A DNA stretch of 64,000 nt, taken from Oricola indica. Lineage in GTDB: Bacteria; Pseudomonadota; Alphaproteobacteria; Rhizobiales; Rhizobiaceae. Under the pieces are notes generated by a model. The model did no database searches. It was not told the origin of the DNA and saw nothing but the letters and a program-made list of their open reading frames with translations. The position numbers and the translations under genes are program-made. The DNA is taken from NCBI RefSeq assembly GCF_019966595.1, contig NZ_JAINFJ010000007.1, forward strand, positions 124,001-188,000, given 5' to 3'. Shown here in pieces: positions 1-64,000 of this stretch; positions within the stretch are counted from its first letter, which is position 1; the number at the start of each line of letters is the position of its first letter.

Positions 1-384
1 GTTGCGCCGATCATCCCGGGGCTCAACGACCATGAGATCGAGAAGATCCTCGATGCCGTCGCCGGCATGGGCGCACGCGAGGCTGGCTACGTGCTTTTGC
101 GCCTGCCGCTGGAAGTGGCGCCCGTCTTCAAGGAATGGCTTCTGCGCCATTACCCGGAACGCTACCGGCACGTCCTGTCGCTGATTCGCTCGATGCGCGG
201 CGGCAAGGATTACGACGCCGAGTGGGGAAAGCGCATGCGCGGGACCGGCCCCTATGCCTGGCAGATCGCCCGCCGCTTCGAACTGGCGAGCAAGCGTCTC
301 GGGCTGAACGCCACCCGCCTGAAATTGCGCACCGACCTGTTCGAACCACCGAAACCGGAGAGTGAGCAACTCAGTCTCCTGTAA
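1..384 (+). CDS. Radical SAM protein, PA0069/SPL-like family, C-terminal part
   Basis: The reading frame is open from base 1 and ends at a TAA at 382-384, so 127 C-terminal residues are visible. It reads VAPIIPGLNDHEIEKIL, then a stretch on lower-case-free conserved text around AREAGYVLLRLPLEV and ends in PESEQLSLL. This matches the C-terminal half of PA0069-type radical SAM proteins, which resemble spore photoproduct lyase. The iron-sulfur cysteine cluster would lie before the window, so catalysis cannot be checked. No partner gene follows directly; rnhB starts 135 bases downstream. The family call is from remembered similarity; the substrate is unknown. Confidence 0.72.
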   Translation, partial: VAPIIPGLNDHEIEKILDAVAGMGAREAGYVLLRLPLEVAPVFKEWLLRHYPERYRHVLSLIRSMRGGKDYDAEWGKRMRGTGPYAWQIARRFELASKRLGLNATRLKLRTDLFEPPKPESEQLSLL

Positions 385-518
385 TCTGTCGGTCGGGCCG
401 ACGTCCCCTCTCCATCCCCCGGCCCGCCCGACAGTGTGACCCCGAACCGATGCCTGCCTGATCCACCCCGCCCGGATCCAGTGCACAACGGGGTCAAGGC
501 AAAGGGAATCGGGAGAGC

Positions 519-1232
519 GTGACAGAGTTTCGTGGTATGTGTCGCCGCACCATGACCACCACGAACACGCCTCCCGGTTCTCTCCTGCTTCCGCTCGATG
601 GCATCGAACTGCCGCCGGTGCCGGATTTCCGAATCGAGACAGGCTACTGGAACGATGGCCACCGACATGTGGCCGGCGCGGACGAAGCCGGACGAGGCCC
701 GTTGGCGGGGCCGGTCGTCGCGGCGGCCGTCATCCTCGACCCGGAGGACGTACCGGACGGGCTGAACGACTCCAAGAAACTAACGGCACGCGACCGGGAC
801 CGCCTGCATGACGAAATCATGCAGAAGGCCCTTGCGGTCAGCGTATCTAGCCGCTGTTCAAGTTCGATCGATGCGAGCAATATCCTGCAGGCGAGCCTCG
901 CCGCGATGCACACCGCGGTCACGAGCCTGGCGCTCACGGCCGACAGCGCGCTGTTCGACGGGCGTGACATTCCACCCGGCCTGACGTTTCGCGCCCCGCC
1001 GCGCGCCGTGATCAAGGGCGACGGGCGGTCGCTGTCCATCGCCGCCGCCTCGATCATCGCCAAGGTAACGCGCGACCGCATGATGGTGCGGCTCGGCGCA
1101 TACCATCCGCAATACGGGCTGGAACGGCATATGGGCTATGCCTCGAAGGCACATCGCGACCAGATCGCCGCGCATGGCGGCGTGGCCCGTGTCCACCGCT
1201 TCACCTTCGCACCGCTCAGGCACAACGCATAA
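519..1232 (+). CDS. rnhB: Ribonuclease HII
   Basis: RNase HII cuts the RNA strand of RNA-DNA hybrids and removes single ribonucleotides from DNA. The 237-residue protein shows the family signature GADEAGRGPLAGP near residues 52-64 with the catalytic Asp and Glu. It also has DSKKL near 88 and the KGDGRSLSIAAASIIAKVTRD block near 166-186 holding a further catalytic acid. The GTG at 519 follows GGGAGAG closely; in-frame ATGs at 537 and 552 are alternatives and would trim a non-conserved leader. It is convergent with the F0 operon, and its stop codon runs into that operon's terminator. Confidence 0.93.
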   Translation: MTEFRGMCRRTMTTTNTPPGSLLLPLDGIELPPVPDFRIETGYWNDGHRHVAGADEAGRGPLAGPVVAAAVILDPEDVPDGLNDSKKLTARDRDRLHDEIMQKALAVSVSSRCSSSIDASNILQASLAAMHTAVTSLALTADSALFDGRDIPPGLTFRAPPRAVIKGDGRSLSIAAASIIAKVTRDRMMVRLGAYHPQYGLERHMGYASKAHRDQIAAHGGVARVHRFTFAPLRHNA

Positions 1233-1258
1233 AAAAGGCCGGGCTTTGCGCCCGGCCT
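1231..1258 (-). terminator. Intrinsic terminator of the F0 ATP synthase operon
   Basis: An 8-bp G+C stem, GGCCGGGC and GCCCGGCC around a 5-base loop (1237-1257), is flanked by six A residues at 1231-1236. On the minus strand these read as a T-run just after the hairpin, so it terminates transcription coming from atpF. The A-run overlaps the rnhB stop codon. Confidence 0.8.
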
Positions 1259-1287
1259 GATCGATTTGCTGGAGAAGCTCCGGCGCG

Positions 1288-1770
1288 TCAGTTCATCCGC
1301 GTCTTGACCTCGTCGAGGGACTGCTTGAACAGATCGGTCGCTGCCTTGCCGGAAACCTTCTCGCCAAGGATCTGCGTCGCGGCGGCCAGCGCCATGTCGA
1401 CAGCAGAGCCGCGGACTTCGTCCATGGCATCGGCTTCCGCCTGGGCGATCTTCTGCTCGGCCATTGCGGTACGACGGGTCACATATTCGTCCGTCTTCTG
1501 CTTCGCCTCGGCGGTGATCATCTCAGCCTCGCGCTTGGCCGCATCGACGATGTCGGAGGCTTCCTTCTCGGCTTCCTTGCGCTTCTTCTGGTATTCGGCC
1601 AGCAGGGCCTGCGCTTCTTCGCGCAGCTTGCGGGCTTCTTCCAGTTCGTTGCGGATCTTTTCCGCACGATTGTCGAGGGCAGTGGCGATCGTGCCCGGCA
1701 CCTTCATGTAGATGACGATACCGAGGAAGATGACGAGAGCGATCAGCGCCCAGAATGTTGCGTCTGCCAT
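1288..1770 (-). CDS. atpF: F0F1 ATP synthase subunit b
   Basis: Subunit b is one strand of the peripheral stalk that holds F1 against the membrane rotor. The 160-residue protein has one N-terminal membrane segment (ATFWALIALVIFLGIVIYM, residues 4-22). A long charged helix rich in Lys, Glu and Ala follows, typical of the b dimer. Length fits the family. It is the last gene of atpI-atpB-atpE-b'-b, 10 bases after b', and is followed by the terminator. Paired b and b' genes are usual in photosynthetic bacteria and alphaproteobacteria. Confidence 0.95.
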   Translation of the reverse strand: MADATFWALIALVIFLGIVIYMKVPGTIATALDNRAEKIRNELEEARKLREEAQALLAEYQKKRKEAEKEASDIVDAAKREAEMITAEAKQKTDEYVTRRTAMAEQKIAQAEADAMDEVRGSAVDMALAAATQILGEKVSGKAATDLFKQSLDEVKTRMN

Positions 1771-1780
1771 GGTGCCTTCC

Positions 1781-2350
1781 TTAGCCTTCCGACGCTTTCA
1801 GCGCCTTGTCGATCTCGGCCTTGGTCACAGAGCCGCCGATCAGCTGTGAAACGATGGCTTCCGTGGTTTCGCCGGCGATCGAGCCGACATCGGCCATGGC
1901 CTTGTCCCGGATCTGGGCGATACGTGCCTCGGCTTCGGAAAGCTGCTCGGCCAGTTTCTTTTCGACCTTCTGGCGCTCCGCTTCCGCCGCGGATTTGGCG
2001 GTGTCACGGGCCTTGTTGCCGATCTCGTTGGCCGATGCCTTGGCTTCGGCGAGCTCCTGCTCGTAGGCGGCAATTGCAGCATCGGCCTCGGCCTTGAGCT
2101 CGTGCGCCTTGTCGAGATCCTGCGCGATCCGGTCCTGGCGCATCTCGAGAATGCCGCCAATACGCGGAACGATGACCTTGGACATGAACCAGTAGAGGAA
2201 GCCGAAGGTCAGCGCGAGCCAGAAGAGCTGCGATGCGAAAGTCGACGAGTCGAAAGGCGGGAAGCCTCCACCGTGACTTTCAGCGGCGCCGTGCGCCACT
2301 TCCGCAGCCCCGTGGGCGGCTTCCTGGGCTATTGCCTGGGTTACAAACAT
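1781..2350 (-). CDS. atpF': F0F1 ATP synthase subunit b'
   Basis: The second peripheral-stalk strand, which pairs with atpF. The 189-residue protein starts with an Ala/His-rich leader (about residues 1-35). A membrane segment near [19 protein letters not shown] (38-56) comes next. A conserved [19 protein letters not shown] and a long helical coiled coil follow. It is longer than the b protein because of the leader, common in rhizobial b' proteins. It lies 94 bases after atpE with a strong hairpin in between, and 10 bases before atpF. Confidence 0.94.
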
Positions 2351-2405
2351 GGGCGTCCCTTAACGGAGATTGGCGCGGCAGTGCCGCGCTTTATCCTGGA
2401 GCGAT

Positions 2406-2426
2406 CCGGCCGGGAGACCCGGCCGG
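2406..2426 (-). promoter_or_regulatory. Intercistronic hairpin between atpE and the b' gene
   Basis: CCGGCCGGG, AGA, CCCGGCCGG forms a perfect 9-bp stem with a 3-base loop, 18 bases after the atpE stop. No T-run follows on the minus strand, so it looks like an RNA processing or 3'-end stabilising structure rather than a full terminator. Because c subunits are needed in many copies per complex, a stabiliser behind atpE makes sense; that is inference. Confidence 0.55.
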
Positions 2427-2444
2427 TGTCATTGCGCGCTGCGA

Positions 2445-2672
2445 TCAGACTGCGAAGAGCAGCAGGAGCGCGACGAGCAGGGAGAAGATGCCCAGAGCTT
2501 CCGTCACGGCGAAGCCGAAGATCAGGCGGCCGAACTGGCCGTCGGCAGCCGACGGGTTGCGCAGAGCGCCGGAGAGGTAGTTGCCGAAGATGGTGCCGAG
2601 GCCGATACCGGCTCCGCCCATGCCGAGGCATGCAATACCTGCACCGATGAACTTTGCTGCTTCCGCTTCCAT
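2445..2672 (-). CDS. atpE: F0F1 ATP synthase subunit c
   Basis: The rotor-ring proteolipid that carries protons through F0. The 75-residue protein is a two-helix hairpin. Helix 1 has the glycine pattern [14 protein letters not shown] (17-30). The polar loop has R38NP. Helix 2 carries the essential carboxylate Glu58 in [12 protein letters not shown]. The ATG at 2672 follows AAAGGAG and matches homologues; an in-frame upstream extension is ignored as it has no family support. It sits between atpB and b', with a hairpin directly downstream. Confidence 0.96.
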
Positions 2673-2733
2673 GATGAACTCCTTTGGATGAGAAATTGCG
2701 GATGAACTTGGCGGCGCGCCGCCGGTTAACTGG

Positions 2734-3486
2734 TCAGTGGCTCGGGTGCAATGCGTCGTTGAGATACATGCAGGTGAGCACTGCGAAGACATAGGCCTGC
2801 AGGAATGCCACGAGGAATTCCAGGCCGGTAAGCGCGACCGTCATTGCCAGCGGCAGGATCGCCCCGCCAATGCCGAGCGCGCCCATGGCGGTCAGCGAGG
2901 TCACGAAGCCCGCGAAGACCTTCAGCGTGATGTGACCGGCAAGCATGTTGGCAAACAGACGGACCGAAAGGCTGATCGGGCGCGACAGGAAGGAGATGAT
3001 CTCGATCATCACGACCAGCGGCACGAGGAGCCCCGGAACGCCTTCCGGCACGAACAGGCCGAGAAACTTGAGGCCGTGCTTCATGAAGCCGTAGACGACG
3101 ACCGTACCGATCACGAGCATCGCCAGCGCGAAGGTCACGATGATCGAGGACGTCACGGTGAAGAAATAGGGGAACATGCCGAACAGGTTGGCGATCAGCA
3201 CGAACATGAAGAGCGAGAAAACGAGTGGGAAAAAGCGCATTCCCTGCGTGCCCGCCGCGTCTCGTAGCATCGAGGCCACGAACTCGTAGGCCATCTCGGA
3301 CATCGACTGCAGCCGGCCCGGCACGAGACCGCGATTGGCGGTGGTCAGATAGAGGAACGCCGAGGTCACGGCGACCGTGACGACCATGAACAGCGACACG
3401 TTGGTAAAGGACAGATCGAGACCGCCGACGTTTTCGATCGGAATGATCTTCGAGATCTGAAACTGGTGGATCGGATCGTTTGCCAC
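2734..3486 (-). CDS. atpB: F0F1 ATP synthase subunit a
   Basis: Subunit a forms the two proton half-channels against the c ring. The 250-residue protein is highly hydrophobic with five to six membrane helices. It has the signature [16 protein letters not shown] around 165-180, in which the Arg is the essential residue facing the c-subunit carboxylate. I chose the GTG at 3486, giving [16 protein letters not shown], because GAGGGG lies six bases upstream and this N-terminus matches homologues. A longer frame upstream is not conserved in character. It follows atpI by 32 bases. Confidence 0.95.
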
Positions 3487-3518
3487 CGAATACCCCTCGG
3501 TTGTCGCGCGTCGCGCGG

Positions 3519-3929
3519 CTATTCCTGATTCGAGCCCGGTTTGTCGCCGGACCGTGTGCTTTGCTCTGGATCTGCCACAAGACCGGCAGACCTCAGTACG
3601 TTCAATACGCCGGCGACGAAACCGAGGAGCAGAAACACGATCATGCCCCATGGCGCCGTTCCGGCCAGACGATCGATCAGGTATCCGATGCCCGCTCCGA
3701 CCAGAATGCCGGCGATGAACTCGCTCGACAACCTGAGAGCGTTGGCGTAACCGGATCCGCCGCTCGTCCTGCTATCCCTTCTACCCTTGGCATCGGCTGC
3801 TGTCCTGGAGGCCAGTGCCGTATCCAACGCCTTTCGGCGGGTTTCGAGATCGCCAACCTCGCCGGCTTCGCGGTCCTCGTTATCCTGTGCGTTTCCGCCC
3901 GGCAGGTCTGGCGACTTATCGTGTGCCAT
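3519..3929 (-). CDS. atpI: ATP synthase protein I (AtpI/AtpZ-type assembly factor)
   Basis: AtpI helps assemble the c ring and may carry magnesium. The 136-residue protein has a charged soluble N-terminus (about 1-65). Two membrane helices follow: [20 protein letters not shown] (67-86) and [19 protein letters not shown] (93-111). A polar tail closes it. It is first in the F0 operon, the standard position. A good promoter (TTGACT, 17 bases, TATGTT) lies about 50 bases upstream of its ATG. Confidence 0.88.
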
Positions 3930-3984
3930 CGGCCTTGTCGGGTTTGAACATCAGAATTACGGAGACCCCGGTGAAGTCGGGCGC

Positions 3985-4013
3985 AACATAGTTTCGCCAC
4001 CTTGGCTAGTCAA
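3985..4013 (-). promoter_or_regulatory. Probable housekeeping promoter of the F0 operon
   Basis: On the minus strand TTGACT (4013-4008), a 17-base spacer and TATGTT (3990-3985) form a near-consensus sigma-70-type promoter. The predicted start is near 3978, giving a leader of about 49 bases before atpI. The rest of the 220-base gap to the next gene holds A/T tracts but no gene I can support. Confidence 0.6.
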
Positions 4014-4149
4014 GGCGCGTTTGCACATGCGAAAACAGTGTTTTTATGGTGTTTTTTCAGAGACTTACGACCATCATAGCAAATGGTCGCAGTCTCTTTT
4101 GCGGGCCATGGACGCCATATGACGCCGACTCCCGCGGCGCGAAGCGGTT

Positions 4150-5328
4150 TTAGCTCCAGCCGCCGCCATAGGTGCGGTAGAAGATATGCAGGCCGATACG
4201 TGTCTTTCGCTGCATCGAACGCGCCCAGCGCGGACGCACGTAAACCGCGTGATAATGAGTCGAAGATCCGACGTCCTCGAGCCAGATCTTGCCCGCGGAC
4301 ACGGCCATAGCGATGTCCTTCGCCGTTCTCCAGTGGCTCGGCGAGTTGATGCGTTCCTTCTTGCCGTCGCAGGCAAACGAGAACTGGCAACGATTGCGCC
4401 AGGTCACATTCTGGTAGACGACGCCGCACACGGTGTTGGGAAAAGTGGGGTTGCGCACGCGGTTGAGGATTACCTGCGCCACCGCGGCCTGCCCTTCCAG
4501 CTTCTCGCCGCGCGCCTCGAAGTAGATGCCCTCGGCGAGGCATTTCTGTTCCTTCGCGGTAAACACGACGGCGGGCAGCGGCGTACGCGCCCAGGGATGG
4601 TCGCTGCGCGGCACCGGCGGAATAAAGCGTCCGAGCTTGTCCGACTCAGGCTCTTTCAGCAGGCTTTGAAACGGCGACTGACGCGCGAAATCCGGCTTGG
4701 CCGGCGCATAGGCGGTCGCGAGCGAATCGGCTTGGTCGTTGGTAATCAGACTGGCGAGCATCACCGGCACTTGCGAATCGCGCGCCGGATCGGCGCGCTT
4801 GTGGAATGCTGTCGCTATCTGGATTTCCTTGCCGCCGATCTTCGGCTTGGCGAAGGCCATCAGGTTACTCCCGTCCGTGGGAGGACCGAACAGTCGGCTG
4901 TGGCGTTCCAGGACGGAACCCGCCGAGAAATCCCTGGGCGGTGCGCTCGGTGCGACGGTAACGATGCGTCCCGTCTTTTCGGCGCGGTTGATCCGCTCTT
5001 CGTCGGGGGTGGCGGCTTTCTCCGGCTTGAGCGGCGTCATGACAACGCGGCCGATGCCGGGCATGTCGATGCCGGATGACGCGATGGAACCCGTGACCGT
5101 CGGATCGACATCGAACATGGCTTCAGCCTGCTGAATGGACCCTGCCGCCGATTTGACCAGGAATGTACGCCAGCGCTCGCCGTTTCCGTCGCTACCCGCC
5201 AACAGGCCAGAAATATCCTGATAGGCGATCGTGGTCGGATTGGAGACAAAGAATGCGGTCGCCAGAACCACCGGCACCGAGAACCGGGCCATGAGGCGGC
5301 GGAGGCCGAAAGACGTCGATCTACCCAC
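4150..5328 (-). CDS. Cell wall hydrolase, SleB family
   Basis: Probable peptidoglycan hydrolase exported to the periplasm. The C-terminal part (about residues 270-392) has the SleB/Hydrolase_2 pattern: EGIYFEARGEKLEGQAAVAQ, then ILNRVRNPTFPNTVCGVVYQN and a late HYHAVYVRPRW. The conserved Glu in EARGE is the likely catalytic acid. An N-terminal hydrophobic segment (MARFSVPVVLATAFFVSN) acts as signal or anchor, and a Pro/Ala-rich linker fills the middle. I prefer the GTG at 5328 because GGAG lies seven bases upstream; a frame open to 5442 has no such signal. It stands alone between atpI and der. Confidence 0.85.
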   Translation of the reverse strand: MGRSTSFGLRRLMARFSVPVVLATAFFVSNPTTIAYQDISGLLAGSDGNGERWRTFLVKSAAGSIQQAEAMFDVDPTVTGSIASSGIDMPGIGRVVMTPLKPEKAATPDEERINRAEKTGRIVTVAPSAPPRDFSAGSVLERHSRLFGPPTDGSNLMAFAKPKIGGKEIQIATAFHKRADPARDSQVPVMLASLITNDQADSLATAYAPAKPDFARQSPFQSLLKEPESDKLGRFIPPVPRSDHPWARTPLPAVVFTAKEQKCLAEGIYFEARGEKLEGQAAVAQVILNRVRNPTFPNTVCGVVYQNVTWRNRCQFSFACDGKKERINSPSHWRTAKDIAMAVSAGKIWLEDVGSSTHYHAVYVRPRWARSMQRKTRIGLHIFYRTYGGGWS

Positions 5329-5454
5329 TGACAAACTCCGTGACTGACGCAACCCTACGTGAGGTTGGTCATCACAATGATGGATTAACCTTGATAGCGG
5401 GTTAATGGGCAGAACAAGGCGTCCGGATTCGGAACAGATCACCCGTGTTCGGGG

Positions 5455-6885
5455 TCAGCGCTTCTTCTTAGCGCGTCCCGCGAACGGGTTGTCGCTGGTG
5501 CGCGTCATCATGCGGATCGGCACGCCCGGCAGCTCGAAATCCTGCCGCAGCGTGTTGGTCAGATAGCGCAGATAAGAGGCGGGCATGGCGTCCGGCCTCG
5601 AGCAGGACAGGACGAATGCCGGTGGGCGCATCTTGACCTGCGTGATGTAACGAAGCTTGAGCCGGCGTCCCGCCACGGCGGGCGGCGGGTGGTGCGCGAC
5701 CACGCCCTCGAGCCACCGGTTGAGACGGCCCGTGGAGATGCGTCGGTTCCAGACCTCGTGGGTGCTTGCGATCTCGGCCATCAGCTTGTCGAGACCGGCG
5801 CCCGTCTGACCGGAGATCGGGACCGCACGGATGCCGCGCACCTGCGGCAGCAGCCGATCGGTCTTCTCACGGAGATCGGCAAGCGCTTCCTGGCGGTTTT
5901 CGATCATGTCCCACTTGTTGAAGGCGATGACCGGCGCCCTGCCCTCGCGGATGATCAGATCGGCGATCTGGAGATCCTGTTTTTCGAAGGGGATCTGCGA
6001 ATCCAGCACGACGACGACCACTTCGGCGAAGCGGATCGCACGCAGCGCATCGCCGACCGACAGCTTTTCCAGTTTTTCCTGAACGCGGGCCTTGCGGCGC
6101 AGGCCGGCCGTGTCGAAGAGCTTGATCTTGCGGCCCTTCCATTCCCAGTCGACGGAAATGGAGTCCCGGGTGATCCCGGCCTCCGGGCCGGTCAGCAGCC
6201 GGTCCTGGCCGATCAGCTTGTTGATCAGCGTCGACTTGCCCGCATTCGGCCGCCCGACGATGGCGATCCTGAGTGGCTTGGTGGCGTCGTAGGACGGGAT
6301 TTCCTCATCGGTCTCGTCGGACACGTCCTCGCCGACAAGACCGCCTTCGGGGATATCTTCCTCGTCATCGTCGTCGGCCAGCGCGCGTTCTTCGCCGACA
6401 GCGGAAACAACGGCGTCACGCAAATCGGCGAGGCCAAGGCCGTGCTCGGCGGAAATGCCGACCGGTTCCCCAAGTCCGAGTTCGAACGCGTCGTAAAGGC
6501 CCGCCTCGGCTCCGCGCGCTTCCGCCTTGTTGGCGACCAGCACGACGGGTTTCCCCGACTTGCGCAGGATTTCGGCGAATGTCCGGTCGTCCGGGGTCAA
6601 GCCGGATTTCGCGTCGATGATGAAGAGCGCCACGTCCGCGTCATCGATGGCGTGCAACGTCTGCGAGCGCATGCGCCCCTGAAGCGTATCGGCATGCCCG
6701 ACCTCGAGCCCCGCCGTGTCGATCACGTCGAAGACGAGATCATACAGCTTGGCGGAATGGAGGCGGCGGTCGCGCGTAACGCCAGGCGTGTCATCGACGA
6801 TCGCGAGCTTTCGCCCGACGAGCCGGTTGAACAGCGTCGATTTGCCGACATTCGGCCGCCCCACGATGGCGACGGTAAAGCTCAC
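5455..6885 (-). CDS. der: Ribosome biogenesis GTPase Der (EngA)
   Basis: Der is an essential double-GTPase acting in 50S subunit maturation. The 476-residue protein has two G domains. The first starts [16 protein letters not shown] (8-23) with DTAGLE and NKAE; the second starts [16 protein letters not shown] near 211 with [16 protein letters not shown] and FNKWD. A KH-like C-terminus ends in Lys/Arg. An acidic linker ([12 protein letters not shown]) joins the G domains, longer than in E. coli as usual in alphaproteobacteria. Its ATG overlaps the stop of the TPR gene by 4 bases, so the two are translationally coupled. Confidence 0.96.
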
Positions 6886-7553
6886 CCTTCGGAGACCTCG
6901 CCAGAGGCAGTGATCAGGTCGAGCATGATGGCCGCGCGCTGCTGCGCATTGCGCGGCGCTGCCGGATCATCCGCGATCTGCTGGAACAGCACCTTGGCAT
7001 CGGCGAGACGTCCTTCCTTCCAGGCTGCCAGACCAAGCGCCTCGCGGGCCGCGTGGCGCAATGGATTGTCATCGGAGGACAGGGCTTCGGCCCGTTGGGC
7101 CACGTCTGAAGCCGTGCCACTGTCGACGAGAATGAACGCGGCGCGAATATTCGCGATGTCGCGTACGGCAACAGGCGCAGAGCTATCCGCGGCAACGGCG
7201 TCGAACGCGGCGACGGCACCGGCTGAATCGCCCTTTTCCTGCAAGACCGTCGCTGCGCGCATGCGCGCAAGGACCGGATAGGCGCCGAACCCGTCGCCTT
7301 CCAACGCTTCGAGAGCGGCGAGCGCCTCGTCGGATTTGCCGTCATTTGCGAGATTGAGCGCTGCAAGGAACCGGTCGCCCGAGGCCGAGGCCTGGGTGTC
7401 GACATAATACTCATAGCCGCGCCATCCCGCCGTCGCGACCACGACCAGGATCGCTGCGCCAATGAGGATCGGGCCGAAGCGGTCCCAGAAACCCTTCAGG
7501 CGATCGGAGCGGAGTTCTTCCTCCACCTCGCGGATAAAACTGTCGTCGGACAT
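6882..7553 (-). CDS. Tetratricopeptide-repeat membrane protein (YfgM-like)
   Basis: A 223-residue protein with one membrane helix ([19 protein letters not shown], about 26-44) and a periplasmic helical-repeat domain rich in Ala. It fits the YfgM/TPR_21 family, which in enterobacteria attaches to the Sec translocon and assists periplasmic chaperones. The residues [13 protein letters not shown] before the helix match this family. YfgM-type genes commonly precede der, and here the stop overlaps the der start by 4 bases. Function in this organism is inferred from family and order. Confidence 0.8.
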
Positions 7554-7642
7554 GAATGCTGCCGTTTCTGTCTCTTGTCGTGCTGTGCGCTTTTATAAGT
7601 TTTGGCGGTAAAAGAAAGGGGTCGGAACGGACCGTGACGACC

Positions 7643-8209
7643 TCAAAGCGGAGAAACGCCGAACAGGTAGGCGTGAAGCTGCATGATGAACCAGACCGTG
7701 AGCACCGTGCCCACCGCGACCGCGATGATGTCATAGCGTGCCGATACTGTCCCGAAGACCGGATCGCCACGCCGCTTGACCGCGATCCGGTTCCACACCG
7801 CCCACGCCAGGAAGGACAGGAACAGGATCAGCGAAGCCGCGTCGCCATTGGCAAGCAGATGGGCGAAAGCCCAGACCTTCACGGCCGTTATCATCGGATG
7901 CTTGACCCGCTTCTTGATGTGTCCGGTCGGCAGATAGGCCGCGACGAGCAGGATCATGGCCACAAGCATGAACAGCATCACGATGTGCCGTATCCAGACG
8001 GGCGGCTCGTATAGAAACGCCGCATCGGGCCGTGCCTGGGCATATCCCCAGACGAGCAGGACGAAGCCCGCCAGGGAGACAAGCGAGTAGATGCCCTTCC
8101 AGGCATTTTCGCCGTATCGCGCGATCATCCGGTCGCGATATCCGGGGGCGACCATTCGCACGCTGTGAATGCCGAGAAACACGACAATGCCTGCAATCAA
8201 CCAGATCAC
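7643..8209 (-). CDS. NnrU family integral membrane protein
   Basis: NnrU proteins were named in denitrification clusters of rhizobia and resemble isoprenoid methyltransferase-like membrane proteins; their reaction is not known. The 188-residue protein starts VIWLIAGIVVFLGIHSVRM, has GYRDRMIARYGENAWKG, and about five to six membrane helices. HPMITAVKVWAFAHLLANGD is the family hallmark. I chose the GTG at 8209 because AGGGAGAG lies about nine bases upstream; a GTG at 8236 would add nine residues. It is divergent from the DksA-like gene across a very short gap. No nitric-oxide genes are next to it. Confidence 0.82.
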   Translation of the reverse strand: MIWLIAGIVVFLGIHSVRMVAPGYRDRMIARYGENAWKGIYSLVSLAGFVLLVWGYAQARPDAAFLYEPPVWIRHIVMLFMLVAMILLVAAYLPTGHIKKRVKHPMITAVKVWAFAHLLANGDAASLILFLSFLAWAVWNRIAVKRRGDPVFGTVSARYDIIAVAVGTVLTVWFIMQLHAYLFGVSPL

Positions 8210-8258
8210 GAATTTGCTCTCCCTTGTTCCATGCACTTGATTTGCATAGCCTGTGCAT

Positions 8259-8591
8259 ATGGCAGTCGATCTGGCAAAGGCAAAGACACGACTGGCGGAA
8301 AAACAAGCCGAAATCGAGGCTTATTCCGCCCTGAGCGCCGACTCGCGCCAACCCGTGGAACTTGATCAGGTGGCCGTCGGCCGTCTTTCACGCATGGATG
8401 CGATGCAACAGCAGGCCATGGCCGAAGCGGCGGAGCGCGCCCGCAAGCGCGACATGATCCGTATCGAGATGGCGGAACGACGCATTGCTTCCGGCGACTA
8501 CGGCTATTGCGAGGAATGCGGCAACGAAATCCCCGACGGCCGGCTCGCCATCGACCCGATGGCAACGCATTGCGTGAAGTGCGCGACATAG
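8259..8591 (+). CDS. DksA/TraR-type zinc-finger protein
   Basis: A 110-residue protein whose C-terminus holds a C4 zinc finger: CEEC near residue 83 and CVKC near 105, about 17 residues between the pairs. The N-terminus is a charged helix. It resembles short DksA/YbiI-type proteins. DksA binds the RNA polymerase secondary channel, but this protein is shorter and I see no clear DxxDxA coiled-coil tip, so a polymerase role is unproven. The ATG at 8259 has no visible ribosome binding site; a GTG at 8253 is in frame. The gap to the divergent NnrU gene is 49 bases at most. Confidence 0.83.
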   Translation: MAVDLAKAKTRLAEKQAEIEAYSALSADSRQPVELDQVAVGRLSRMDAMQQQAMAEAAERARKRDMIRIEMAERRIASGDYGYCEECGNEIPDGRLAIDPMATHCVKCAT

Positions 8592-8630
8592 AAAGAGGGA
8601 ACCGAACGCGCGCGCGCGAATTCTCCTCTC

Positions 8631-9554
8631 ATGCATGGACGCGGTCATGGCGCCAATTCGCCTCTCGAAATCCCCCCACGCGGCTGGTTCGATATAGGAA
8701 CCAGCGTGTTCCAGAAGGTCGGAGAAGACAATATCAGCCTGATAGCGGCCGGCATCGCTTTTTACGGCTTGCTTGCGGTTTTTCCCGGCATCACCGCCTG
8801 TATGGCGATCGCCGGGCTGGTGGCCGAGCCATCGACGATCGTTCACCAACTCGAGAGCTTCGGGCAGTTGCTGCCCCAGCAGGCGGCCGCAATCATCGTC
8901 GGACAGGCGACTGAGGTCGCCGGATCGCGCGAAGGCGGTCTGGGACTTGCCGCGCTGGCTGGTGTGCTGATCGCGATCTACTCGTCGTCCAAGGGCATTC
9001 GCAGCATTATCGCGGGGCTGAACGTCGCTTTCGACGTGAAGGAGCGCCGCAACATCATCAGCCAGTATTGGCTGACATTTGTCATGACGCTTTTCCTGAT
9101 CGTCGGCTTTCTCGTCGCCATTGCAGCCACGATTGTCCTGCCGGCGATCTTCGCGGTGCTTCCGCTGGCGCGCGGGACCGAGACATTCGTCTCGTTCCTT
9201 CCCTGGCCGATCCTGCTGGCATTCGCGGTCCTTGGACTGTCGCTGATCTATCGCTTCGGGCCGAACCGTCCGAAGACGCGCTGGCGCTGGATCACGCCCG
9301 GCGCCGCCATCGCCTGTCTTCTGTGGCTCGGCGCGTCGGTGATGTTTTCCGTCTATGTGCGCAATTTCGCCAGCTACAACGAAACCTTCGGGTCTCTGGG
9401 CGGGGTGGTGATCCTGCTGATGTGGCTCTGGCTTTCGGCTTTCGTCATTCTGCTCGGCGCGGAGATCGACTCGGAAATGGAATCCCATGCCAAGACCGAC
9501 CCCGTTGAGGGATCGGCCCCGTCGACCGGAAAGAGCGTGGGATCAGACGCCTGA
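8631..9554 (+). CDS. YihY/BrkB family inner-membrane protein
   Basis: A 307-residue membrane protein with about six helices and the family blocks [21 protein letters not shown] (near 35-55), [35 protein letters not shown] and [22 protein letters not shown]. It was once called ribonuclease BN in error; the family is better described as putative transporters or envelope factors. It starts 39 bases after the DksA-like gene, so they may share a transcript. Its last 12 bases overlap the end of the convergent bacA gene, inside a terminator hairpin. Confidence 0.9.
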
Positions 9555-9558
9555 TCCC
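9539..9558. terminator. Hairpin shared by two convergent gene ends
   Basis: GGGATCAG, four bases, CTGATCCC forms a perfect 8-bp stem exactly where the brkB-like and bacA reading frames overlap. Being symmetric it can act on transcripts from both sides. No long T-run follows, so efficiency is uncertain. Confidence 0.5.
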
Positions 9559-10838
9559 ATGGTCTCCGTACCGTCGCCGTCCGGCGCGCCATGCATCTTC
9601 AGCCATTCCTTGTCGATGTCCGGCAGATCCTCGCCGGTGATGGCCGCCTCGAAGGCTTTCAGGCGTTTGTAGATCGACAGAAGTTCGACGATCGTCGTCC
9701 AGGAATTGACGAGATACTGGAACGAGTTCGAGACCTGATTGAATGCGGTCAGGACCTGCTGCATGATGCCGAACGTGAAGCCGACCGTGCCCGCTGCGAC
9801 GATGGTGGGGATCAGCAGGAAATAGGCGAAAATGTTGTCGGCCTGCAGATAGAGCGAGCGGAACACGTTGAAATACATGTAGTGGAAATAGAGCCGGAAA
9901 TAGTTCCGGCGGACGTGGCCGAACAGTTCGCTGACCGTCATTGGCTGCGCGCGATCGAAATCGTCCTCGCCGTAGACGAGTTCCTTGCGGTAGGCCGCCT
10001 CGACGCGCTGGTTGCGAAACTCCAGCCCCGGCAGCTTGATGCCGACCGCGGCAAGCAGCACCGTGCCAAAGGTCGACCAGAAGATCACAGCGATGAAGAG
10101 CGGTGCCGGAATGTCACCGACAATCGGCAATTCCGTGATGTAGCTGGACAAGGACCAGAGCAGCGGAAGGAACGCGATCAGTGTCATGACGGAATCGATC
10201 ATCGACACGCCGAGCCCCTCCATGATGCCGGCAAACCGCATCGTGTCTTCCTGCACGCGCTGCGAGGCGCCCTCGATGTGGCGCAGCTGTTTCCAGCGGG
10301 CCATGTAATAGTCGTTCATCGCGGTGCGCCATCGGAAGATCCAGTGGCTGACGAGGAAGCGGGTCGCGACGAATACGAAAATCGCCATGAAGGCGATCGC
10401 CGCGAAAACCCCGATCAGATCGTAAAGCTGAACCGCCGTGACCGTCGAATCGTCCTCGAAGGCGTTTTGCACGAGGTCGAAGAACGGCCGGCGCCAGTTG
10501 TTCAGGGCAACCGATATCTGGACGCCGAAATAGGTGGTGAACAGGATCACCGACGAACCGATAATCGACCACCATTGCCAGGGATGCGGCGACCACTTGA
10601 ACCAGAAGGCGGCGAAGATCACGACCGCGATTACGTAATAGAGGTAAAGCCAGAGGAAGGATGGCGACCAGAAGTACTGGATGCCGACAATGGTCTCGTC
10701 TTCCGGGGAGGCCACGCCGAGGCCGAGATACTGCCCCCAGTTATGCGCCCCTGCATACCAGAGCGTCATGGCGACGGCGGTCCAGAGAATGACCGACAGG
10801 AAGAACAGTTTCGGCTTCGGGAAAAAGGATTGGAACAC
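9543..10838 (-). CDS. bacA: SbmA/BacA family peptide transporter
   Basis: BacA/SbmA proteins are proton-driven homodimeric importers of antimicrobial peptides. In rhizobia BacA is needed for bacteroid survival with host NCR peptides and for very-long-chain fatty acid lipid A. The 431-residue protein starts [19 protein letters not shown], the family start. It has about eight membrane segments and [20 protein letters not shown]-like text near 320. [15 protein letters not shown] and [19 protein letters not shown] are also typical. Length fits SbmA, not the longer ABC-fused forms. It is a single gene with a free upstream region. Confidence 0.88.
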
Positions 10839-10977
10839 GGAGCTGATCCTCAGTGTGCGGGAATGCGTTGATTCCGATAGTTAAAGCAAATCACGCGAAA
10901 AGCCATGTGGCATTGATCACGCGCTATCACGCTACGGTGTGGCGGGAGAATGGCAGCGGTCCCGATCGACGCGTTCG

Positions 10978-12192
10978 TCAGTCGGTGGCCAGGATCATGT
11001 TGCGCACGACAGGATAGATTTCGCGCTCCCAACGCTTTCCGTTGAAGACCCCGTAATGGCCGACATTGGCCTGCAGGTGATGGCGCTTGAGATGCGGCCG
11101 CAACGTGTTGCACAGATCATGGGCGGCGGATGTCTGGCCAAGCGCGCAGATGTCGTCTCGTCCGCCCTCGACCGTCAGCAGCGCGGTGTGGCGGATCGCG
11201 CCGGGATCGACCTTTTTCCCGCGATAGGTGAAGTCGCCGGTGGCGAGTTCGGCCTTGTGAAAAATCCGGTCGATCGTTTCGATATAGAACTCCTCGGTCA
11301 TGTCGAGGACGGCAAAATACTCGTCGTAGAACGTCTTTATCTTCTCGGCTTCCTCCGTTTCACCCGCCGCAAGGTGATCGTACAGCTTGCGATGCGCGGA
11401 GGAGTGCCGGTCGATATTCATCGCCACGAACGCGGAGAGTTGGAGAAAACCCGGATAGACTCCCCGGCCACCACCCGCAAACCGCGCGGGGACCCGCGAA
11501 ATGACCGAGGTTTCGAACCAGTCGAGCGACTTCGAAACCGCGAATTCGTTGACCTCGGTGGGGCTTTCGCGCGGATCGATCGGGCCTGCCATCAATGTCA
11601 TCGAATGCGGCGTTGCCGGGTTCTTCTCCTCCGACATCACCGCGACGGCTACGAGCGCCTGAACGCAGGGCTGACAGACGGCGAGGATGTGCGCGCCGGG
11701 ACCGATCTCCTCCAGAAAGCGGATGAGATAGTCCACATAGTCCTCGACACCGAAATCCCCGGCATCCAGCGGCACGTCGCGGGCATTCGTCCAGTCGGTG
11801 ATATAGACTTCGTGATCCTGGAGAAGCGTCTTCACCGTGCCGCGCAGAAGCGTTGCGAAATGGCCGGACAAGGGTGCGACGACAAGCACGCGCGGCTGGC
11901 GGGTATCGACGTCCTTGGAGAATTTCAGCAGCTTGCCGAAAGGAAGGTCCAGCGCGACCTCCTCGGTCACCGGCACGTCCCTGTTGCCGACACGAACGCT
12001 CGTTATGCCGAATTCCGGGCGCTCATGGGTCAACCGGTAGCGCGAGATCAGTTCCCAGGCCGCAGCGAACCCGCGTATGGGCGAGCCCGGCGGCGCCGGT
12101 ATGTGGCGATAGAGCCCGCCTGTCATGAAGTTCGCGAAATCGCGTATCGGAGTGAGGAAATCATCCTGCAACTGATAGGTCTGGTACAGCAT
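10978..12192 (-). CDS. phaZ: Intracellular polyhydroxyalkanoate depolymerase
   Basis: PhaZ mobilises stored polyhydroxybutyrate in the cytoplasm. The 404-residue protein starts MLYQTYQLQDDFLTPIRDFA, the usual start of PHB depolymerase PhaZ of alphaproteobacteria. It has HILAVCQPCVQALVAVAVM near 225-243, where the Cys of VCQP takes the nucleophile place used in this class instead of a lipase-box Ser. LTVEGGRDDICALGQT near the end carries the Asp, and NVGHYGVFNGKRWEREIYP the His. It lies divergent from the GST gene with 116 bases between. Confidence 0.9.
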   Translation of the reverse strand: MLYQTYQLQDDFLTPIRDFANFMTGGLYRHIPAPPGSPIRGFAAAWELISRYRLTHERPEFGITSVRVGNRDVPVTEEVALDLPFGKLLKFSKDVDTRQPRVLVVAPLSGHFATLLRGTVKTLLQDHEVYITDWTNARDVPLDAGDFGVEDYVDYLIRFLEEIGPGAHILAVCQPCVQALVAVAVMSEEKNPATPHSMTLMAGPIDPRESPTEVNEFAVSKSLDWFETSVISRVPARFAGGGRGVYPGFLQLSAFVAMNIDRHSSAHRKLYDHLAAGETEEAEKIKTFYDEYFAVLDMTEEFYIETIDRIFHKAELATGDFTYRGKKVDPGAIRHTALLTVEGGRDDICALGQTSAAHDLCNTLRPHLKRHHLQANVGHYGVFNGKRWEREIYPVVRNMILATD

Positions 12193-12308
12193 TCGCGGCT
12201 TCCGGTCCTCGCCGATTATGTGCGCTGCAAAAAAGCTAGTGCAAATTCGTGTGCGATGCGAGAAGATTATGCCAGCACGGAATTGTCACAAAGGCTTACG
12301 GATAATCG

Positions 12309-12965
12309 ATGAGCGGAACCGTCCTCACCATATCCTCCAAGAATTATTCCTCATGGTCTTTGCGCGGCTGGTTGCTGTGCAAGATGGCCGGCCTCGACTT
12401 CGAGGAGGAACATGCAGACCTCGACAGTCCGGAAATGCGCCAGGAGCTGCTGCTGCTTTCGCCTTCGGTGCTGGTGCCGCGGCTGAAAAATGAAGGCGTG
12501 ACCGTGTGGGATACGCTGGCGATCGCAGAATATCTCGCCGAAATTCGCCCCAAGGCGGGCCTCTGGCCGTCCGACATGGTGGCGCGGGCGCATTGCCGGG
12601 CCATATCCGGCGAGATGCATTCGGGCTTCGCAAATCTGCGATCCGCCCTGCCGATGAACCTCAAGGCGCGGCACAAGTCCTTCAAGATATTCTCCGGCGC
12701 GCGGCCCGACGTGGAGCGCATCAAGGCGATCTGGCGCGAATGCCTGACGACATTTGGCGGACCGTTCCTGTTCGGCGTGAACCCGACCGTCGCCGACGCG
12801 ATGTACGCGCCGGTCTGCACGCGGTTCCGGACCTATGCGGTGGACCTCGAGCCACCGCTGGACGCTTATTGCGAGACCATCTTCGACTGGCCGCTGATGA
12901 AGGAATGGGAAGACGGCGCCCTGGCCGAACCGGACGAGATCGTCGAACTCGAAGTGGAATTCTAG
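12309..12965 (+). CDS. Glutathione S-transferase family protein
   Basis: A 218-residue cytosolic GST-like enzyme. The N-terminal thioredoxin-like half has SSKNYSSWSLRGWL, with Ser residues in the glutathione-activating position, then PSVLVPRL with the cis-Pro and a W-DTLAIAEYLAE block that binds the gamma-glutamyl end. The C-terminal half is helical, with GGPFLFGVNPTVADAMYAPV containing the conserved folding motif Asp. Substrate unknown. It is convergent with the thiolase gene, 17 bases away. Confidence 0.88.
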   Translation: MSGTVLTISSKNYSSWSLRGWLLCKMAGLDFEEEHADLDSPEMRQELLLLSPSVLVPRLKNEGVTVWDTLAIAEYLAEIRPKAGLWPSDMVARAHCRAISGEMHSGFANLRSALPMNLKARHKSFKIFSGARPDVERIKAIWRECLTTFGGPFLFGVNPTVADAMYAPVCTRFRTYAVDLEPPLDAYCETIFDWPLMKEWEDGALAEPDEIVELEVEF

Positions 12966-12982
12966 GCGCCGGACCGGACTGC

Positions 12983-14185
12983 CTAGATCGCCTCCAGCGC
13001 GACGGCGATGCCCTGCCCCACGCCCACGCACATCGTCGCCAGCGCGCGCTTTGCGCCGCGTTCGCGCATCTCGATCGCCGCCGTGCCGGTTATTCGCGCG
13101 CCGGACATGCCGAGCGGGTGGCCAAGCGCGATCGCGCCGCCATTCGGGTTGACGTGTTCGGCGTCTGTGGCGATGCCAAGTTCGCGCAGGACCGCGATGC
13201 CCTGGCTGGCAAAGGCCTCGTTCAGTTCGATGATATCGAAGTCCTGCGGCGTCAGGCCCAGCCGGGCGCACAGTTTCCGCGTCGCAGGCGCAGGGCCGAT
13301 ACCCATGATACGCGGCGGAACGCCGGCCGTCGCGCCGCCGACAATGCGCGCGATCGGCGTCAGCCCATGCTTTTTCGCTGCAGCCTCGGAGGCGATGATC
13401 ATAGCCGCCGCACCGTCGTTGACGCCCGATGCATTGCCGGCGGTCACGGTGCCGTTGTCGCGAAAAGGTGTGCGCAGCCTGGCCAGCGCTTCCATGGATG
13501 TTTCGCGCGGATGTTCGTCGCGATCGACAAGAACCGGATCGCCCTTGCGCTGGGGAATTTCGACCGGGACGATCTCCATGGCAAGGCGGCCATTCTTCTG
13601 CGCGGCGGCGGCCTTGGCCTGCGATCGCAGGGCGAAGGCATCCTGATCCTCGCGTGACACGCTGAATTCCTCGGCGACGTTCTCACCAGTCTCCGGCATG
13701 GAATCGACGCCGTATTGCTTCTTCATGACAGGGTTGACGAAGCGCCAGCCGATCGTCGTGTCGTGGATCTCGGCATGACGCGAAAATGCGGCGTCGGCCT
13801 TCGGCATGACGAAGGGTGCGCGGCTCATGCTTTCCACGCCACCGGCGATGGCTAGGTCCATCTCGCCGGCCCGGATCGCCCGCGCGGCCATGATGACGGC
13901 GTCCATGCCCGACCCGCACAACCGGTTGACGCTGGTCCCCGGCACCGCGACCGGCAGGCCGGCAAGCAGGGAACACATGCGTGCGACGTTGCGGTTGTCC
14001 TCGCCCGCCTGATTGGCGCAGCCGTAATAGACATCCTCGACGGCCTCCCAATCGACGCCCGTGTTGCGCTCCATCAGCGACCGGATGGGCACCGCGCCAA
14101 GATCGTCGGTGCGAACCGAAGACAAAACGCCACCGAAGCGGCCGATCGGTGTGCGGACATAATCGCAGATAAAGGCGTCAGCCAT
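12983..14185 (-). CDS. pcaF: 3-oxoadipyl-CoA thiolase or closely related acetyl-CoA acyltransferase
   Basis: A 400-residue thiolase that would split 3-oxoadipyl-CoA to succinyl-CoA and acetyl-CoA at the end of the beta-ketoadipate pathway. Motifs: nucleophile Cys in VNRLCGSGMDAV (near 90), NPNGGAIALGHPLGMSG with the His near 350, and the second Cys in ATMCVGVGQGIAVALE at the end. The start MADAFICDYVRTPIGRFGG is typical of PcaF, with 3-oxoadipyl-type features such as MKKQYGVDSMPETGENVAEE. The ATG at 14185 follows GGGAGGA. No other pca genes adjoin it, so specificity remains a family inference. Confidence 0.82.
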   Translation of the reverse strand: MADAFICDYVRTPIGRFGGVLSSVRTDDLGAVPIRSLMERNTGVDWEAVEDVYYGCANQAGEDNRNVARMCSLLAGLPVAVPGTSVNRLCGSGMDAVIMAARAIRAGEMDLAIAGGVESMSRAPFVMPKADAAFSRHAEIHDTTIGWRFVNPVMKKQYGVDSMPETGENVAEEFSVSREDQDAFALRSQAKAAAAQKNGRLAMEIVPVEIPQRKGDPVLVDRDEHPRETSMEALARLRTPFRDNGTVTAGNASGVNDGAAAMIIASEAAAKKHGLTPIARIVGGATAGVPPRIMGIGPAPATRKLCARLGLTPQDFDIIELNEAFASQGIAVLRELGIATDAEHVNPNGGAIALGHPLGMSGARITGTAAIEMRERGAKRALATMCVGVGQGIAVALEAI

Positions 14186-14399
14186 TCGGGTCCTCCCTGG
14201 ACGTTGATGCAACAGGCCATCGACCCGATAGCCCCGCAGCGTGCGACTTCCAATACCGGCTGAAATGCAACAAGTGAATGCTTGGAATTGTATTTTTTGT
14301 AACAGAACAATCGGCTACATTACGCGACACCGTTTAAGGTCCGAATTTGCCCGATAGCGCAGTCACCGGGTGGCCCGGGTTCCCTGGCGCGCTTCCGTT

Positions 14400-15917
14400 T
14401 CAGGCCGCGTTGACGTTGCGGGCTGCTTCTTTCCGCTTGGCGGAATAGTATTCCCGCTTCTCCGCATACATCAGTGAATCCGCACGCCGGATGACCGATT
14501 CCATGTTTTCGCCGGCTTCGCTGACAGCGGCGCCCAGTGCGATTTCCAGCGGCGCGTCGGAATAGAACTGGTTGTTGATCTTGCGGAGCTTCTGGATGTT
14601 TTCCACCATCACCGCAACTTCCAGCCAGCCGCTTCCGGGCATGAGAATCGCAAATTCGTCGCCGCCGATCCGGGCAGCGCAATTTGGTTGCGAAACCGCT
14701 TCGTTCAACACCTCGCCAAGCCTGCGCAACATGTTGTCGCCGGCCTCGTGACCGAGGCTGTCATTGGTTTCCTTCAGCCCGTTCAAGTCGATCAGGATCG
14801 CCGCAACCGGACGCAGCGGCTTTCTCTCGAGCCTGTTCAGTTCATCCGTATAGAAAGCGCGATTGTGCAGTTTCGTCAGGACGTCGTGCTTGCCGAGATA
14901 TTCCAGATAGGCTTCCGCCTTCTTGCGGGCCGTGATGTCGGTCAGCGACACCTGGACGAGGGACCAGTCGTCTTCGTGACCGGGAAATACGGAAAACTGC
15001 AGCAGGACGTGGCGCTCCGTCCCGTCCAGAGCGTAGTTCACCACCTCCCTGCCGTGCAGCAGGTTGCCGTTCCACAACTCGATCAGTTGCTCGCGGAAAT
15101 GTTGCTCCGTGTTGTCGCCGAAAATCTCTTGCTGCCGCTGAAGCAGCGTCTTGCGATCGGGCGCGCGGAAAAGTTCGAGCGTGGCATTGTTGACCCCGAT
15201 GACCCGGACCTCGCTCATGCATTGGCGCACGAACTCCGGGTGTACATCCGTAAAGACACGGAAATCGGTGATCCCGCGTTCCCGGATTTCTTCCAGGAGC
15301 GTCTTGATCGCGCTGAAATCCTCGACCCAGAGCGAAACCGGGGAATGTTCGAAAATCCCTTCCGCGTATCGGCGCTGTTCTTCCGCGCGGCGACGCGCTT
15401 CCTCGCGCGCCGTCACGTCTTCGGTGGTCAGCAGGAGCCGGTCCATCGTCTCCTCGTGGCCGGGCAGAACGGAGCCGCGCAGCTGGATATCGAGACGACG
15501 CCCGGAGAGGGTGTAGTTGACGGCGTTGCTGGAAAACTCGCGCGCGCCATCCCAAAGCTGTGCCAGTTCCTCGATATGCGTGGTCAGCATGTCATCCCGG
15601 AACACCGAGTCGAGATTGGAGACCAGATGGTCCTGGTCCCTCGCCTCGAAGAGTTCGAGTGTCCGGCGGTTGACCTGCAGCACGCGGATTGCGCTGGAAC
15701 AGTCGGCGACGCGGGAGAGATCTTCCTTCAGATAGGCACGAAGATCCTGCACGCCTTCAGCGCGCCATTTATCGAAGAAGGCCTTAACGCCGCTGAAATC
15801 CTCGATCCACATGGCGACAGGAGCAAGGTCGAAGACCTGCTCTTCATGAATGGCGCTGTTCACGTCGAAATCCCGTAGTTTCTGGTCAATGCAATCGTGA
15901 CGGGAAAAGGTATCCAA
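14400..15917 (-). CDS. Diguanylate cyclase with two tandem PAS-like sensor units
   Basis: Makes the second messenger c-di-GMP. The 505-residue soluble protein has two clearly related sensor units (about residues 28-165 and 180-325). Each opens with a variant of P-VA-S-WVEDFS-KxxF/L and ends near a PGHE-D-LLLTTEDVTAREE-like PAS/PAC motif. The GGDEF domain (about 335-495) has an intact GGDEFAIL active site near 432 and DxLTKLHNRAFY before it. I see no RxxD inhibition site five residues ahead, so product inhibition is probably absent. No membrane segment is present. It is flanked by unrelated genes. Confidence 0.9.
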   Translation of the reverse strand: MDTFSRHDCIDQKLRDFDVNSAIHEEQVFDLAPVAMWIEDFSGVKAFFDKWRAEGVQDLRAYLKEDLSRVADCSSAIRVLQVNRRTLELFEARDQDHLVSNLDSVFRDDMLTTHIEELAQLWDGAREFSSNAVNYTLSGRRLDIQLRGSVLPGHEETMDRLLLTTEDVTAREEARRRAEEQRRYAEGIFEHSPVSLWVEDFSAIKTLLEEIRERGITDFRVFTDVHPEFVRQCMSEVRVIGVNNATLELFRAPDRKTLLQRQQEIFGDNTEQHFREQLIELWNGNLLHGREVVNYALDGTERHVLLQFSVFPGHEDDWSLVQVSLTDITARKKAEAYLEYLGKHDVLTKLHNRAFYTDELNRLERKPLRPVAAILIDLNGLKETNDSLGHEAGDNMLRRLGEVLNEAVSQPNCAARIGGDEFAILMPGSGWLEVAVMVENIQKLRKINNQFYSDAPLEIALGAAVSEAGENMESVIRRADSLMYAEKREYYSAKRKEAARNVNAA

Positions 15918-16021
15918 GCCTTTAATTTATCGACTTCAGACAGCGGGAACTCACAGCAATATCTTGTCGCCATCCACATCACCAGGTGAACCGCTGCCAC
16001 GCCGTCAATCCTGCCGATGGG

Positions 16022-16819
16022 TCAGGCGTCCAGCGTGTCGTGTATCGTGTCGCGAATCCTTTCGCGATCCACGTCACTGACGTCCGCAGACATCCTGAGA
16101 TCGAGCGCGATCTCGGCTGGACGTTTCAGCACGACGATCCGGTCACCGATATCGAAAGCTTCGTCGATCGAGTGGGTAATGAAGACTGCGGTCTTGTTGT
16201 TTTCGCGGACGAGGCGCGCGAACTCGGTGCGAAGGCGTCTCGACGTGATTTCGTCGAGCGCCGAAAATGGCTCGTCGCACAACAGGAGCGGCGCATCGGT
16301 CGCGAAGGCCCTGCTGATGGAAACGCGTTGGCGCATGCCGCCGGAGAGGGCATGCGGATAGTCGTTTTCGTGTCCCTTGAGGCCAAGCGCATTCAGCCAG
16401 TAGAGCGCACGTTCCGTACGCTCGGCGGCCGATAGCCCCAGCGTCTCAAGCCCGAGTTCCACATTCTTCACGGCACTTCGCCACGGAAGCAGCCTGTCGG
16501 ACTGGAAGACGATCGCCATCTTCCCGCGATACCAGTCGAATTCGCGGAATGGGGAGTGCCCCATGACCTCGACCCGGCCATCGGTGGGAGCCATCAGCCC
16601 GGAGATCATGTTGAACATGGTCGACTTGCCGCAACCGGTCTTGCCGAGCAGGGCGACGAGCGCGCCCTTATGGATATCGAGCGAGAGATCGTCTACCGCA
16701 ACCAGATCGCCGAAGCGCTTCGTCACATTCTGGAACGCGATCTCAACTTCCGCACCCTCAGGCGCGCTGAAACGCATGTCGTCGAGGGATAACATATTGT
16801 CTACCTTCGCCAAATTCAT
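16022..16819 (-). CDS. ABC transporter ATP-binding protein, NitT/TauT type
   Basis: The energising subunit of an importer for nitrate-, sulfonate- or pyrimidine-precursor-like small ligands. The 265-residue protein has Walker A GKTGCGKST (about 59-67), Q-loop VFQSDRLLPWRSAVKNVELG, signature [16 protein letters not shown] and Walker B LLLCDEPFSALDEIT. FITHSIDEAFDIGDRIVVL completes the H-loop. The Walker A has Thr-Gly-Cys in place of the usual Ser-Gly-Ser, normal in this subfamily. It is third in the order binding protein, permease, ATPase, 12 bases after the permease. Confidence 0.92.
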   Translation of the reverse strand: MNLAKVDNMLSLDDMRFSAPEGAEVEIAFQNVTKRFGDLVAVDDLSLDIHKGALVALLGKTGCGKSTMFNMISGLMAPTDGRVEVMGHSPFREFDWYRGKMAIVFQSDRLLPWRSAVKNVELGLETLGLSAAERTERALYWLNALGLKGHENDYPHALSGGMRQRVSISRAFATDAPLLLCDEPFSALDEITSRRLRTEFARLVRENNKTAVFITHSIDEAFDIGDRIVVLKRPAEIALDLRMSADVSDVDRERIRDTIHDTLDA

Positions 16820-16831
16820 GAAACCGGCCCC

Positions 16832-17638
16832 TTAGCTACGTTCGGATTTTGAACGATAGCGGAAAGCGAACTGCTCGAACTGCGACAGGATCCACTGGAA
16901 CAGAAGCACGAAAAAGACCAATTGCAACGTCCAGGCCAGGGCGCCGGCCATGTCGAAAAGTTGCTGTTGCTGCAGCAGTTGATAGCCAACGCCGCCGGAA
17001 GACCCGACGAGTTCGGCGACGACAACGACGCGTGACGCGTTGCCCAGATTGACCTTCCATGCCGTGATGACTTCCGGAAGCACGGCCGGCAGCACCATCG
17101 CGGTGAAAAATTTCCAGCGCGACGGACGGAAGCTCATGACCATTTCCAGAAGGTCCTTGTCCATTCCGCGCAGCGCGCCAACGACCTGAAACGTGAAAGC
17201 CGGCAGCGTCGTCATCACCATGATGAAAATGATGCGGAATTCGACCCCGTGAAACCAGATAATCGCGAAAACGACCCATGAGAGCGCCGGGATACCCTGG
17301 AAAAAGGTCAGCGTCGGCGTCAAAAGCCGATCGGCCATTCGGGAGTTCGTGATAGCGACACCGAGAACCGCCCCGAGCAGGAAAGCGCCCGCTAGGCCGC
17401 CGAGGATACGCATCGCGGTCGCCAGAACCGACGAAAACTGGGACCAGGTCGTCAGGATATCCCACACCCTCGCAAAAACGTCGATCAGCGAGGGAAACAG
17501 GAAGGGCGGGAAAAACAGCGAGGCGACTTGCCACGCAGCGGCAATCAGAACAAAGGGTGCGGCGAGCCAGAAGGCCCACCGCACGGTATCGAATACCGAA
17601 TCGGCATAGGATTGCCGATCGGAAGCAATGTCACTCAT
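16832..17638 (-). CDS. ABC transporter permease, NitT/TauT type
   Basis: The membrane channel of the importer. The 268-residue protein has about six membrane helices. The EAA loop, which docks the ATPase, reads DLLEMVMSFRPSRWKFFTAMVLPAVLPEV-like text near 160-190, with the downstream TAWKVNLGNASRVVVVAELVGSSGG typical of SsuC/TauC. Its ATG overlaps the binding-protein stop by 4 bases, so it is translationally coupled. The substrate is not evident. Confidence 0.92.
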   Translation of the reverse strand: MSDIASDRQSYADSVFDTVRWAFWLAAPFVLIAAAWQVASLFFPPFLFPSLIDVFARVWDILTTWSQFSSVLATAMRILGGLAGAFLLGAVLGVAITNSRMADRLLTPTLTFFQGIPALSWVVFAIIWFHGVEFRIIFIMVMTTLPAFTFQVVGALRGMDKDLLEMVMSFRPSRWKFFTAMVLPAVLPEVITAWKVNLGNASRVVVVAELVGSSGGVGYQLLQQQQLFDMAGALAWTLQLVFFVLLFQWILSQFEQFAFRYRSKSERS

Positions 17639-18618
17639 TCGCCGGATGCTCCGTAGATCGTGGCGTCTGTCGGCATCGCGGGCAGGTAATCCAGTTCAAC
17701 GCCAACCTTGTACACGCTGCGGATTTCTTCCTGCATGTCCGCAGCCATCGCGACATTGAGCCCGAGCCGGTCATTCTGTTTGATCAGCGTGGTGTAGTTC
17801 TTGCGAACGTCGTCCGTCCCGTCACCCGCGATGATGGCCGCAGCCTCCTCGGGGTTTTCCATGACGAATTTGGCGGCATCCGAATAGGCGGCGTAGAGCG
17901 CCTCGACGGCTTCCGGGTTCTCAGCAACCCAATCGCGATGCGCGGCGACGCCGAGATACGGGATCTTTTCGGAGCCGGCGAACTCGGACCAGGCACCCTT
18001 GATGTTCAGGTCGATCGACCGGATGGCGTCATTCTGTGCAGACAGCGACGTGAAAGCCGGTTCCCACAGCTGGACGGCAGCGGCACGGTCCGCCATCGCA
18101 TAACCGACGAGGCCGGGAGGCGCGGTGTTGACTGCAGTCACGGAAGAGAGATCGACGCCCTGCTGAGCGGCAAGCCACCTGAACATCTGGTAGTTGGTGG
18201 TTCCTGTCGCAGCGGCCAGATCCTTGCCGGCCAGATCCCCGAGAGACTGGACATCGTCACGCGTGGTCACCACGGCGCCCCAGTAATCGAAGAGGTTGAA
18301 GAGGTAAGTCGCCTCGACACCGCGCGCTTCGGCCAGGCCCACGGTCAACAGGGCGGCCGAACCGCCGACCTTGAACTCGCCAGAGTTGAACTGCGCGGCA
18401 TAGGCGTCGGGCGTGCGCTGCTCGAAAGTGATCGAAAGACCATGCGCTTCATCGAAATTCTGGCTTTCGATGATCGGCGGCAGGAAGGCCCCCAGCGACG
18501 GCGGCCCGAACACCACGATGGAGACATCGGTGAGCGCGTCCTGAGCCGCTGCCGGGCCACAAATTGCAAGGCTCGCCGCGATTGCGGTGGCGGACATCAG
18601 GTGTTGAATGCTTTTCAT
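17635..18618 (-). CDS. ABC transporter substrate-binding protein, NitT/TauT type
   Basis: A periplasmic receptor that delivers its ligand to the permease. The 327-residue precursor starts MKSIQHLMSATAIAASLAICGPAAAQ, a clear signal peptide cut after AAAQ-type residues. It has the SsuA/THI5-like pattern: FGPPSLGAFLPPIIESQNFDEAHGL, then VGGSAALLTVGLAEARGVEATYLF and DLAGKDLAAATGTTNYQMFRWLA. I chose the ATG at 18618, which has a GGGAGGAAG site upstream and starts the signal peptide. The nearby Mo-hydroxylase operon suggests an aromatic or heterocyclic acid as ligand; this is inference. Confidence 0.9.
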   Translation of the reverse strand: MKSIQHLMSATAIAASLAICGPAAAQDALTDVSIVVFGPPSLGAFLPPIIESQNFDEAHGLSITFEQRTPDAYAAQFNSGEFKVGGSAALLTVGLAEARGVEATYLFNLFDYWGAVVTTRDDVQSLGDLAGKDLAAATGTTNYQMFRWLAAQQGVDLSSVTAVNTAPPGLVGYAMADRAAAVQLWEPAFTSLSAQNDAIRSIDLNIKGAWSEFAGSEKIPYLGVAAHRDWVAENPEAVEALYAAYSDAAKFVMENPEEAAAIIAGDGTDDVRKNYTTLIKQNDRLGLNVAMAADMQEEIRSVYKVGVELDYLPAMPTDATIYGASGE

Positions 18619-18890
18619 ATCTTCCTCCCTTTGCCACGCATTCGAAGGCCATGAAAGCGACCCGTCGCGCGTGATGATGAGAAACGTTACAGTCCGATTG
18701 CGCAAATTGTCAAATTAATTATAGTTCATTCCAGAAATTGGATCACAAAAATGATACAATCATGCTGCACATGCGAAGGTCAATTGAATCGAATTCCGAT
18801 TTATCCAACTATTTCAAAGCCTGCGCTGTTCGCACGTGCCACATCACCTGCGTGGATAAATCAGATTGTCCTATCCCGGAATGATGCACA

Positions 18891-19637
18891 ATGAGCGTCG
18901 GCATCGCCATCGCGGGCTTCGTTCTGCTGGCGATCGGGGCTGCGGTGAAGGGAATTCTCGGCATAGGCCTGCCGATGATCGCCATCCCCGGCCTCGCGCT
19001 TCTCGTGGGCTTGCCAAAGGCGCTGGCCATCGTCGCGTTGCCCGTGGCCGCGGCCAATCTGGTTCAAATCTGGCAGTTTCGCCGCGCCATGCCCGATCGA
19101 AAAATTCTCCTGCCGTTCATTGTCGCGGGCGGGATCGGAACGGCACTGGGCACGTCTCTTCTCATCAGCGTTCCCGAAGTCCTGCTCGAGGTCGGGCTCG
19201 CGGCCATCCTGGCCATCTATATCGCGATGCGGCTCATGGCGCCGACGCTGACGCTGCAATCACAGGTCGCGCGACGCCTCGCCGCTCCGGTCGGGTTCGC
19301 CGCAGGCCTCTTGCACGGGTTCACCGGCATCTCGGGCCCGATTGGAATCACCTATTTCCACGCACAGCGACCGACGCGGCCGGAATTTATCTTTTCAACC
19401 GGTGCCATGTTTTTCGTTTTCACCGCCGTACAGGTTCCGGTGCTCGGCATGACGGGACTTTATTCGGGCGGCATTCTCACGACCGGGCTTCTCGCGCTGC
19501 CTGCGGTTGCCTTCGGCCTTTGGGTCGGCAATGTCCTGGCGCGCCGAATTCCGATCAAGCTCTTCGACAATCTGGTGCTTGGGGTTTTGGGCTGGACCGC
19601 CCTCGCGCTGCTGTGGCGCGCGTATCATGGCGGTTAG
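18891..19637 (+). CDS. TauE/SafE family membrane transporter
   Basis: A 248-residue membrane protein with about eight helices, in the two-repeat architecture of the TauE/SafE family (VLLAIGAAVKGILGIGLPMIAIPGLALL near the N-terminus; GFAAGLLHGFTGISGPIGITYFHAQR in the middle). Members are suggested to export sulfite, sulfonates or organic anions. It is divergent from the ABC importer across 272 bases, and convergent with the Mo-hydroxylase operon. A shared 10-base word, ATTGTCCTAT, occurs at 18865 and in front of the MocR gene. Confidence 0.86.
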   Translation: MSVGIAIAGFVLLAIGAAVKGILGIGLPMIAIPGLALLVGLPKALAIVALPVAAANLVQIWQFRRAMPDRKILLPFIVAGGIGTALGTSLLISVPEVLLEVGLAAILAIYIAMRLMAPTLTLQSQVARRLAAPVGFAAGLLHGFTGISGPIGITYFHAQRPTRPEFIFSTGAMFFVFTAVQVPVLGMTGLYSGGILTTGLLALPAVAFGLWVGNVLARRIPIKLFDNLVLGVLGWTALALLWRAYHGG

Positions 19638-19704
19638 GTCGCCGCGCGGGACCTTCCGGGATCAGCCGCGCTGCCCCGGAGATCTCACAGTAACGGCGCG
19701 CGGG

Positions 19705-20544
19705 TCAGCCTTTTTGCGCCTCGCATTTTGCGACGAAGGTTTCCAGCGCAGCCGCGAAGGCGTCGGATGCCTCGATGGCGGAAACATGCGCCGCATCGAG
19801 GACCACCATATCCGCGCCTGACGCCAGCGTCACCATCGCTTCCGACCGGGAGACGGGGGCGGATTGGTCATGTGCTCCGGCAATGACAAGCGTGGGACCA
19901 GCCCAGGCCGAAAGGGCCGCCGTCGTGTCCCCGCTCTCCAGTGCATGACATGCCGCCGCATAGCCCTCGGGCGGCATTGCTTCCAGCATGGCGCGCACGC
20001 GCGCGGTCTCCTGCGGATTCGAATCGCGCCATCCCTTGGTGAGCCAGCGCTCGAGCGTCGGCGAAACGAGATCGGCGTACCTCCCCTCGCGGGCCGCAAG
20101 CGCACGCTCGCGCCACATATCGGCAGGAGGGAAATTGACGGCGGTATTGGCAAGCACCAGCCCGGCCACGCGTTCCGGTGCCTGATCGGCGAGATGCATC
20201 GCGGTCATGCCGCCAAGCGAGAGGCCGCACAGCACCGCGCTTTCGATGTTTTCCGCGTCCATCACCGCCAGCGCATCCGCTGCGAGGTCTTCGACCGTAA
20301 GCGGCGATGCAGGGATATCGGAAACACCGTGTCCGCGCGCATCAAAGGCGACCGTCAACCGGTCAAGCCGCGCCCGCACTGCGTCCCACATGGTGTGATC
20401 GGCGGCAAACGAATTGAGGAACAATACCGGCAGCCCGTCGCCGTCGCTGCGCGAAACAGCCAGCCCGTGGCCCTCCGGCGTCGTTATCCTGTGTGTTTCT
20501 CCCACCGCTCGTCTCCTCTCGGCTTCGATTGCGGCCGTGCTCAA
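19705..20544 (-). CDS. Alpha/beta hydrolase, 3-oxoadipate enol-lactonase-like
   Basis: A 279-residue soluble hydrolase. Nucleophile motif CGLSLGGMTAMHLADQAPERV near 104-124 closely follows the PcaD enol-lactonase pattern. The acid is in VIAGAHDQSAP and the catalytic His in VLDAAHVSAIEASDAF. The oxyanion region LFLNSFAADHTMWDAV is also PcaD-like. It is last in the Mo-hydroxylase operon, with a 4-base overlap of its start with the CoxG stop. In this setting it may open a lactone or a beta-diketone made from a hydroxylated ring; substrate unproven. Confidence 0.85.
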   Translation of the reverse strand: MSTAAIEAERRRAVGETHRITTPEGHGLAVSRSDGDGLPVLFLNSFAADHTMWDAVRARLDRLTVAFDARGHGVSDIPASPLTVEDLAADALAVMDAENIESAVLCGLSLGGMTAMHLADQAPERVAGLVLANTAVNFPPADMWRERALAAREGRYADLVSPTLERWLTKGWRDSNPQETARVRAMLEAMPPEGYAAACHALESGDTTAALSAWAGPTLVIAGAHDQSAPVSRSEAMVTLASGADMVVLDAAHVSAIEASDAFAAALETFVAKCEAQKG

Positions 20545-21002
20545 CCGGCCGCTTTTTCAGCGCCGAAATGCTTTTTGAGCGCAGTGAAGAATTGTTTTGT
20601 CAGGTGCTTGGCGACAGATTTCAGGACTCGTTGCCCCACTCCGGCCACGAGGCCGCCAATCTCGCCTTCACCTTCGTAGTCCAGCCGCGACTTGCCGGGC
20701 TCCAGTTCGGAGATCGTGAACTTCGCGGTACCGTCGCCGGTGCCCAAAGTGCCGCCACCGGATACCGTGATATGGCAGCTTTCCGGTTCATCCTTGTCGA
20801 AAAGGCGAACCTTGCCATCGAAAGACCCGCCGACAGCCGCGACCTTCAACTGCATCTTGACCTCGTAATCGTCCGGGGCGATTTCTGTCATTTCCTTGCA
20901 GCCGGGAATGCACTCCGTCAGCACCGCCGGCTCCTGCAGCGCATCCCACAGGTCCTGACGGCTGGCGGCGATTTCTTCGCTGCCGGAGAGTTCCATCTTC
21001 AT
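20541..21002 (-). CDS. coxG: CoxG-like SRPBCC protein
   Basis: A 153-residue protein of the CO dehydrogenase subunit G family (PF06240), START/SRPBCC-type fold. It begins MKMELSGSEEIAASRQDLWDAL and includes VLTECIPGCKEMTEIAPDDYE, both hallmarks. In CO oxidisers CoxG anchors the dehydrogenase to the membrane; copies also travel with other molybdenum hydroxylases. Starts and stops overlap with both neighbours by 4 bases. The C-terminus KKHFGAEKAAG lacks the long membrane tail seen in some CoxG proteins. Confidence 0.86.
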   Translation of the reverse strand: MKMELSGSEEIAASRQDLWDALQEPAVLTECIPGCKEMTEIAPDDYEVKMQLKVAAVGGSFDGKVRLFDKDEPESCHITVSGGGTLGTGDGTAKFTISELEPGKSRLDYEGEGEIGGLVAGVGQRVLKSVAKHLTKQFFTALKKHFGAEKAAG

Positions 21003-21985
21003 CGGGTTTCTCCCATCAGTTCGAGAGCAAGACCGGATTCGATACGGAGGCGCTGTTCCGGGGTCAGCTGAACGCCATCCAGGATTTCACGCGGCTTCGG
21101 ATCGCCAATCGGAAACGGCATGTCGGACCCCAGCATGATGCGGTCGGCGCCGACGCAGTCGATCAGCAATTGCAGTGCACGGGGGTCATGCAGAAGCGTG
21201 TCGTAATAGAGCAGTGACATCGCCTTGACCGGGTCTGCCATGTCTTCGGGATGAAGCGCATGGTTGTGGCGCAGCCGGCCGATAACATACGGCAACGCGG
21301 CACCGCCGATTCCAACGACGATCTTGGCATTCGAGTATTTCTCGACGTGACCGGAATATATGATCCGCGTTACCGCGATCAGGCTGTCGGTGATACGTCC
21401 CAGCGCGTTCGGCATGCCGAAGTCATGCACCCTGTCGTCGCCCGCATCGAACACGGGATGGATGGCAACAATGGAGCCGAGATCGTGGGCCGCCTGCCAG
21501 AAGGCATCCAGCGCGGGATCGTCGAGCTCGCCACCGCCATTGTTCGGTTGCGTGCCGATCATCGTCCCTGAAAATCCGGCTTCATGCGCCTCGCGGAGCA
21601 CTTCCGCCGCCGCCGCCCCATCCTGGGTCGGCGTTACGGAGAGACCGACGAAACGACCGCCGTTTTCCTTTCCGGCGGCCAGAAGATGGGCGTTGATGGT
21701 GCGCGCCCAGGCCTTGCCTTCCTCGGTGGGCAGGTCATTTCCGAACATGTCGAGCCATCCGGCGACGACCTGCCGATCGATTCCCTGCTCATCCATCCAG
21801 CCAAGGCGTTTCTCGATATTCGTGAGGCCGGGCGAAACCGGACGCGTCGCCTTCTTGCCGGAGAAGGAAAAGCTCACGCTCCCGTCCTTCGGCGTGATCG
21901 CGACGCTCGGGAACTCCGATGCGCGATCCTGAAGTTCCTCCAGAAGCTTCGGCGGTACCAGATGGGCGTGGGCGTCGATGATCAT
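20999..21985 (-). CDS. Amidohydrolase family protein, ACMSD-like
   Basis: A 328-residue metal-dependent hydrolase or decarboxylase. The N-terminus MIIDAHAHLVPPKLLEEL holds the HxH metal motif. VAIHPVFDAGDDRVHDFGMPN (near 190) and GHVEKYSNAKIVVGIGGAALPYV follow the ACMSD/amidohydrolase_2 pattern. DRIMLGSDMPFPIGD near 300 holds the conserved Asp. ACMSD relatives decarboxylate semialdehydes or hydroxylated aromatic acids. The ATG at 21985 overlaps the stop of the Mo subunit by 4 bases. It likely acts on a product of the hydroxylase; the exact reaction is unknown. Confidence 0.87.
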   Translation of the reverse strand: MIIDAHAHLVPPKLLEELQDRASEFPSVAITPKDGSVSFSFSGKKATRPVSPGLTNIEKRLGWMDEQGIDRQVVAGWLDMFGNDLPTEEGKAWARTINAHLLAAGKENGGRFVGLSVTPTQDGAAAAEVLREAHEAGFSGTMIGTQPNNGGGELDDPALDAFWQAAHDLGSIVAIHPVFDAGDDRVHDFGMPNALGRITDSLIAVTRIIYSGHVEKYSNAKIVVGIGGAALPYVIGRLRHNHALHPEDMADPVKAMSLLYYDTLLHDPRALQLLIDCVGADRIMLGSDMPFPIGDPKPREILDGVQLTPEQRLRIESGLALELMGETR

Positions 21986-24378
21986 GTGTTCTCCTTGGCC
22001 GAAGCGATGGCATCGCTGATTGCGCTCATCCGGATCGGCAGTTTGTTCAGGTGGATATTCCAGGGGCGGAGCGCATCGTGGATCGCGCCGGAGATCGCCG
22101 CCGGCGCACCCAGATATCCGCTTTCGCCCGAACCCTTCTGACCGAATTCGGTGAAGGGCGACGGGGTGCAATGGTGCACAATCTCGACCTCTGGCACCTC
22201 GTTTGACGAAGGCATCAGATAGTCGAGGAAGCTCTGGGTCATCAGATGACCCTCCGCGTCATAGGAAAATTCCTCGAGCAGGGCCGCGCCGATCCCGTGA
22301 GCGATACCGCCCAGCGTCATGCCCTTGACGATGTGCGGATTGATGACCGTGCCGCAGTCGTGACCGATGATGTAGCGCCGGATCTCAGGCTTCGCGAGCA
22401 CCGGGTCGAATGCCATCAGCACGACATGAAACTCGAAGGAGTAGCAGGGGTACATCTGAGCCTTACCGTCCTTCGGAAGAGCAACGCCCGTGGGAACCTG
22501 CTGGATGAAACTGGCGGTCAGGCCCGGATTGGTGCCTTCCGGCAGGTCGTGGAAACGCCGGTGCGCTATGTCCACCACCTCACTCCATTCGACCGTCCGT
22601 CCGTCCGGCCCCCGCACGACGCCCTCGGCATAGGTCACGGCGTCGGGCGCCACGCCCATCGAATGGGCGGCGATGGCGGAAATCTGGCGCTTGATATCGC
22701 GCGCGGCATTTGCCGCCGCGCCGCCAAGCATGATCGCCATGCGGCTGCCAACCGGCGAGTTGCCGGGCAGAGAACCGAGACTGTCCGGCCTCACGACACG
22801 AATGCGGTCGGGGTCGATTTCGAGCACTTCACCGACAACGGTCGCCGCCAGCGTCTCGTGCCCCTGCCCCGAACTCGTGGTGTGGATTGTCACCGTGACG
22901 TCGCCGAGCGCATCGACATTCACGCGGCTGCCTTCCATCCAGGTGGATGTGCGGTTCTTGGGATTGAGAAGCGGTTCGAAAGATGAGTTGCCGCCGGACG
23001 GCTCGAGGCAGGCGGCTATTCCGATTCCCGCGCAGAGGCCGTCCGCACGCAGTCGGTCGCGTTCGGCGACGATGTCCTCATAGCCCGATTGCGCCAATAC
23101 CTTGTCGACCACCGCATGATAGTCGCCGCTGTCGTACTTGCTGCCGGATGGGATCTCCCACGGAAACTCGTCCGACCGGATGAAGTTCTTGCGCCTCAGC
23201 GCGATCCGATCCATGCCGAGGTGCTCGGCAACCCGGTCCATCATGGTTTCCAGCGCATAATTGGTCGGAGACTGGCCGAAGCCGCGCACCGCCTCCTGGA
23301 CCGCCTTGTTCGTGGTCACCGATTGCGCGCGATACTGCACCGAGTTGATGCGATAGGGGCCAACGATCGCTCCGATCGGCTTGCCGAGCTGGAATGGCGC
23401 ACGACCAGCGTAGGCGCCGGCATTGTCGAGCGCACGCATCTTCATCGCGTTGATCGTGCCATCGCGGTCAAAGGCAACCCCGATGTCGAAAATCCGTTCC
23501 GGACCGTGCGCGTCGCCCGAGCGCATGTTTTCGAGGCGATCCTCGATAAGGCGAACCGGGCGTCCGAGCTTGCGCGCCAGATAAGCGGCCAGAACCGTGT
23601 GCTTGATCCCGCGCTTCACTCCGTAGGAACCGCCGACATCGACATCGTAATACACGCGAACGTCATTGCCGCGCAGGCCAAGCGCGCGGGCAATCTGGTC
23701 GGCGTATTTCGGCATCTGGATCGAGGCCCAGACTTCCAGCACGTTTTCCCAGGCGTTCCACTCACAGATCACGCCGAATGTCTCGATCGGCACGGTGGAG
23801 TTGCGACCCCAGGTCACGCGCAGTTTGAGCGTTTCGTCGCTCCTGGCGAAATCGTCCTCGACAGGGCCCCAGTCGAAGGTACGGTCGAGCAGGACATTGG
23901 AACCGTGCGACGGATGGACCGGGGTGGAATCCGCTTCCATCGCCTTTTCGGGATCCATCACGTAGCCGAGCTTCTCGCCCTTGACCTTGACCTTTTCCGC
24001 CGCGTCTTCGGCGAGCGCCCGGCTGGTCGCGACCACGGCCGCAACCCATTCCCCGGCATATCGGTTCTGCCCGACGGCAAGCGGGAAACGGCGCACTTCC
24101 GGGGTATCGAGGCCATTCATCAGCGGATTGACGGCGTTGGAAAGTTCGTTTCCGTCCACGACAGCGACCACGCCTTCCATCGCCAGCGCCTCTGACGCAT
24201 CGATGTCCTCTATGGTCGCTGCGGGATGCTGGCTGGCGACGAGCGCCACGTGCAGCATGCCCGGACGCTCGATGTCCTGCACGAAATGGCCTGCACCGGC
24301 AACAAAGCGGGTGTCCTCGCGGACACGACGATCCGACGAAACGTAACGGCCGGAAAATGGTTTGGCGTGCTCGTTCAT
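21982..24378 (-). CDS. Molybdenum hydroxylase large subunit, xanthine dehydrogenase family
   Basis: The molybdopterin-cytosine-dinucleotide subunit, which hydroxylates a carbon of the substrate with water. The 798-residue protein has the aldehyde-oxidase a/b hammerhead near the N-terminus (EDTRFVAGAGHFVQDIERP). The Mo-binding part follows, with VRGFGQSPTNYALETMM near 370 and GQKGSGESGYLGAPAAISGA near 745; the Glu there is the catalytic base. The active-site loop EAVRGFGQSP lacks the AYRCSFR of form I CO dehydrogenase and the AYRGAGR of form II, so it is not CoxL in function. It overlaps the 2Fe-2S gene by 4 bases. Confidence 0.92.
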   Translation of the reverse strand: MNEHAKPFSGRYVSSDRRVREDTRFVAGAGHFVQDIERPGMLHVALVASQHPAATIEDIDASEALAMEGVVAVVDGNELSNAVNPLMNGLDTPEVRRFPLAVGQNRYAGEWVAAVVATSRALAEDAAEKVKVKGEKLGYVMDPEKAMEADSTPVHPSHGSNVLLDRTFDWGPVEDDFARSDETLKLRVTWGRNSTVPIETFGVICEWNAWENVLEVWASIQMPKYADQIARALGLRGNDVRVYYDVDVGGSYGVKRGIKHTVLAAYLARKLGRPVRLIEDRLENMRSGDAHGPERIFDIGVAFDRDGTINAMKMRALDNAGAYAGRAPFQLGKPIGAIVGPYRINSVQYRAQSVTTNKAVQEAVRGFGQSPTNYALETMMDRVAEHLGMDRIALRRKNFIRSDEFPWEIPSGSKYDSGDYHAVVDKVLAQSGYEDIVAERDRLRADGLCAGIGIAACLEPSGGNSSFEPLLNPKNRTSTWMEGSRVNVDALGDVTVTIHTTSSGQGHETLAATVVGEVLEIDPDRIRVVRPDSLGSLPGNSPVGSRMAIMLGGAAANAARDIKRQISAIAAHSMGVAPDAVTYAEGVVRGPDGRTVEWSEVVDIAHRRFHDLPEGTNPGLTASFIQQVPTGVALPKDGKAQMYPCYSFEFHVVLMAFDPVLAKPEIRRYIIGHDCGTVINPHIVKGMTLGGIAHGIGAALLEEFSYDAEGHLMTQSFLDYLMPSSNEVPEVEIVHHCTPSPFTEFGQKGSGESGYLGAPAAISGAIHDALRPWNIHLNKLPIRMSAISDAIASAKENT

Positions 24379-24872
24379 TGGCCTGCCTCCACCGCCGCAG
24401 CGTTGCTTTCACGCAACCGCCTGGCCGCGAGCCGCACCGCTTCGACGATCTGCCCGTAGCCGGTGCAACGGCAGATATTGCCCGAGATCGCTTCGCGGAT
24501 CTCTTCGTCTGACGGGTCGCGATTCTTGGCCAGCAAGGTCTTTGCAGCGAGGATCATGCCCGGCGTGCAATAGCCGCATTGCAGGCCGTGGGTGGCACAG
24601 AAGCTGTCCTGTATGATGTCCATTTCGCCAGGCGCCGGCGCGACGCCTTCGATGGTCGTCACCTCCGTCCCGTCGCACTGAACGCCGAGTATGAGGCAGG
24701 AGCGCACGGCTTCCCCGTCAATTTCCACGGTACAGGCACCGCATACACCATGCTCGCACCCGGCATGCGTGCCCTTGAGACCGAGTTCATCGCGCAGCGC
24801 ATCAAGCAGCGTCACGCGTGGCTCGACATCGATTTGGACCTGCTGGCCGTTGACTGTGAGGTTTGTTTTCAT
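24375..24872 (-). CDS. Molybdenum hydroxylase 2Fe-2S subunit
   Basis: The 165-residue iron-sulfur subunit that passes electrons from Mo to FAD. The N-terminal ferredoxin-like cluster is HAGCEHGVCGACTVEIDGE with a fourth Cys in VRSCLILG (about 37-62). The second cluster domain has LQCGYCTPGMILAAKTLL near 102-119 and GNICRCTGYGQIVEAV near 135-150. The ATG at 24872 overlaps the stop of the FAD subunit by 4 bases; the long open frame beyond it is antiparallel coding noise. It is the standard small subunit of a three-part enzyme. Confidence 0.94.
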   Translation of the reverse strand: MKTNLTVNGQQVQIDVEPRVTLLDALRDELGLKGTHAGCEHGVCGACTVEIDGEAVRSCLILGVQCDGTEVTTIEGVAPAPGEMDIIQDSFCATHGLQCGYCTPGMILAAKTLLAKNRDPSDEEIREAISGNICRCTGYGQIVEAVRLAARRLRESNAAAVEAGQ

Positions 24873-25741
24873 GCCGCCTCTCCCATTGCGGCCACGCGCG
24901 CGTCTTCCAGCGCCTGCCCGGCGAGACGCGCGGCGGCACGGCGGCGATAGCTCGCCGTGGCGTGAAGATCCTCGACGCATTCGAGATCCTCGAGCGCCGT
25001 TTCGACCGCGTCCTGAATATCCTTCTCGCCGAGACCGGTTCCCGCGAGACCCGACACATCGACAGCAACCGGGACATCGCCGACTGCGCCGATGCCCAGC
25101 AAGGCCTCGATGCATTTTCCCTCTGCATCCAGCACGACCTGCGCGCCGGCGGAGGCAAAGGCATAGTCACTGCGCCGGGACGCCACTTCACGGAACCCGG
25201 CTCCGACGCGACCGGACGGCCGTTTCGGGAAGATGACGCGTGTCAGGAGACCGCCCATCGGGGCCATTGTGACAGTGGGACCGATGAAGAAGTCTTCGGG
25301 CGTCATCACCTCTTCCTCACCGTCGGCGAGGAAGACGATCCGGGCATCCAGTATGGTTGCGGCGAGCGCGATCTCCGCGGACGGATCACCATGGGCAACG
25401 GATCCACCCACAGTGCCGCGTGCGCGGGTCGGCGGGTGGCCGACGTTCGGAAGCGCCGCCGCGAGCAGCGGCACCTCACGGGCGATCAAATCCGAGCGCA
25501 AGGCGACCGCCTGACGCACGGCCGCACCGATGGCGATGCCTTCGCCGGAATCCTCTATGGCGCCCAATTCGTCGAGCCGAGTGATGTCCACCAGCAACGA
25601 CGGACGGGCGAGCCGCATGGCGAGCATGGGCACGAGCGTCTGGCCACCGGCCAGCACACGCGCCTCCGCGTCGTCCGCCAGCGCTTCGCAAGCCTCCGTC
25701 ACGGAGGCCGGGCGCAGATAGTTGAATGGGGCCGCTTTCAC
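24869..25741 (-). CDS. Molybdenum hydroxylase FAD-binding subunit
   Basis: The medium subunit that carries FAD and hands electrons to the acceptor. The 290-residue protein starts KAAPFNYLRPASVTEACEAL. It has the FAD signature ARVLAGGQTLVPMLAMRLARP (near 29-49) and NVGHPPTRARGTVGGSVAHGDPSAE (near 99-123), as in CoxM/NdhF. The GTG at 25741 follows GGAGGAG. It lies 31 bases after the NIPSNAP gene and begins the overlapping series of six coupled genes. Confidence 0.93.
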   Translation of the reverse strand: MKAAPFNYLRPASVTEACEALADDAEARVLAGGQTLVPMLAMRLARPSLLVDITRLDELGAIEDSGEGIAIGAAVRQAVALRSDLIAREVPLLAAALPNVGHPPTRARGTVGGSVAHGDPSAEIALAATILDARIVFLADGEEEVMTPEDFFIGPTVTMAPMGGLLTRVIFPKRPSGRVGAGFREVASRRSDYAFASAGAQVVLDAEGKCIEALLGIGAVGDVPVAVDVSGLAGTGLGEKDIQDAVETALEDLECVEDLHATASYRRRAAARLAGQALEDARVAAMGEAA

Positions 25742-25772
25742 GACATACTCCTCCAGAGGCCTCCCGGGACGG

Positions 25773-26093
25773 TCAGCTGTTCGGCAGTCCGGGAACCAGC
25801 GGCTTCAGCACCGTTTTGTGCTGCTTGGCGATCAGAGGACCATTGGCCTCGGAAGCCGCCTTCGCAGCCTTCCAGCCCTCGTCGCCTCCGAACGACGCCC
25901 AAGCCTTGTCACGGGCTTCCTCGTCTTCGTAACGCGTCAGGTAGGTCAGCATGCCACTGTCGGCATCGGTGAACACACCAAGCAGTTCAATGCCGTGCCC
26001 CGGCAGGCGCGGCACCACTTCCTCGATGAAACGCTGCCGCACTTTGTCCGCACATCCTTCGACGTGCTCATAGACACGCATTTCATATAGCAT
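25773..26093 (-). CDS. NIPSNAP family protein
   Basis: A 106-residue small protein of the NIPSNAP/dimeric ferredoxin-like barrel superfamily. It starts MLYEMRVYEHVEGCADKVRQ and has VVPRLPGHGIELLGVFTDAD and MLTYLTRYEDEEARDKAW, the usual family lines. Members often sit in catabolic operons for aromatic or heterocyclic compounds with no defined reaction. It is first in the Mo-hydroxylase operon and divergent from MocR across 242 bases with A/T-rich promoter-like sequence. Confidence 0.88.
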   Translation of the reverse strand: MLYEMRVYEHVEGCADKVRQRFIEEVVPRLPGHGIELLGVFTDADSGMLTYLTRYEDEEARDKAWASFGGDEGWKAAKAASEANGPLIAKQHKTVLKPLVPGLPNS

Positions 26094-26288
26094 TGGAATG
26101 ACCCACTAACACAATGTTTCTCAATTTGCCCAACGGTACAATGACAATGCGATATGTCAAACGGAAAGTTATACAATTAGTGGTTTAATTTCCAGATTCC
26201 TTTGGACGCAATGCAACAATCCATATGCGGCAGCGCAAAAAAGACGGCGAACACGTGCGGATACCGTCTCCGGGAAGGAAAATGTTGC

Positions 26289-26306
26289 GACAATCCGAAA
26301 ATTGTC
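26289..26306. promoter_or_regulatory. Inverted repeat in front of the MocR gene
   Basis: GACAAT, six bases, ATTGTC is a perfect inverted repeat 29 bases upstream of the MocR start, in the divergent region with the Mo-hydroxylase operon. Its right half is part of ATTGTCCTAT, which is repeated exactly at 18865-18874 in front of the TauE/SafE gene. A half-site (GACAAT) also lies near 26143. It is a candidate MocR operator. Confidence 0.4.
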
Positions 26307-26335
26307 CTATTCGTCGAAAAAGCGCAGAGGATGCA

Positions 26336-27706
26336 ATGGACTGGTACCCGACACTCCCTTTCGGCGAGGGCCCACGCTACGTTCAGATCGTCGCCGCCCT
26401 GAAAAGCGACATCGCGAGTGGCCGGGTTGCCGGCGGCCAACGCCTGCCCACCCACAGGGAGATGGCGTCCCAGCTCGGATTGAGCGTGGGAACGATTTCC
26501 AAAGCCTACGCGCTTGCCGAACGTCAACGCCTTATTTCGGGGCAAGTCGGGCGCGGCACATTCGTGCTGCCGCCTGCAAACAATATCGGCGTCGTCGAAT
26601 CGACGACTGGCGCGGAGCAGGTCAATATGGCCCTGAACGCGCCTCCGGCCACCGGTGAGGCCGCGATCTTTGCGAAGGTCCTCACCGAGATCGCGGCGGA
26701 TGACGATTTTCCGTCGTTGCTGAGCTACCTGCCGCACCAGGGTATAAGACGGCACCGCGCGGCGGTTGCCGGGTGGCTCGGACGGCATGGAACCGCCGTT
26801 GAGCAGAGCGACATCTACATTACCAACGGCGCGCAGCATGCCATCTCCGTTTCGCTCCGTCTTCTGGCGCGGCCCGGAACACCGGTCCTGGCCGAGAACC
26901 TCCCCTATTCGGGGCTGACCGCTCTCGCACTCATGGAAGATTATGTGCTGCACGGCGTGGCGATGGATAACCACGGGCTCGTTCCCGACGCCCTGGATGC
27001 CGCGTTGCGAGAAACGGGCTCCAAGGTTCTGTGCTGCACGCCCACGATCCAGACCGCGACCGGTTCGATCATGCCGACGGAGCGCCGTCGCGAGATCGCC
27101 GAGATCATTCGTCGCCATGACGCGTGGATCATCGAGGACGACGTGTACAGTTTCCTCTGTCCCAATCCGCCGCCAACGCTTTCGTCCTTCCTGCCCGAGC
27201 GATCATTCTACGTGATCAGTTTCGCGAAATGTCTGATGCCCGGGCTCAGGATCGGCGCATTGCACGCGCCCGCCGCGTTCCGCGACAGGATTGTCAATGC
27301 CATCCGCTCCACCGGCTGGATGGCGAACGCGATCATGAGCGAAGCCGTTGTGAGGATGATCGAAAGCGGCGCGCTCGAAAGCCAGATCCGGCTGAAGCGC
27401 AATGCGGCCGCGGAAAGAACGATGCTGGCGCAGAGCATTCTGGGCAGCTATCTGCACTCGACGGCGGTGCCCGCTTTCCACGCATGGCTCACCATGCCCG
27501 CGGGGCGAACCACGACAAGTCTCGCCGCTCAGGCCGCGTTCCGCGGCATTACGCTGGCAACGCCGAGCCCGCTGAGCGCCGCATCAGGCGTCGCGCCGGG
27601 CATTCGCGTGTGCCTCGGCGCGGCACAAACGCCCGAGAAACTCAGCTCGGCCCTGCACGTTCTGGGATCGATTCTTCGGGAGTCTGAGGAAATGGCGTTC
27701 GTCTGA
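26336..27706 (+). CDS. MocR/PdxR-type regulator (GntR HTH fused to aminotransferase-like domain)
   Basis: A 456-residue transcription factor. The N-terminal winged helix (about 10-80) reads RYVQIVAALKSDIASGRVAGG, LPTHREMASQLGLSVGTISKAYALAE and VGRGTFVL, the GntR pattern. The rest is a fold-type I aminotransferase-like domain with the PLP lysine in VISFAKCLMPGLRIGAL near 293. I chose the ATG at 26336, preceded by AGAGGA; the open frame upstream reads unlike protein. It faces the Mo-hydroxylase operon, so it most likely controls it in response to an amino- or PLP-reactive effector; that is inference. Confidence 0.88.
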   Translation: MDWYPTLPFGEGPRYVQIVAALKSDIASGRVAGGQRLPTHREMASQLGLSVGTISKAYALAERQRLISGQVGRGTFVLPPANNIGVVESTTGAEQVNMALNAPPATGEAAIFAKVLTEIAADDDFPSLLSYLPHQGIRRHRAAVAGWLGRHGTAVEQSDIYITNGAQHAISVSLRLLARPGTPVLAENLPYSGLTALALMEDYVLHGVAMDNHGLVPDALDAALRETGSKVLCCTPTIQTATGSIMPTERRREIAEIIRRHDAWIIEDDVYSFLCPNPPPTLSSFLPERSFYVISFAKCLMPGLRIGALHAPAAFRDRIVNAIRSTGWMANAIMSEAVVRMIESGALESQIRLKRNAAAERTMLAQSILGSYLHSTAVPAFHAWLTMPAGRTTTSLAAQAAFRGITLATPSPLSAASGVAPGIRVCLGAAQTPEKLSSALHVLGSILRESEEMAFV

Positions 27707-27779
27707 ACGCGCCAATCCAATGCGGCCGGACTGAAACTCGCCCGCGCCGGAATTTCTCCAAAGCCGACGCCTACGTCCC

Positions 27780-29351
<1,572 letters not shown>

Positions 29352-29446
29352 GAAGCGGCTTTAATGCGAGTCCGCCCGGCTTTCAATTGCTGCGCTGCAA
29401 TGCCCACCGGGATTTGAGGTAGTGGGGCGGCTTGAGTTCTGCGCTT

Positions 29447-29614
29447 CCTTCTCCCCGCGAGCGGGGAGAAGGTGGTCCGAAGGACCGGATGAGGGGCTCG
29501 CTCGGTGGATGGACACAGGACACAATACCGTGCTCTTCCCCCTCACCCAGCTGCGGCTAACGCTCGCTTTGCTCGCGAAGCCTCGCATCCCTCTCCCCGC
29601 AAGCGGGGCGAGGA
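29447..29614. repeat. Rhizobial-type compound palindromic repeat
   Basis: This gap of 333 bases between guaA and the next gene is almost all structured repeat. A 12-bp stem (CCTTCTCCCCGC, GA, mirrored) sits at 29447-29472, followed by GGTCC-GAA-GGACC at 29474-29486. A second block from 29538 ends with CCTCTCCCCGC, AA, GCGGGGCGAGG near 29591-29614. Such CCCCGC-GCGGGG cassettes with a GATGAGGGG tail are familiar as dispersed intergenic repeats in Rhizobiales. I see no gene here. Confidence 0.7.
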
Positions 29615-29684
29615 AGGACGCGCCAACGCCTCCGCGCTTCCTTTCGGAAACCGGTCACATAGAACCTGGCTGTCCCCTCCCCAT

Positions 29685-30497
29685 TCACGACGTGTTCCAG
29701 GCCTCGAGCCCGAGATAGTTGCATTCCTTCAGCACCTCCTCGATCTCGGTCTTGGGCCGTTTCCTCCAGCCGGGCGGGAAGCCGGGGCGGAAGGGGCTGA
29801 AACGGATTGGCCGGCCGGAACCGGCGGCGCGGCGTGCGCGCCAGCGGGCCAGCCGCAGCGCCTGGCCGTCCAGATCGTCCAGCGCATTGGCGAGCGCGCG
29901 GATGCGCCGGCCGAGCGCCCTTGCATCGACCGGTTCGTTCGGCCGCGAGGCCGGGACGAACACTCCGTCGGAAGGATTGTCGAGCGCGGCGATTTCCGCC
30001 TCTGTCAGCCACGGCTCGGCGAAGGGCTTGAACGGGTCGAAAAGGACGAAGGCGGGTTGCGGGGTGTCGGCGGCTTTTCGCGGCGTCTTATTGCGGACGC
30101 CATCCTCGTGATTGACCCGAGGATTCACTCCGCCGAGCCGGAGAACGCCGGCGATGACCGAAGATGGCTCCTCGTTCTCGGTCTTCGAAGCGGTGGCAGC
30201 GTCTCCGGAATGGGTCCTCGGCTCAAGGCCGAGGATGACGGAGTTTCGTGGCGGCCTCCGGCGCTCTGTAACGGGCCGAACGGTGATCATCACCAGCTTG
30301 CAGGCGGCCATGGCGATGAGGCGACGCGCGGCGAATTCTGCGGGGCGGAGAAGCGCGAGGATGCGCAGATAGAGAAAGCGCGGCAGGGTATCGGCAGTGC
30401 GTCCTGCCTGAATCCCGGCCATGACGATCAGCCGCCCGGCGATGGTGCAGAGTATCTCGCAATTGCGATCGACCGCCCCGCGCCAGTTGAACTCCAT
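29685..30497 (-). CDS. Hypothetical protein of a Rhizobiales-type family, with a repeat inserted
   Basis: A 270-residue protein I cannot assign a function. The N-terminus (about 1-75) has hydrophobic stretches with Arg (AGRLIVMAGIQAG, LYLRILALLRPAEFAARRLIAMAACKLV). The C-terminal half is soluble and Pro/Arg-rich: QPAFVLFDPFKPFAEPWLTEAEIAALD, PVDARALGRRIRALANALDDL and RPIRFSPFRPGFPPGWRKRPKTEIEEVLKEC. These blocks resemble a conserved hypothetical family of rhizobia. Residues about 85-135 (NSVILGLEPRTHSGD and after) are the in-frame translation of two REP-like palindromes, so the linker is repeat-derived. Whether it is still translated is unknown. Confidence 0.6.
   Translation of the reverse strand: MEFNWRGAVDRNCEILCTIAGRLIVMAGIQAGRTADTLPRFLYLRILALLRPAEFAARRLIAMAACKLVMITVRPVTERRRPPRNSVILGLEPRTHSGDAATASKTENEEPSSVIAGVLRLGGVNPRVNHEDGVRNKTPRKAADTPQPAFVLFDPFKPFAEPWLTEAEIAALDNPSDGVFVPASRPNEPVDARALGRRIRALANALDDLDGQALRLARWRARRAAGSGRPIRFSPFRPGFPPGWRKRPKTEIEEVLKECNYLGLEAWNTS
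30101..30132. repeat. REP-like palindrome, diverged copy
   Basis: It matches the 32-base core of the copy at 30618-30649 at 27 of 32 positions, in the same orientation. Its stem CCTCG...CGAGG survives. With the opposite copy at 30207-30240 it forms an inverted doublet of about 140 bases inside the hypothetical gene. Confidence 0.6.
30207..30240. repeat. REP-like palindrome with compensatory stem change
   Basis: The 34-base unit (GGAATGGGTCCTCGG... to ...GAGGATGACG) is identical to the copy at 30989-31022 except for two positions. These two bases pair with each other in the stem (CCTCGGC-TCAAG-GCCGAGG against CCTCGGG-TCAAG-CCCGAGG), so the hairpin is kept. Confidence 0.75.
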
Positions 30498-30614
30498 GCC
30501 TCATGCGCCTCCGTTTGGTGCGGGGACAGTGTCGGGGAGGTTTGGGGGTGGTGGACGAGATTGTAGCGAATCGCCAGAAATCCGGCGTTTTGCCGCGACG
30601 GCCATCCTACGCGC

Positions 30615-30648
30615 CGTCATCCTCGGGCTTGACCCGAGGACCCATTCC
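30615..30648. repeat. REP-like palindrome left of the GIY-YIG gene
   Basis: A 34-base unit that is the exact reverse complement of 30989-31022. It carries a 7-bp stem (CCTCGGG and CCCGAGG) with a 5-base loop and ends 14 bases before the GIY-YIG start codon. Confidence 0.85.
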
Positions 30649-30662
30649 GTGAAGCTCGAGCG

Positions 30663-30953
30663 ATGGGCGGCTATGTCTACATGCTGGCGAGCAGGAAGGG
30701 CGGCACGATCTATATCGGCGTCACCGCCGACCTGTCGCAGCGCGTCTACGACCACAAGCAGCGCATCAACGCGAAGGCCTTCACCTCGCAATACGGGGCA
30801 GTCCGGCTCGTCTGGTACGAGGAATATGATGACATCACCGACGCGATCCAGCGCGAGAAGTCGCTCAAGCGCTGGCGGCGACAGTGGAAGATCGAACTGA
30901 TCGAATCCATGAATCCGGATTGGTCTGAACTATACGGGGGAATGGGGTGGTGA
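30663..30953 (+). CDS. GIY-YIG nuclease family protein
   Basis: A 96-residue stand-alone GIY-YIG domain, of the UPF0213/YhbQ-like class common in alphaproteobacteria. The two signature strands are GYVYMLASRKGGTIYIGVTADL (3-24), then the catalytic Arg in LSQRVYDHKQ, and YGAVRLVWYEEYDDITDAIQRE with a conserved Glu. It ends in ESMNPDWSELY, the usual family end. No DNA-binding domain is joined to it. The gene is framed by two exact inverted REP-like palindromes, 14 bases before its start and 36 bases after its stop. Its physiological role is unknown. Confidence 0.9.
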   Translation: MGGYVYMLASRKGGTIYIGVTADLSQRVYDHKQRINAKAFTSQYGAVRLVWYEEYDDITDAIQREKSLKRWRRQWKIELIESMNPDWSELYGGMGW

Positions 30954-30988
30954 GTGTTCTGCATCATCGGGTCCGGCGCGAGCGCTAC

Positions 30989-31022
30989 GGAATGGGTCCT
31001 CGGGTCAAGCCCGAGGATGACG
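30989..31022. repeat. REP-like palindrome right of the GIY-YIG gene
   Basis: The exact reverse complement of the unit at 30615-30648. The 304-base gap to the next gene (30954-31257) otherwise holds unremarkable G+C-rich sequence in which I see no gene. Confidence 0.85.
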
Positions 31023-31257
31023 ACCTTGTTTGGCTTGCCAGCTAATCTCGAACACCCCGCCCCCAACCTTTGGCTCACCGGCACTCCGCGTTCAGCACTC
31101 GACACGGTTCACCGGATCGTTTCGCCCGCCAAGGCCCCATTTCAGGCCCTGTGTCGTAAACAAACGCCCAAGCGGCGCTGGAACGGGGGTTGCGGCGGGC
31201 GGTCTGGGTGAAGTTGACTACGGGGAATGAATTACCCGGTGCGTGAAGGGACGTCGC

Positions 31258-32517
31258 ATGTTCAAGACATTGTCCGGGGTGTGGGCGCTTCTGCTCGGCA
31301 TCTTGCTGATCATGCTGGGCAACGGCATGCAATTCACGCTGATCGGCATGCGCGGCGGCATCGAGGGGTTCTCGGCGACCGCGCTGGCGGTCGTCACCTC
31401 GGCCTATTTCGCCGGCTTCCTGTCGGGGGCGCGCTTTACGCCGGTGCTGATCCGGCGTGTCGGCCATGTCCGGGTTTTCGCGGCGCTGGGCAGTTTCATG
31501 TCGGCGGCGTTGATCAGTTTTCCTCTGGTGACCGAACCCTGGGCGTGGACGCTGCTGCGGCTGCTGGTTGGGTTTTGCATGTCGGGCATCTACGTCACTG
31601 CCGAAAGCTGGCTCAACGATGCGTCCACCAACGAGACACGGGGCCAGGTGCTGGCGGCCTACATGATCGCGCAGACACTGGGCATTATCGGCGCGCAATG
31701 GCTACTGACATTCGGCGACGCCGGCACGTCGGTGCTGTTCATCGGCGCGTCCATCCTGGTCTCGATCTCGTTTGCGCCAATCCTGCTGTCGGCCAGCCGG
31801 ACGCCGACGACCGAGGTGGCGCGGCCGATGCCGCTGCGCGAACTCTTCGGTGAATCGCCGCTCGGCACGGTCGGGATCTTCCTGCTCGGCAGCATCTACG
31901 CCACCCAGTCGGGCATGGGGGCCGTGTTCGGCTCGCAGATCGGCATGGCGGCGGACCAGATCGCGCTGTTCGTCGCGATGCTGTTCGCGGGCGCGCTGGT
32001 GCTGCAATATCCGATCGGCTGGCTGTCGGACCGGGTCGACCGGCGCCAATTGATCTTCGGGGCGTCGGCGGGCGGTGTCATCTTCTGCGCGGTCGGGTTC
32101 CTCTCCGGCGGGCAGGTGTGGTTCCTGATGCTCTCCGCCTTCATCGCCGGCGGCGTGACCACGCCGCTCTATGCGCTGTTCCTGGCCTATACGAACGATT
32201 TCCTGACCACCGAGCAGATGCCGGCGGCGTCCGGCGGTCTCGTCTTCACCTTCGGGCTGGGGGCCATCGCCGGCCCGCTGGCGACCGGCTTCGGGATGGA
32301 GCGGTTCGGCCCCTTCACCTTCTGGGTGGTGCTGGGCACGACATTCGCGGCCATCGCGCTCTACGCGCTCTACCGCATGACACGGCGCGCGCCCGTCCCG
32401 GTCGCGGACACCGAGAGCTATCTCGGCGTCCTGCCGACCGCGACGCCCGTGGCGGTGGAGGCGGCGGGAACATGGGCGGCCGAAAATGCCGAGGCAGGCT
32501 CGGACGCGGAAGAGTGA
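31258..32517 (+). CDS. MFS transporter (YcaD/UMF-type)
   Basis: A 419-residue carrier with 12 predicted membrane helices. The first half has FSATALAVVTSAYFAGFLSGARFTPVLIRRVGHVR with the loop 2-3 motif, and the second GWLSDRVDRRQLIFGASAGG with the matching A-like motif. MSGIYVTAESWLNDASTNETRGQVLAAYM near 105-130 is typical of the YcaD/YfkF group of unknown substrate. I chose the ATG at 31258, preceded by AAGGGACG. It is a single gene. Confidence 0.88.
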   Translation: MFKTLSGVWALLLGILLIMLGNGMQFTLIGMRGGIEGFSATALAVVTSAYFAGFLSGARFTPVLIRRVGHVRVFAALGSFMSAALISFPLVTEPWAWTLLRLLVGFCMSGIYVTAESWLNDASTNETRGQVLAAYMIAQTLGIIGAQWLLTFGDAGTSVLFIGASILVSISFAPILLSASRTPTTEVARPMPLRELFGESPLGTVGIFLLGSIYATQSGMGAVFGSQIGMAADQIALFVAMLFAGALVLQYPIGWLSDRVDRRQLIFGASAGGVIFCAVGFLSGGQVWFLMLSAFIAGGVTTPLYALFLAYTNDFLTTEQMPAASGGLVFTFGLGAIAGPLATGFGMERFGPFTFWVVLGTTFAAIALYALYRMTRRAPVPVADTESYLGVLPTATPVAVEAAGTWAAENAEAGSDAEE

Positions 32518-32557
32518 ACGCAGTCGCGAACGGACGGGCATCGCCGAGGCGTGCGGC

Positions 32558-33064
32558 CTAATCGGAGATGACGCGGTAGCCCTTGGAGATGCGGTCGACG
32601 CGGTGGCCGGATTTCAGCGGCACTTTCTCGTCGACCTTGTAGGTCACGAAGCCCATCCGGTCGTAATAGGCCAGGCCACCGGCATTGTCCGCGCGGATGG
32701 TGGCGTTGATGGCCGCGAGTTCGAAACGGCGGGCCTGGGTCAGCGTCTCCGCGAAGAGCGCGCTTCCGACGCCGGACGTTTGCGAACCGACGCGTGCGAA
32801 GGTGGCGATGTCGGCCCAGTCCTCCGGCAGCTTTTCATGGGCGGCGAGGACCTGGAACCCCAGCAGGTCGCCGCCCGAAGCTTCGGCGACCATGAAGGAT
32901 ATCTGGATCTGCGACCGGAAGAAGGTGTCGAGAAAGCTCTCGATCGTCATCGGCGTTTCCATCGCCGTGGTGCCGCCGATGCGGATAATATCGTTCAGCA
33001 ACGCGCACAGGTCCGGTATGTCGGCTGGACCGACGGGCCGGACCGCGAATTCTCCAGCGCTCAT
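32558..33064 (-). CDS. GNAT family N-acetyltransferase
   Basis: A 168-residue acetyltransferase. It has the N-terminal strand FAVRPVGPADIPDLCALLNDI and the acetyl-CoA-binding turn ATFARVGSQTSGVGSALFAETL near 88-110, where Q/R-x-x-G-x-G/A is replaced by QTSGVGSAL. A late NAGGLAYYDRMGFVTYKVDEK closes the fold. Substrate unknown. Its ATG overlaps the stop of the upstream nucleosidase by 4 bases, so it belongs to that operon. Confidence 0.86.
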   Translation of the reverse strand: MSAGEFAVRPVGPADIPDLCALLNDIIRIGGTTAMETPMTIESFLDTFFRSQIQISFMVAEASGGDLLGFQVLAAHEKLPEDWADIATFARVGSQTSGVGSALFAETLTQARRFELAAINATIRADNAGGLAYYDRMGFVTYKVDEKVPLKSGHRVDRISKGYRVISD

Positions 33065-33669
33065 TCCAGCAGGCCGGCCTCGATCGCCGCCTCGACGCGG
33101 TCGACGGCATCGGCGAGTTTCTCGTCGATGACGTGGAGATATTGCGTCCAGTCGTCGTAGTGATGCAGGTCGCCGGCACCGTCGGAAACGCCGCGCAGGC
33201 CGATCAGCGGTATGTCATGTCCCATGCAGGCGCGCAGGAGCGCGAATGTCTCCATGTCGACCATGTCGGCATCGATTCCGTCATAGGCCGCGCCCGACAC
33301 GATGTTGCCGCCGGTCGAAAGGCGCACCGCGGGCAATCCCTCGATGCGGTGCGGAAGCTCCAGCTCGACCGGCAGGTCCAGAAACGGGGTCTTCCCCTTT
33401 TCGAAGCCGAGCGGCGACGCGTCCATGTCCCGATAGGAAACCGAGGCAACCTGGAACACTTCGGCCTGTTCGAGCGAGCGCGAACCGGCGGAGCCGAGCG
33501 ATACGACGACGTCCGGCTTGCCGGCGGCGAGCGCACGGGCGAGGTTGACCGCCGCCTCGACAGGGCCGACGCCGCAGATCAGCGGCTCGAAACGCGCCTT
33601 GAGATGCGGCCCGTATTCGGGGTCCGCCGCCATCACGTAGAGCACCTTGGCGTTTCCGACTGTCTTCAT
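33061..33669 (-). CDS. MTA/SAH nucleosidase-like phosphorylase-superfamily protein
   Basis: A 202-residue protein of the purine-nucleoside phosphorylase/Pfs superfamily. It has VVVSLGSAGSRSLEQAEVFQVASVSYRD (near 49-76) and DADMVDMETFALLRACMGHDIPLIGLRGVSDGA near 131-162. In the latter, the Met-Glu and the final Asp match the Pfs active site that removes adenine from 5'-methylthioadenosine and S-adenosylhomocysteine. It is shorter than E. coli Pfs (232 residues). It stands 2 bases after the thioesterase stop and overlaps the GNAT start. Confidence 0.82.
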   Translation of the reverse strand: MKTVGNAKVLYVMAADPEYGPHLKARFEPLICGVGPVEAAVNLARALAAGKPDVVVSLGSAGSRSLEQAEVFQVASVSYRDMDASPLGFEKGKTPFLDLPVELELPHRIEGLPAVRLSTGGNIVSGAAYDGIDADMVDMETFALLRACMGHDIPLIGLRGVSDGAGDLHHYDDWTQYLHVIDEKLADAVDRVEAAIEAGLLE

Positions 33670-33671
33670 CT

Positions 33672-34118
33672 TCAATCCTTCACATCGTCGCGGCCATGCA
33701 CGCACATCATGGTGGCCGTCATCGTCGCTATGCGTTTCGTCGTTTCCCCGGTCACGGCATAAGCGGTGCCGTCCACCACCGTGATCGTGCGGCCCGGCTT
33801 GACGACGGTCCCCTCGAAACGGAACCGCTCTCCCCTGGCGGGCGCCAGCAAATTCACCTTGAACTCGATGGTGAGAATTCCCGCGTCCTCCGGCAACAGC
33901 GTCAAGGCGGCAAATCCACAGGCCGAATCCAGTGCCGCCGAGATCATGCCGCCATGGATGAAACCGTGCTGTTGCGTGAGTTTGCGATCGTGGGGCATGA
34001 CGATTTCGACGTGCCCCTCGCGCACGGCCGACAAGGTTGCGCCCATGGTTTGCATGGCGGGCTGGCGGGCGAAGGAGTCGCGGACGCGACGCTCGAAATG
34101 AAGCATGGCGCCTGTCAT
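33672..34118 (-). CDS. PaaI family hotdog-fold thioesterase
   Basis: A 148-residue acyl-CoA thioesterase-like protein. The family signature is QQHGFIHGGMISAALDSACGFAALTLL (near 49-75), with the HGG catalytic loop, followed by ILTIEFKVNLLAPARGE and VVDGTAYAVT. Substrate unknown; members hydrolyse medium or aromatic acyl-CoAs. It is second in the four-gene operon that starts with the cyclic-nucleotide-binding protein, 31 bases after it. Confidence 0.87.
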   Translation of the reverse strand: MTGAMLHFERRVRDSFARQPAMQTMGATLSAVREGHVEIVMPHDRKLTQQHGFIHGGMISAALDSACGFAALTLLPEDAGILTIEFKVNLLAPARGERFRFEGTVVKPGRTITVVDGTAYAVTGETTKRIATMTATMMCVHGRDDVKD

Positions 34119-34149
34119 CCGGTCACGCCGCTCTGGCCTGTCGCGGTCG

Positions 34150-34857
34150 TCATGCCGTTTCCGGTGCGTTTGCGCTCACGGAAAAGGCGTTCATGCGCGC
34201 GATCTTTTCGAGCAGGTTGCGGGATATTCCCGCATGCAGCGCATGTCGGACCGGCTCCACCCTGGCGACAAGCTTTTCCAGCGCGGCGCGCTCGAAGACG
34301 AGCATCTCGCAAAGCTCGAGCGTGGACGCGGTGGCGTTGGCTTCTCCTCGCGAGAGCAGGCTCATCTCGCCCAGAAAGTCTCCCTTCCCGCAGGTTCCGA
34401 TGACGACGCCATGCTGGACGATCTGAACCTTGCCGGACACGACGAAATAGAGCTTGTCCGGAACGGTGCCCTCGGTGACGATCACCTGCCCGCCGGGCAC
34501 CGTTTCGTGGCGCGCCTGATGCACCATCTTGGCGGCATGGACCGGCTTCAGATCCATCAGCGCGCGGGTGACGAAGTCGCGCTCGGCTCCGTCGAACTGG
34601 CCGGGGCGGTTTTCGTACCAAAGCAGGAACAGTTGCGCGACATTGACCGTCACGTAGCAGGCTTCCCAGAACGCGCTGACATAATCGCCGCGCACGAGAC
34701 CGAAATAGACGAGCGCGGTCAGACCGGACAGGATCGCGAAAAAACGCAGCCATGACATGGTGCGCATGATCATGGAGACGATTGCCAGGACGTAGGTCAG
34801 ATGCCCGAAAATGTTTTCGTAGGCGGTAAAATCATCGAGAAACTGCGCAAATTGCAT
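34150..34857 (-). CDS. Popeye-like membrane protein with cyclic-nucleotide-binding domain
   Basis: A 235-residue protein with three short membrane segments (about 20-90: YVLAIVSMIMRTMSWLRFFAIL, LTALVYFGLV, ACYVTVNVAQLFLLWY) and a C-terminal CNB domain (about 105-215). The layout resembles Popeye-type proteins. The phosphate-binding cassette reads FLGEMSLLSRGEANATAS; the Arg that normally holds the cyclic phosphate is Ala here, so cAMP binding may be weak or altered. It heads the operon with a thioesterase, nucleosidase and GNAT. Role unknown. Confidence 0.8.
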   Translation of the reverse strand: MQFAQFLDDFTAYENIFGHLTYVLAIVSMIMRTMSWLRFFAILSGLTALVYFGLVRGDYVSAFWEACYVTVNVAQLFLLWYENRPGQFDGAERDFVTRALMDLKPVHAAKMVHQARHETVPGGQVIVTEGTVPDKLYFVVSGKVQIVQHGVVIGTCGKGDFLGEMSLLSRGEANATASTLELCEMLVFERAALEKLVARVEPVRHALHAGISRNLLEKIARMNAFSVSANAPETA

Positions 34858-34985
34858 CGGGACAGACCGGGTCGGGAATAGGGATTTCGCCGGACGTCCG
34901 GCATCGACCGCGAAATACTCGCGCGGTCAGCCGCGAAATCCAATCGAAAAAGTCATCTATCCCTATCCGGCCGTACCCGGTGGCG

Positions 34986-35465
34986 TCAGTTCAGCCACCA
35001 GATCGACAGGTTCAACAGACCGGCAAACGTGACCCAGCAGGCGTAGGGCACGAACAGGAGAGCGGAGATCCGGTCCGGTTTCCAGGTCAATTGAATGAAC
35101 AGAACGATCAGCGCGAGCATGACGGTGAGGACCAGCAGGGCAAGACCTGTCGTGTGCATGCCGAAAAAGGCGGGTGTCCAGATGAAATTGAACAGGAGCT
35201 GTCCGAACCACAATTGCATCGGAAGGCCGGCCGGGCCGCGCCGCCAGGTGCGCCAACCCGCGATCGCGATCATCAGGTAGAGCAGGGTCCAGACCGGCCC
35301 GAAAATCGCGTTCGGCGGATTGAACCAGGGTTTTTCGAGGCCGGCATACCATTCGCCCGGCGTGAAGGTGATGCCGATCAGGGTGCCTCCCGCCATGACG
35401 AAGAATACGAACAGGACGAGGGTAACCCACTTCCAACCGTTGTCGCGGGCATGAACATGCTGCAT
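34986..35465 (-). CDS. tspO: TspO/MBR family protein
   Basis: A 159-residue five-helix membrane protein related to TspO and the mitochondrial benzodiazepine receptor, which binds porphyrins and cholesterol-like ligands. It has WYAGLEKPWFNPPNAIFGPVWTLLYLMI near 44-71, NFIWTPAFFG and PYACWVTFAGLLNLSIWWLN at the end, all family hallmarks. The ATG at 35465 follows GGAGG by five bases. It is a single gene. Confidence 0.93.
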   Translation of the reverse strand: MQHVHARDNGWKWVTLVLFVFFVMAGGTLIGITFTPGEWYAGLEKPWFNPPNAIFGPVWTLLYLMIAIAGWRTWRRGPAGLPMQLWFGQLLFNFIWTPAFFGMHTTGLALLVLTVMLALIVLFIQLTWKPDRISALLFVPYACWVTFAGLLNLSIWWLN

Positions 35466-35536
35466 CGAAACCTCCAGCAAATCGCTATTATGACAGTACT
35501 ACGCAGAACACCGGCTTCGGGTTCACATTTCCGGCG

Positions 35537-36823
35537 TTATTTACGCCGCTGCATCACGGCGAAGAAGAAGCCATCGGTTCCCGTGGAGCGCGGTGTCAGC
35601 GTGATGCACTTCATGTCCGCCGACCAGGGTTGCGGCTTGTCGAAGCCGAAAAGATCCTGCCAGACCTCGCCGGCCGACAGCAGGTCGTAATCGCCGTGCC
35701 GGTCGCCGAATGCATAGACCTGGTACTCGTTTTCCTGCGGGAACACGGAACAGGTGACGTAGACCAGGAAGCCACCGGGCTTCACATAGGCTGACGCCTT
35801 GTCGAGCACGTCGGCCTGCTCCTCGATCCGCTTTTCCAGCGCCGAAGGCTGCAGCCGCCATTTCGCGTCCGGATTGCGCCGCCAGGTTCCCGAACCGGTG
35901 CATGGGGCGTCGACGAGCACACGATCCATCTTGCCCGCGAGCGGGGACAGATCGGCATCGGCGGCATGGACCTGCACATTGCGCGTGCCGGCGCGCTTCA
36001 GCCGCTCGAAGATGGGTGCCAGCCTGTTCCTGTCGGCGTCCCAGGCGTGGACCTGGCCCTTGTTGTCGAGCGCAGCCGAAAGCGCGAGCGTCTTGCCGCC
36101 GCCGCCCGCGCAATAGTCGAGCACCTGCTCGCCAGGCTGGGGGAAAACGAGATCGGCGACGATCTGGCTACCCTCGTCCTGTATCTCGAACCACCCCTTC
36201 TGGAAGGCGGGCTCCGACTGGACATTGGGCATCCGGGCAGCGCCCCTGCCCGCCGCGATGCGCAGGCCCTGCCGGGCGATGGCGGTCGGCTTGGCGCCGA
36301 ACTTCGCGAGTTGCTTCTGCACCTTGTCGCGATCCGCCTTCAGGGTGTTCACGCGCATGTCGAGCGGCGCGCGCTCCGACAGGGCGGATGCCTCGGCGAT
36401 CCATTCGTCGTCGAAATTCTCCTCGAAATAGTCGGCGCACCAGTCGGGAATATCCGCCTCGACATGCGGCTTGGCGAAGGCGAAGTCCCGCTTGGCTGCG
36501 GCTTCGAGGCTCTGTTCCGGTATCTCGGGTGCGAATTTGTCGTCGGCGAAGGCCTCGCGCATCTGATCGAGCGACACGTTCCACTGTCGCCACAAGGTGC
36601 CGAAGGCGAGCGCCCTGCCCTCGTCGTCATTCATCAGGTGGGCGGTGGACAGCTTCTTGCGCAAAGCGTCATGGACCAGATTGCCGATCGCGGCGCGATC
36701 TCCAGATCCCGCGAAGCGATGCGAAAGGCCCCAATCCTTCAGCGCATCCGCCGCCGGACGTTTGCGGCCCGCAATGTCCTGCAGCACTTCGATGGCCGCG
36801 CCGACTCGTCCGCCAAGACGCAT
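35537..36823 (-). CDS. rsmB: 16S rRNA (cytosine-5) methyltransferase, RsmB/NOL1 family
   Basis: A 428-residue SAM-dependent RNA methyltransferase. An N-terminal NusB-like part (about 1-130) leads to the catalytic half. There, VLDYCAGGGGKTLALSAAL (near 238) is the SAM loop. VDAPCTGSGTWRRNPDAKW near 300 and VTCSVFPQENEYQV near 358 hold the two catalytic Cys. I chose the ATG at 36823 for length and start context. It follows the 58-aa membrane protein by 93 bases; rsmB commonly stands near guaA/guaB in rhizobia. Confidence 0.86.
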   Translation of the reverse strand: MRLGGRVGAAIEVLQDIAGRKRPAADALKDWGLSHRFAGSGDRAAIGNLVHDALRKKLSTAHLMNDDEGRALAFGTLWRQWNVSLDQMREAFADDKFAPEIPEQSLEAAAKRDFAFAKPHVEADIPDWCADYFEENFDDEWIAEASALSERAPLDMRVNTLKADRDKVQKQLAKFGAKPTAIARQGLRIAAGRGAARMPNVQSEPAFQKGWFEIQDEGSQIVADLVFPQPGEQVLDYCAGGGGKTLALSAALDNKGQVHAWDADRNRLAPIFERLKRAGTRNVQVHAADADLSPLAGKMDRVLVDAPCTGSGTWRRNPDAKWRLQPSALEKRIEEQADVLDKASAYVKPGGFLVYVTCSVFPQENEYQVYAFGDRHGDYDLLSAGEVWQDLFGFDKPQPWSADMKCITLTPRSTGTDGFFFAVMQRRK

Positions 36824-36916
36824 GGTTTTCGCTCCGTTGGAAATTGGAGCGTGGTTACAGAGCGGCCGGACGCTTGGCAAGCATGCGGGGCGATTTGCCC
36901 TTGGGATCGGGCTTAT

Positions 36917-37093
36917 TCAGCCGGTTACAGCCGGGACGGCCATCTGGACGCCGAGATAGTAGGGCCAGATCAGAAGCGCGAGAGCGCCCTTGCCCCAGCC
37001 GAGATGCAGGTAGCCGAGCGTGAAGAGCCAGCCGCCAAGCCAGACAAGCCCCGCTCCGCCATGCTGCTCGATCCTGATGCGCTGCTTTTCCAT
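36917..37093 (-). CDS. Small membrane protein (58 residues), conserved-looking
   Basis: A short gene with ATG at 37093 and TGA at 36919-36917; GGGAGA lies five bases upstream. It encodes MEKQRIRIEQHGGAGLVWLG, then GWLFTLGYLHLGWGKGALAL and LIWPYYLGVQMAVPAVTG. A charged N-terminus precedes one or two hydrophobic segments rich in Gly, Trp and Tyr. No stop or frame break interrupts it, and its composition is unlike noise. Similar short proteins seem familiar from rhizobial genomes. It stands upstream of rsmB on the same strand. Function unknown. Confidence 0.72.
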   Translation of the reverse strand: MEKQRIRIEQHGGAGLVWLGGWLFTLGYLHLGWGKGALALLIWPYYLGVQMAVPAVTG

Positions 37094-37182
37094 GATGGTC
37101 TCCCGTCGGTGAGGAAGGTGTCAGGCTGCGCGAACGCATCTGAAAACGCATTGTCGGCGGTCAAGGAAACCGGCGAGATCAG

Positions 37183-38319
37183 CTAGTGCGCGTGAGCCGG
37201 CGTCCACCCGGTTCTCGCCATCCCTGCCGCCAGGCCGAGCGCCGCGAAGGTGGTCACGGCGAATCCGGCGCCAAGATTGTCCATGAGGAGCCCGAAAACC
37301 GGGGCTCCCGCGGTCTGGCCGACCGCGATAGTGAGGAAGCCGACCATGAGGCCGGTGGCGGGGCGGTCGGGAACTGCCGCGACACCCCAGACCAGATAGA
37401 CACCGGTCAGCATCACGTAGGACGCGCCGAAAAGGGCGCCGCCGGCAAGCGCCGCAGCGGGCGTGGCGAAGGCCGAGCCTACCGCGAGGATGCCGGCGGA
37501 CATGGCGCAGAGAAACGCCCAGTGGACGCGACCGATGCCGAACCGTCCGACCAGTGCCCCCGCACAGGCGCCGGCGATCCCGCCGACGCCGATGGCTGTC
37601 CACAGCATGCCGACGCCGGCGGCGCCCCAGCCCAGTTGCGCCATTGCCAGCTTGCCGCCGAAAGACCATAGCGCGGTGCTCGCAGCGCCCATGAGGAACG
37701 TGGCACCGACCAGCCGCAGAAGAGCGCCCGAAACCGGCGGCAAACCGTGCGTGACCGCCGTGGCGCTTCCGGCTTTCGGCATGACGAAGGCCGCCGCCAC
37801 CGCGAGAACGACCGCAACAGCGGCGAATCCGGCGAAGGCGAGGCGCCATTGGCCGCCGATCGCCAGGGCGATGGGGCCGGAAAGCGCGACGCCCGCGCCG
37901 GTGCCGGCGTTGATGACCGTATTGGTAGCGTCCTGCCGATCCCGCCGCACGGCGGCCGCGACCGCGGTGGCCATGGGCGGCGAGGCAAGGCCGGTGCTCG
38001 ACCCGGCCAGCAGCACGGCAGCGGCAAGGACCTGTGGGTTCGGAGCCACTGCGATGCCGGCCATCCCGACGGCCGCGACGAGCGCGGCGCCGACGGCCAC
38101 GGCGCGCGGCCCGACCCGTTCGGTCATCGAGGCGGAGGCAACGATGGCGATGCAGTAGCCGAAGAACGACCCGCCCGAAATGACGCCGGCCTGCGTCGAT
38201 CCGAGCGACAAATCGGCATCGACTTCCGCAAGGAAGAGGCCGAAGGCGAAGCGCGCGAAACCATAGCAGACGGCGATCATGCCGAAGCCGAGCACGCCAA
38301 GGCGAAGCGCCGGGCTCAC
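37183..38319 (-). CDS. MFS transporter, CynX/YbfB-like, controlled by TetR
   Basis: A 378-residue carrier with 12 predicted helices: GFGMIAVCYGFARFAFGLFLAEVDADLSL at the start is typical of YbfB/MFS_4-type carriers. Motif text near 70-75 (MTERVGPRAVAVGAAL) and LVGRFGIGRVHW follow. The GTG at 38319 overlaps the TetR stop by 4 bases, so translation is coupled and the carrier is in the TetR transcript. The probable role is efflux of the ligand sensed by TetR; the ligand is unknown. Confidence 0.85.
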   Translation of the reverse strand: MSPALRLGVLGFGMIAVCYGFARFAFGLFLAEVDADLSLGSTQAGVISGGSFFGYCIAIVASASMTERVGPRAVAVGAALVAAVGMAGIAVAPNPQVLAAAVLLAGSSTGLASPPMATAVAAAVRRDRQDATNTVINAGTGAGVALSGPIALAIGGQWRLAFAGFAAVAVVLAVAAAFVMPKAGSATAVTHGLPPVSGALLRLVGATFLMGAASTALWSFGGKLAMAQLGWGAAGVGMLWTAIGVGGIAGACAGALVGRFGIGRVHWAFLCAMSAGILAVGSAFATPAAALAGGALFGASYVMLTGVYLVWGVAAVPDRPATGLMVGFLTIAVGQTAGAPVFGLLMDNLGAGFAVTTFAALGLAAGMARTGWTPAHAH

Positions 38320-38840
38320 GGGCGCGCCCTCCCGACCAGGACGGCGGCGGCCGCGCGCGCGGCGCTCACTGCTTCCTGACCGCGATAGATCGCCGCCGCC
38401 GTCGCTCCCTCGTAGAGAACCAGAATCTGCTCGGCGAGCGCCGGCGCATCCTCGCCGATGTCGGCCGCGACGATTTCCGCGATCCGCTCGCGAAACGCCT
38501 CCTTGTGCGCGACGACGACGGCTTCGACCTCGGGCGTCTCGCCGCCAGTCTCGCCATGGGCGCGCAGGAACAGGCATCCCCGGGCGCCCTCAACACGAAC
38601 CCACTCTTCCAGTTCCGCAAAGAGCGCGTCAACGCTCGAGACATCGAGGCGGCGCATGAAGCGCTTTTCGCGTTCGGCAAGAACCGTGGCCATGAGGGCC
38701 GTCTTGCTTCCGGCGTGCTTGTAGAGCGTGCGGCTCGACATGCCCGCAGCTTGCGTCAGCCGGTCCATGCCGGTGGCGGTGAAACCGTGCCTGTCGAACA
38801 GCCTTTCGGCGGCGGCGATGAGCTTTTTTCTCGTATCCAT
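38316..38840 (-). CDS. TetR/AcrR family regulator
   Basis: A 174-residue repressor. The N-terminal helix-turn-helix (about 1-45) reads TRKKLIAAAERLFDRHGFTATGMDRLTQAAGMSSRTLYKHAGSK. The C-terminal half is the ligand and dimer domain, of the TetR_C group with ARGCLFLRAHGE. An ATG at 38849 is in frame, but it lies within the likely -10 box, so I chose ATG 38840, which would sit at the very 5' end of the mRNA. It heads the two-gene operon with the MFS carrier. Confidence 0.9.
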   Translation of the reverse strand: MDTRKKLIAAAERLFDRHGFTATGMDRLTQAAGMSSRTLYKHAGSKTALMATVLAEREKRFMRRLDVSSVDALFAELEEWVRVEGARGCLFLRAHGETGGETPEVEAVVVAHKEAFRERIAEIVAADIGEDAPALAEQILVLYEGATAAAIYRGQEAVSAARAAAAVLVGRARP

Positions 38841-38847
38841 GGAGGCC

Positions 38848-38875
38848 ATTGTAAAACGATCGTTTTACACTTCAA
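38848..38875 (-). promoter_or_regulatory. TetR promoter with perfect 20-bp operator
   Basis: On the minus strand TTGAAG (38875-38870), a 16-base spacer and TACAAT (38853-38848) form the promoter. The perfect palindrome TGTAAAACGATCGTTTTACA (38869-38850) fills the spacer and enters the -10 box. The expected start of transcription is at 38842-38840, at the ATG itself, so the message looks leaderless. Confidence 0.75.
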
Positions 38876-38907
38876 GCCCGCGGGACCGAATTCATCGGGC
38901 CAGCATG

Positions 38908-38940
38908 AAAAAAGCCGACGCGGAGACCGCGCCGGCTTTT
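38908..38940 (-). terminator. Intrinsic terminator of katG
   Basis: Arms AAAAGCCG-a-CGCGG and CCGCG-c-CGGCTTTT enclose AGA. On the minus strand six T residues (38913-38908) follow the stem. It lies 23 bases after the katG stop and would also shield the TetR promoter from katG read-through. Confidence 0.82.
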
Positions 38941-38962
38941 CTCGTTTGTGCTTTCGCCGTGG

Positions 38963-41158
<2,196 letters not shown>

Positions 41159-41268
41159 TTATCTGGGTTTGTTCCGTACATGATGATCATGTCTTCCGGG
41201 TGTCGTTACCCGACGTGCAATTTGCCGCGCATTCGCACGGCACGCCTCCCTTCACTGGAACAGTTCCA

Positions 41269-41330
41269 AATTACAGATGCGCCAGCCCGGCCATAATTTC
41301 AAATTGTAATTTCCAATCTCGATGATAAGA
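41269..41330. promoter_or_regulatory. A/T-rich katG-oxyR control region
   Basis: Within a G+C-rich genome this 60-base part of the divergent gap is rich in spaced AATT/AAAT words, including an imperfect inverted pair AAATTAC (41269) and GTAATTT (41305). LysR-type regulators such as OxyR bind such spaced sites over several helical turns. No exact consensus box is claimed. Confidence 0.35.
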
Positions 41331-41337
41331 AAAACCT

Positions 41338-42258
41338 ATGAAGCTCACGCTCAAGCAAATGCACTATTTCGACGCCCTGGCGCGCAGCCTACACTTCGGA
41401 AAAGCGGCGGCGTCGGTCAATATTTCGCAGCCCGCGCTGTCGGCCCAGATCATGGATATGGAGGCACGGCTGGAGCGCAAGCTGGTTGAACGCCGCCATG
41501 GCAAGGTGGTGCTCACGGAGGCCGGCCAGCGGCTCCTGCCGCATATCCGCCGCATCCTCGGCGACGTCCAGTCGCTGGAGGAAATGGTCTCGCAGGATCG
41601 CGGCCTGCTGGTGGGAAATCTTCGCGTCGGCATGATCCCGACCATCGCGCCGTACTTGTTGCCGAAGCTGATCCCGCATCTTCAGGCGCGCTTTCCGAAA
41701 CTGGACCTGAAGGTGCGCGAGGCGATTACCGACACGCTGACCCGCGAACTCGTCGAAGGACAGCTCGACGCGATCGTCGCCGCCGAACCGATCGCCGAAG
41801 CCGGGCTTCATACCGAACACCTCTTTCGTGACCGGTTCTTCATCGCCAGCGCCGCGAACGGCGCCGACGTCCTGCATTCGCCCTTGGCGGAGGACCAGGT
41901 CGCGCTCGACCGGTTGCTCCTGCTCGACGAAGGCCACTGCCTGCGCGACCAGGCGCTGGCGGTCTGCGCCAAGGACAAGGAGCGCCGGCTCGTCAATTTC
42001 GGCGCCACCTCGATGACGACCCTGCTGCAACTGGTTTCAAACGGCCTCGGCCTGACCCTGCTGCCGGAAATCGCAATTCCGGTCGAAACCGCGCATCTGC
42101 ACAGCCTGACAATCACGCCGTTCGCCGATCCCGTGCCGCATCGCGACATCGCCTTGTTCTGGCGCAAATCCTCCCGGCGGCTTCCCGATTTCGGCGCGCT
42201 GGCCGGCGCGATCACGACGGTGGCGGGCGAAATCCTGCCCGAGGCGGAAGCGGCCTAG
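41338..42258 (+). CDS. oxyR: Hydrogen peroxide sensor OxyR
   Basis: A 306-residue LysR-type activator. The N-terminal HTH reads LTLKQMHYFDALARSLHFGKAAASVNISQPALSAQI. The regulatory half holds the redox pair: LDEGHCLRDQALAVC near 200-214, with the two Cys spaced exactly as in E. coli OxyR. This makes OxyR, not a generic LysR, the firm call. It faces katG. Its stop codon touches the left end of a 100-base rhizobial repeat. Confidence 0.95.
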   Translation: MKLTLKQMHYFDALARSLHFGKAAASVNISQPALSAQIMDMEARLERKLVERRHGKVVLTEAGQRLLPHIRRILGDVQSLEEMVSQDRGLLVGNLRVGMIPTIAPYLLPKLIPHLQARFPKLDLKVREAITDTLTRELVEGQLDAIVAAEPIAEAGLHTEHLFRDRFFIASAANGADVLHSPLAEDQVALDRLLLLDEGHCLRDQALAVCAKDKERRLVNFGATSMTTLLQLVSNGLGLTLLPEIAIPVETAHLHSLTITPFADPVPHRDIALFWRKSSRRLPDFGALAGAITTVAGEILPEAEAA

Positions 42259-42358
42259 AGCACTTCAGGTTGCAGTAGAATCAAGAAGCGCTGCCTCTCG
42301 ACTTCGTCTCGAACGCGCATCTTGATGCAGATGTTTCGATCTAAACCTGAATTGCACC
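42258..42358. repeat. RIME-like inverted repeat between two convergent genes
   Basis: The ends are imperfect inverted copies (GCACTTCAGGTTGCAG near 42260 and TAAACCTGAATTGCAC near 42342-42357) around a hairpin-rich core. This matches a dispersed intergenic repeat known in Rhizobiales. It fills the whole gap between oxyR and the MAPEG gene and supplies the last codons and stop of the latter. Confidence 0.65.
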
Positions 42359-42775
42359 ACCGCCCGCGAGCATGATGCGGATGGCGAACCATCCCCACAT
42401 CGCGATGACGATCACGAAGCCCAGGATGAACAGCCGACGGCGCATCAGAACGATGTTCGACGTCATGTGGACCCATGCATGGGCGATACGCGCGGCAACG
42501 AACAACCAGGCAAGGACCAAAGCGACGAGGTCCGCTCCGCCGGTCTGCTGGAAAGCGAGGCACACGACATAGAACAGAACCGGCAGCTCGAACTGGCTCG
42601 ACACATTGCGCGCGGCGCTGGCGCTCGATTCCGGATCGCTGGGGATGCGGAAATCACGGGCCCGCGCCTCGCCCGATTTGACGGCGGCGATGCGGCGCGC
42701 GCTCATGATGGCATAGGCGGCGATGGTCAGGGCGATCTGTACGATCATCGGCCAGAAAATAGCGGTGGATTGCAT
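42341..42775 (-). CDS. MAPEG family membrane protein
   Basis: A 144-residue protein with four membrane helices. The family motif is SSQFELPVLFYVVCLAFQQTGG near 53-74, with WLFVAARIAHAWVHMTSNIVLMRRRLFILGF near 86-116. MAPEG members are glutathione-dependent membrane enzymes; in bacteria most have no known reaction. The ATG at 42775 follows GGAGGTG. The end AIQV-stop is encoded by the repeat (gca att cag gtt tag), so the C-terminus was set by the element. Confidence 0.88.
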   Translation of the reverse strand: MQSTAIFWPMIVQIALTIAAYAIMSARRIAAVKSGEARARDFRIPSDPESSASAARNVSSQFELPVLFYVVCLAFQQTGGADLVALVLAWLFVAARIAHAWVHMTSNIVLMRRRLFILGFVIVIAMWGWFAIRIMLAGGGAIQV

Positions 42776-42947
42776 GTGGAAAGCACCTCCCCTCCGCAGC
42801 AAAGCCGCCGGTGCGCGATCTTGCAAGCCCGCCACCGCTCCGTGCACCGGCTTTGCGTTCGCGGCAATTCTTAACGGGCCGTAAACCATATTGATGCAAC
42901 CTGAGATAGTCAGCCTCGAGTGGTGATTCTCGTCTCCGGAGATCAAC

Positions 42948-44054
42948 GTGACCGCCATCGGTACATTCCATCTTCAGCCCGCCCTTGCCGTGATGAAGGG
43001 CATTGCAACGCCGCAGAACGCAATGCGGGGGCAAGGCGAAGACACGCCCATGGCAGCCGCGGCACTCGGGCAAACCCAATCCGCGGAAACCACCGAGGCG
43101 AGTGAGGATATCTACTTCGGCACGCAGATGACCGTGACCAAGCTGATGTTCCTCATGATGGAAAAGATCACCGGCTATCTGAACGGCAAGCTGGAGGTCG
43201 GGCGCGACGGCGACCTGAAATCCGTCGAAGCCGGAAACCAGTGGCGCAAGCAGGCATTGCTCAAAGAGATTCCCGTCGATTCGGAAAAGGACTTCACGAT
43301 CCCGAAGCCGGGCGAGAACGGCGTCACGTTCCGCGAGGTGGCGGGCACGATCAAGAAGCAATTCAGTATGGGTTTTCTCGCCGGTGACCGCGATCTGCTT
43401 CAGATGCTGGAGAAGTTCGTCGGCTTCCGGCTCTACGGCACAAACGCCGCCGACATCATCGAATCGTTCACCGATCCCGACGGTCCGGCCGCGCGACGGG
43501 TCCGCGCGGTTCTGGAGAACGGTCTGGCGGGCCAGGAAGGCAGCAAGGTTTCCCAGCGTCTCGAACGCGCAGCCGAAGGGCCGCGATCCGTGTCGGACGT
43601 CCTGACGGAAAAGCGGTCCGCCGCGGATGTCGTCGATGAGGAAACGATCGAGGAAGACCGGGAAGCGCTGGAAACCGCGCGGATGCAGGAGCGTCTGCAA
43701 TCGGTCGAAGAAATGCAGGACAAGCTCGCCGAGGCATTGGAGACAGACCGCAGTTCCGCCTCGCAACCCGACCGCGACACGGCCATGCGCGCTTATGAAC
43801 GGCCGATGGAGATCATCCAGCAGCTCGCGGCGATGCCGGCCGGCGAGGAAACGGACGACGCGGAGGCCCCTCCCGCGCCAGAGGTTTACGGCACTGTCGA
43901 GACGACCGAACAGCGCCTCGAAGGGCTTGAAGAAGAGCAGCAGGAAATCGAGGACTCGGGCAAATCCTATGCCGCGCTGGCCGAAGCCTACGATATGGGT
44001 CCCGAGCGGGAGCGCGAGGAAGACGAGGACGTCAGGACGCGTTTCCTGATCTAG
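42948..44054 (+). CDS. Unknown acidic helical protein
   Basis: A 368-residue protein with no domain I recognise. GTG at 42948 follows GGAG. After an N-terminal Ala/Gln-rich stretch (1-55) comes a conserved-looking block EDIYFGTQMTVTKLMFLMMEKITGYLNGKLEVGRDG, then IPKPGENGVTFREVAGTIKKQFSMGFLAGDRDLLQMLEKFVGFRLYG. The second half is strongly charged and helical, likely coiled coil (EEDREALETARMQERLQSVEEMQDKLAEAL; EQRLEGLEEEQQEIED). No signal peptide or membrane helix. It is divergent from the MAPEG gene and convergent with a membrane-protein gene. Confidence 0.7.
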   Translation: MTAIGTFHLQPALAVMKGIATPQNAMRGQGEDTPMAAAALGQTQSAETTEASEDIYFGTQMTVTKLMFLMMEKITGYLNGKLEVGRDGDLKSVEAGNQWRKQALLKEIPVDSEKDFTIPKPGENGVTFREVAGTIKKQFSMGFLAGDRDLLQMLEKFVGFRLYGTNAADIIESFTDPDGPAARRVRAVLENGLAGQEGSKVSQRLERAAEGPRSVSDVLTEKRSAADVVDEETIEEDREALETARMQERLQSVEEMQDKLAEALETDRSSASQPDRDTAMRAYERPMEIIQQLAAMPAGEETDDAEAPPAPEVYGTVETTEQRLEGLEEEQQEIEDSGKSYAALAEAYDMGPEREREEDEDVRTRFLI

Positions 44055-44078
44055 AGGCTGGACGCCGTCAGAAGTCGA

Positions 44079-46314
<2,236 letters not shown>

Positions 46315-46321
46315 TGGTTTT

Positions 46322-46645
46322 ATGGTTATATTAGACGAACCGCACATCGAAGAGGCCGCGCAGGGCTTTGCGGCAATGGGATCGGAAGCGCGCCTTCAGG
46401 TCCTGCAAACCCTGGTGAAGGCCGGGCACGGTGGCCTGACCGTCGGAGACATCCAGTCGCGAACCGGCATGGCTGCGTCGACGCTCGCCCATCACCTGCG
46501 TTTTCTCGCCTCCGCCGGCCTGATCGAGCAGGAGAAGAACGGCCGCTCCGTGATCTCGCGCGCCGCATATGGCCGGCTCGAGGCGCTGGCAGGATTCATC
46601 CTCAAGGAATGCTGCATCGATGCAGACACGGGAGAGTGTTCGTGA
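46322..46645 (+). CDS. ArsR/SmtB family regulator
   Basis: A 107-residue winged-helix repressor. Its HTH reads GLTVGDIQSRTGMAASTLAHHLRFLASAGLIEQEKNGRSVISRAAY. The C-terminus FILKECCIDADTGECS carries a Cys-Cys pair and a third Cys, a possible thiol or metal site; the helix-3 CVC of ArsR is absent. The A of its ATG probably is the first base of the mRNA. Its stop overlaps the permease start by 4 bases. Inducer unknown, perhaps a soft metal or organoarsenical. Confidence 0.88.
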   Translation: MVILDEPHIEEAAQGFAAMGSEARLQVLQTLVKAGHGGLTVGDIQSRTGMAASTLAHHLRFLASAGLIEQEKNGRSVISRAAYGRLEALAGFILKECCIDADTGECS

Positions 46646-47682
46646 GCGACGTATTGCAATCGCCGGCGCGTGACCGGTTCGCCTGGAAAGACCGGCTACT
46701 GACGCCATGGACGATTACACTCGCGGTTCCCCTGATCGTGGCCGTGGTCGATCCGGGCCGGTTCGCAGACGTGGTCTCGATTGCAGCCGGCGCATTTGCC
46801 GGCACCCTGCCCTACATCATCGTCGCCGTTGTGCTGATCGCCGCGCTGAAGGCGACCGGCGCGGAAACGCTCGTGGCCAAGGCCTTTCAGGGCCGCGAGA
46901 ACCGGATGATCGTGCTCGCCGCCCTGTTTGGCGGGCTTGCGCCGTTCTGTTCCTGCCAAGTCATTCCGTTTATCGCCGGCCTGCTTGCCGTCGGCGCGCC
47001 GCTTCCGGCGGTGATGGCGTTCTGGCTGTCCTCGCCGCTGATCGATCCGCCGACCCTGCTGATCACCGCCGGCGCGCTCGGATGGGATTTCGCCATCGGC
47101 AAGGCGTTGGCAGCGGTCGGGCTCGGCCTGCTCGGCGGTTTCGCCATGCAGGCGGCCATTTCCGCCGGCTGGTTTTCCGACCCCTTGCGGCCACGCTCCG
47201 GTGGCGGCTGCGGATGCAGCAAATCACCATTCGGCGGATCGCCGGTCTGGAAATTCTGGCACGAGGAAAGCCGAAACGCCGTTTTCCGCAGCGAAATCGC
47301 AACGAACACGCTGTTTCTCGTCAAGTGGCTGGCGCTGGCTTATGTGCTGGAGGCACTGCTGATCCTCTACGTGCCGGCCTCGCTGATTGCCGGGCTGGTT
47401 GGTGGCGATGGATTGCTGCCGATCGGGATCGCGGCGCTGGTCGGCATGCCGGCCTATCTGAACTCCTATGTCGCGCCGCCGCTGCTGGCCGGCCTGACCG
47501 AACAGGGGATGAGCGCAGGCGCGGCGATGGCCTTCATGGTGGCCGGCGCGGTCAGTTCCGTCCCCGCCATGGCCGCCGTCTGGTCTCTGGTGAAGCGCGA
47601 GGTGTTTGCGGCCTATCTCGGTCTCGGCATTGCCGGCGCGATCGTGTCGGGCCTGCTGTTCCAGCTGATCGCGAGAGGCTGA
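46642..47682 (+). CDS. Permease of the UPF0718/ArsP-like family
   Basis: A 346-residue membrane protein with about eight to nine helices (PF03773-type). The conserved core is LFGGLAPFCSCQVIPFIAGLL near 105-125 with a CxC in the membrane, then FWLSSPLIDPPTLLITAGALG. A cytoplasmic loop has GGGCGCSKSPFGG with two Cys. Relatives export organoarsenicals (ArsP) or copper/zinc (SO_0444 type). GTG at 46642 is coupled to ArsR. The cargo is probably the ligand sensed by ArsR. Confidence 0.85.
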   Translation: MSDVLQSPARDRFAWKDRLLTPWTITLAVPLIVAVVDPGRFADVVSIAAGAFAGTLPYIIVAVVLIAALKATGAETLVAKAFQGRENRMIVLAALFGGLAPFCSCQVIPFIAGLLAVGAPLPAVMAFWLSSPLIDPPTLLITAGALGWDFAIGKALAAVGLGLLGGFAMQAAISAGWFSDPLRPRSGGGCGCSKSPFGGSPVWKFWHEESRNAVFRSEIATNTLFLVKWLALAYVLEALLILYVPASLIAGLVGGDGLLPIGIAALVGMPAYLNSYVAPPLLAGLTEQGMSAGAAMAFMVAGAVSSVPAMAAVWSLVKREVFAAYLGLGIAGAIVSGLLFQLIARG

Positions 47683-47683
47683 G

Positions 47684-48601
47684 ATGGGCGCCGCCGACAT
47701 CGCGACCGTCACCGTCACGGTTCATCCCGAGAGGCCGGGTTCCGGTCGATTGCTGGCGCCGGTCGGCATCCCGACGCCCTACCAGACGCCGCTTTCCTTT
47801 TCCGCCAATGGCGCCCCCTGTTCGCTCGCCGGCGAGACGGCGACAGGCCAGATGGTGGCGCTGATCGAACCGGACGGCTACGGCCCGATCACGCTGTCCT
47901 ATCGCTTCGCGGAGATCGCGGGGCGTTACCCGGAAGCCCTGTTTCGCCCCCGCGAGACGCGGTTCACCCGAGCCGCCGCCGGCCTCGTCCGCGATGCGCG
48001 GCGGATCGCCGAGGACGCGCGCGACGGGCATGCGGCGATCGCGGCCATCGTCAACGACACGGCCGAGAAATTCACCTACGGCCATCCGGCAACGCGGTTC
48101 AACGACGGGCTGGAAGCGATCCCGCATCTCGGCTGCGGCCTGACGGAAGGTTCCTGCATCGACATCAACACCTACCTGATCGCGGCACTGCGCTCGGCCG
48201 GGTTCGAGGCGGGTTATGTGACCGGCTATTTCTTTCCGGCGGAGAAGAATGGCTGCTGCGACGACATGCATTGCTGGGTCGTCACCCGCCACGACGGCGC
48301 ACTGCTGGAGTGGGACATCGCCCACCACCTGAAGATGGGCACGCGCAGCATCTGCTGCGGGCTCAACCCGAAGCCGGGCAGCCGGGTTGCCGTGGCGCAT
48401 TCGATGGGGCTCGACATCCCCGAGGCCGGCCTGAAGGCGATCAAGCTGATCGGCGAGCCGGTGTGGCTGGATGGCGATGGAGGATTGAAGGCGGCGCGTC
48501 TCGATTTCCGGCTGTCGACGAAAAAGCCCGGCGCAACGGCCGGGCTCTCGCAGGACAATGTGGTTCCGATCAGAGATCGAGTTGATAGGTCTCCGGGATG
48601 A
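47684..48601 (+). CDS. Transglutaminase-like domain protein
   Basis: A 305-residue soluble protein. The catalytic triad is visible: Cys in LTEGSCIDINTYLIAALRSAG near 157, His in NGCCDDMHCWVVTR near 195 and Asp in LLEWDIAHHLKMG near 210. The N-terminus is beta-rich. Members act as proteases or amide-exchange enzymes. It begins 1 base after the permease stop, so it is in the ArsR operon, an unusual partner for a metal permease. Its 3' end holds a terminator for the convergent MBL gene and overlaps that gene by 32 bases. Confidence 0.85.
   Translation: MGAADIATVTVTVHPERPGSGRLLAPVGIPTPYQTPLSFSANGAPCSLAGETATGQMVALIEPDGYGPITLSYRFAEIAGRYPEALFRPRETRFTRAAAGLVRDARRIAEDARDGHAAIAAIVNDTAEKFTYGHPATRFNDGLEAIPHLGCGLTEGSCIDINTYLIAALRSAGFEAGYVTGYFFPAEKNGCCDDMHCWVVTRHDGALLEWDIAHHLKMGTRSICCGLNPKPGSRVAVAHSMGLDIPEAGLKAIKLIGEPVWLDGDGGLKAARLDFRLSTKKPGATAGLSQDNVVPIRDRVDRSPG
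48521..48546 (-). terminator. Terminator for the MBL gene, inside a convergent coding region
   Basis: AGCCCGGC, GCAACG, GCCGGGCT gives an 8-bp stem at 48525-48546. On the minus strand a T-run (48525-48521) follows, 24 bases after the MBL-gene stop. On the plus strand the same bases encode the last part of the transglutaminase (KKPGATAGL). Confidence 0.7.
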
Positions 48602-49538
48602 AGCGGTAGCCTTCCCCGACCTTCTCGACATACCCCACAGACGGGAACGGCATGTGATAGCCGATGAAAGGCATGCGATCGGTGGCGATCATGTCGAAGA
48701 CCTTCTTGCGGGTTGCCGCGGCAGCCGCCTTGTCGGCGTCGAAGCGGACTTCCCAATCCGGGCGCTGCAGCGACAGGACGAAGTGGTTCGCGGTGTCGGC
48801 CGTTATGACCATCGACTTGCCGCCCGAGGACACGGTGAAAGCGAGATGGCCCGGCGTGTGGCCGAAGGCAGCCATCGCGGTGATGCCGCTGGCCACGTCA
48901 TCGCCGTCGCCGATGAAGGTGGTTTTCTCGGCGAAGGGCTGGACCTTGGAGGCGACCAGCTTGGCGACGCCTTCGGCCGGAGTGCCGGCGCGGTCCGCAC
49001 TGGTCCAGAAGTCATACTCCGCCTGGCCGGCGACATAGGCCGCGTTCGGGAAGGCCGGCGCGCCGCCCTCGGTCATGCCGCCGATATGGTCCGGATGCAT
49101 GTGGGTGAGGACGACATGGGTGACCTCGTCGGGCGCGTAACCGGAGGCTTGCAGGTTGGCGAGCGTCTGACCGACCCCGCCGTCACGGCCACCCTCGCCG
49201 TTGCCGGTGTCGAACAGGATCAATTCGCTGCCGGTGTTGATCAGCGTCGGCGCGAAGGTGAACTGCATCTGGCCAACAGGCAGATAGTTCTCGGTCAGCA
49301 GCGCCTCGACGTCCTCCTTCGTCGTGTTGGTGCCGAAGATCGACTGCGGGTCCGGCACCGCCCTGTGACCGTCGGACAGCGCCGTAATCTCGAAATCGCC
49401 GAGCGTGAAGCGCTTGAAGGCTGCCGGCATGGTGGCCGCCATGGGCACCTCGGCCTGGGCGGCACGGGTCATCAGCATCGGAGTGGCAAGCGCCGCGGCG
49501 CCCGACAGCTTGAACATGGATCGTCTGGTAAGGTTCAT
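48570..49538 (-). CDS. Tat-exported MBL-fold metallo-hydrolase
   Basis: A 322-residue metallo-beta-lactamase-fold hydrolase. The start MNLTRRSMFKLSGAAALATP is a twin-arginine signal ending in RAAQA. The metal motif is VVLTHMHPDHIGGMTEGG near 125-142 (HxHxDH), with a later His in AFGHTPGHLAFTV and an Asp in MVITADTANHFVL. It would act on a lactone, phosphodiester or thioester in the periplasm; substrate unknown. The ATG at 49538 follows GGGGAGAG; the frame continues upstream but only antiparallel to the MFS gene. Confidence 0.9.
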   Translation of the reverse strand: MNLTRRSMFKLSGAAALATPMLMTRAAQAEVPMAATMPAAFKRFTLGDFEITALSDGHRAVPDPQSIFGTNTTKEDVEALLTENYLPVGQMQFTFAPTLINTGSELILFDTGNGEGGRDGGVGQTLANLQASGYAPDEVTHVVLTHMHPDHIGGMTEGGAPAFPNAAYVAGQAEYDFWTSADRAGTPAEGVAKLVASKVQPFAEKTTFIGDGDDVASGITAMAAFGHTPGHLAFTVSSGGKSMVITADTANHFVLSLQRPDWEVRFDADKAAAAATRKKVFDMIATDRMPFIGYHMPFPSVGYVEKVGEGYRFIPETYQLDL

Positions 49539-49719
49539 TCGTCTCTCCCCTGGAATGGATAGAGGCAAAATGGCGCGGAAGAGGGTTTCGGCAACGCCGA
49601 TCACGGCGCTGTGATCGACTGCTTCGCCGCCACGTGCCGGCGACTTACCGGGGGCAATGCTTGCCAATAGCGCCTCAAGCGCCTTATCACGATGCAGCCC
49701 GATCGACCGAAGCCCCACC

Positions 49720-51132
49720 GTGAATCGCACCGTCCCTCTCGTCCTCGCCATCGCCCTCTTCATGGAGCACATGGATTCGACGGTCATCTCGACCGCGCTT
49801 CCGGCAATCGCGCAGGATATCGGAACGACGCCGATCGCCCTGAAGCTGGCGCTTACGGCATATCTGGTGGCGCTGGCGATCTTCATTCCGATATCCGGCT
49901 GGATGGCGGACCGTTTCGGTGCGCGGCGCGTATTCGCCAGCGCCATCGTCGTTTTCATGATCGGATCGATCGCCTGCGCCGTCTCGGGCTCGTTGACGCA
50001 GTTCGTCTTCGCGCGGTTCCTGCAAGGCATGGGCGGCGCGATGATGACGCCTGTCGGCCGCCTCGTGCTGGTGCGATCGACGGCGAAATCCGATCTCGTC
50101 AACGCCATGGCGTGGCTGACCATCCCGGCCCTGATCGGCCCGCTGGCCGGACCACCGGTCGGCGGTTTCCTGACCACCTTCATGTCCTGGCACTGGATCT
50201 TCCTGATCAACATTCCCATCGGGATCGCAGGCGTCATCTTTGCCCTCACCCTGCTGCCGGAAAGCGAGGCACCGCCGGTGCGACGCGTCGACTGGACAGG
50301 TTTCATCCTGGCGGGAGCGGCCGCATCGGGCATCGTGTTCGGCCTGTCGGTGATCAGCCTGCCGGCCCTGCCGCCGGTCTGGGGCGTGATGGCGACAATC
50401 GCCGGCGCGGCTTGCTTCGCCGGCTATGTGGTGCACGCGCGGCGTACGCCCGATCCGCTGCTCGATCCGAAGCTTTTTGCGAACCAGACCTTCCGAGCCG
50501 CGATCATCGGCTCGAACCTGTTTCGCATCGGCGCGGGCGCGGTGCCCTTCCTGCTGCCGCTGATGCTGCAAATCGGGTTCGGCCTGACACCGTTCCAGTC
50601 CGGCATGGTGACCTTCGTCTCCGCCGGCGGCGCGATCGTGATGAAGTTCACCGTCAAACGGATCCTGCGGGCCGGCGGCTTTCGCATGGTCCTGATCGGC
50701 GCGGCCGGCGGCGCGGCGATCTCGATCGCGGTGAACGGCCTCTACACGCCGGCGACGCCACTGGCACTGATCATGGTGTTGCTGTTCGCCTCCGGGCTGG
50801 TGCGTTCGCTCTTCTTCACCTCGGCCAATGCGCTGACCTTCGCCGAAGTGTCGGACGCGGAGGCTCCACAGGCAACGGCCGTGACCTCGGCGATGCAGCA
50901 GGTATCGATTGCCGTCGGGGTGGCGCTGGCCGGCGGCGTGCTCGATCTGGTCACCGTGCTGAGCGACGGCGCGCTGGAGCTTCCGGCGTTTCACATGGCG
51001 TTCTTCACGGTCTCCGCCATTTCGGCGCTCGCGATCATTCCCTTCCTGTCCTTGCCGCCAAGTGCCGGGAACGCCGTTTCCGGCCATTCGATCCGAAGCG
51101 CGGGCGCTCGGGCGGCGGCGCCGGTGCGATAA
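49720..51132 (+). CDS. MFS drug/proton antiporter, DHA2 family
   Basis: A 470-residue carrier with 14 predicted helices. It has MEHMDSTVISTALPAIAQDIGTT (near 13-35), the DHA2 motif, and WMADRFGARRVFASAI after helix 2. LVRSTAKSDLVNAMAWLTIPALIGPLAGPPVGG with motif C-like text follows. I chose the GTG at 49720, as homologues start close to helix 1; an ATG at 49657 would add 21 residues. It is divergent from the MBL gene and convergent with the LuxR-type gene. Confidence 0.87.
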   Translation: MNRTVPLVLAIALFMEHMDSTVISTALPAIAQDIGTTPIALKLALTAYLVALAIFIPISGWMADRFGARRVFASAIVVFMIGSIACAVSGSLTQFVFARFLQGMGGAMMTPVGRLVLVRSTAKSDLVNAMAWLTIPALIGPLAGPPVGGFLTTFMSWHWIFLINIPIGIAGVIFALTLLPESEAPPVRRVDWTGFILAGAAASGIVFGLSVISLPALPPVWGVMATIAGAACFAGYVVHARRTPDPLLDPKLFANQTFRAAIIGSNLFRIGAGAVPFLLPLMLQIGFGLTPFQSGMVTFVSAGGAIVMKFTVKRILRAGGFRMVLIGAAGGAAISIAVNGLYTPATPLALIMVLLFASGLVRSLFFTSANALTFAEVSDAEAPQATAVTSAMQQVSIAVGVALAGGVLDLVTVLSDGALELPAFHMAFFTVSAISALAIIPFLSLPPSAGNAVSGHSIRSAGARAAAPVR

Positions 51133-51150
51133 CGCCCGGGACAGACGCTC

Positions 51151-52299
51151 TCAGACCGTCTTGGATGACTCGACAAGCCGGACAAGCTCGGCCTGCCGGT
51201 GCGATCCCGTTTTCTGCATTGCCGATTTGAGCTGATTGCGGATCGTGTGAATGCTCACCGAGCGCATCTCGGCGAGTTCGGCCGGAGACAGGCCTTCGGC
51301 TATGCCGACCGCGACGTCGGTCTCGGTGACCGTCAGCCCGTGAGCCGTCATGAAGGCGTCGCGATCCAGCCTCCGCCCGGCAACCGGACTGACCGTCACC
51401 AGAAGAGCGGGACGCCAATAACCGAGCATAAGGGCGAAGGGCGATACCGGATGGTCCTCCGGCGTGAAACGAACGATGCGGCAGGCGTATCGGGAGCCAT
51501 CGGCGCCCGTGCTCACAAACGTCGCGGAAATCGGCTCGATGCCCGCCCGAAGCTGCTTGAGGCATTTCTCGAGTATATCGGCGGCATCAGGATCGCGGAA
51601 CGACAACCGCCCGGCATGATCGTCGAGCATGACCGCCCGATCCTCCGTCAGACGGTCAGTGCTCGCATTGGCATAAAGCAGGAAGCCGGTATCGGCGAGG
51701 ACCATGACGGCCGCCCCGGGCATGATGGTTCGGTCGTGCAGCAGATCCAGTTCCAGCGACTGGCCGGACATGAGGCGGCTGATCTCGAAAGCCTGCTGGA
51801 GATGCGGGACCAGAAGACCCACCGTGCGCAACCAGGGCGCCTCCAGCTTTTCCTCGTCCTTGAGGCGGATGTTGCCCCCGAAGGCCAACATGCGCGTCAC
51901 ATCCTTGAAGATCAGTGCCCCGCCGCCGGCAGCCACATTCTCCTGCGGGCGCACCCAGTCATTGTAGAACTCTGTCGAGTAGAGCGTCTCTTTCGAACAC
52001 ATCCATTGCGATGGCGTGGCGACCCCGACTTCGGCATTCGCAAAGCCCGGCGCCCAGCTGTTCACCTCGCCATAATACTCGTTATAGCTGTCGACATATT
52101 CCGGCGCATATCCGGCCGCCGTCAGACCGAGCGAAATGCCGGCAGGCATGTCGAAACCGAAGAGATGCGTACAAACGCCTCCGGAGACATGGGTCAGCTC
52201 GGTGAGGAAGTCCTGCCAGCGCGCCTGATCCAGAGCCGACGCGTAGATGAGCCTCGTCAGACGGGCATAGGATTCCACATCAAGATCGGGACCGGCCAA
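51151..52299 (-). CDS. LuxR-type regulator with PAS-like sensor
   Basis: A 382-residue regulator. The C-terminal HTH (about 318-375) reads GLTVTETDVAVGIAEGLSPAELAEMRSVSIHTIRNQLKSAMQKTGSHRQAELVRLV. A PAS-like middle part (about 195-300: AAVMVLADTGFLLYANASTDRLTED, RLSFRDPDAADILEKCL) precedes it. The N-terminal domain (1-160), with FLTELTHVSGGVCTHLFGFDM and AAGYAPEYVDSYNEYYGEVNSWAPG, follows a rhizobial pattern seen in orphan LuxR proteins. No autoinducer synthase is in the window. Ligand and targets unknown. Confidence 0.86.
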   Translation of the reverse strand: MAGPDLDVESYARLTRLIYASALDQARWQDFLTELTHVSGGVCTHLFGFDMPAGISLGLTAAGYAPEYVDSYNEYYGEVNSWAPGFANAEVGVATPSQWMCSKETLYSTEFYNDWVRPQENVAAGGGALIFKDVTRMLAFGGNIRLKDEEKLEAPWLRTVGLLVPHLQQAFEISRLMSGQSLELDLLHDRTIMPGAAVMVLADTGFLLYANASTDRLTEDRAVMLDDHAGRLSFRDPDAADILEKCLKQLRAGIEPISATFVSTGADGSRYACRIVRFTPEDHPVSPFALMLGYWRPALLVTVSPVAGRRLDRDAFMTAHGLTVTETDVAVGIAEGLSPAELAEMRSVSIHTIRNQLKSAMQKTGSHRQAELVRLVESSKTV

Positions 52300-52445
52300 T
52301 ACGCTTCTCCCCCACTTTCCCCGGAAGTGGAAACAGGCTTGGCTATCAAGCGCCTGACCGCAAAGTTACGCGGACGGAAATGGCAAGACAAGCACAAGTT
52401 GCAAAATCTTGCCCCCCACATGCGACAGGCACACACGATGCCGGG

Positions 52446-53186
52446 TCAATCTTCCTCGAAAGCCGGCGCGTCGCTTTTGCGCCCCTTGAACTCCTTGGCG
52501 AGGATATAAAGCTCGACCGACTCGGCGCGCGAGGACGGCGGCTTGACGTGAATGACGGACTTGAAGTTGCGCTTCAGGAGATCGAGCAGGTCCTTCTCCG
52601 TGCCGCCCTGGAAGGTCTTGGCGAGGAAATGCCCGCCCGGCTTGAGGACGCGAATGGCGAAATCGGCGGCGACCTCGATGAGATGCATGGTGCGCAGATG
52701 GTCGGTCTGGCGGTGACCGATGGTCGGCGCCGCCATGTCGGAGACCACCAGATCCGGCATGCTGCCGAGCGCCTCCATCAGCTTTCCGGGGGCTTCGTCG
52801 TCGAGGAAATCCATCTGCAGGATTTCGACGCCCGGCATCGGATCCATCTCCAAATAGTCGATCGCCACGATCCGCTTGTCCTCGTCGCTCGAGCCAACGC
52901 GATGCGCGGCGACCTGGCACCAGCCGCCCGGCGCCGCGCCGAGGTCGATCACGCGGTCGCCCCTGGCGAGGATCTTGTGCTTGTCGTCGATCTCGATCAG
53001 CTTGTAGGCGGCGCGCGAGCGCATGCCTTCCGCCTTGGCGCGCTGGACGTAGGGATCGTTGATTTGCCGCTCGATCCAGCGCCGCGACGAGTTCTTCAGA
53101 CCCCTGCCCTTCTTGACACGCTGGTTGATCGAGCGCCCTGTCCGGCCGGATGGCGAGCCGCCGCGCGGTGGTTTGCGTCCGCTCAT
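52446..53186 (-). CDS. rlmE: 23S rRNA (uridine-2'-O)-methyltransferase RlmE (FtsJ)
   Basis: Methylates U2552 of 23S rRNA in late 50S assembly. The 246-residue protein has the family K-D-K-E tetrad: Lys in [11 protein letters not shown] near 60, Asp in [18 protein letters not shown] near 149, Lys in [16 protein letters not shown] near 190 and Glu in [16 protein letters not shown] near 225. The SAM loop is [16 protein letters not shown]. The N-terminus is Arg/Lys-rich, usual for alphaproteobacteria. Its ATG overlaps the ppx stop by 4 bases. The end DAPAFEED is acidic. Confidence 0.93.
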
Positions 53187-54694
53187 CGCCGGCTCCAGTG
53201 CGGTCGGTTGCGCCACGGATTGGCACCGCGCCGCCAGACGCCCTCGGCGGCCATCATCTCGGTCAGGATGCCCTCGCGCAAACCGCGGTCGGCGACGCGC
53301 AGCCGGTTGGAGGGCCAGACACCACGGATCGCCTCGAGGATCGCGCAGCCGGCCAATACGAGATCGGCCCGGTCGGCACCGATGCACGGATTGGCGACGC
53401 GCTCGTCGAAAGACCAGGACAGGAGGCGTGCATTCATCGCGTCGACTTCCTCGGAGGTCATCCAGAGCCCGTCGACCCGGCGGCGATCGTAGCGCGGCAG
53501 GTCGAGATGGATGCCGGCAAGCGTCGTCACCGTGCCCGACGTGCCGAGCAGGTGAAAGCCGTCATTGCCGACACGGTCGGCCAGCCTGTGGCGATCGTCG
53601 AAGCGGTGCAGCAGTTCCGTCGCGTAGTCGATCATGTCGGCGAAGGTCTTCTCGCTGACATTGCGCCCGTCGAATTTTTCGGAAAGCGTCACGACGCCGA
53701 CCTGCAGCGATGTCCAGGCAACGATGTGGTCGGCAAGCCGGCGCGACCGCCGGTCCTTGACGTCGACCAGCGCGATTTCCGAGGAGCCGCCGCCAATGTC
53801 GAACAATACGACGGAATCGGTGTCGCGGCCGACCAGCGACGAACAGCCGGACACGGCAAGCCTGGCTTCGGTCTCGCGATCGACGATTTCCAGCTTCAGG
53901 CCGGTTTCCTCGAACACTCTTGCCAGGAATTCCTCGCCATTCTCGGCGGCGCGGCACGCTTCAGTGGCAATCAGGCGCATGCGCCGTATCGATCGCGACT
54001 CCAGCTTGTCGCGGCACACTTTCAACGCCTCGACGGCGCGGTCCATGGCCGCGTCCGACAGCCTGCCGGTGCGCGACAGCCCCTCGCCGAGCCGCACGAT
54101 GCGCGAGAACGCATCGACGACCCGAAACTGGCCGGGCCGTGTCGGTGTGGCGACCAGAAGGCGGCAATTGTTCGTTCCGAGATCGAGCGCGGCAAAATAT
54201 TCCGATGTACGTGGCGCCCTCTGCTGACCGTCGGCCACCACTGCGGGATGCTGTTGTGTCACGATCGGCGGCGCCGGCTGGATCGCCGGCGGATTGCCCG
54301 AATCGACCGAAATCTGGGTGTGCGGCTTCCTGCGCCGGCGGCGGCGCTTGCCCTTCGGCGCCGCGGGCTGCGGTGCTTCCCCGTCGGTCGGACCCGTGTC
54401 CGGCTGCGGCGTCGCAATCAGGCCGGCTTCGCCGTTCTTGCGCGCACCCCTGCGCCGACGGCGGCGCTTGCGGCCCTTCTTTTCCTTGTGATGATCAAGC
54501 CTTCCGTCCTGCGCGGCAGCGGGCGCTTCGGGCTCCCCCGCGTCACCAACCGGCCGTGCAGTCTTACCGGACATCGCTTCGGCGGGCGCTGGCGCACCCC
54601 TTGCGACATCGGCCGGCCGCGGTTCCTTCGAACCGAAACCGGATTCGGAAGGTCCCGATCCGGATGCATACGCATCCGCCCCGGTGCCCTTCAC
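53183..54694 (-). CDS. Ppx/GppA family phosphatase with basic N-terminal extension
   Basis: A 503-residue exopolyphosphatase or pppGpp phosphatase. The catalytic part (about 165-480) has [36 protein letters not shown] (near 292) and the [16 protein letters not shown] region, the standard ASKHA signatures. The first 165 residues are low complexity with two arginine clusters ([15 protein letters not shown] near 72-86 and [12 protein letters not shown] near 113-124). These may bind RNA or polyphosphate. GTG at 54694 follows AGGGATAGGA. It is coupled to rlmE. Confidence 0.9.
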
Positions 54695-54815
54695 GTCCTA
54701 TCCCTTCCTGCGCCGCGCTGCCCGAGAAGGCGCTGCAGGCGCATGTCATATGTTGTTGGCAAAATGGTATCAGGACATGGCGAATTCACCAAGTGCAATT
54801 GTCGCAGATTGATGT

Positions 54816-54844
54816 TTGCATTTTCGTCGCCAAGGCTCTATATC
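54816..54844 (+). promoter_or_regulatory. Probable promoter of tRNA-Gln
   Basis: TTGCAT, a 17-base spacer and TATATC end 20 bases before the mature tRNA. The -10 box matches five of six consensus positions, the -35 box three. Confidence 0.4.
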
Positions 54845-54863
54845 GCCGGTCTCGTCAAGGCGA

Positions 54864-54937
54864 TGGGGAATAGGTTAACGGTAGACCCACGGACTCTGAC
54901 TCCGTTAGTCCTGGTTCGAATCCAGGTTCCCCAGCCA
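54864..54937 (+). tRNA. tRNA-Gln(CUG)
   Basis: A 74-base tRNA with encoded CCA. The acceptor stem is TGGGGAA with TTCCCCA at 54927-54933, then discriminator G and CCA. The D-arm includes GGTTAACGGTAGACC. The anticodon stem is ACGGA/TCCGT around loop CTCTGAC, giving anticodon CTG for glutamine codon CAG. The T-arm is CCTGG-TTCGAAT-CCAGG. A mobile-element remnant lies directly downstream; tRNA 3' ends are common integration sites. I found no second copy of the tRNA end in the window. Confidence 0.95.
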
Positions 54938-55018
54938 ACGAAATCAAGCACTTGGCGAAGTGCCCTCCAAAAAATCCTGTTTTATCCTCGCCTTAGACTC
55001 AAATTTTGGAGGATGCGG

Positions 55019-55198
55019 ATGAATATCCCACTGGACGAATGGTCCGGTTCGAAGGCGACTAAGGAGCTAGAACGGACCATTGAACGCATTGAAAAAGCCA
55101 ACGCCAAGACGACCAAGTTGACGGTTGTGTTGACGGCTATAGCCGCTCTCGCGGCAGTGATAGCGGCGGTGCCGGTCGTCATGAGTTGGCTCGGTTAG
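55019..55198 (+). CDS. Small single-span membrane protein (59 residues)
   Basis: ATG at 55019 is preceded by GGAGG with ideal spacing; stop TAG at 55196. The protein starts MNIPLDEWSGSKATKELERT, then IERIEKANAKTTKLTVVLTA and ends IAALAAVIAAVPVVMSWLG. An amphipathic helix rich in Glu, Lys and Thr leads to one hydrophobic segment of about 20 residues. An ATG at 55013 is in frame but overlaps the ribosome site. It stands 81 bases after tRNA-Gln, in the mobile-element remnant. No family recognised; 55199-55333 holds no gene. Confidence 0.65.
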   Translation: MNIPLDEWSGSKATKELERTIERIEKANAKTTKLTVVLTAIAALAAVIAAVPVVMSWLG

Positions 55199-55333
55199 CT
55201 TCCTTTCCAAACCCCATATTTGTTTCGATCAGTACCCACACACCTCGGCGAGTTTCCCAAGTAGCGCCGCGAAGTGGATTGTTGAGTATCACACGCCATC
55301 TGGAGCGCGGGTAACATTTGGCTCTGACGAGCC

Positions 55334-55873
55334 CTACCCGAGTGGTCCATGTTGATAGTTATCGCCCGGCTTGCCAGTGCCGGCTCGCGTCGATTTGGTG
55401 GCGGCGCGCAGTTTGCGTTTGGTGGCTGCCTTGTCGGCCGCATGCGCGGTGACCTCGCGCTCGAACTGGGCGAAGGACATACGGACATTCAGCGTCAGCC
55501 GCCCAATACTGGTTGACGTATTGAAGGACTGCGTCACCGACACGAACGAGGCTTCCGCCGCATCCAGCCGCTCGACCAGCTTGGCGAAGTCGGCAAGCGA
55601 TCGTGTCAGTCGGTCGATCTTGTAGACGACGATCTGGTCGACCAGGCCTTCATCGACATCGCGCAGCAGTCGCTGTAGACCCGCCCGTTCAAGCGTACCG
55701 CCGGAGATGCCGCCATCGTCATAGTGATCCGGCAGTAGCGCCCAACCTTCATGTTTCTGGCTGGCAATGTAAGAGAGATAGGCTTCGCGCTGGGCATGCA
55801 GCGAGTTGAACTCCTGATCCAGCCCCTCCTCCGAGGACTTCCTCGTATAGATGGCGCAGCGGATATTCTTCAT
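55334..55873 (-). pseudogene. Truncated large serine recombinase with foreign C-terminus
   Basis: Only the catalytic N-terminal domain of a large serine recombinase remains (179 residues; full proteins exceed 450). It has RCAIYTRKSSEEGLDQEFNS with the nucleophile Ser, DGGISGGTLERAGLQRLLRD and KIDRLTRSLADFAKLVERL, ending the normal part at SFAQFEREVTA. The tail ADKAATKRKLRAATKSTRAG is not recombinase. It resembles the start of the nearby DUF3489 protein, so a deletion probably joined the two. The ATG overlaps the DUF2924 stop by 4 bases. The zinc-ribbon and DNA-binding parts are gone, so recombination is unlikely. Confidence 0.85.
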
Positions 55874-56079
55874 GACGCATCCAGTCCGAAGAAGCGCAGC
55901 CCCGACCAGTGGGCGCCGGTGATCTTGCGGGCGATTGCGCTCAGCGAGCGGTAGCTCTTGCCGTCCATCTGGAAGCCATCGTCCAGCACCTCGACCTGGT
56001 ATGAGCGGCCGTTCCATTCGCAGACGAGGTGTGTGCCCGGCCGCAGCGTCAGGGACGAGGCCGGCAGAGCCGAGTTCAC
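55870..56079 (-). pseudogene. DUF2924 C-terminal fragment
   Basis: A 69-residue reading frame whose body (SLTLRPGTHLVCEWNGRSYQ, then VEVLDDGFQMDGKSYRSLSA and ITGAHWSGLRFFGL) equals the C-terminal third of DUF2924 proteins, which are about 140-160 residues. The first 80 or so residues of the family are missing, yet start and stop still overlap both neighbours by 4 bases. An internal deletion that kept the operon frame is likely. DUF2924 genes commonly sit between DUF3489 and a serine recombinase in rhizobial elements. Confidence 0.75.
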
Positions 56080-56459
56080 GATGCCGCCCCATCGCCTGCC
56101 TGCCCACCCTCCACGCTCGGCGAAGCGACGATCACATAGACGGTCTCGCCGGTCTTCGGCGCTTTCGACGTGGCAACGTCGACGCCCTGCTTGCGCAGGC
56201 CCGACAGTGCCGCACGCACCGTGTGCGCCTGCCAGCCGAGACGTTCGACGATCACCGAAATGCGCACGCCGTTCGGCTTCGACAGCAAAGCGGCCAGCTG
56301 GTCCTTCTTGCTCTTCGCAGCCCGCTTGCCGGTGCCGGCTGACTTCGGTTTGGGGGCTGCACGCGGTTTACGCTTGGTGGCAGACTTCTTGATCGCGTGG
56401 ATTTCGGCCTCTACAGCCGTGGCGCTATCGCCGTCATTTTCGATGTTTTGGGTGTTCAT
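56076..56459 (-). CDS. DUF3489 domain protein
   Basis: A 127-residue protein. The N-terminus (1-55) is Lys/Ala/Pro-rich: KKSATKRKPRAAPKPKSAGT. The C-terminal domain, DQLAALLSKPNGVRISVIVERLGWQAHTVRAALSGLRKQGVDV, is the winged-helix-like DUF3489 fold, then ETVYVIV. ATG at 56459 follows GGAG by six bases; a GTG at 56471 is in frame. It is first in a coupled DUF3489-DUF2924-recombinase series typical of integrated elements. The 423 bases upstream (56460-56882) hold no gene I can support. Confidence 0.82.
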   Translation of the reverse strand: MNTQNIENDGDSATAVEAEIHAIKKSATKRKPRAAPKPKSAGTGKRAAKSKKDQLAALLSKPNGVRISVIVERLGWQAHTVRAALSGLRKQGVDVATSKAPKTGETVYVIVASPSVEGGQAGDGAAS

Positions 56460-56882
56460 GCTGTTCTCCACTCAGTTCTAGAAGCCGGATTATCCGACTT
56501 CCCACTGAGTGAAGCCCGCGGTGCGGGCAAGGTTAGCCGATAAGCGCAGCTTGACCTGCCAACACTACCGCTTCCTTTGCCGACGAAGTCGAGCGGGTAA
56601 ACGCTCAAAAGGAGACTTTCTGTGCGGATCGAATATGTCGGCGAATTGCGAGCGGGTGCGCGACGAGGCGGTACGTGTTCCGTTCAACGGACCGCTTATT
56701 TGCGTCAGACACTTTAGCTACTCTTCGACTGACCGTGTCACTACGCAATGGCAATCTGCAACGAGCTTGATGGCGAATTTACCCGAAGGCTCGACAATGA
56801 CCATAACAGCGGCATCCGCCGTTCGCGTTACCAGCTTCAGCACTGTAAGTGAGGCAGGCCTAGCGATGCGTGATGCATCAGT

Positions 56883-57641
56883 TTAATCGAGGCTCATCCC
56901 GCCATCCACCGGGATATTAGCACCCGTGATGTAGTCGCCCGAGATGCTGCACAACATTGCTACGACACCGGCGCAGTCTTCGGGTTTCCCTATACGGCCG
57001 ATCGGGATCCGCTCTCTTACACGGGCTCGATATGCGGGATCGGTTAATGTGCGCCGGTTTCGTTCTGTCTCGATTACGCCCGGCGAAACGGTATTGACGG
57101 TGATACCGTGCGGCGCCAGCTGGACAGCAAAATTTCGCATCATGTTCTCAATGCCGGACTTCAAGGCAGCATAAATAGTCATATCAGGATGCGGCCGCCA
57201 TTGCTGGACCGAGCCGATATGGATGATCCGGCCAGAACCCGCCTGTTTCATGTCCGGCACCACGTTTTGGATCAGCCCGACGGTTCCCATCAAATTCGCA
57301 TCGAACTGCCGTCGTGCGGATTCTGGATCGATATCCGCCAACGATTGCGGCACCTGTAAAGCGGCGTTTACGACGAGAATGTCGATTGGCGCTCCAAGGC
57401 CCTGGACGGCAGCCGCGACGATGGATCGCGGTGCGTCGGTGTCTGTCAGATCTCCTTCTGCCACGCATGCGCTCCGCCCCGCTGCATGGATGAGCGTGAC
57501 GACTGCTTCGGCCTCGTTGCGGTCCCCTAAATAGTGGATACAGACATCCGCGCCTTGCCTGGCAAGAGAAAGCGCGATTTCGCGTCCAATACCGCGGCTT
57601 GAACCCGTTACGAGCGCTCGTTTTCCGCCTAGATCAAACAT
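56883..57641 (-). CDS. SDR family oxidoreductase
   Basis: A 252-residue NAD(P)-dependent dehydrogenase. It has the Rossmann turn ALVTGSSRGIGREIALSLA (9-27) and ILVVNAALQ. The catalytic set is IIHIGSVQQWRPHPDMTIYAALKSG with Ser, Tyr and Lys, and SPGVIETERNR follows. Residues after the turn (HYLGDRNE) leave NAD or NADP open. It is the last gene of the sugar-acid operon; a role as mannonate/fructuronate or related sugar-acid oxidoreductase is inference. Its ATG is inside the 8-base overlap ATGTTTGA with the lactonase gene. Confidence 0.87.
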   Translation of the reverse strand: MFDLGGKRALVTGSSRGIGREIALSLARQGADVCIHYLGDRNEAEAVVTLIHAAGRSACVAEGDLTDTDAPRSIVAAAVQGLGAPIDILVVNAALQVPQSLADIDPESARRQFDANLMGTVGLIQNVVPDMKQAGSGRIIHIGSVQQWRPHPDMTIYAALKSGIENMMRNFAVQLAPHGITVNTVSPGVIETERNRRTLTDPAYRARVRERIPIGRIGKPEDCAGVVAMLCSISGDYITGANIPVDGGMSLD

Positions 57642-58452
57642 TCGTCGGAGGCTTTCCTGGAAACCAAGGTCGTCGATTCGTAGTGGCAGAATAGAGCGCG
57701 CCGGTTTCGGCTTCGGTCACGACGAGCCCCAGGGTACCCGAGGGATCGAGTGCCACATTCGTGGGTTTTGCGCCGGGAAGTTGTAGAGTGGCGATCAGCG
57801 AGCCATCATCAGCGTGGTGGGTGACGCTACCCTGGCCGAAATTCGCGACGAAAAGCGAGCCGTCGCTGGCAAAGGCAATACCGTCAGGGCCAACAGGTCC
57901 GCCAGTCGCGGCGAAGGTGTCGAGCTTCCCGACCGTTTTCCCATAGGGGACGCGTAGAAGGCGCTGTCTGTAGGTCTCGGCGATGACCAATGCTCCGTCT
58001 GGAGCGATCGCAATGCCGTTTGGAAACATCAATCCGTCAGAGATCTTTGCGACATCGCCATTCGGGGTCAAACGGCAGACATACCCAACAGGTTCGGTGC
58101 GGGCATTGTTTGAACAGGTAAAGACTAGGTTCCCTGCTAAGTCGAAGCAGAGATCGTTCGGCATTCCCAATGCCGCGCCGTCAACGTCGCCGGCAACAGT
58201 GGACGCCACGCCGCTTGCGGTATCAAACCGCCTGACTTCATTTCGTCCCTGATCGGCTATCCACAACACGCCGCAGCCATCGAAAGCAGCACCGTTTGGC
58301 CGGCCGCCGATCTCGAAGAATTTCGGCCCATCCGGTCGAAGGCAGCCGATTCGTCCACCGTCAACCTCGACCCACCAAAGTATTCCATCGGACGCAAAAC
58401 ATGGCCCCTCCGGGAACTTCAGACCGTTTAGCAGAATGCGCAGCTCAAACAT
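57634..58452 (-). CDS. SMP-30/gluconolactonase family protein
   Basis: A 272-residue six-bladed beta-propeller lactonase. It has LLNGLKFPEGPCFASDGILWWVEVDGG with the metal Glu near residue 14, MPNDLCFDLAGNLVFTCSNN with the Asn-Asp pair and LMFPNGIAIAPDGALVIAE, all the usual ligands. VGPDGIAFASDGSLFVANFG gives the last Asp. It would open a sugar lactone to the acid. I chose ATG 58452, because its overlap ATGTTTGA with the upstream stop is identical to the next junction; ATG 58464 is an alternative. Confidence 0.88.
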   Translation of the reverse strand: MFELRILLNGLKFPEGPCFASDGILWWVEVDGGRIGCLRPDGPKFFEIGGRPNGAAFDGCGVLWIADQGRNEVRRFDTASGVASTVAGDVDGAALGMPNDLCFDLAGNLVFTCSNNARTEPVGYVCRLTPNGDVAKISDGLMFPNGIAIAPDGALVIAETYRQRLLRVPYGKTVGKLDTFAATGGPVGPDGIAFASDGSLFVANFGQGSVTHHADDGSLIATLQLPGAKPTNVALDPSGTLGLVVTEAETGALYSATTNRRPWFPGKPPTNV

Positions 58453-59437
58453 CGCGCCATCCATACGCCTGCAAAAGGCCCTTCATGTATCCCACTGTGA
58501 AAATCATTCCGTTCGCTTCATATCCAACGTTGATCCCGTCAACACGGTCCGTAGCGACATAATCTCCGTCCATAGCGGGTGCGTGGTCTGGACGGATAGG
58601 ACAAGTCAGGCCCAGATCGCGATACGCAGCAAAGGCAGCAGGCATATCGATTTCACCCTCGTCAGGAAACGTCTCGGTAAAACGTTCTGCCGTACCTCGA
58701 ACATCTCGAATATGTACGAATGCAATCCGGTCGCGCCCCAGCCTATGTGCCGCGGCAACGACATCTTCGCCGGCCGTCTGAAGCGTGCCCTGGCAGAAAG
58801 TAATACCAAGTGCCGAGCTGTCGACGACGTCCAACCCACGCTCCAATGCAGCAACGCTTGTGAAGATGCGCCCCACGCCACGCAGGCTGGGCACGGGCGG
58901 GTCGTCGGGATGCAGCGCCATGCGCACGCCGGCCTTCTCGGCGGCAGGTGCTACCCTGCGGATAAAGTATTTGTAGTTGTCCCAAATAGCGTCTTGCGAG
59001 ATCGTACCAATTTCCGTGAGACCGAGTGCCTCAGCGCGTTCGGCATCGAAATCGCTGACCAGAGCGCCGCCGCGTCCCGCGAGCCCCGTTCTCGTGCGGA
59101 ACCAGCCAAAATACGCCATGAAGTTGAAGCATAGGAGTCCGATTCCGAGCCGCCCCATATTGGCAAGCATATCGCAATAACGCGCGATATCTTCGTCGCG
59201 TCCCGGAAGTCCCAACTTGATCCTGGACATGTCGAACTGGTCGCCTTCCAGTCCGATGATTTTGAATCCCCCAGCCTGGTATCGTTTCACCTCGGATGCC
59301 AGAGCGTCGTAGTCCCATGGCGGGGCCTTGCCGGTCAATTCGGGCGCAAGCTTGGCTATCGCGAACCGAACGCCCATCTGACGCGCCACTGTCCAGCGGC
59401 GGTCCTCGGTCGGTGGGATCATCATGCAAAGTTGCAA
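58445..59437 (-). CDS. uxuA: Mannonate dehydratase family protein
   Basis: A 330-residue TIM-barrel enzyme of the UxuA family, which turns D-mannonate to 2-keto-3-deoxygluconate. Motifs: KAGVRMALHPDDPPVPSLRGVGRIFTS near 180-206 with the metal His, GITFCQGTLQTAGEDV near 226 with the Cys, FVHIRDVRGTAERFTE near 255 with the second His, and CPIRPDHAPAMDGD near 293 with Asp-His. Spacing fits the family although residues differ from E. coli, so a related hydroxy acid may be the true substrate. It is in the middle of the sugar-acid operon. Confidence 0.85.
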   Translation of the reverse strand: MQLCMMIPPTEDRRWTVARQMGVRFAIAKLAPELTGKAPPWDYDALASEVKRYQAGGFKIIGLEGDQFDMSRIKLGLPGRDEDIARYCDMLANMGRLGIGLLCFNFMAYFGWFRTRTGLAGRGGALVSDFDAERAEALGLTEIGTISQDAIWDNYKYFIRRVAPAAEKAGVRMALHPDDPPVPSLRGVGRIFTSVAALERGLDVVDSSALGITFCQGTLQTAGEDVVAAAHRLGRDRIAFVHIRDVRGTAERFTETFPDEGEIDMPAAFAAYRDLGLTCPIRPDHAPAMDGDYVATDRVDGINVGYEANGMIFTVGYMKGLLQAYGWRDV

Positions 59438-59464
59438 ATCCGGAAGTCCTTTTGGGAAGGCGAT

Positions 59465-61126
59465 TCAGCTTGCCGTCGCCGCGAGCATTGGCATCCTCGG
59501 CACGGCAGCTATGAGATTGCGCGTGTAGTCATGCGTCGGACGGGCGAAAATTTCGGCAACCGGTCCCAGTTCGACCAGCTCGCCGTGCCGCATGACACCG
59601 ACCCGATCGCAAATGCCCCTCACAACAGCAAGATCGTGCGCGATGAAGACTATCGTCATCCCCATGTCCGCCTTGACCTGGGCCAGAAGGGCAAGCACCT
59701 GAGCCTGAACCGTGACGTCGAGGGCCGAGACAGACTCGTCGGCAATCAGAAGCCTCGGTTGCACGGCAAGAGAGCGGGCGATCGACAGGCGTTGACGTTG
59801 TCCGCCTGAAAACTCGTGCGGAAACCGATCGAGTGCAGCAGGTGGCATCCCTACTCTCTCCAGCAATGCGGCAGCGGCGCGCCGACGACCGGAACGATCC
59901 CCGTTCAGACCGTGGATAATCATCGGCTCGGTCAGGATCCGGTCTATGCGCCAGCGTGGATTGAGCGCGGCGAAGGGATCCTGAAAGATCATTTGAATAG
60001 CCCGTCGCATCGACAGCCGGTCATTGCCGTCATAGCTCAGCGGATGGCCCTCGAATTGAATATCGCCACTATCGGCGGTCTCCAGCCCGACCAGAATCTT
60101 TGCCACCGTGCTTTTGCCCGAACCGGATTCGCCCACGATGCCGAGAACCTCTCCGCGCTCGATCTGGAGCGATACACCGTTCAGGGCACGAACGATCTGC
60201 CCCTCGGGCAATGTGTAGGTTTTGCGCGTGTCACGGATCGAGACCAGAGGGTCTGCAAGGGGGGACGGACGCTTCTGCTTGCGGAGCTCGCGGTCAAGCG
60301 ACGGCACCGCAGCTATCAGTGCCCTTGTATATGGGTGTTTCGGCGCGGTCAGGATTTGGTGAACCTTCCCGGCTTCGACCACTTCACCCGACTGCATGAC
60401 CAAGGCCCTGTCGGCAATCTCGGATACAACTCCCAGATCGTGAGTGACGAAGATCATCGCCATTCCGAGATCATTCCGGAGGTCGCGCAACAGGTCGAGA
60501 ATCTGCGCCTGAATCGTGACGTCGAGAGCGGTCGTTGGCTCGTCTGCAATCAACAGACGTGGTCTTCCCGCGAGCGCCATGGCAATCATCGTACGTTGCC
60601 GCATACCACCCGACAATTCATGCGGATAGGCATGCACCCTCGCCTCGGGTTCGCGAATACCCACACGCTCAAGCAGCGCGATGACTTCTTCCTTCCGCTC
60701 AGCTGCGCGCAGGTCGGTATGCAGCGAGAGGCTTTCCTCGATCTGATTGCCGATCGTAAAAAGCGGATTAAGCGAGGTCATCGGCTCCTGGAATATCATG
60801 CCGATCTCGGCGCCCCGGATGCGTCGCATTTCGCGGTTCGTCAGTGACAACAACGACCTTTGCCGCCCACCATCGTGGATTGACACACGGCTTTCCGGCG
60901 ACACGTGGAGAGCTTTGGGCAGCAACCCCATTAGCGCCAGACTGGTCAGCGACTTGCCACTGCCGGATTCTCCGACGATGGCGAGAGTCTCGCCGCGGGC
61001 AACATCGAAAGAGACGTTTTCTACAAGCGCCATGCCTCGCGGTCCCAGGCGAACGGTCAGATCCGAGACCGAGAGGAGCTGACCGGCCCGCGTCGTTTCC
61101 GCCGATGCATTGTCACGTCCGATCAT
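59465..61126 (-). CDS. Fused double ATPase of a dipeptide-type ABC importer
   Basis: One 553-residue chain joins the two ATPases that are separate in Dpp/Opp systems. Half 1 (about 20-275) has Walker [15 protein letters not shown], signature [17 protein letters not shown] and Walker [15 protein letters not shown]. Half 2 (about 300-545) has [30 protein letters not shown] and [14 protein letters not shown], with Ser in place of the usual Pro. I chose ATG 61126; a TTG at 61153 overlaps the upstream stop. Both halves look catalytic. No permease gene occurs in the operon. Confidence 0.9.
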
Positions 61127-61149
61127 GATTTCTGCTTTCGGCACACGGC

Positions 61150-61815
61150 TCAAAGCCGGCCGTGGCGGCGATAGACTTCTTCCACATCCTCGGATTTGTA
61201 CTCCTCGCGGGCCTTATCCTCTTTCGAGACGAGTTCCTCGGACTTTCGCAACACTTCCTCGGTCAACTCTTTCGGCACGACAATGATACCGTCGATATCG
61301 CCGAACATGAAATCGCCGGGGTGGACGACAACTGTCGATGTCAGTGCGCCACGCAACGTTACCGGCAGATCCCAAGCGTAGTAGGACCAACGCATTTTTG
61401 CTTCGACGGGCGTGAAGTAGCGCGCGAAGATCGGCACATTCATCGCAAGCATGTGGCGGGTATCGCGGATGCCACCGTCGATTACGGCACCGGTCACCCC
61501 GTGTTTCATGCCAAGCGTGAGGTTCATCTCACCGTAATGCGCGGCACGCGTGTCGAAGCCGCAGTCGCGCACGTCGATACACGGATGGCTCATCTGCTTG
61601 AACAATCGGATCCGTTTTTCGAGCAGATCGGGATCGCCTGTAGGATCCGAAATACCCTTGATTGTGAACGCGGGGCCGGCGACGACCATTTCCGGGCGCA
61701 GCGGGCGCAGGTCGTTCGAAAGCACCTGATACGGATGCCCGAGCTCTTCCAGGACATCGTAGACGACGCCCGTATAGAGCTTGCGATAGCGTTCACAGAT
61801 ATCAAGCATTTCCAT
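61150..61815 (-). CDS. RraA-like aldolase/demethylmenaquinone-methyltransferase-like fold protein
   Basis: A 221-residue protein of the RraA/HMG-aldolase family. It has VVYDVLEELGHPYQVLSNDLRPL (near 18-40), VVAGPAFTIKG and MKHGVTGAVIDGGIRDTRHMLAMNVPIFARYFTP near 104-138, with Gly, Arg and Asp of the pyruvate- and metal-binding site. FMFGDIDGIIVVPKELTEEVL is also typical. Family members cleave 4-hydroxy-4-methyl-2-oxoglutarate or decarboxylate oxaloacetate; RNase E inhibition is a side role in E. coli. Here it probably splits a keto acid from the sugar-acid path. Confidence 0.85.
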   Translation of the reverse strand: MEMLDICERYRKLYTGVVYDVLEELGHPYQVLSNDLRPLRPEMVVAGPAFTIKGISDPTGDPDLLEKRIRLFKQMSHPCIDVRDCGFDTRAAHYGEMNLTLGMKHGVTGAVIDGGIRDTRHMLAMNVPIFARYFTPVEAKMRWSYYAWDLPVTLRGALTSTVVVHPGDFMFGDIDGIIVVPKELTEEVLRKSEELVSKEDKAREEYKSEDVEEVYRRHGRL

Positions 61816-61881
61816 GGGTCTGTTCTCCAGATTTGGGTGGGCCGGGCCCCCTGACGAGCGCCCGGCATTTCAAGGAGGGCG

Positions 61882-63399
61882 TTATTCGGAGAAGTAGACC
61901 TCATCCAACAACCAGGTTCCCGATGCTTCGCGGCGCAAACCTTCCAGATTCGTTGCTGCAACATCGCGGATCGGTCGAAGGAAAAGGAACCCGTAGACAG
62001 CCTGATCCAGAAGGAACTTCTGAACATCGATGTACAGCTCCCTGCGCACCTCACGATCAACGGCAGCGTCCGCCGCATCGATCAGGTCATAGAATCCCTC
62101 ATCGTGAAAGGCCGCGAAATTCAGCCCCGCGTTCCGCCCCATGAGCGACGTGAAGATCATGCTGGGATCGATGCGCGGAACGTTGATCCGCAGCAGACCG
62201 ATCTCGTGGTTGGCGGCTCGTACGTTCTCGACCCACGCGCCGCGCTCCATAATTTCGACTTTTACGTCGTATCCCGCCTGACCGAGCATCGCCTGGATGA
62301 TCTGTGCAATCTGGGTGTCGGGGTCGCGCTGGATGACGGAAATCGTAATCGTCTCGTTGAAGCCAAGCGCCTTACGCGCTGCAATCGCGGAATCCAGATC
62401 GAACGGCGTCGGCTCAAGGCTGTCGTCATAGATGAACTCCGACGGTGGCACGAGCGTCGGGGTGAGCGTGCCGTAGCCTTTCGATACGACCTTTTCGATA
62501 GCTGCGCGGTCGATCGCCATCAGCACAGCGCGGCGCAACTCGACATTGTCGAAGGGCGACTTTGAGGTATTGAAGGCCAGAAACTGGTGTATGCCGGTCG
62601 GCTTTTTGATCAGCTCGATTCCCTCGGCCGCTTCGATGGCGGGAAAGTCCTGCACCTGAACGGTATCGACAAGCTGGACCTCACCGGACCGCGCTTCGAG
62701 GATCTTCACAGCTGTGTTGGGGATGATCCGGATGGTAACGTTATCCAGATACGGAAGCGCGTCGCCCTTGTTGTCATTTCGCCAATAATCCGGGTTGCGT
62801 TCAGCGACGACACGGTCGCCACTGCGCCAATCGACGAAACGAAACGGGCCTGTACCGACCGGATGGCGCGAGAACCCTTCCTTTTGGGCTGCGGTCGGCG
62901 ACACGATCATTCCGGCCTCGTTGGCAAGGCCCGGAATTACCGCTCCGTTGAACCCGTCGAAATTGATGCGCACCTCGTACTCGGACAACACATCCACGGA
63001 GCTGACGGCCGAGATATCGGTGCTATGCGGCGCGTTGAGGGCGGGATCGATCGCCCTTTCGATGGAGTATTCAACCGCGGCTGCGTTGAAGGGCGTCCCA
63101 TCGTGGAACGTGACACCCTCGCGCAATTGAAACGTCATGGAGGAGCCGTCTTCAGCGATGGTCCAGGAAGTGGCCAGTTCGGGCTGCATGACCGAGTCGG
63201 CGTCGAGGTAAAAAAGATTGTCGTAGAAGAGATTGTAGTAATTTCCGTCGATCGACGGTGCGTTGCCGAATATCGGATCGAGGCTGACCGGCTCCAGATC
63301 CGAGGCTGCAACAAGTTCGCCTCCCTGCAGCGGTTGCGCCCACGCGGCCGGTGATATCCCGACCGCAAGCGCCAAGCCAAATGCAATAGCTCTAATCAT
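61882..63399 (-). CDS. ABC transporter substrate-binding protein, dipeptide/oligopeptide type
   Basis: A 505-residue periplasmic receptor of the SBP_bac_5 family. A signal peptide MIRAIAFGLALAVGISPAAWAQ ends at AWA-Q. The body has LATSWTIAEDGSSMTFQLREGVTFHDGTPFNAAAVEYSIERAID near 75-118, the family signature, and GTGPFRFVDWRSGDRVVAERNPDYW. It is first in the operon, behind GGGAGG and a promoter shared with GntR. Although DppA-like, such receptors also bind sugar oligomers and acids; the operon's enzymes suggest a sugar-acid ligand. Confidence 0.92.
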   Translation of the reverse strand: MIRAIAFGLALAVGISPAAWAQPLQGGELVAASDLEPVSLDPIFGNAPSIDGNYYNLFYDNLFYLDADSVMQPELATSWTIAEDGSSMTFQLREGVTFHDGTPFNAAAVEYSIERAIDPALNAPHSTDISAVSSVDVLSEYEVRINFDGFNGAVIPGLANEAGMIVSPTAAQKEGFSRHPVGTGPFRFVDWRSGDRVVAERNPDYWRNDNKGDALPYLDNVTIRIIPNTAVKILEARSGEVQLVDTVQVQDFPAIEAAEGIELIKKPTGIHQFLAFNTSKSPFDNVELRRAVLMAIDRAAIEKVVSKGYGTLTPTLVPPSEFIYDDSLEPTPFDLDSAIAARKALGFNETITISVIQRDPDTQIAQIIQAMLGQAGYDVKVEIMERGAWVENVRAANHEIGLLRINVPRIDPSMIFTSLMGRNAGLNFAAFHDEGFYDLIDAADAAVDREVRRELYIDVQKFLLDQAVYGFLFLRPIRDVAATNLEGLRREASGTWLLDEVYFSE

Positions 63400-63425
63400 T
63401 TTTTCCTCCCGGATTTGAATTTGAC

Positions 63426-63440
63426 AGATATCGGATATCT
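63426..63440. promoter_or_regulatory. GntR operator 1 (over the -10 of the sugar-acid operon)
   Basis: The perfect 15-base palindrome AGATATC-G-GATATCT. On the minus strand TTGCCA (63460-63455), 17 bases, TATCCG (63437-63432) form a promoter for the binding-protein gene, with its -10 inside this operator. Confidence 0.75.
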
Positions 63441-63466
63441 GATCTTACGGGTCTTGGCAAGAGACC

Positions 63467-63481
63467 AGATATCAGATATCT
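63467..63481. promoter_or_regulatory. GntR operator 2 (over the -10 of the gntR gene)
   Basis: AGATATC-A-GATATCT, the same palindrome as operator 1 with one central base changed, 41 bases centre to centre. On the plus strand TTGGCA (63454-63459), 17 bases, TATCTA (63477-63482) form a weak promoter for gntR overlapping this site. The two -35 boxes lie on the same few bases. Confidence 0.75.
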
Positions 63482-63504
63482 ATTCGACGGGAGGACCCAG
63501 CCAT

Positions 63505-64000
63505 ATGACATTTGAAGATCACACCATGTTTTCACTGCCCCTCGATCAGCATCAGGGTTCGCGCTCGAACGCCGTACTCAACCGGCTGGCTGACTTGATT
63601 TCCGAGGGGCAGCTTGTCGCCGGAGACATGTTGCCGCCCGAGAGTGAGCTTGCTGCCCGTTTCAAGGTTTCCAAACCCACCGTCCGGGAAGCAATGCGCA
63701 AACTGGAGATGATGGGCGTAATCGAGATCGTGCACGGAAGAGGCTCATCCATTCGCCGTATCTCGGCAGAGCCGCTTCAGTTCTTCCTCCGCCTGGCGGT
63801 CGGGTCGTTAGACCGCGGCATTGCCGAGATCATCGAATTCCGCAGGGCAATCGAGGTCAGCGCCGCCGGATTGGCGGCGGAGAACGGGACCGAGCAGCAG
63901 TTCGCTGAACTGAAGCAAATGATGACGCGGATGCAGGCGGCGGCAGCCGAGCATGACACATGGGTGGCCTGGGATCTTGCGTTTCACGCCCATATCGCAG
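63505..64000 (+). CDS. GntR family regulator (FadR subfamily), 5' part
   Basis: The frame runs open off the window end; 165 residues are visible. The N-terminal winged helix (about 20-90) reads NAVLNRLADLISEGQLVAGDMLPPESELAARFKVSKPTVREAMRKLEMMGVIEIVHGRGS, the FadR/UxuR pattern. The effector domain of the FCD type starts LAVGSLDRGIAEIIEFRRAIE with the first Arg of the metal-ligand set. ATG 63505 follows GGGAGG at ten bases; ATG 63526 is possible. It is divergent from the sugar-acid operon, whose repressor it probably is; UxuR-like control by a hexuronate is inference. Confidence 0.88.
   Translation, partial: MTFEDHTMFSLPLDQHQGSRSNAVLNRLADLISEGQLVAGDMLPPESELAARFKVSKPTVREAMRKLEMMGVIEIVHGRGSSIRRISAEPLQFFLRLAVGSLDRGIAEIIEFRRAIEVSAAGLAAENGTEQQFAELKQMMTRMQAAAAEHDTWVAWDLAFHAHIA

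Follow-up and report, generated by a model that had tools for sequence, protein, structure and literature searches.

Among the described systems, the closest in layout are the REP/RAYT elements (REPtron, TnpAREP) together with the REPINs, in which, in part according to PMC3733652, a gene is framed by inverted tagged palindromes, inverted dimers of these palindromes are dispersed, a single genome can have several families with a separate gene for each, and remnants and a patchy distribution are seen; the GTAG-class REPs are tied to RAYTs (PMC3733652). Closest in the repeats themselves are the CGTC-tagged REPs, which Di Nocera et al. (2013, PMC3733652) described from every alphaproteobacterial order, with a CGTC tag, a stem of 8-9 bp starting with A/T, a loop of 4-5 nt and a CCA tail, and a tendency to form head-to-head dimers. 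According to that paper these repeats apparently have no dedicated transposase and are not associated with transposase genes, no tyrosine transposase gene checked being flanked by them, and what moves them is left open (PMC3733652). The term GIY-YIG has no occurrence in the text of that paper, and a link between GIY-YIG genes and REP or CGTC palindromes was found in none of the titles or abstract openings among the matches listed (open-licence PMC papers, preprints excluded), which does not prove novelty.

The window analyzed here is a stretch of 64,000 nucleotides from Oricola indica, positions 124001-188000 of contig C40 in a genome of 5.09 Mb and 42 contigs. It contains a 408-bp unit at 30615-31022, in which a hairpin is followed by the gene for a 96-aa GIY-YIG nuclease and then by the inverted hairpin. 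We propose that this unit is probably a small composite mobile element comparable to REP/RAYT, with a GIY-YIG nuclease as its enzyme. That such a nuclease stands where the Y1 transposase would be expected, in a layout otherwise resembling REP/RAYT, was the central idea of a sequence-only reading of this DNA, and the comparisons presented here strongly support it. The unit shares with REP/RAYT the framing of a gene by inverted tagged palindromes, the dispersed inverted dimers, the multiple families with their own genes, the remnants and the patchy distribution, the RAYT features in this comparison being in part general background to the field. Unlike in REP/RAYT, where the framed gene codes for a Y1 (HUH) transposase, the framed gene of the window codes for an enzyme of an unrelated superfamily and the tag is CGTC rather than GTAG. 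With the CGTC-tagged REPs, the likeness extends to the tag, stem, loop, tail, dimers and a mostly alphaproteobacterial distribution, whereas the repeats here frame GIY-YIG genes and those of the paper apparently have no dedicated transposase (PMC3733652). We regard the enzyme as a strong candidate for the spreader of hairpin repeats that have no known mover. With a candidate enzyme whose repeat can be assigned to it at the level of individual stems, the question of the mover of CGTC-tagged REPs becomes testable on a single 96-aa protein and a 34-nt oligonucleotide. If the proposal is true, populations of REP-like repeats have originated two or more times on the basis of unrelated chemistries, and a function as the enzyme of a selfish or domesticated hairpin element would fall to many genes whose sole annotation at present is "GIY-YIG nuclease family protein".

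The unit and the palindrome dimer beside it

The left (5') hairpin (30615-30649, forward strand) has its CGTC tag outward, the stem TCCTCGGG/CCCGAGGA, the loop CTTGA and the tail CCCATTCCG, and the right (3') hairpin (30988-31022, reverse strand) is its exact inverted copy, likewise with the tag outward; the earlier claim of 34-base palindromes at 30615-30648 (forward) and 30989-31022 (reverse) that are exact reverse complements was borne out. The gene for the 96-aa protein, a match to PF01541, lies between them on the forward strand at 30663-30953 including the stop codon, and while the gap of 14 bp previously given on its upstream side is correct, that of 36 bp on the downstream side measures 35 bp. 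Upon DNA folding the 34-mer forms an 8-bp stem with a 5-nt loop at -9.6 kcal/mol, with 0 of 200 shuffled sequences being as good, and its 24-base core, allowing up to three mismatches, has four matches in the window, where 100 dinucleotide-shuffled versions gave 0.00 on average. The hairpins of the window fit the CGTC-tagged REPs in having an unpaired CGTC tag, a stem of 8-9 bp, a loop of 4-5 nt and a CCA-like tail.

Beside the unit is an inverted dimer of the palindrome, the right arm of which (30207-30240, reverse strand) had been recognized as a third copy with two paired changes in the stem; it indeed has a compensated G/C swap and, like the 34-mer of the unit, folds into an 8-bp stem with a loop of 5 nt. 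The left arm (30098-30131, forward strand), which the sequence-only reading lacked, is a degenerate palindrome that folds more weakly, 5 of 200 shuffled sequences being as good. The cores of the two arms are 115 bp apart, a spacing shared with dimers in related genomes. A 270-aa open reading frame without a Pfam match (E<=0.001) occupies the reverse strand at 29685-30497, and its open frame passes through the dimer. Sequence resembling this frame is present in many places in the genus, where it is found with both palindromes (L145), with only the right one (L154) or with no complete one (L150, L151).

Framing of homologous genes by hairpins

The core 24-mer (up to three mismatches) has 13 copies in the Oricola genome as against 0 for the reversed control, and PF01541 is matched at five places, namely four small genes and a 675-aa frame that we take to be UvrC. 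All four small genes adjoin hairpins of this kind and three of them lie between clean inverted pairs, two with the stem of the window and one (C11:708371) with another stem (CCCTGTG). The fourth (C11:17377) has one clean hairpin, the other being interrupted by an inserted palindrome; this insert sits in the loop region of the framing hairpin (L016 ~1745-1823, at C11:17.7k). A further hairpin pair, on C37, frames a truncated GIY-YIG gene (residues 1-56). The strictly defined generic palindromes of this genome (10/10) all have a GIY-YIG gene or remnant no more than ~450 bp away. For the more loosely defined ones this is true of 10/13 at a distance of up to 600 bp, the expectation being 0.14% per site and the pairs being non-independent.

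Beyond this genome, homologues were detected at E<=1e-8 in 43 of 81 genomes (the own genome and 80 relatives) and at E<=1e-5 in 126 of 398 genomes drawn from the phylum, with up to 8 per genome. The loci surveyed are a part of the listed matches, including 100 stretches picked by hand, with homologues chosen by protein similarity and not by hairpins. Removal of duplicates and of alignments of 60 residues or fewer left 187 homologues, 185 of which are flanked on each side by 150 bp or more. In 179 of these 185 the alignment covers 80 residues or more, and 9 contain a stop. Framing was scored as an inverted repeat shared by the two 250-bp stretches upstream and downstream of the gene, deduplicated other ORFs of at least 100 aa from the same loci serving as controls.

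An inverted repeat with a score of at least 32 was obtained for 122/185 homologues versus 5/313 control ORFs (p ~2e-61, with relatives treated as independent), and one of at least 50 for 94/185 versus 0/313; prior to deduplication of the controls, when a few ORFs were counted twice, the control values were 6/321 and 1/321, respectively. The equal framing of other genes, which had been named as an observation that would count against the idea, is hence absent from these loci. With one protein per cluster the framing persists in 77/119 at 70% identity and in 34/52 at 60%, and 63/185 homologues have no inverted repeat at the score of 32 or more. Outward-tagged hairpins are found upstream of 122/185 homologues, downstream of 100/185 and on both sides of 80; the corresponding figures for inward-tagged hairpins are 74, 72 and 38, and 129/1410 control pieces of 250 bp have a hairpin on a given strand. 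Among the 106 units with a score of at least 40, the upstream arm contains a hairpin in 79 as against 5/106 after shuffling. In 60 of these 79 arms a [GC]TC[AG] tag adjoins the stem (15% by chance), facing outward in 48 and inward in 12; the loop measures 4-5 nt in 67 and the stem 8-9 bp in 56, and there are 53 distinct stems. This diversity of stems, along with the compensated variants, supports the earlier suggestion that the hairpin is maintained as a structure.

The stems and the enzymes appear to belong together. When paralogues of the same genome that are less than 80% identical are compared, the unit's own arms match each other better than they match the arms of the paralogue in 66/71 informative comparisons and lose in 5; when close paralogues are included, the own arms are better in 75, worse in 14 and tied in 2 of 91 comparisons. 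Counted by gene, 44/48 beat their best diverged paralogue. Across the 106 units, stem similarity correlates with protein identity (Mantel r=0.46, reached by 0/1000 permutations), a correlation that may in part be plain co-inheritance.

These data bear on a different account, in which another recombinase or a RAYT moves the hairpins and the GIY-YIG gene is cargo or a fortuitous neighbor. It draws on the tie between GTAG-class REPs and RAYTs (PMC3733652), on eight palindrome-bearing genomes with no small GIY-YIG match (see below) and on one sub-threshold match to Y1_Tnp (G054, E=4.7e-4). Over the cut-off, Y1_Tnp is matched in 0/15 palindrome-bearing genomes as opposed to 5/14 control genomes, which include E. 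coli and Caulobacter, and on this result a RAYT was rejected as the mover. Given also the contrast in framing between homologues and control ORFs, and the lack of association between CGTC repeats and transposase genes reported by Di Nocera et al. (PMC3733652), we consider this account highly unlikely.

In the plasmid collection an inverted repeat spans the gene in 9/10 loci examined: those framed are from Rhizobium, Shinella, Sphingobium (two), Novosphingobium, Neorhizobium and a Neisseria gonorrhoeae record, with one cyanobacterial and one Bacteroidota plasmid being framed more weakly, and the homologue on an R. tumorigenes plasmid (L320) has no framing hairpin. The Neisseria record (L323), although filed as a plasmid, resembles a chromosome in being 2.17 Mb long, and its GIY-YIG homologue has GTCATTCCCGC..GCGGGAATC hairpins on both sides, which resemble the neisserial repeat known as dRS3. 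A distant GIY-YIG subfamily (L129-L132, L134 and L135 tested) had been considered as a negative control; it was dropped because L129, L130, L131 and L134 are themselves framed by other long palindromes, of the CCTCATCCTGAGGTGCGAGC... or CCTTCGACAGGCTCAGGATGAGG types.

The GIY-YIG protein and its proposed action on hairpins

PF01541 (E=1.6e-17) is the sole Pfam domain matched by the 96-aa protein, and the named records closest to it are from Oricola and Ahrensia. In an alignment of 28 sequences, 16 columns are invariant in all, among them Y6, Y17, G19, R27, H31, E65 and N84. The domain match and the invariant Y6, Y17, R27 and E65 (28/28), which we take to be the catalytic residues, place the protein in the GIY-YIG superfamily. 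A search with its AlphaFold2 model (mean pLDDT 94.1) recovered the UPF0213 protein 1zg2 first (E=6.8e-5), followed by 1ywl (2.3e-2) and Slx1 entries (4.4e-2 and weaker), with I-TevI at rank 27; the predicted fold thus appears nearest to the Slx1/UPF0213 branch, in which the best PDB neighbors by sequence are also found. As with the members of that branch (1zg2, 1ywl, Slx1-Slx4), the protein consists of a single minimal domain. It differs from the Slx1 family, which PMC1564403 describes as lacking the C-terminal Asn, in its invariant N84, the correspondence of which to the Asn of UvrC and I-TevI is only putative. With GIY-YIG homing endonucleases of the I-TevI type it shares the catalytic fold and, as a possible mechanism, a selfish spread by cut-and-repair; unlike these, it has 96 residues with no extra domain seen and is framed by hairpins, I-TevI ranks structurally below UPF0213 and Slx1, and profile matches to intron or homing endonucleases are weak.

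Slx1 has a structure-specific nuclease activity and introduces nicks into DNA junctions (PMC1564403), and in light of this activity and the Slx1-like fold it is plausible that the enzyme acts on its own extruded hairpins. We posit that the two inverted, outward-tagged hairpins of the CGTC type would constitute the ends of the element and the 96-aa nuclease its sole protein, which may recognize the hairpin or cruciform of its own palindromes, for instance on the lagging-strand template, and nick near the conserved CGTC tag. GIY-YIG enzymes hydrolyze DNA and are not known to form a covalent intermediate; hence joining would fall to host repair and not to strand transfer of the Y1 kind. Host replication and repair might accordingly copy or move the unit by cut-and-repair, in either a homing-like or a replication-coupled manner. 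Cleavage, the cut site, mobilization and the descent of the dimers from such units are all points that we infer. More broadly, a super-family of hairpins with a (C/T)GTCA tag could extend across the bacteria and have Slx1-like GIY-YIG nucleases as its own enzymes, forming a system of REP mobilization with an origin independent of RAYTs, hairpin nicking coupled to host repair and co-diversification of stem and enzyme, which would include repeats known under other names (presumably the neisserial ATTCCC..GGGAAT repeat and the Hyphomicrobiales CCTCATCCTGAGG..-type repeat, labels that we assume to apply); we give this generalization an even chance of being correct.

The structural neighborhood of Slx1 could also be read to mean that the protein is a domesticated host nuclease that trims hairpins or cruciforms at replication forks, with the palindromes autoregulating the gene as a terminator or attenuator and nothing being moved. 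Purifying selection between copies (eight close homologues, compared in 28 pairs, have dN/dS values of 0.05-0.28), which also speaks for our own reading, and the position of a hairpin just 14 bp upstream of the start codon are compatible with such a housekeeping role. Nevertheless, some genomes have several divergent paralogues, the distribution is patchy (the 43/81 genomes given above), copies occur at unrelated loci, truncated remnants are framed, and tags point outward more often than inward; moreover, an autoregulatory hairpin leaves the close tag-outward dimers unexplained. We therefore give this reading very little credence.

Mobility, derivatives and genomes without the small gene

The unit of the window (C40) and one on contig C22, each 408 bp long, are near-identical in the left hairpin and the gene and are situated in unrelated loci. 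Their flanks are unrelated as well, bar the 28 bases outside the left tag (30587-30614 in the window, forward strand), of which 21 agree by a by-eye count on the alignment. With terminal inverted repeats and copies at unrelated sites, the units match insertion sequences and MITEs in this respect. They resemble IS/MITE pairs further in that a gene-bearing unit coexists with shorter elements having the same ends, some with gene fragments; they differ from these in that the ends are self-palindromic hairpins, in that no target-site duplication was established at the unit-less sites aligned in Oricola and Sphingobium, none of which is base-clean, and in that we know of no strand-transfer chemistry for a GIY-YIG protein. 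For the C40 and C22 units, five genomes of the same genus yielded no base-clean empty site; unit-less sites were aligned in G003 and G005, but they are decayed. At the locus of the Shinella HZN7 unit (L321), the unit and its hairpins are absent from the plasmids of H4-D48 and S. sumterensis.

At the fnrL-response regulator locus of Sphingobium plasmids, eleven records reach a coverage of at least 80% (eight aligned); the unit is present in 7 of them and absent from 4. Of the four unit-less records, TomTYG64 and TomTYG74 (L329, L330) show a single hairpin with a tag at either end, and the other two have no hairpin of this stem. Sphingobium TomTYG73 (L334) contains an unannotated GIY-YIG copy with a one-base deletion. 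The own genome also has a single hairpin tagged at both ends near a unit, at C11:17160. A double-tagged hairpin where seven relatives have the unit has the look of an uninterrupted target, as expected if the hairpins spread by other means and a GIY-YIG parasite homes into them, splitting one double-tagged hairpin into two; the similar hairpin at C11:17160 and the palindromes, sometimes abundant, of genomes that have no small GIY-YIG gene point the same way, and insertion at the cut site would suit a homing endonuclease. However, since the stems are direct repeats, a deletion between them is expected to give the same double-tagged hairpin, and the Sphingobium cases could equally be deletion products or uninterrupted targets. 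Homing of this kind also accords poorly with stems that match within units and track the protein, with hairpin-framed fragments that keep gene sequence, and with the proximity of 10/13 palindromes of the own genome to a GIY-YIG gene or remnant; we deem it unlikely.

Several observations given above weigh against our preferred reading, of a composite element with its own nuclease: the third of the homologues in which no inverted repeat was detected, the 38 with inward-tagged hairpins on both sides, the 14 comparisons lost by the own arms once close paralogues are included, and the Oricola sites that are not base-clean. It is also confronted by palindromes in genomes that have no small gene. Stem-A palindromes (up to two mismatches) are found in 32/81 genomes, and the expectation that they would follow the gene across relatives holds only as a modest association, with a homologue in 22 of the 32 positive genomes as against 21 of the 49 others (p=0.025). 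The ten positive genomes without a homologue hit include two (G044, G053) with a diverged small PF01541 match besides the UvrC-size one; the other eight, with only the UvrC-size match, have 78, 34, 21, 7, 3, 2, 1 and 1 copies. Abundant palindromes in relatives lacking the gene had been named in advance as evidence against the nuclease as spreader, and these eight genomes, above all G009 with its 78 copies, go part of the way towards it. Decay of the palindromes after loss of the gene was considered as a way of retaining gene dependence in G009 and was rejected: the variant stems there stay paired, so the palindromes are not simply decaying. No GIY-YIG remnant or hidden copy was seen at five contig ends or in six other stretches read in this genome, where the gene could have been lost after the spread or another mover could be at work. 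In G004, of the same genus as the window, there is only the UvrC-size match and no stem-A palindrome.

Probable shortened forms of the unit are also in evidence. Six contigs of the gammaproteobacterial MAG JAJDYQ (L050-L055) contain eleven partial GIY-YIG genes, all of which start at residue 61-71 and end at residue 86-94 of the query, with no full-length gene seen in this MAG. Seven of the eleven fragments lie between two perfect GTCATTCCTGCGAAAGCAGGAATCCA hairpins at a distance of 117-186 bp, whereas a contig end marks the start of the remaining four; in appearance the fragments are MITE-like derivatives of a unit with a GIY-YIG gene. Palindromes less than 200 bp apart, too close for a whole gene to fit between them, form 49 neighboring pairs in the partly hand-chosen loci, with 39 in the order '+-', 9 in '-+' and 1 in '--'. 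The preponderance of tag-outward pairs (39/49) agrees with the mainly head-to-head dimers of CGTC-tagged REPs, and we suggest that these dimers without a gene, of which the own genome has one at C11:838k, may be non-autonomous, MITE- or REPIN-like derivatives of the unit. Their spacing is fairly constant within a genome, while the spacers diverge in sequence: most dimers of the Oricola group, G002 excepted, have 115-117 bp, those of G009 mostly 53-70 bp and most of those in G035 73-84 bp. In the dimers of G009 and G035 that were read individually (L374-L380, L385-L387), the spacing is 53-70 and 76-84 bp, respectively, and the spacers are unrelated between copies.
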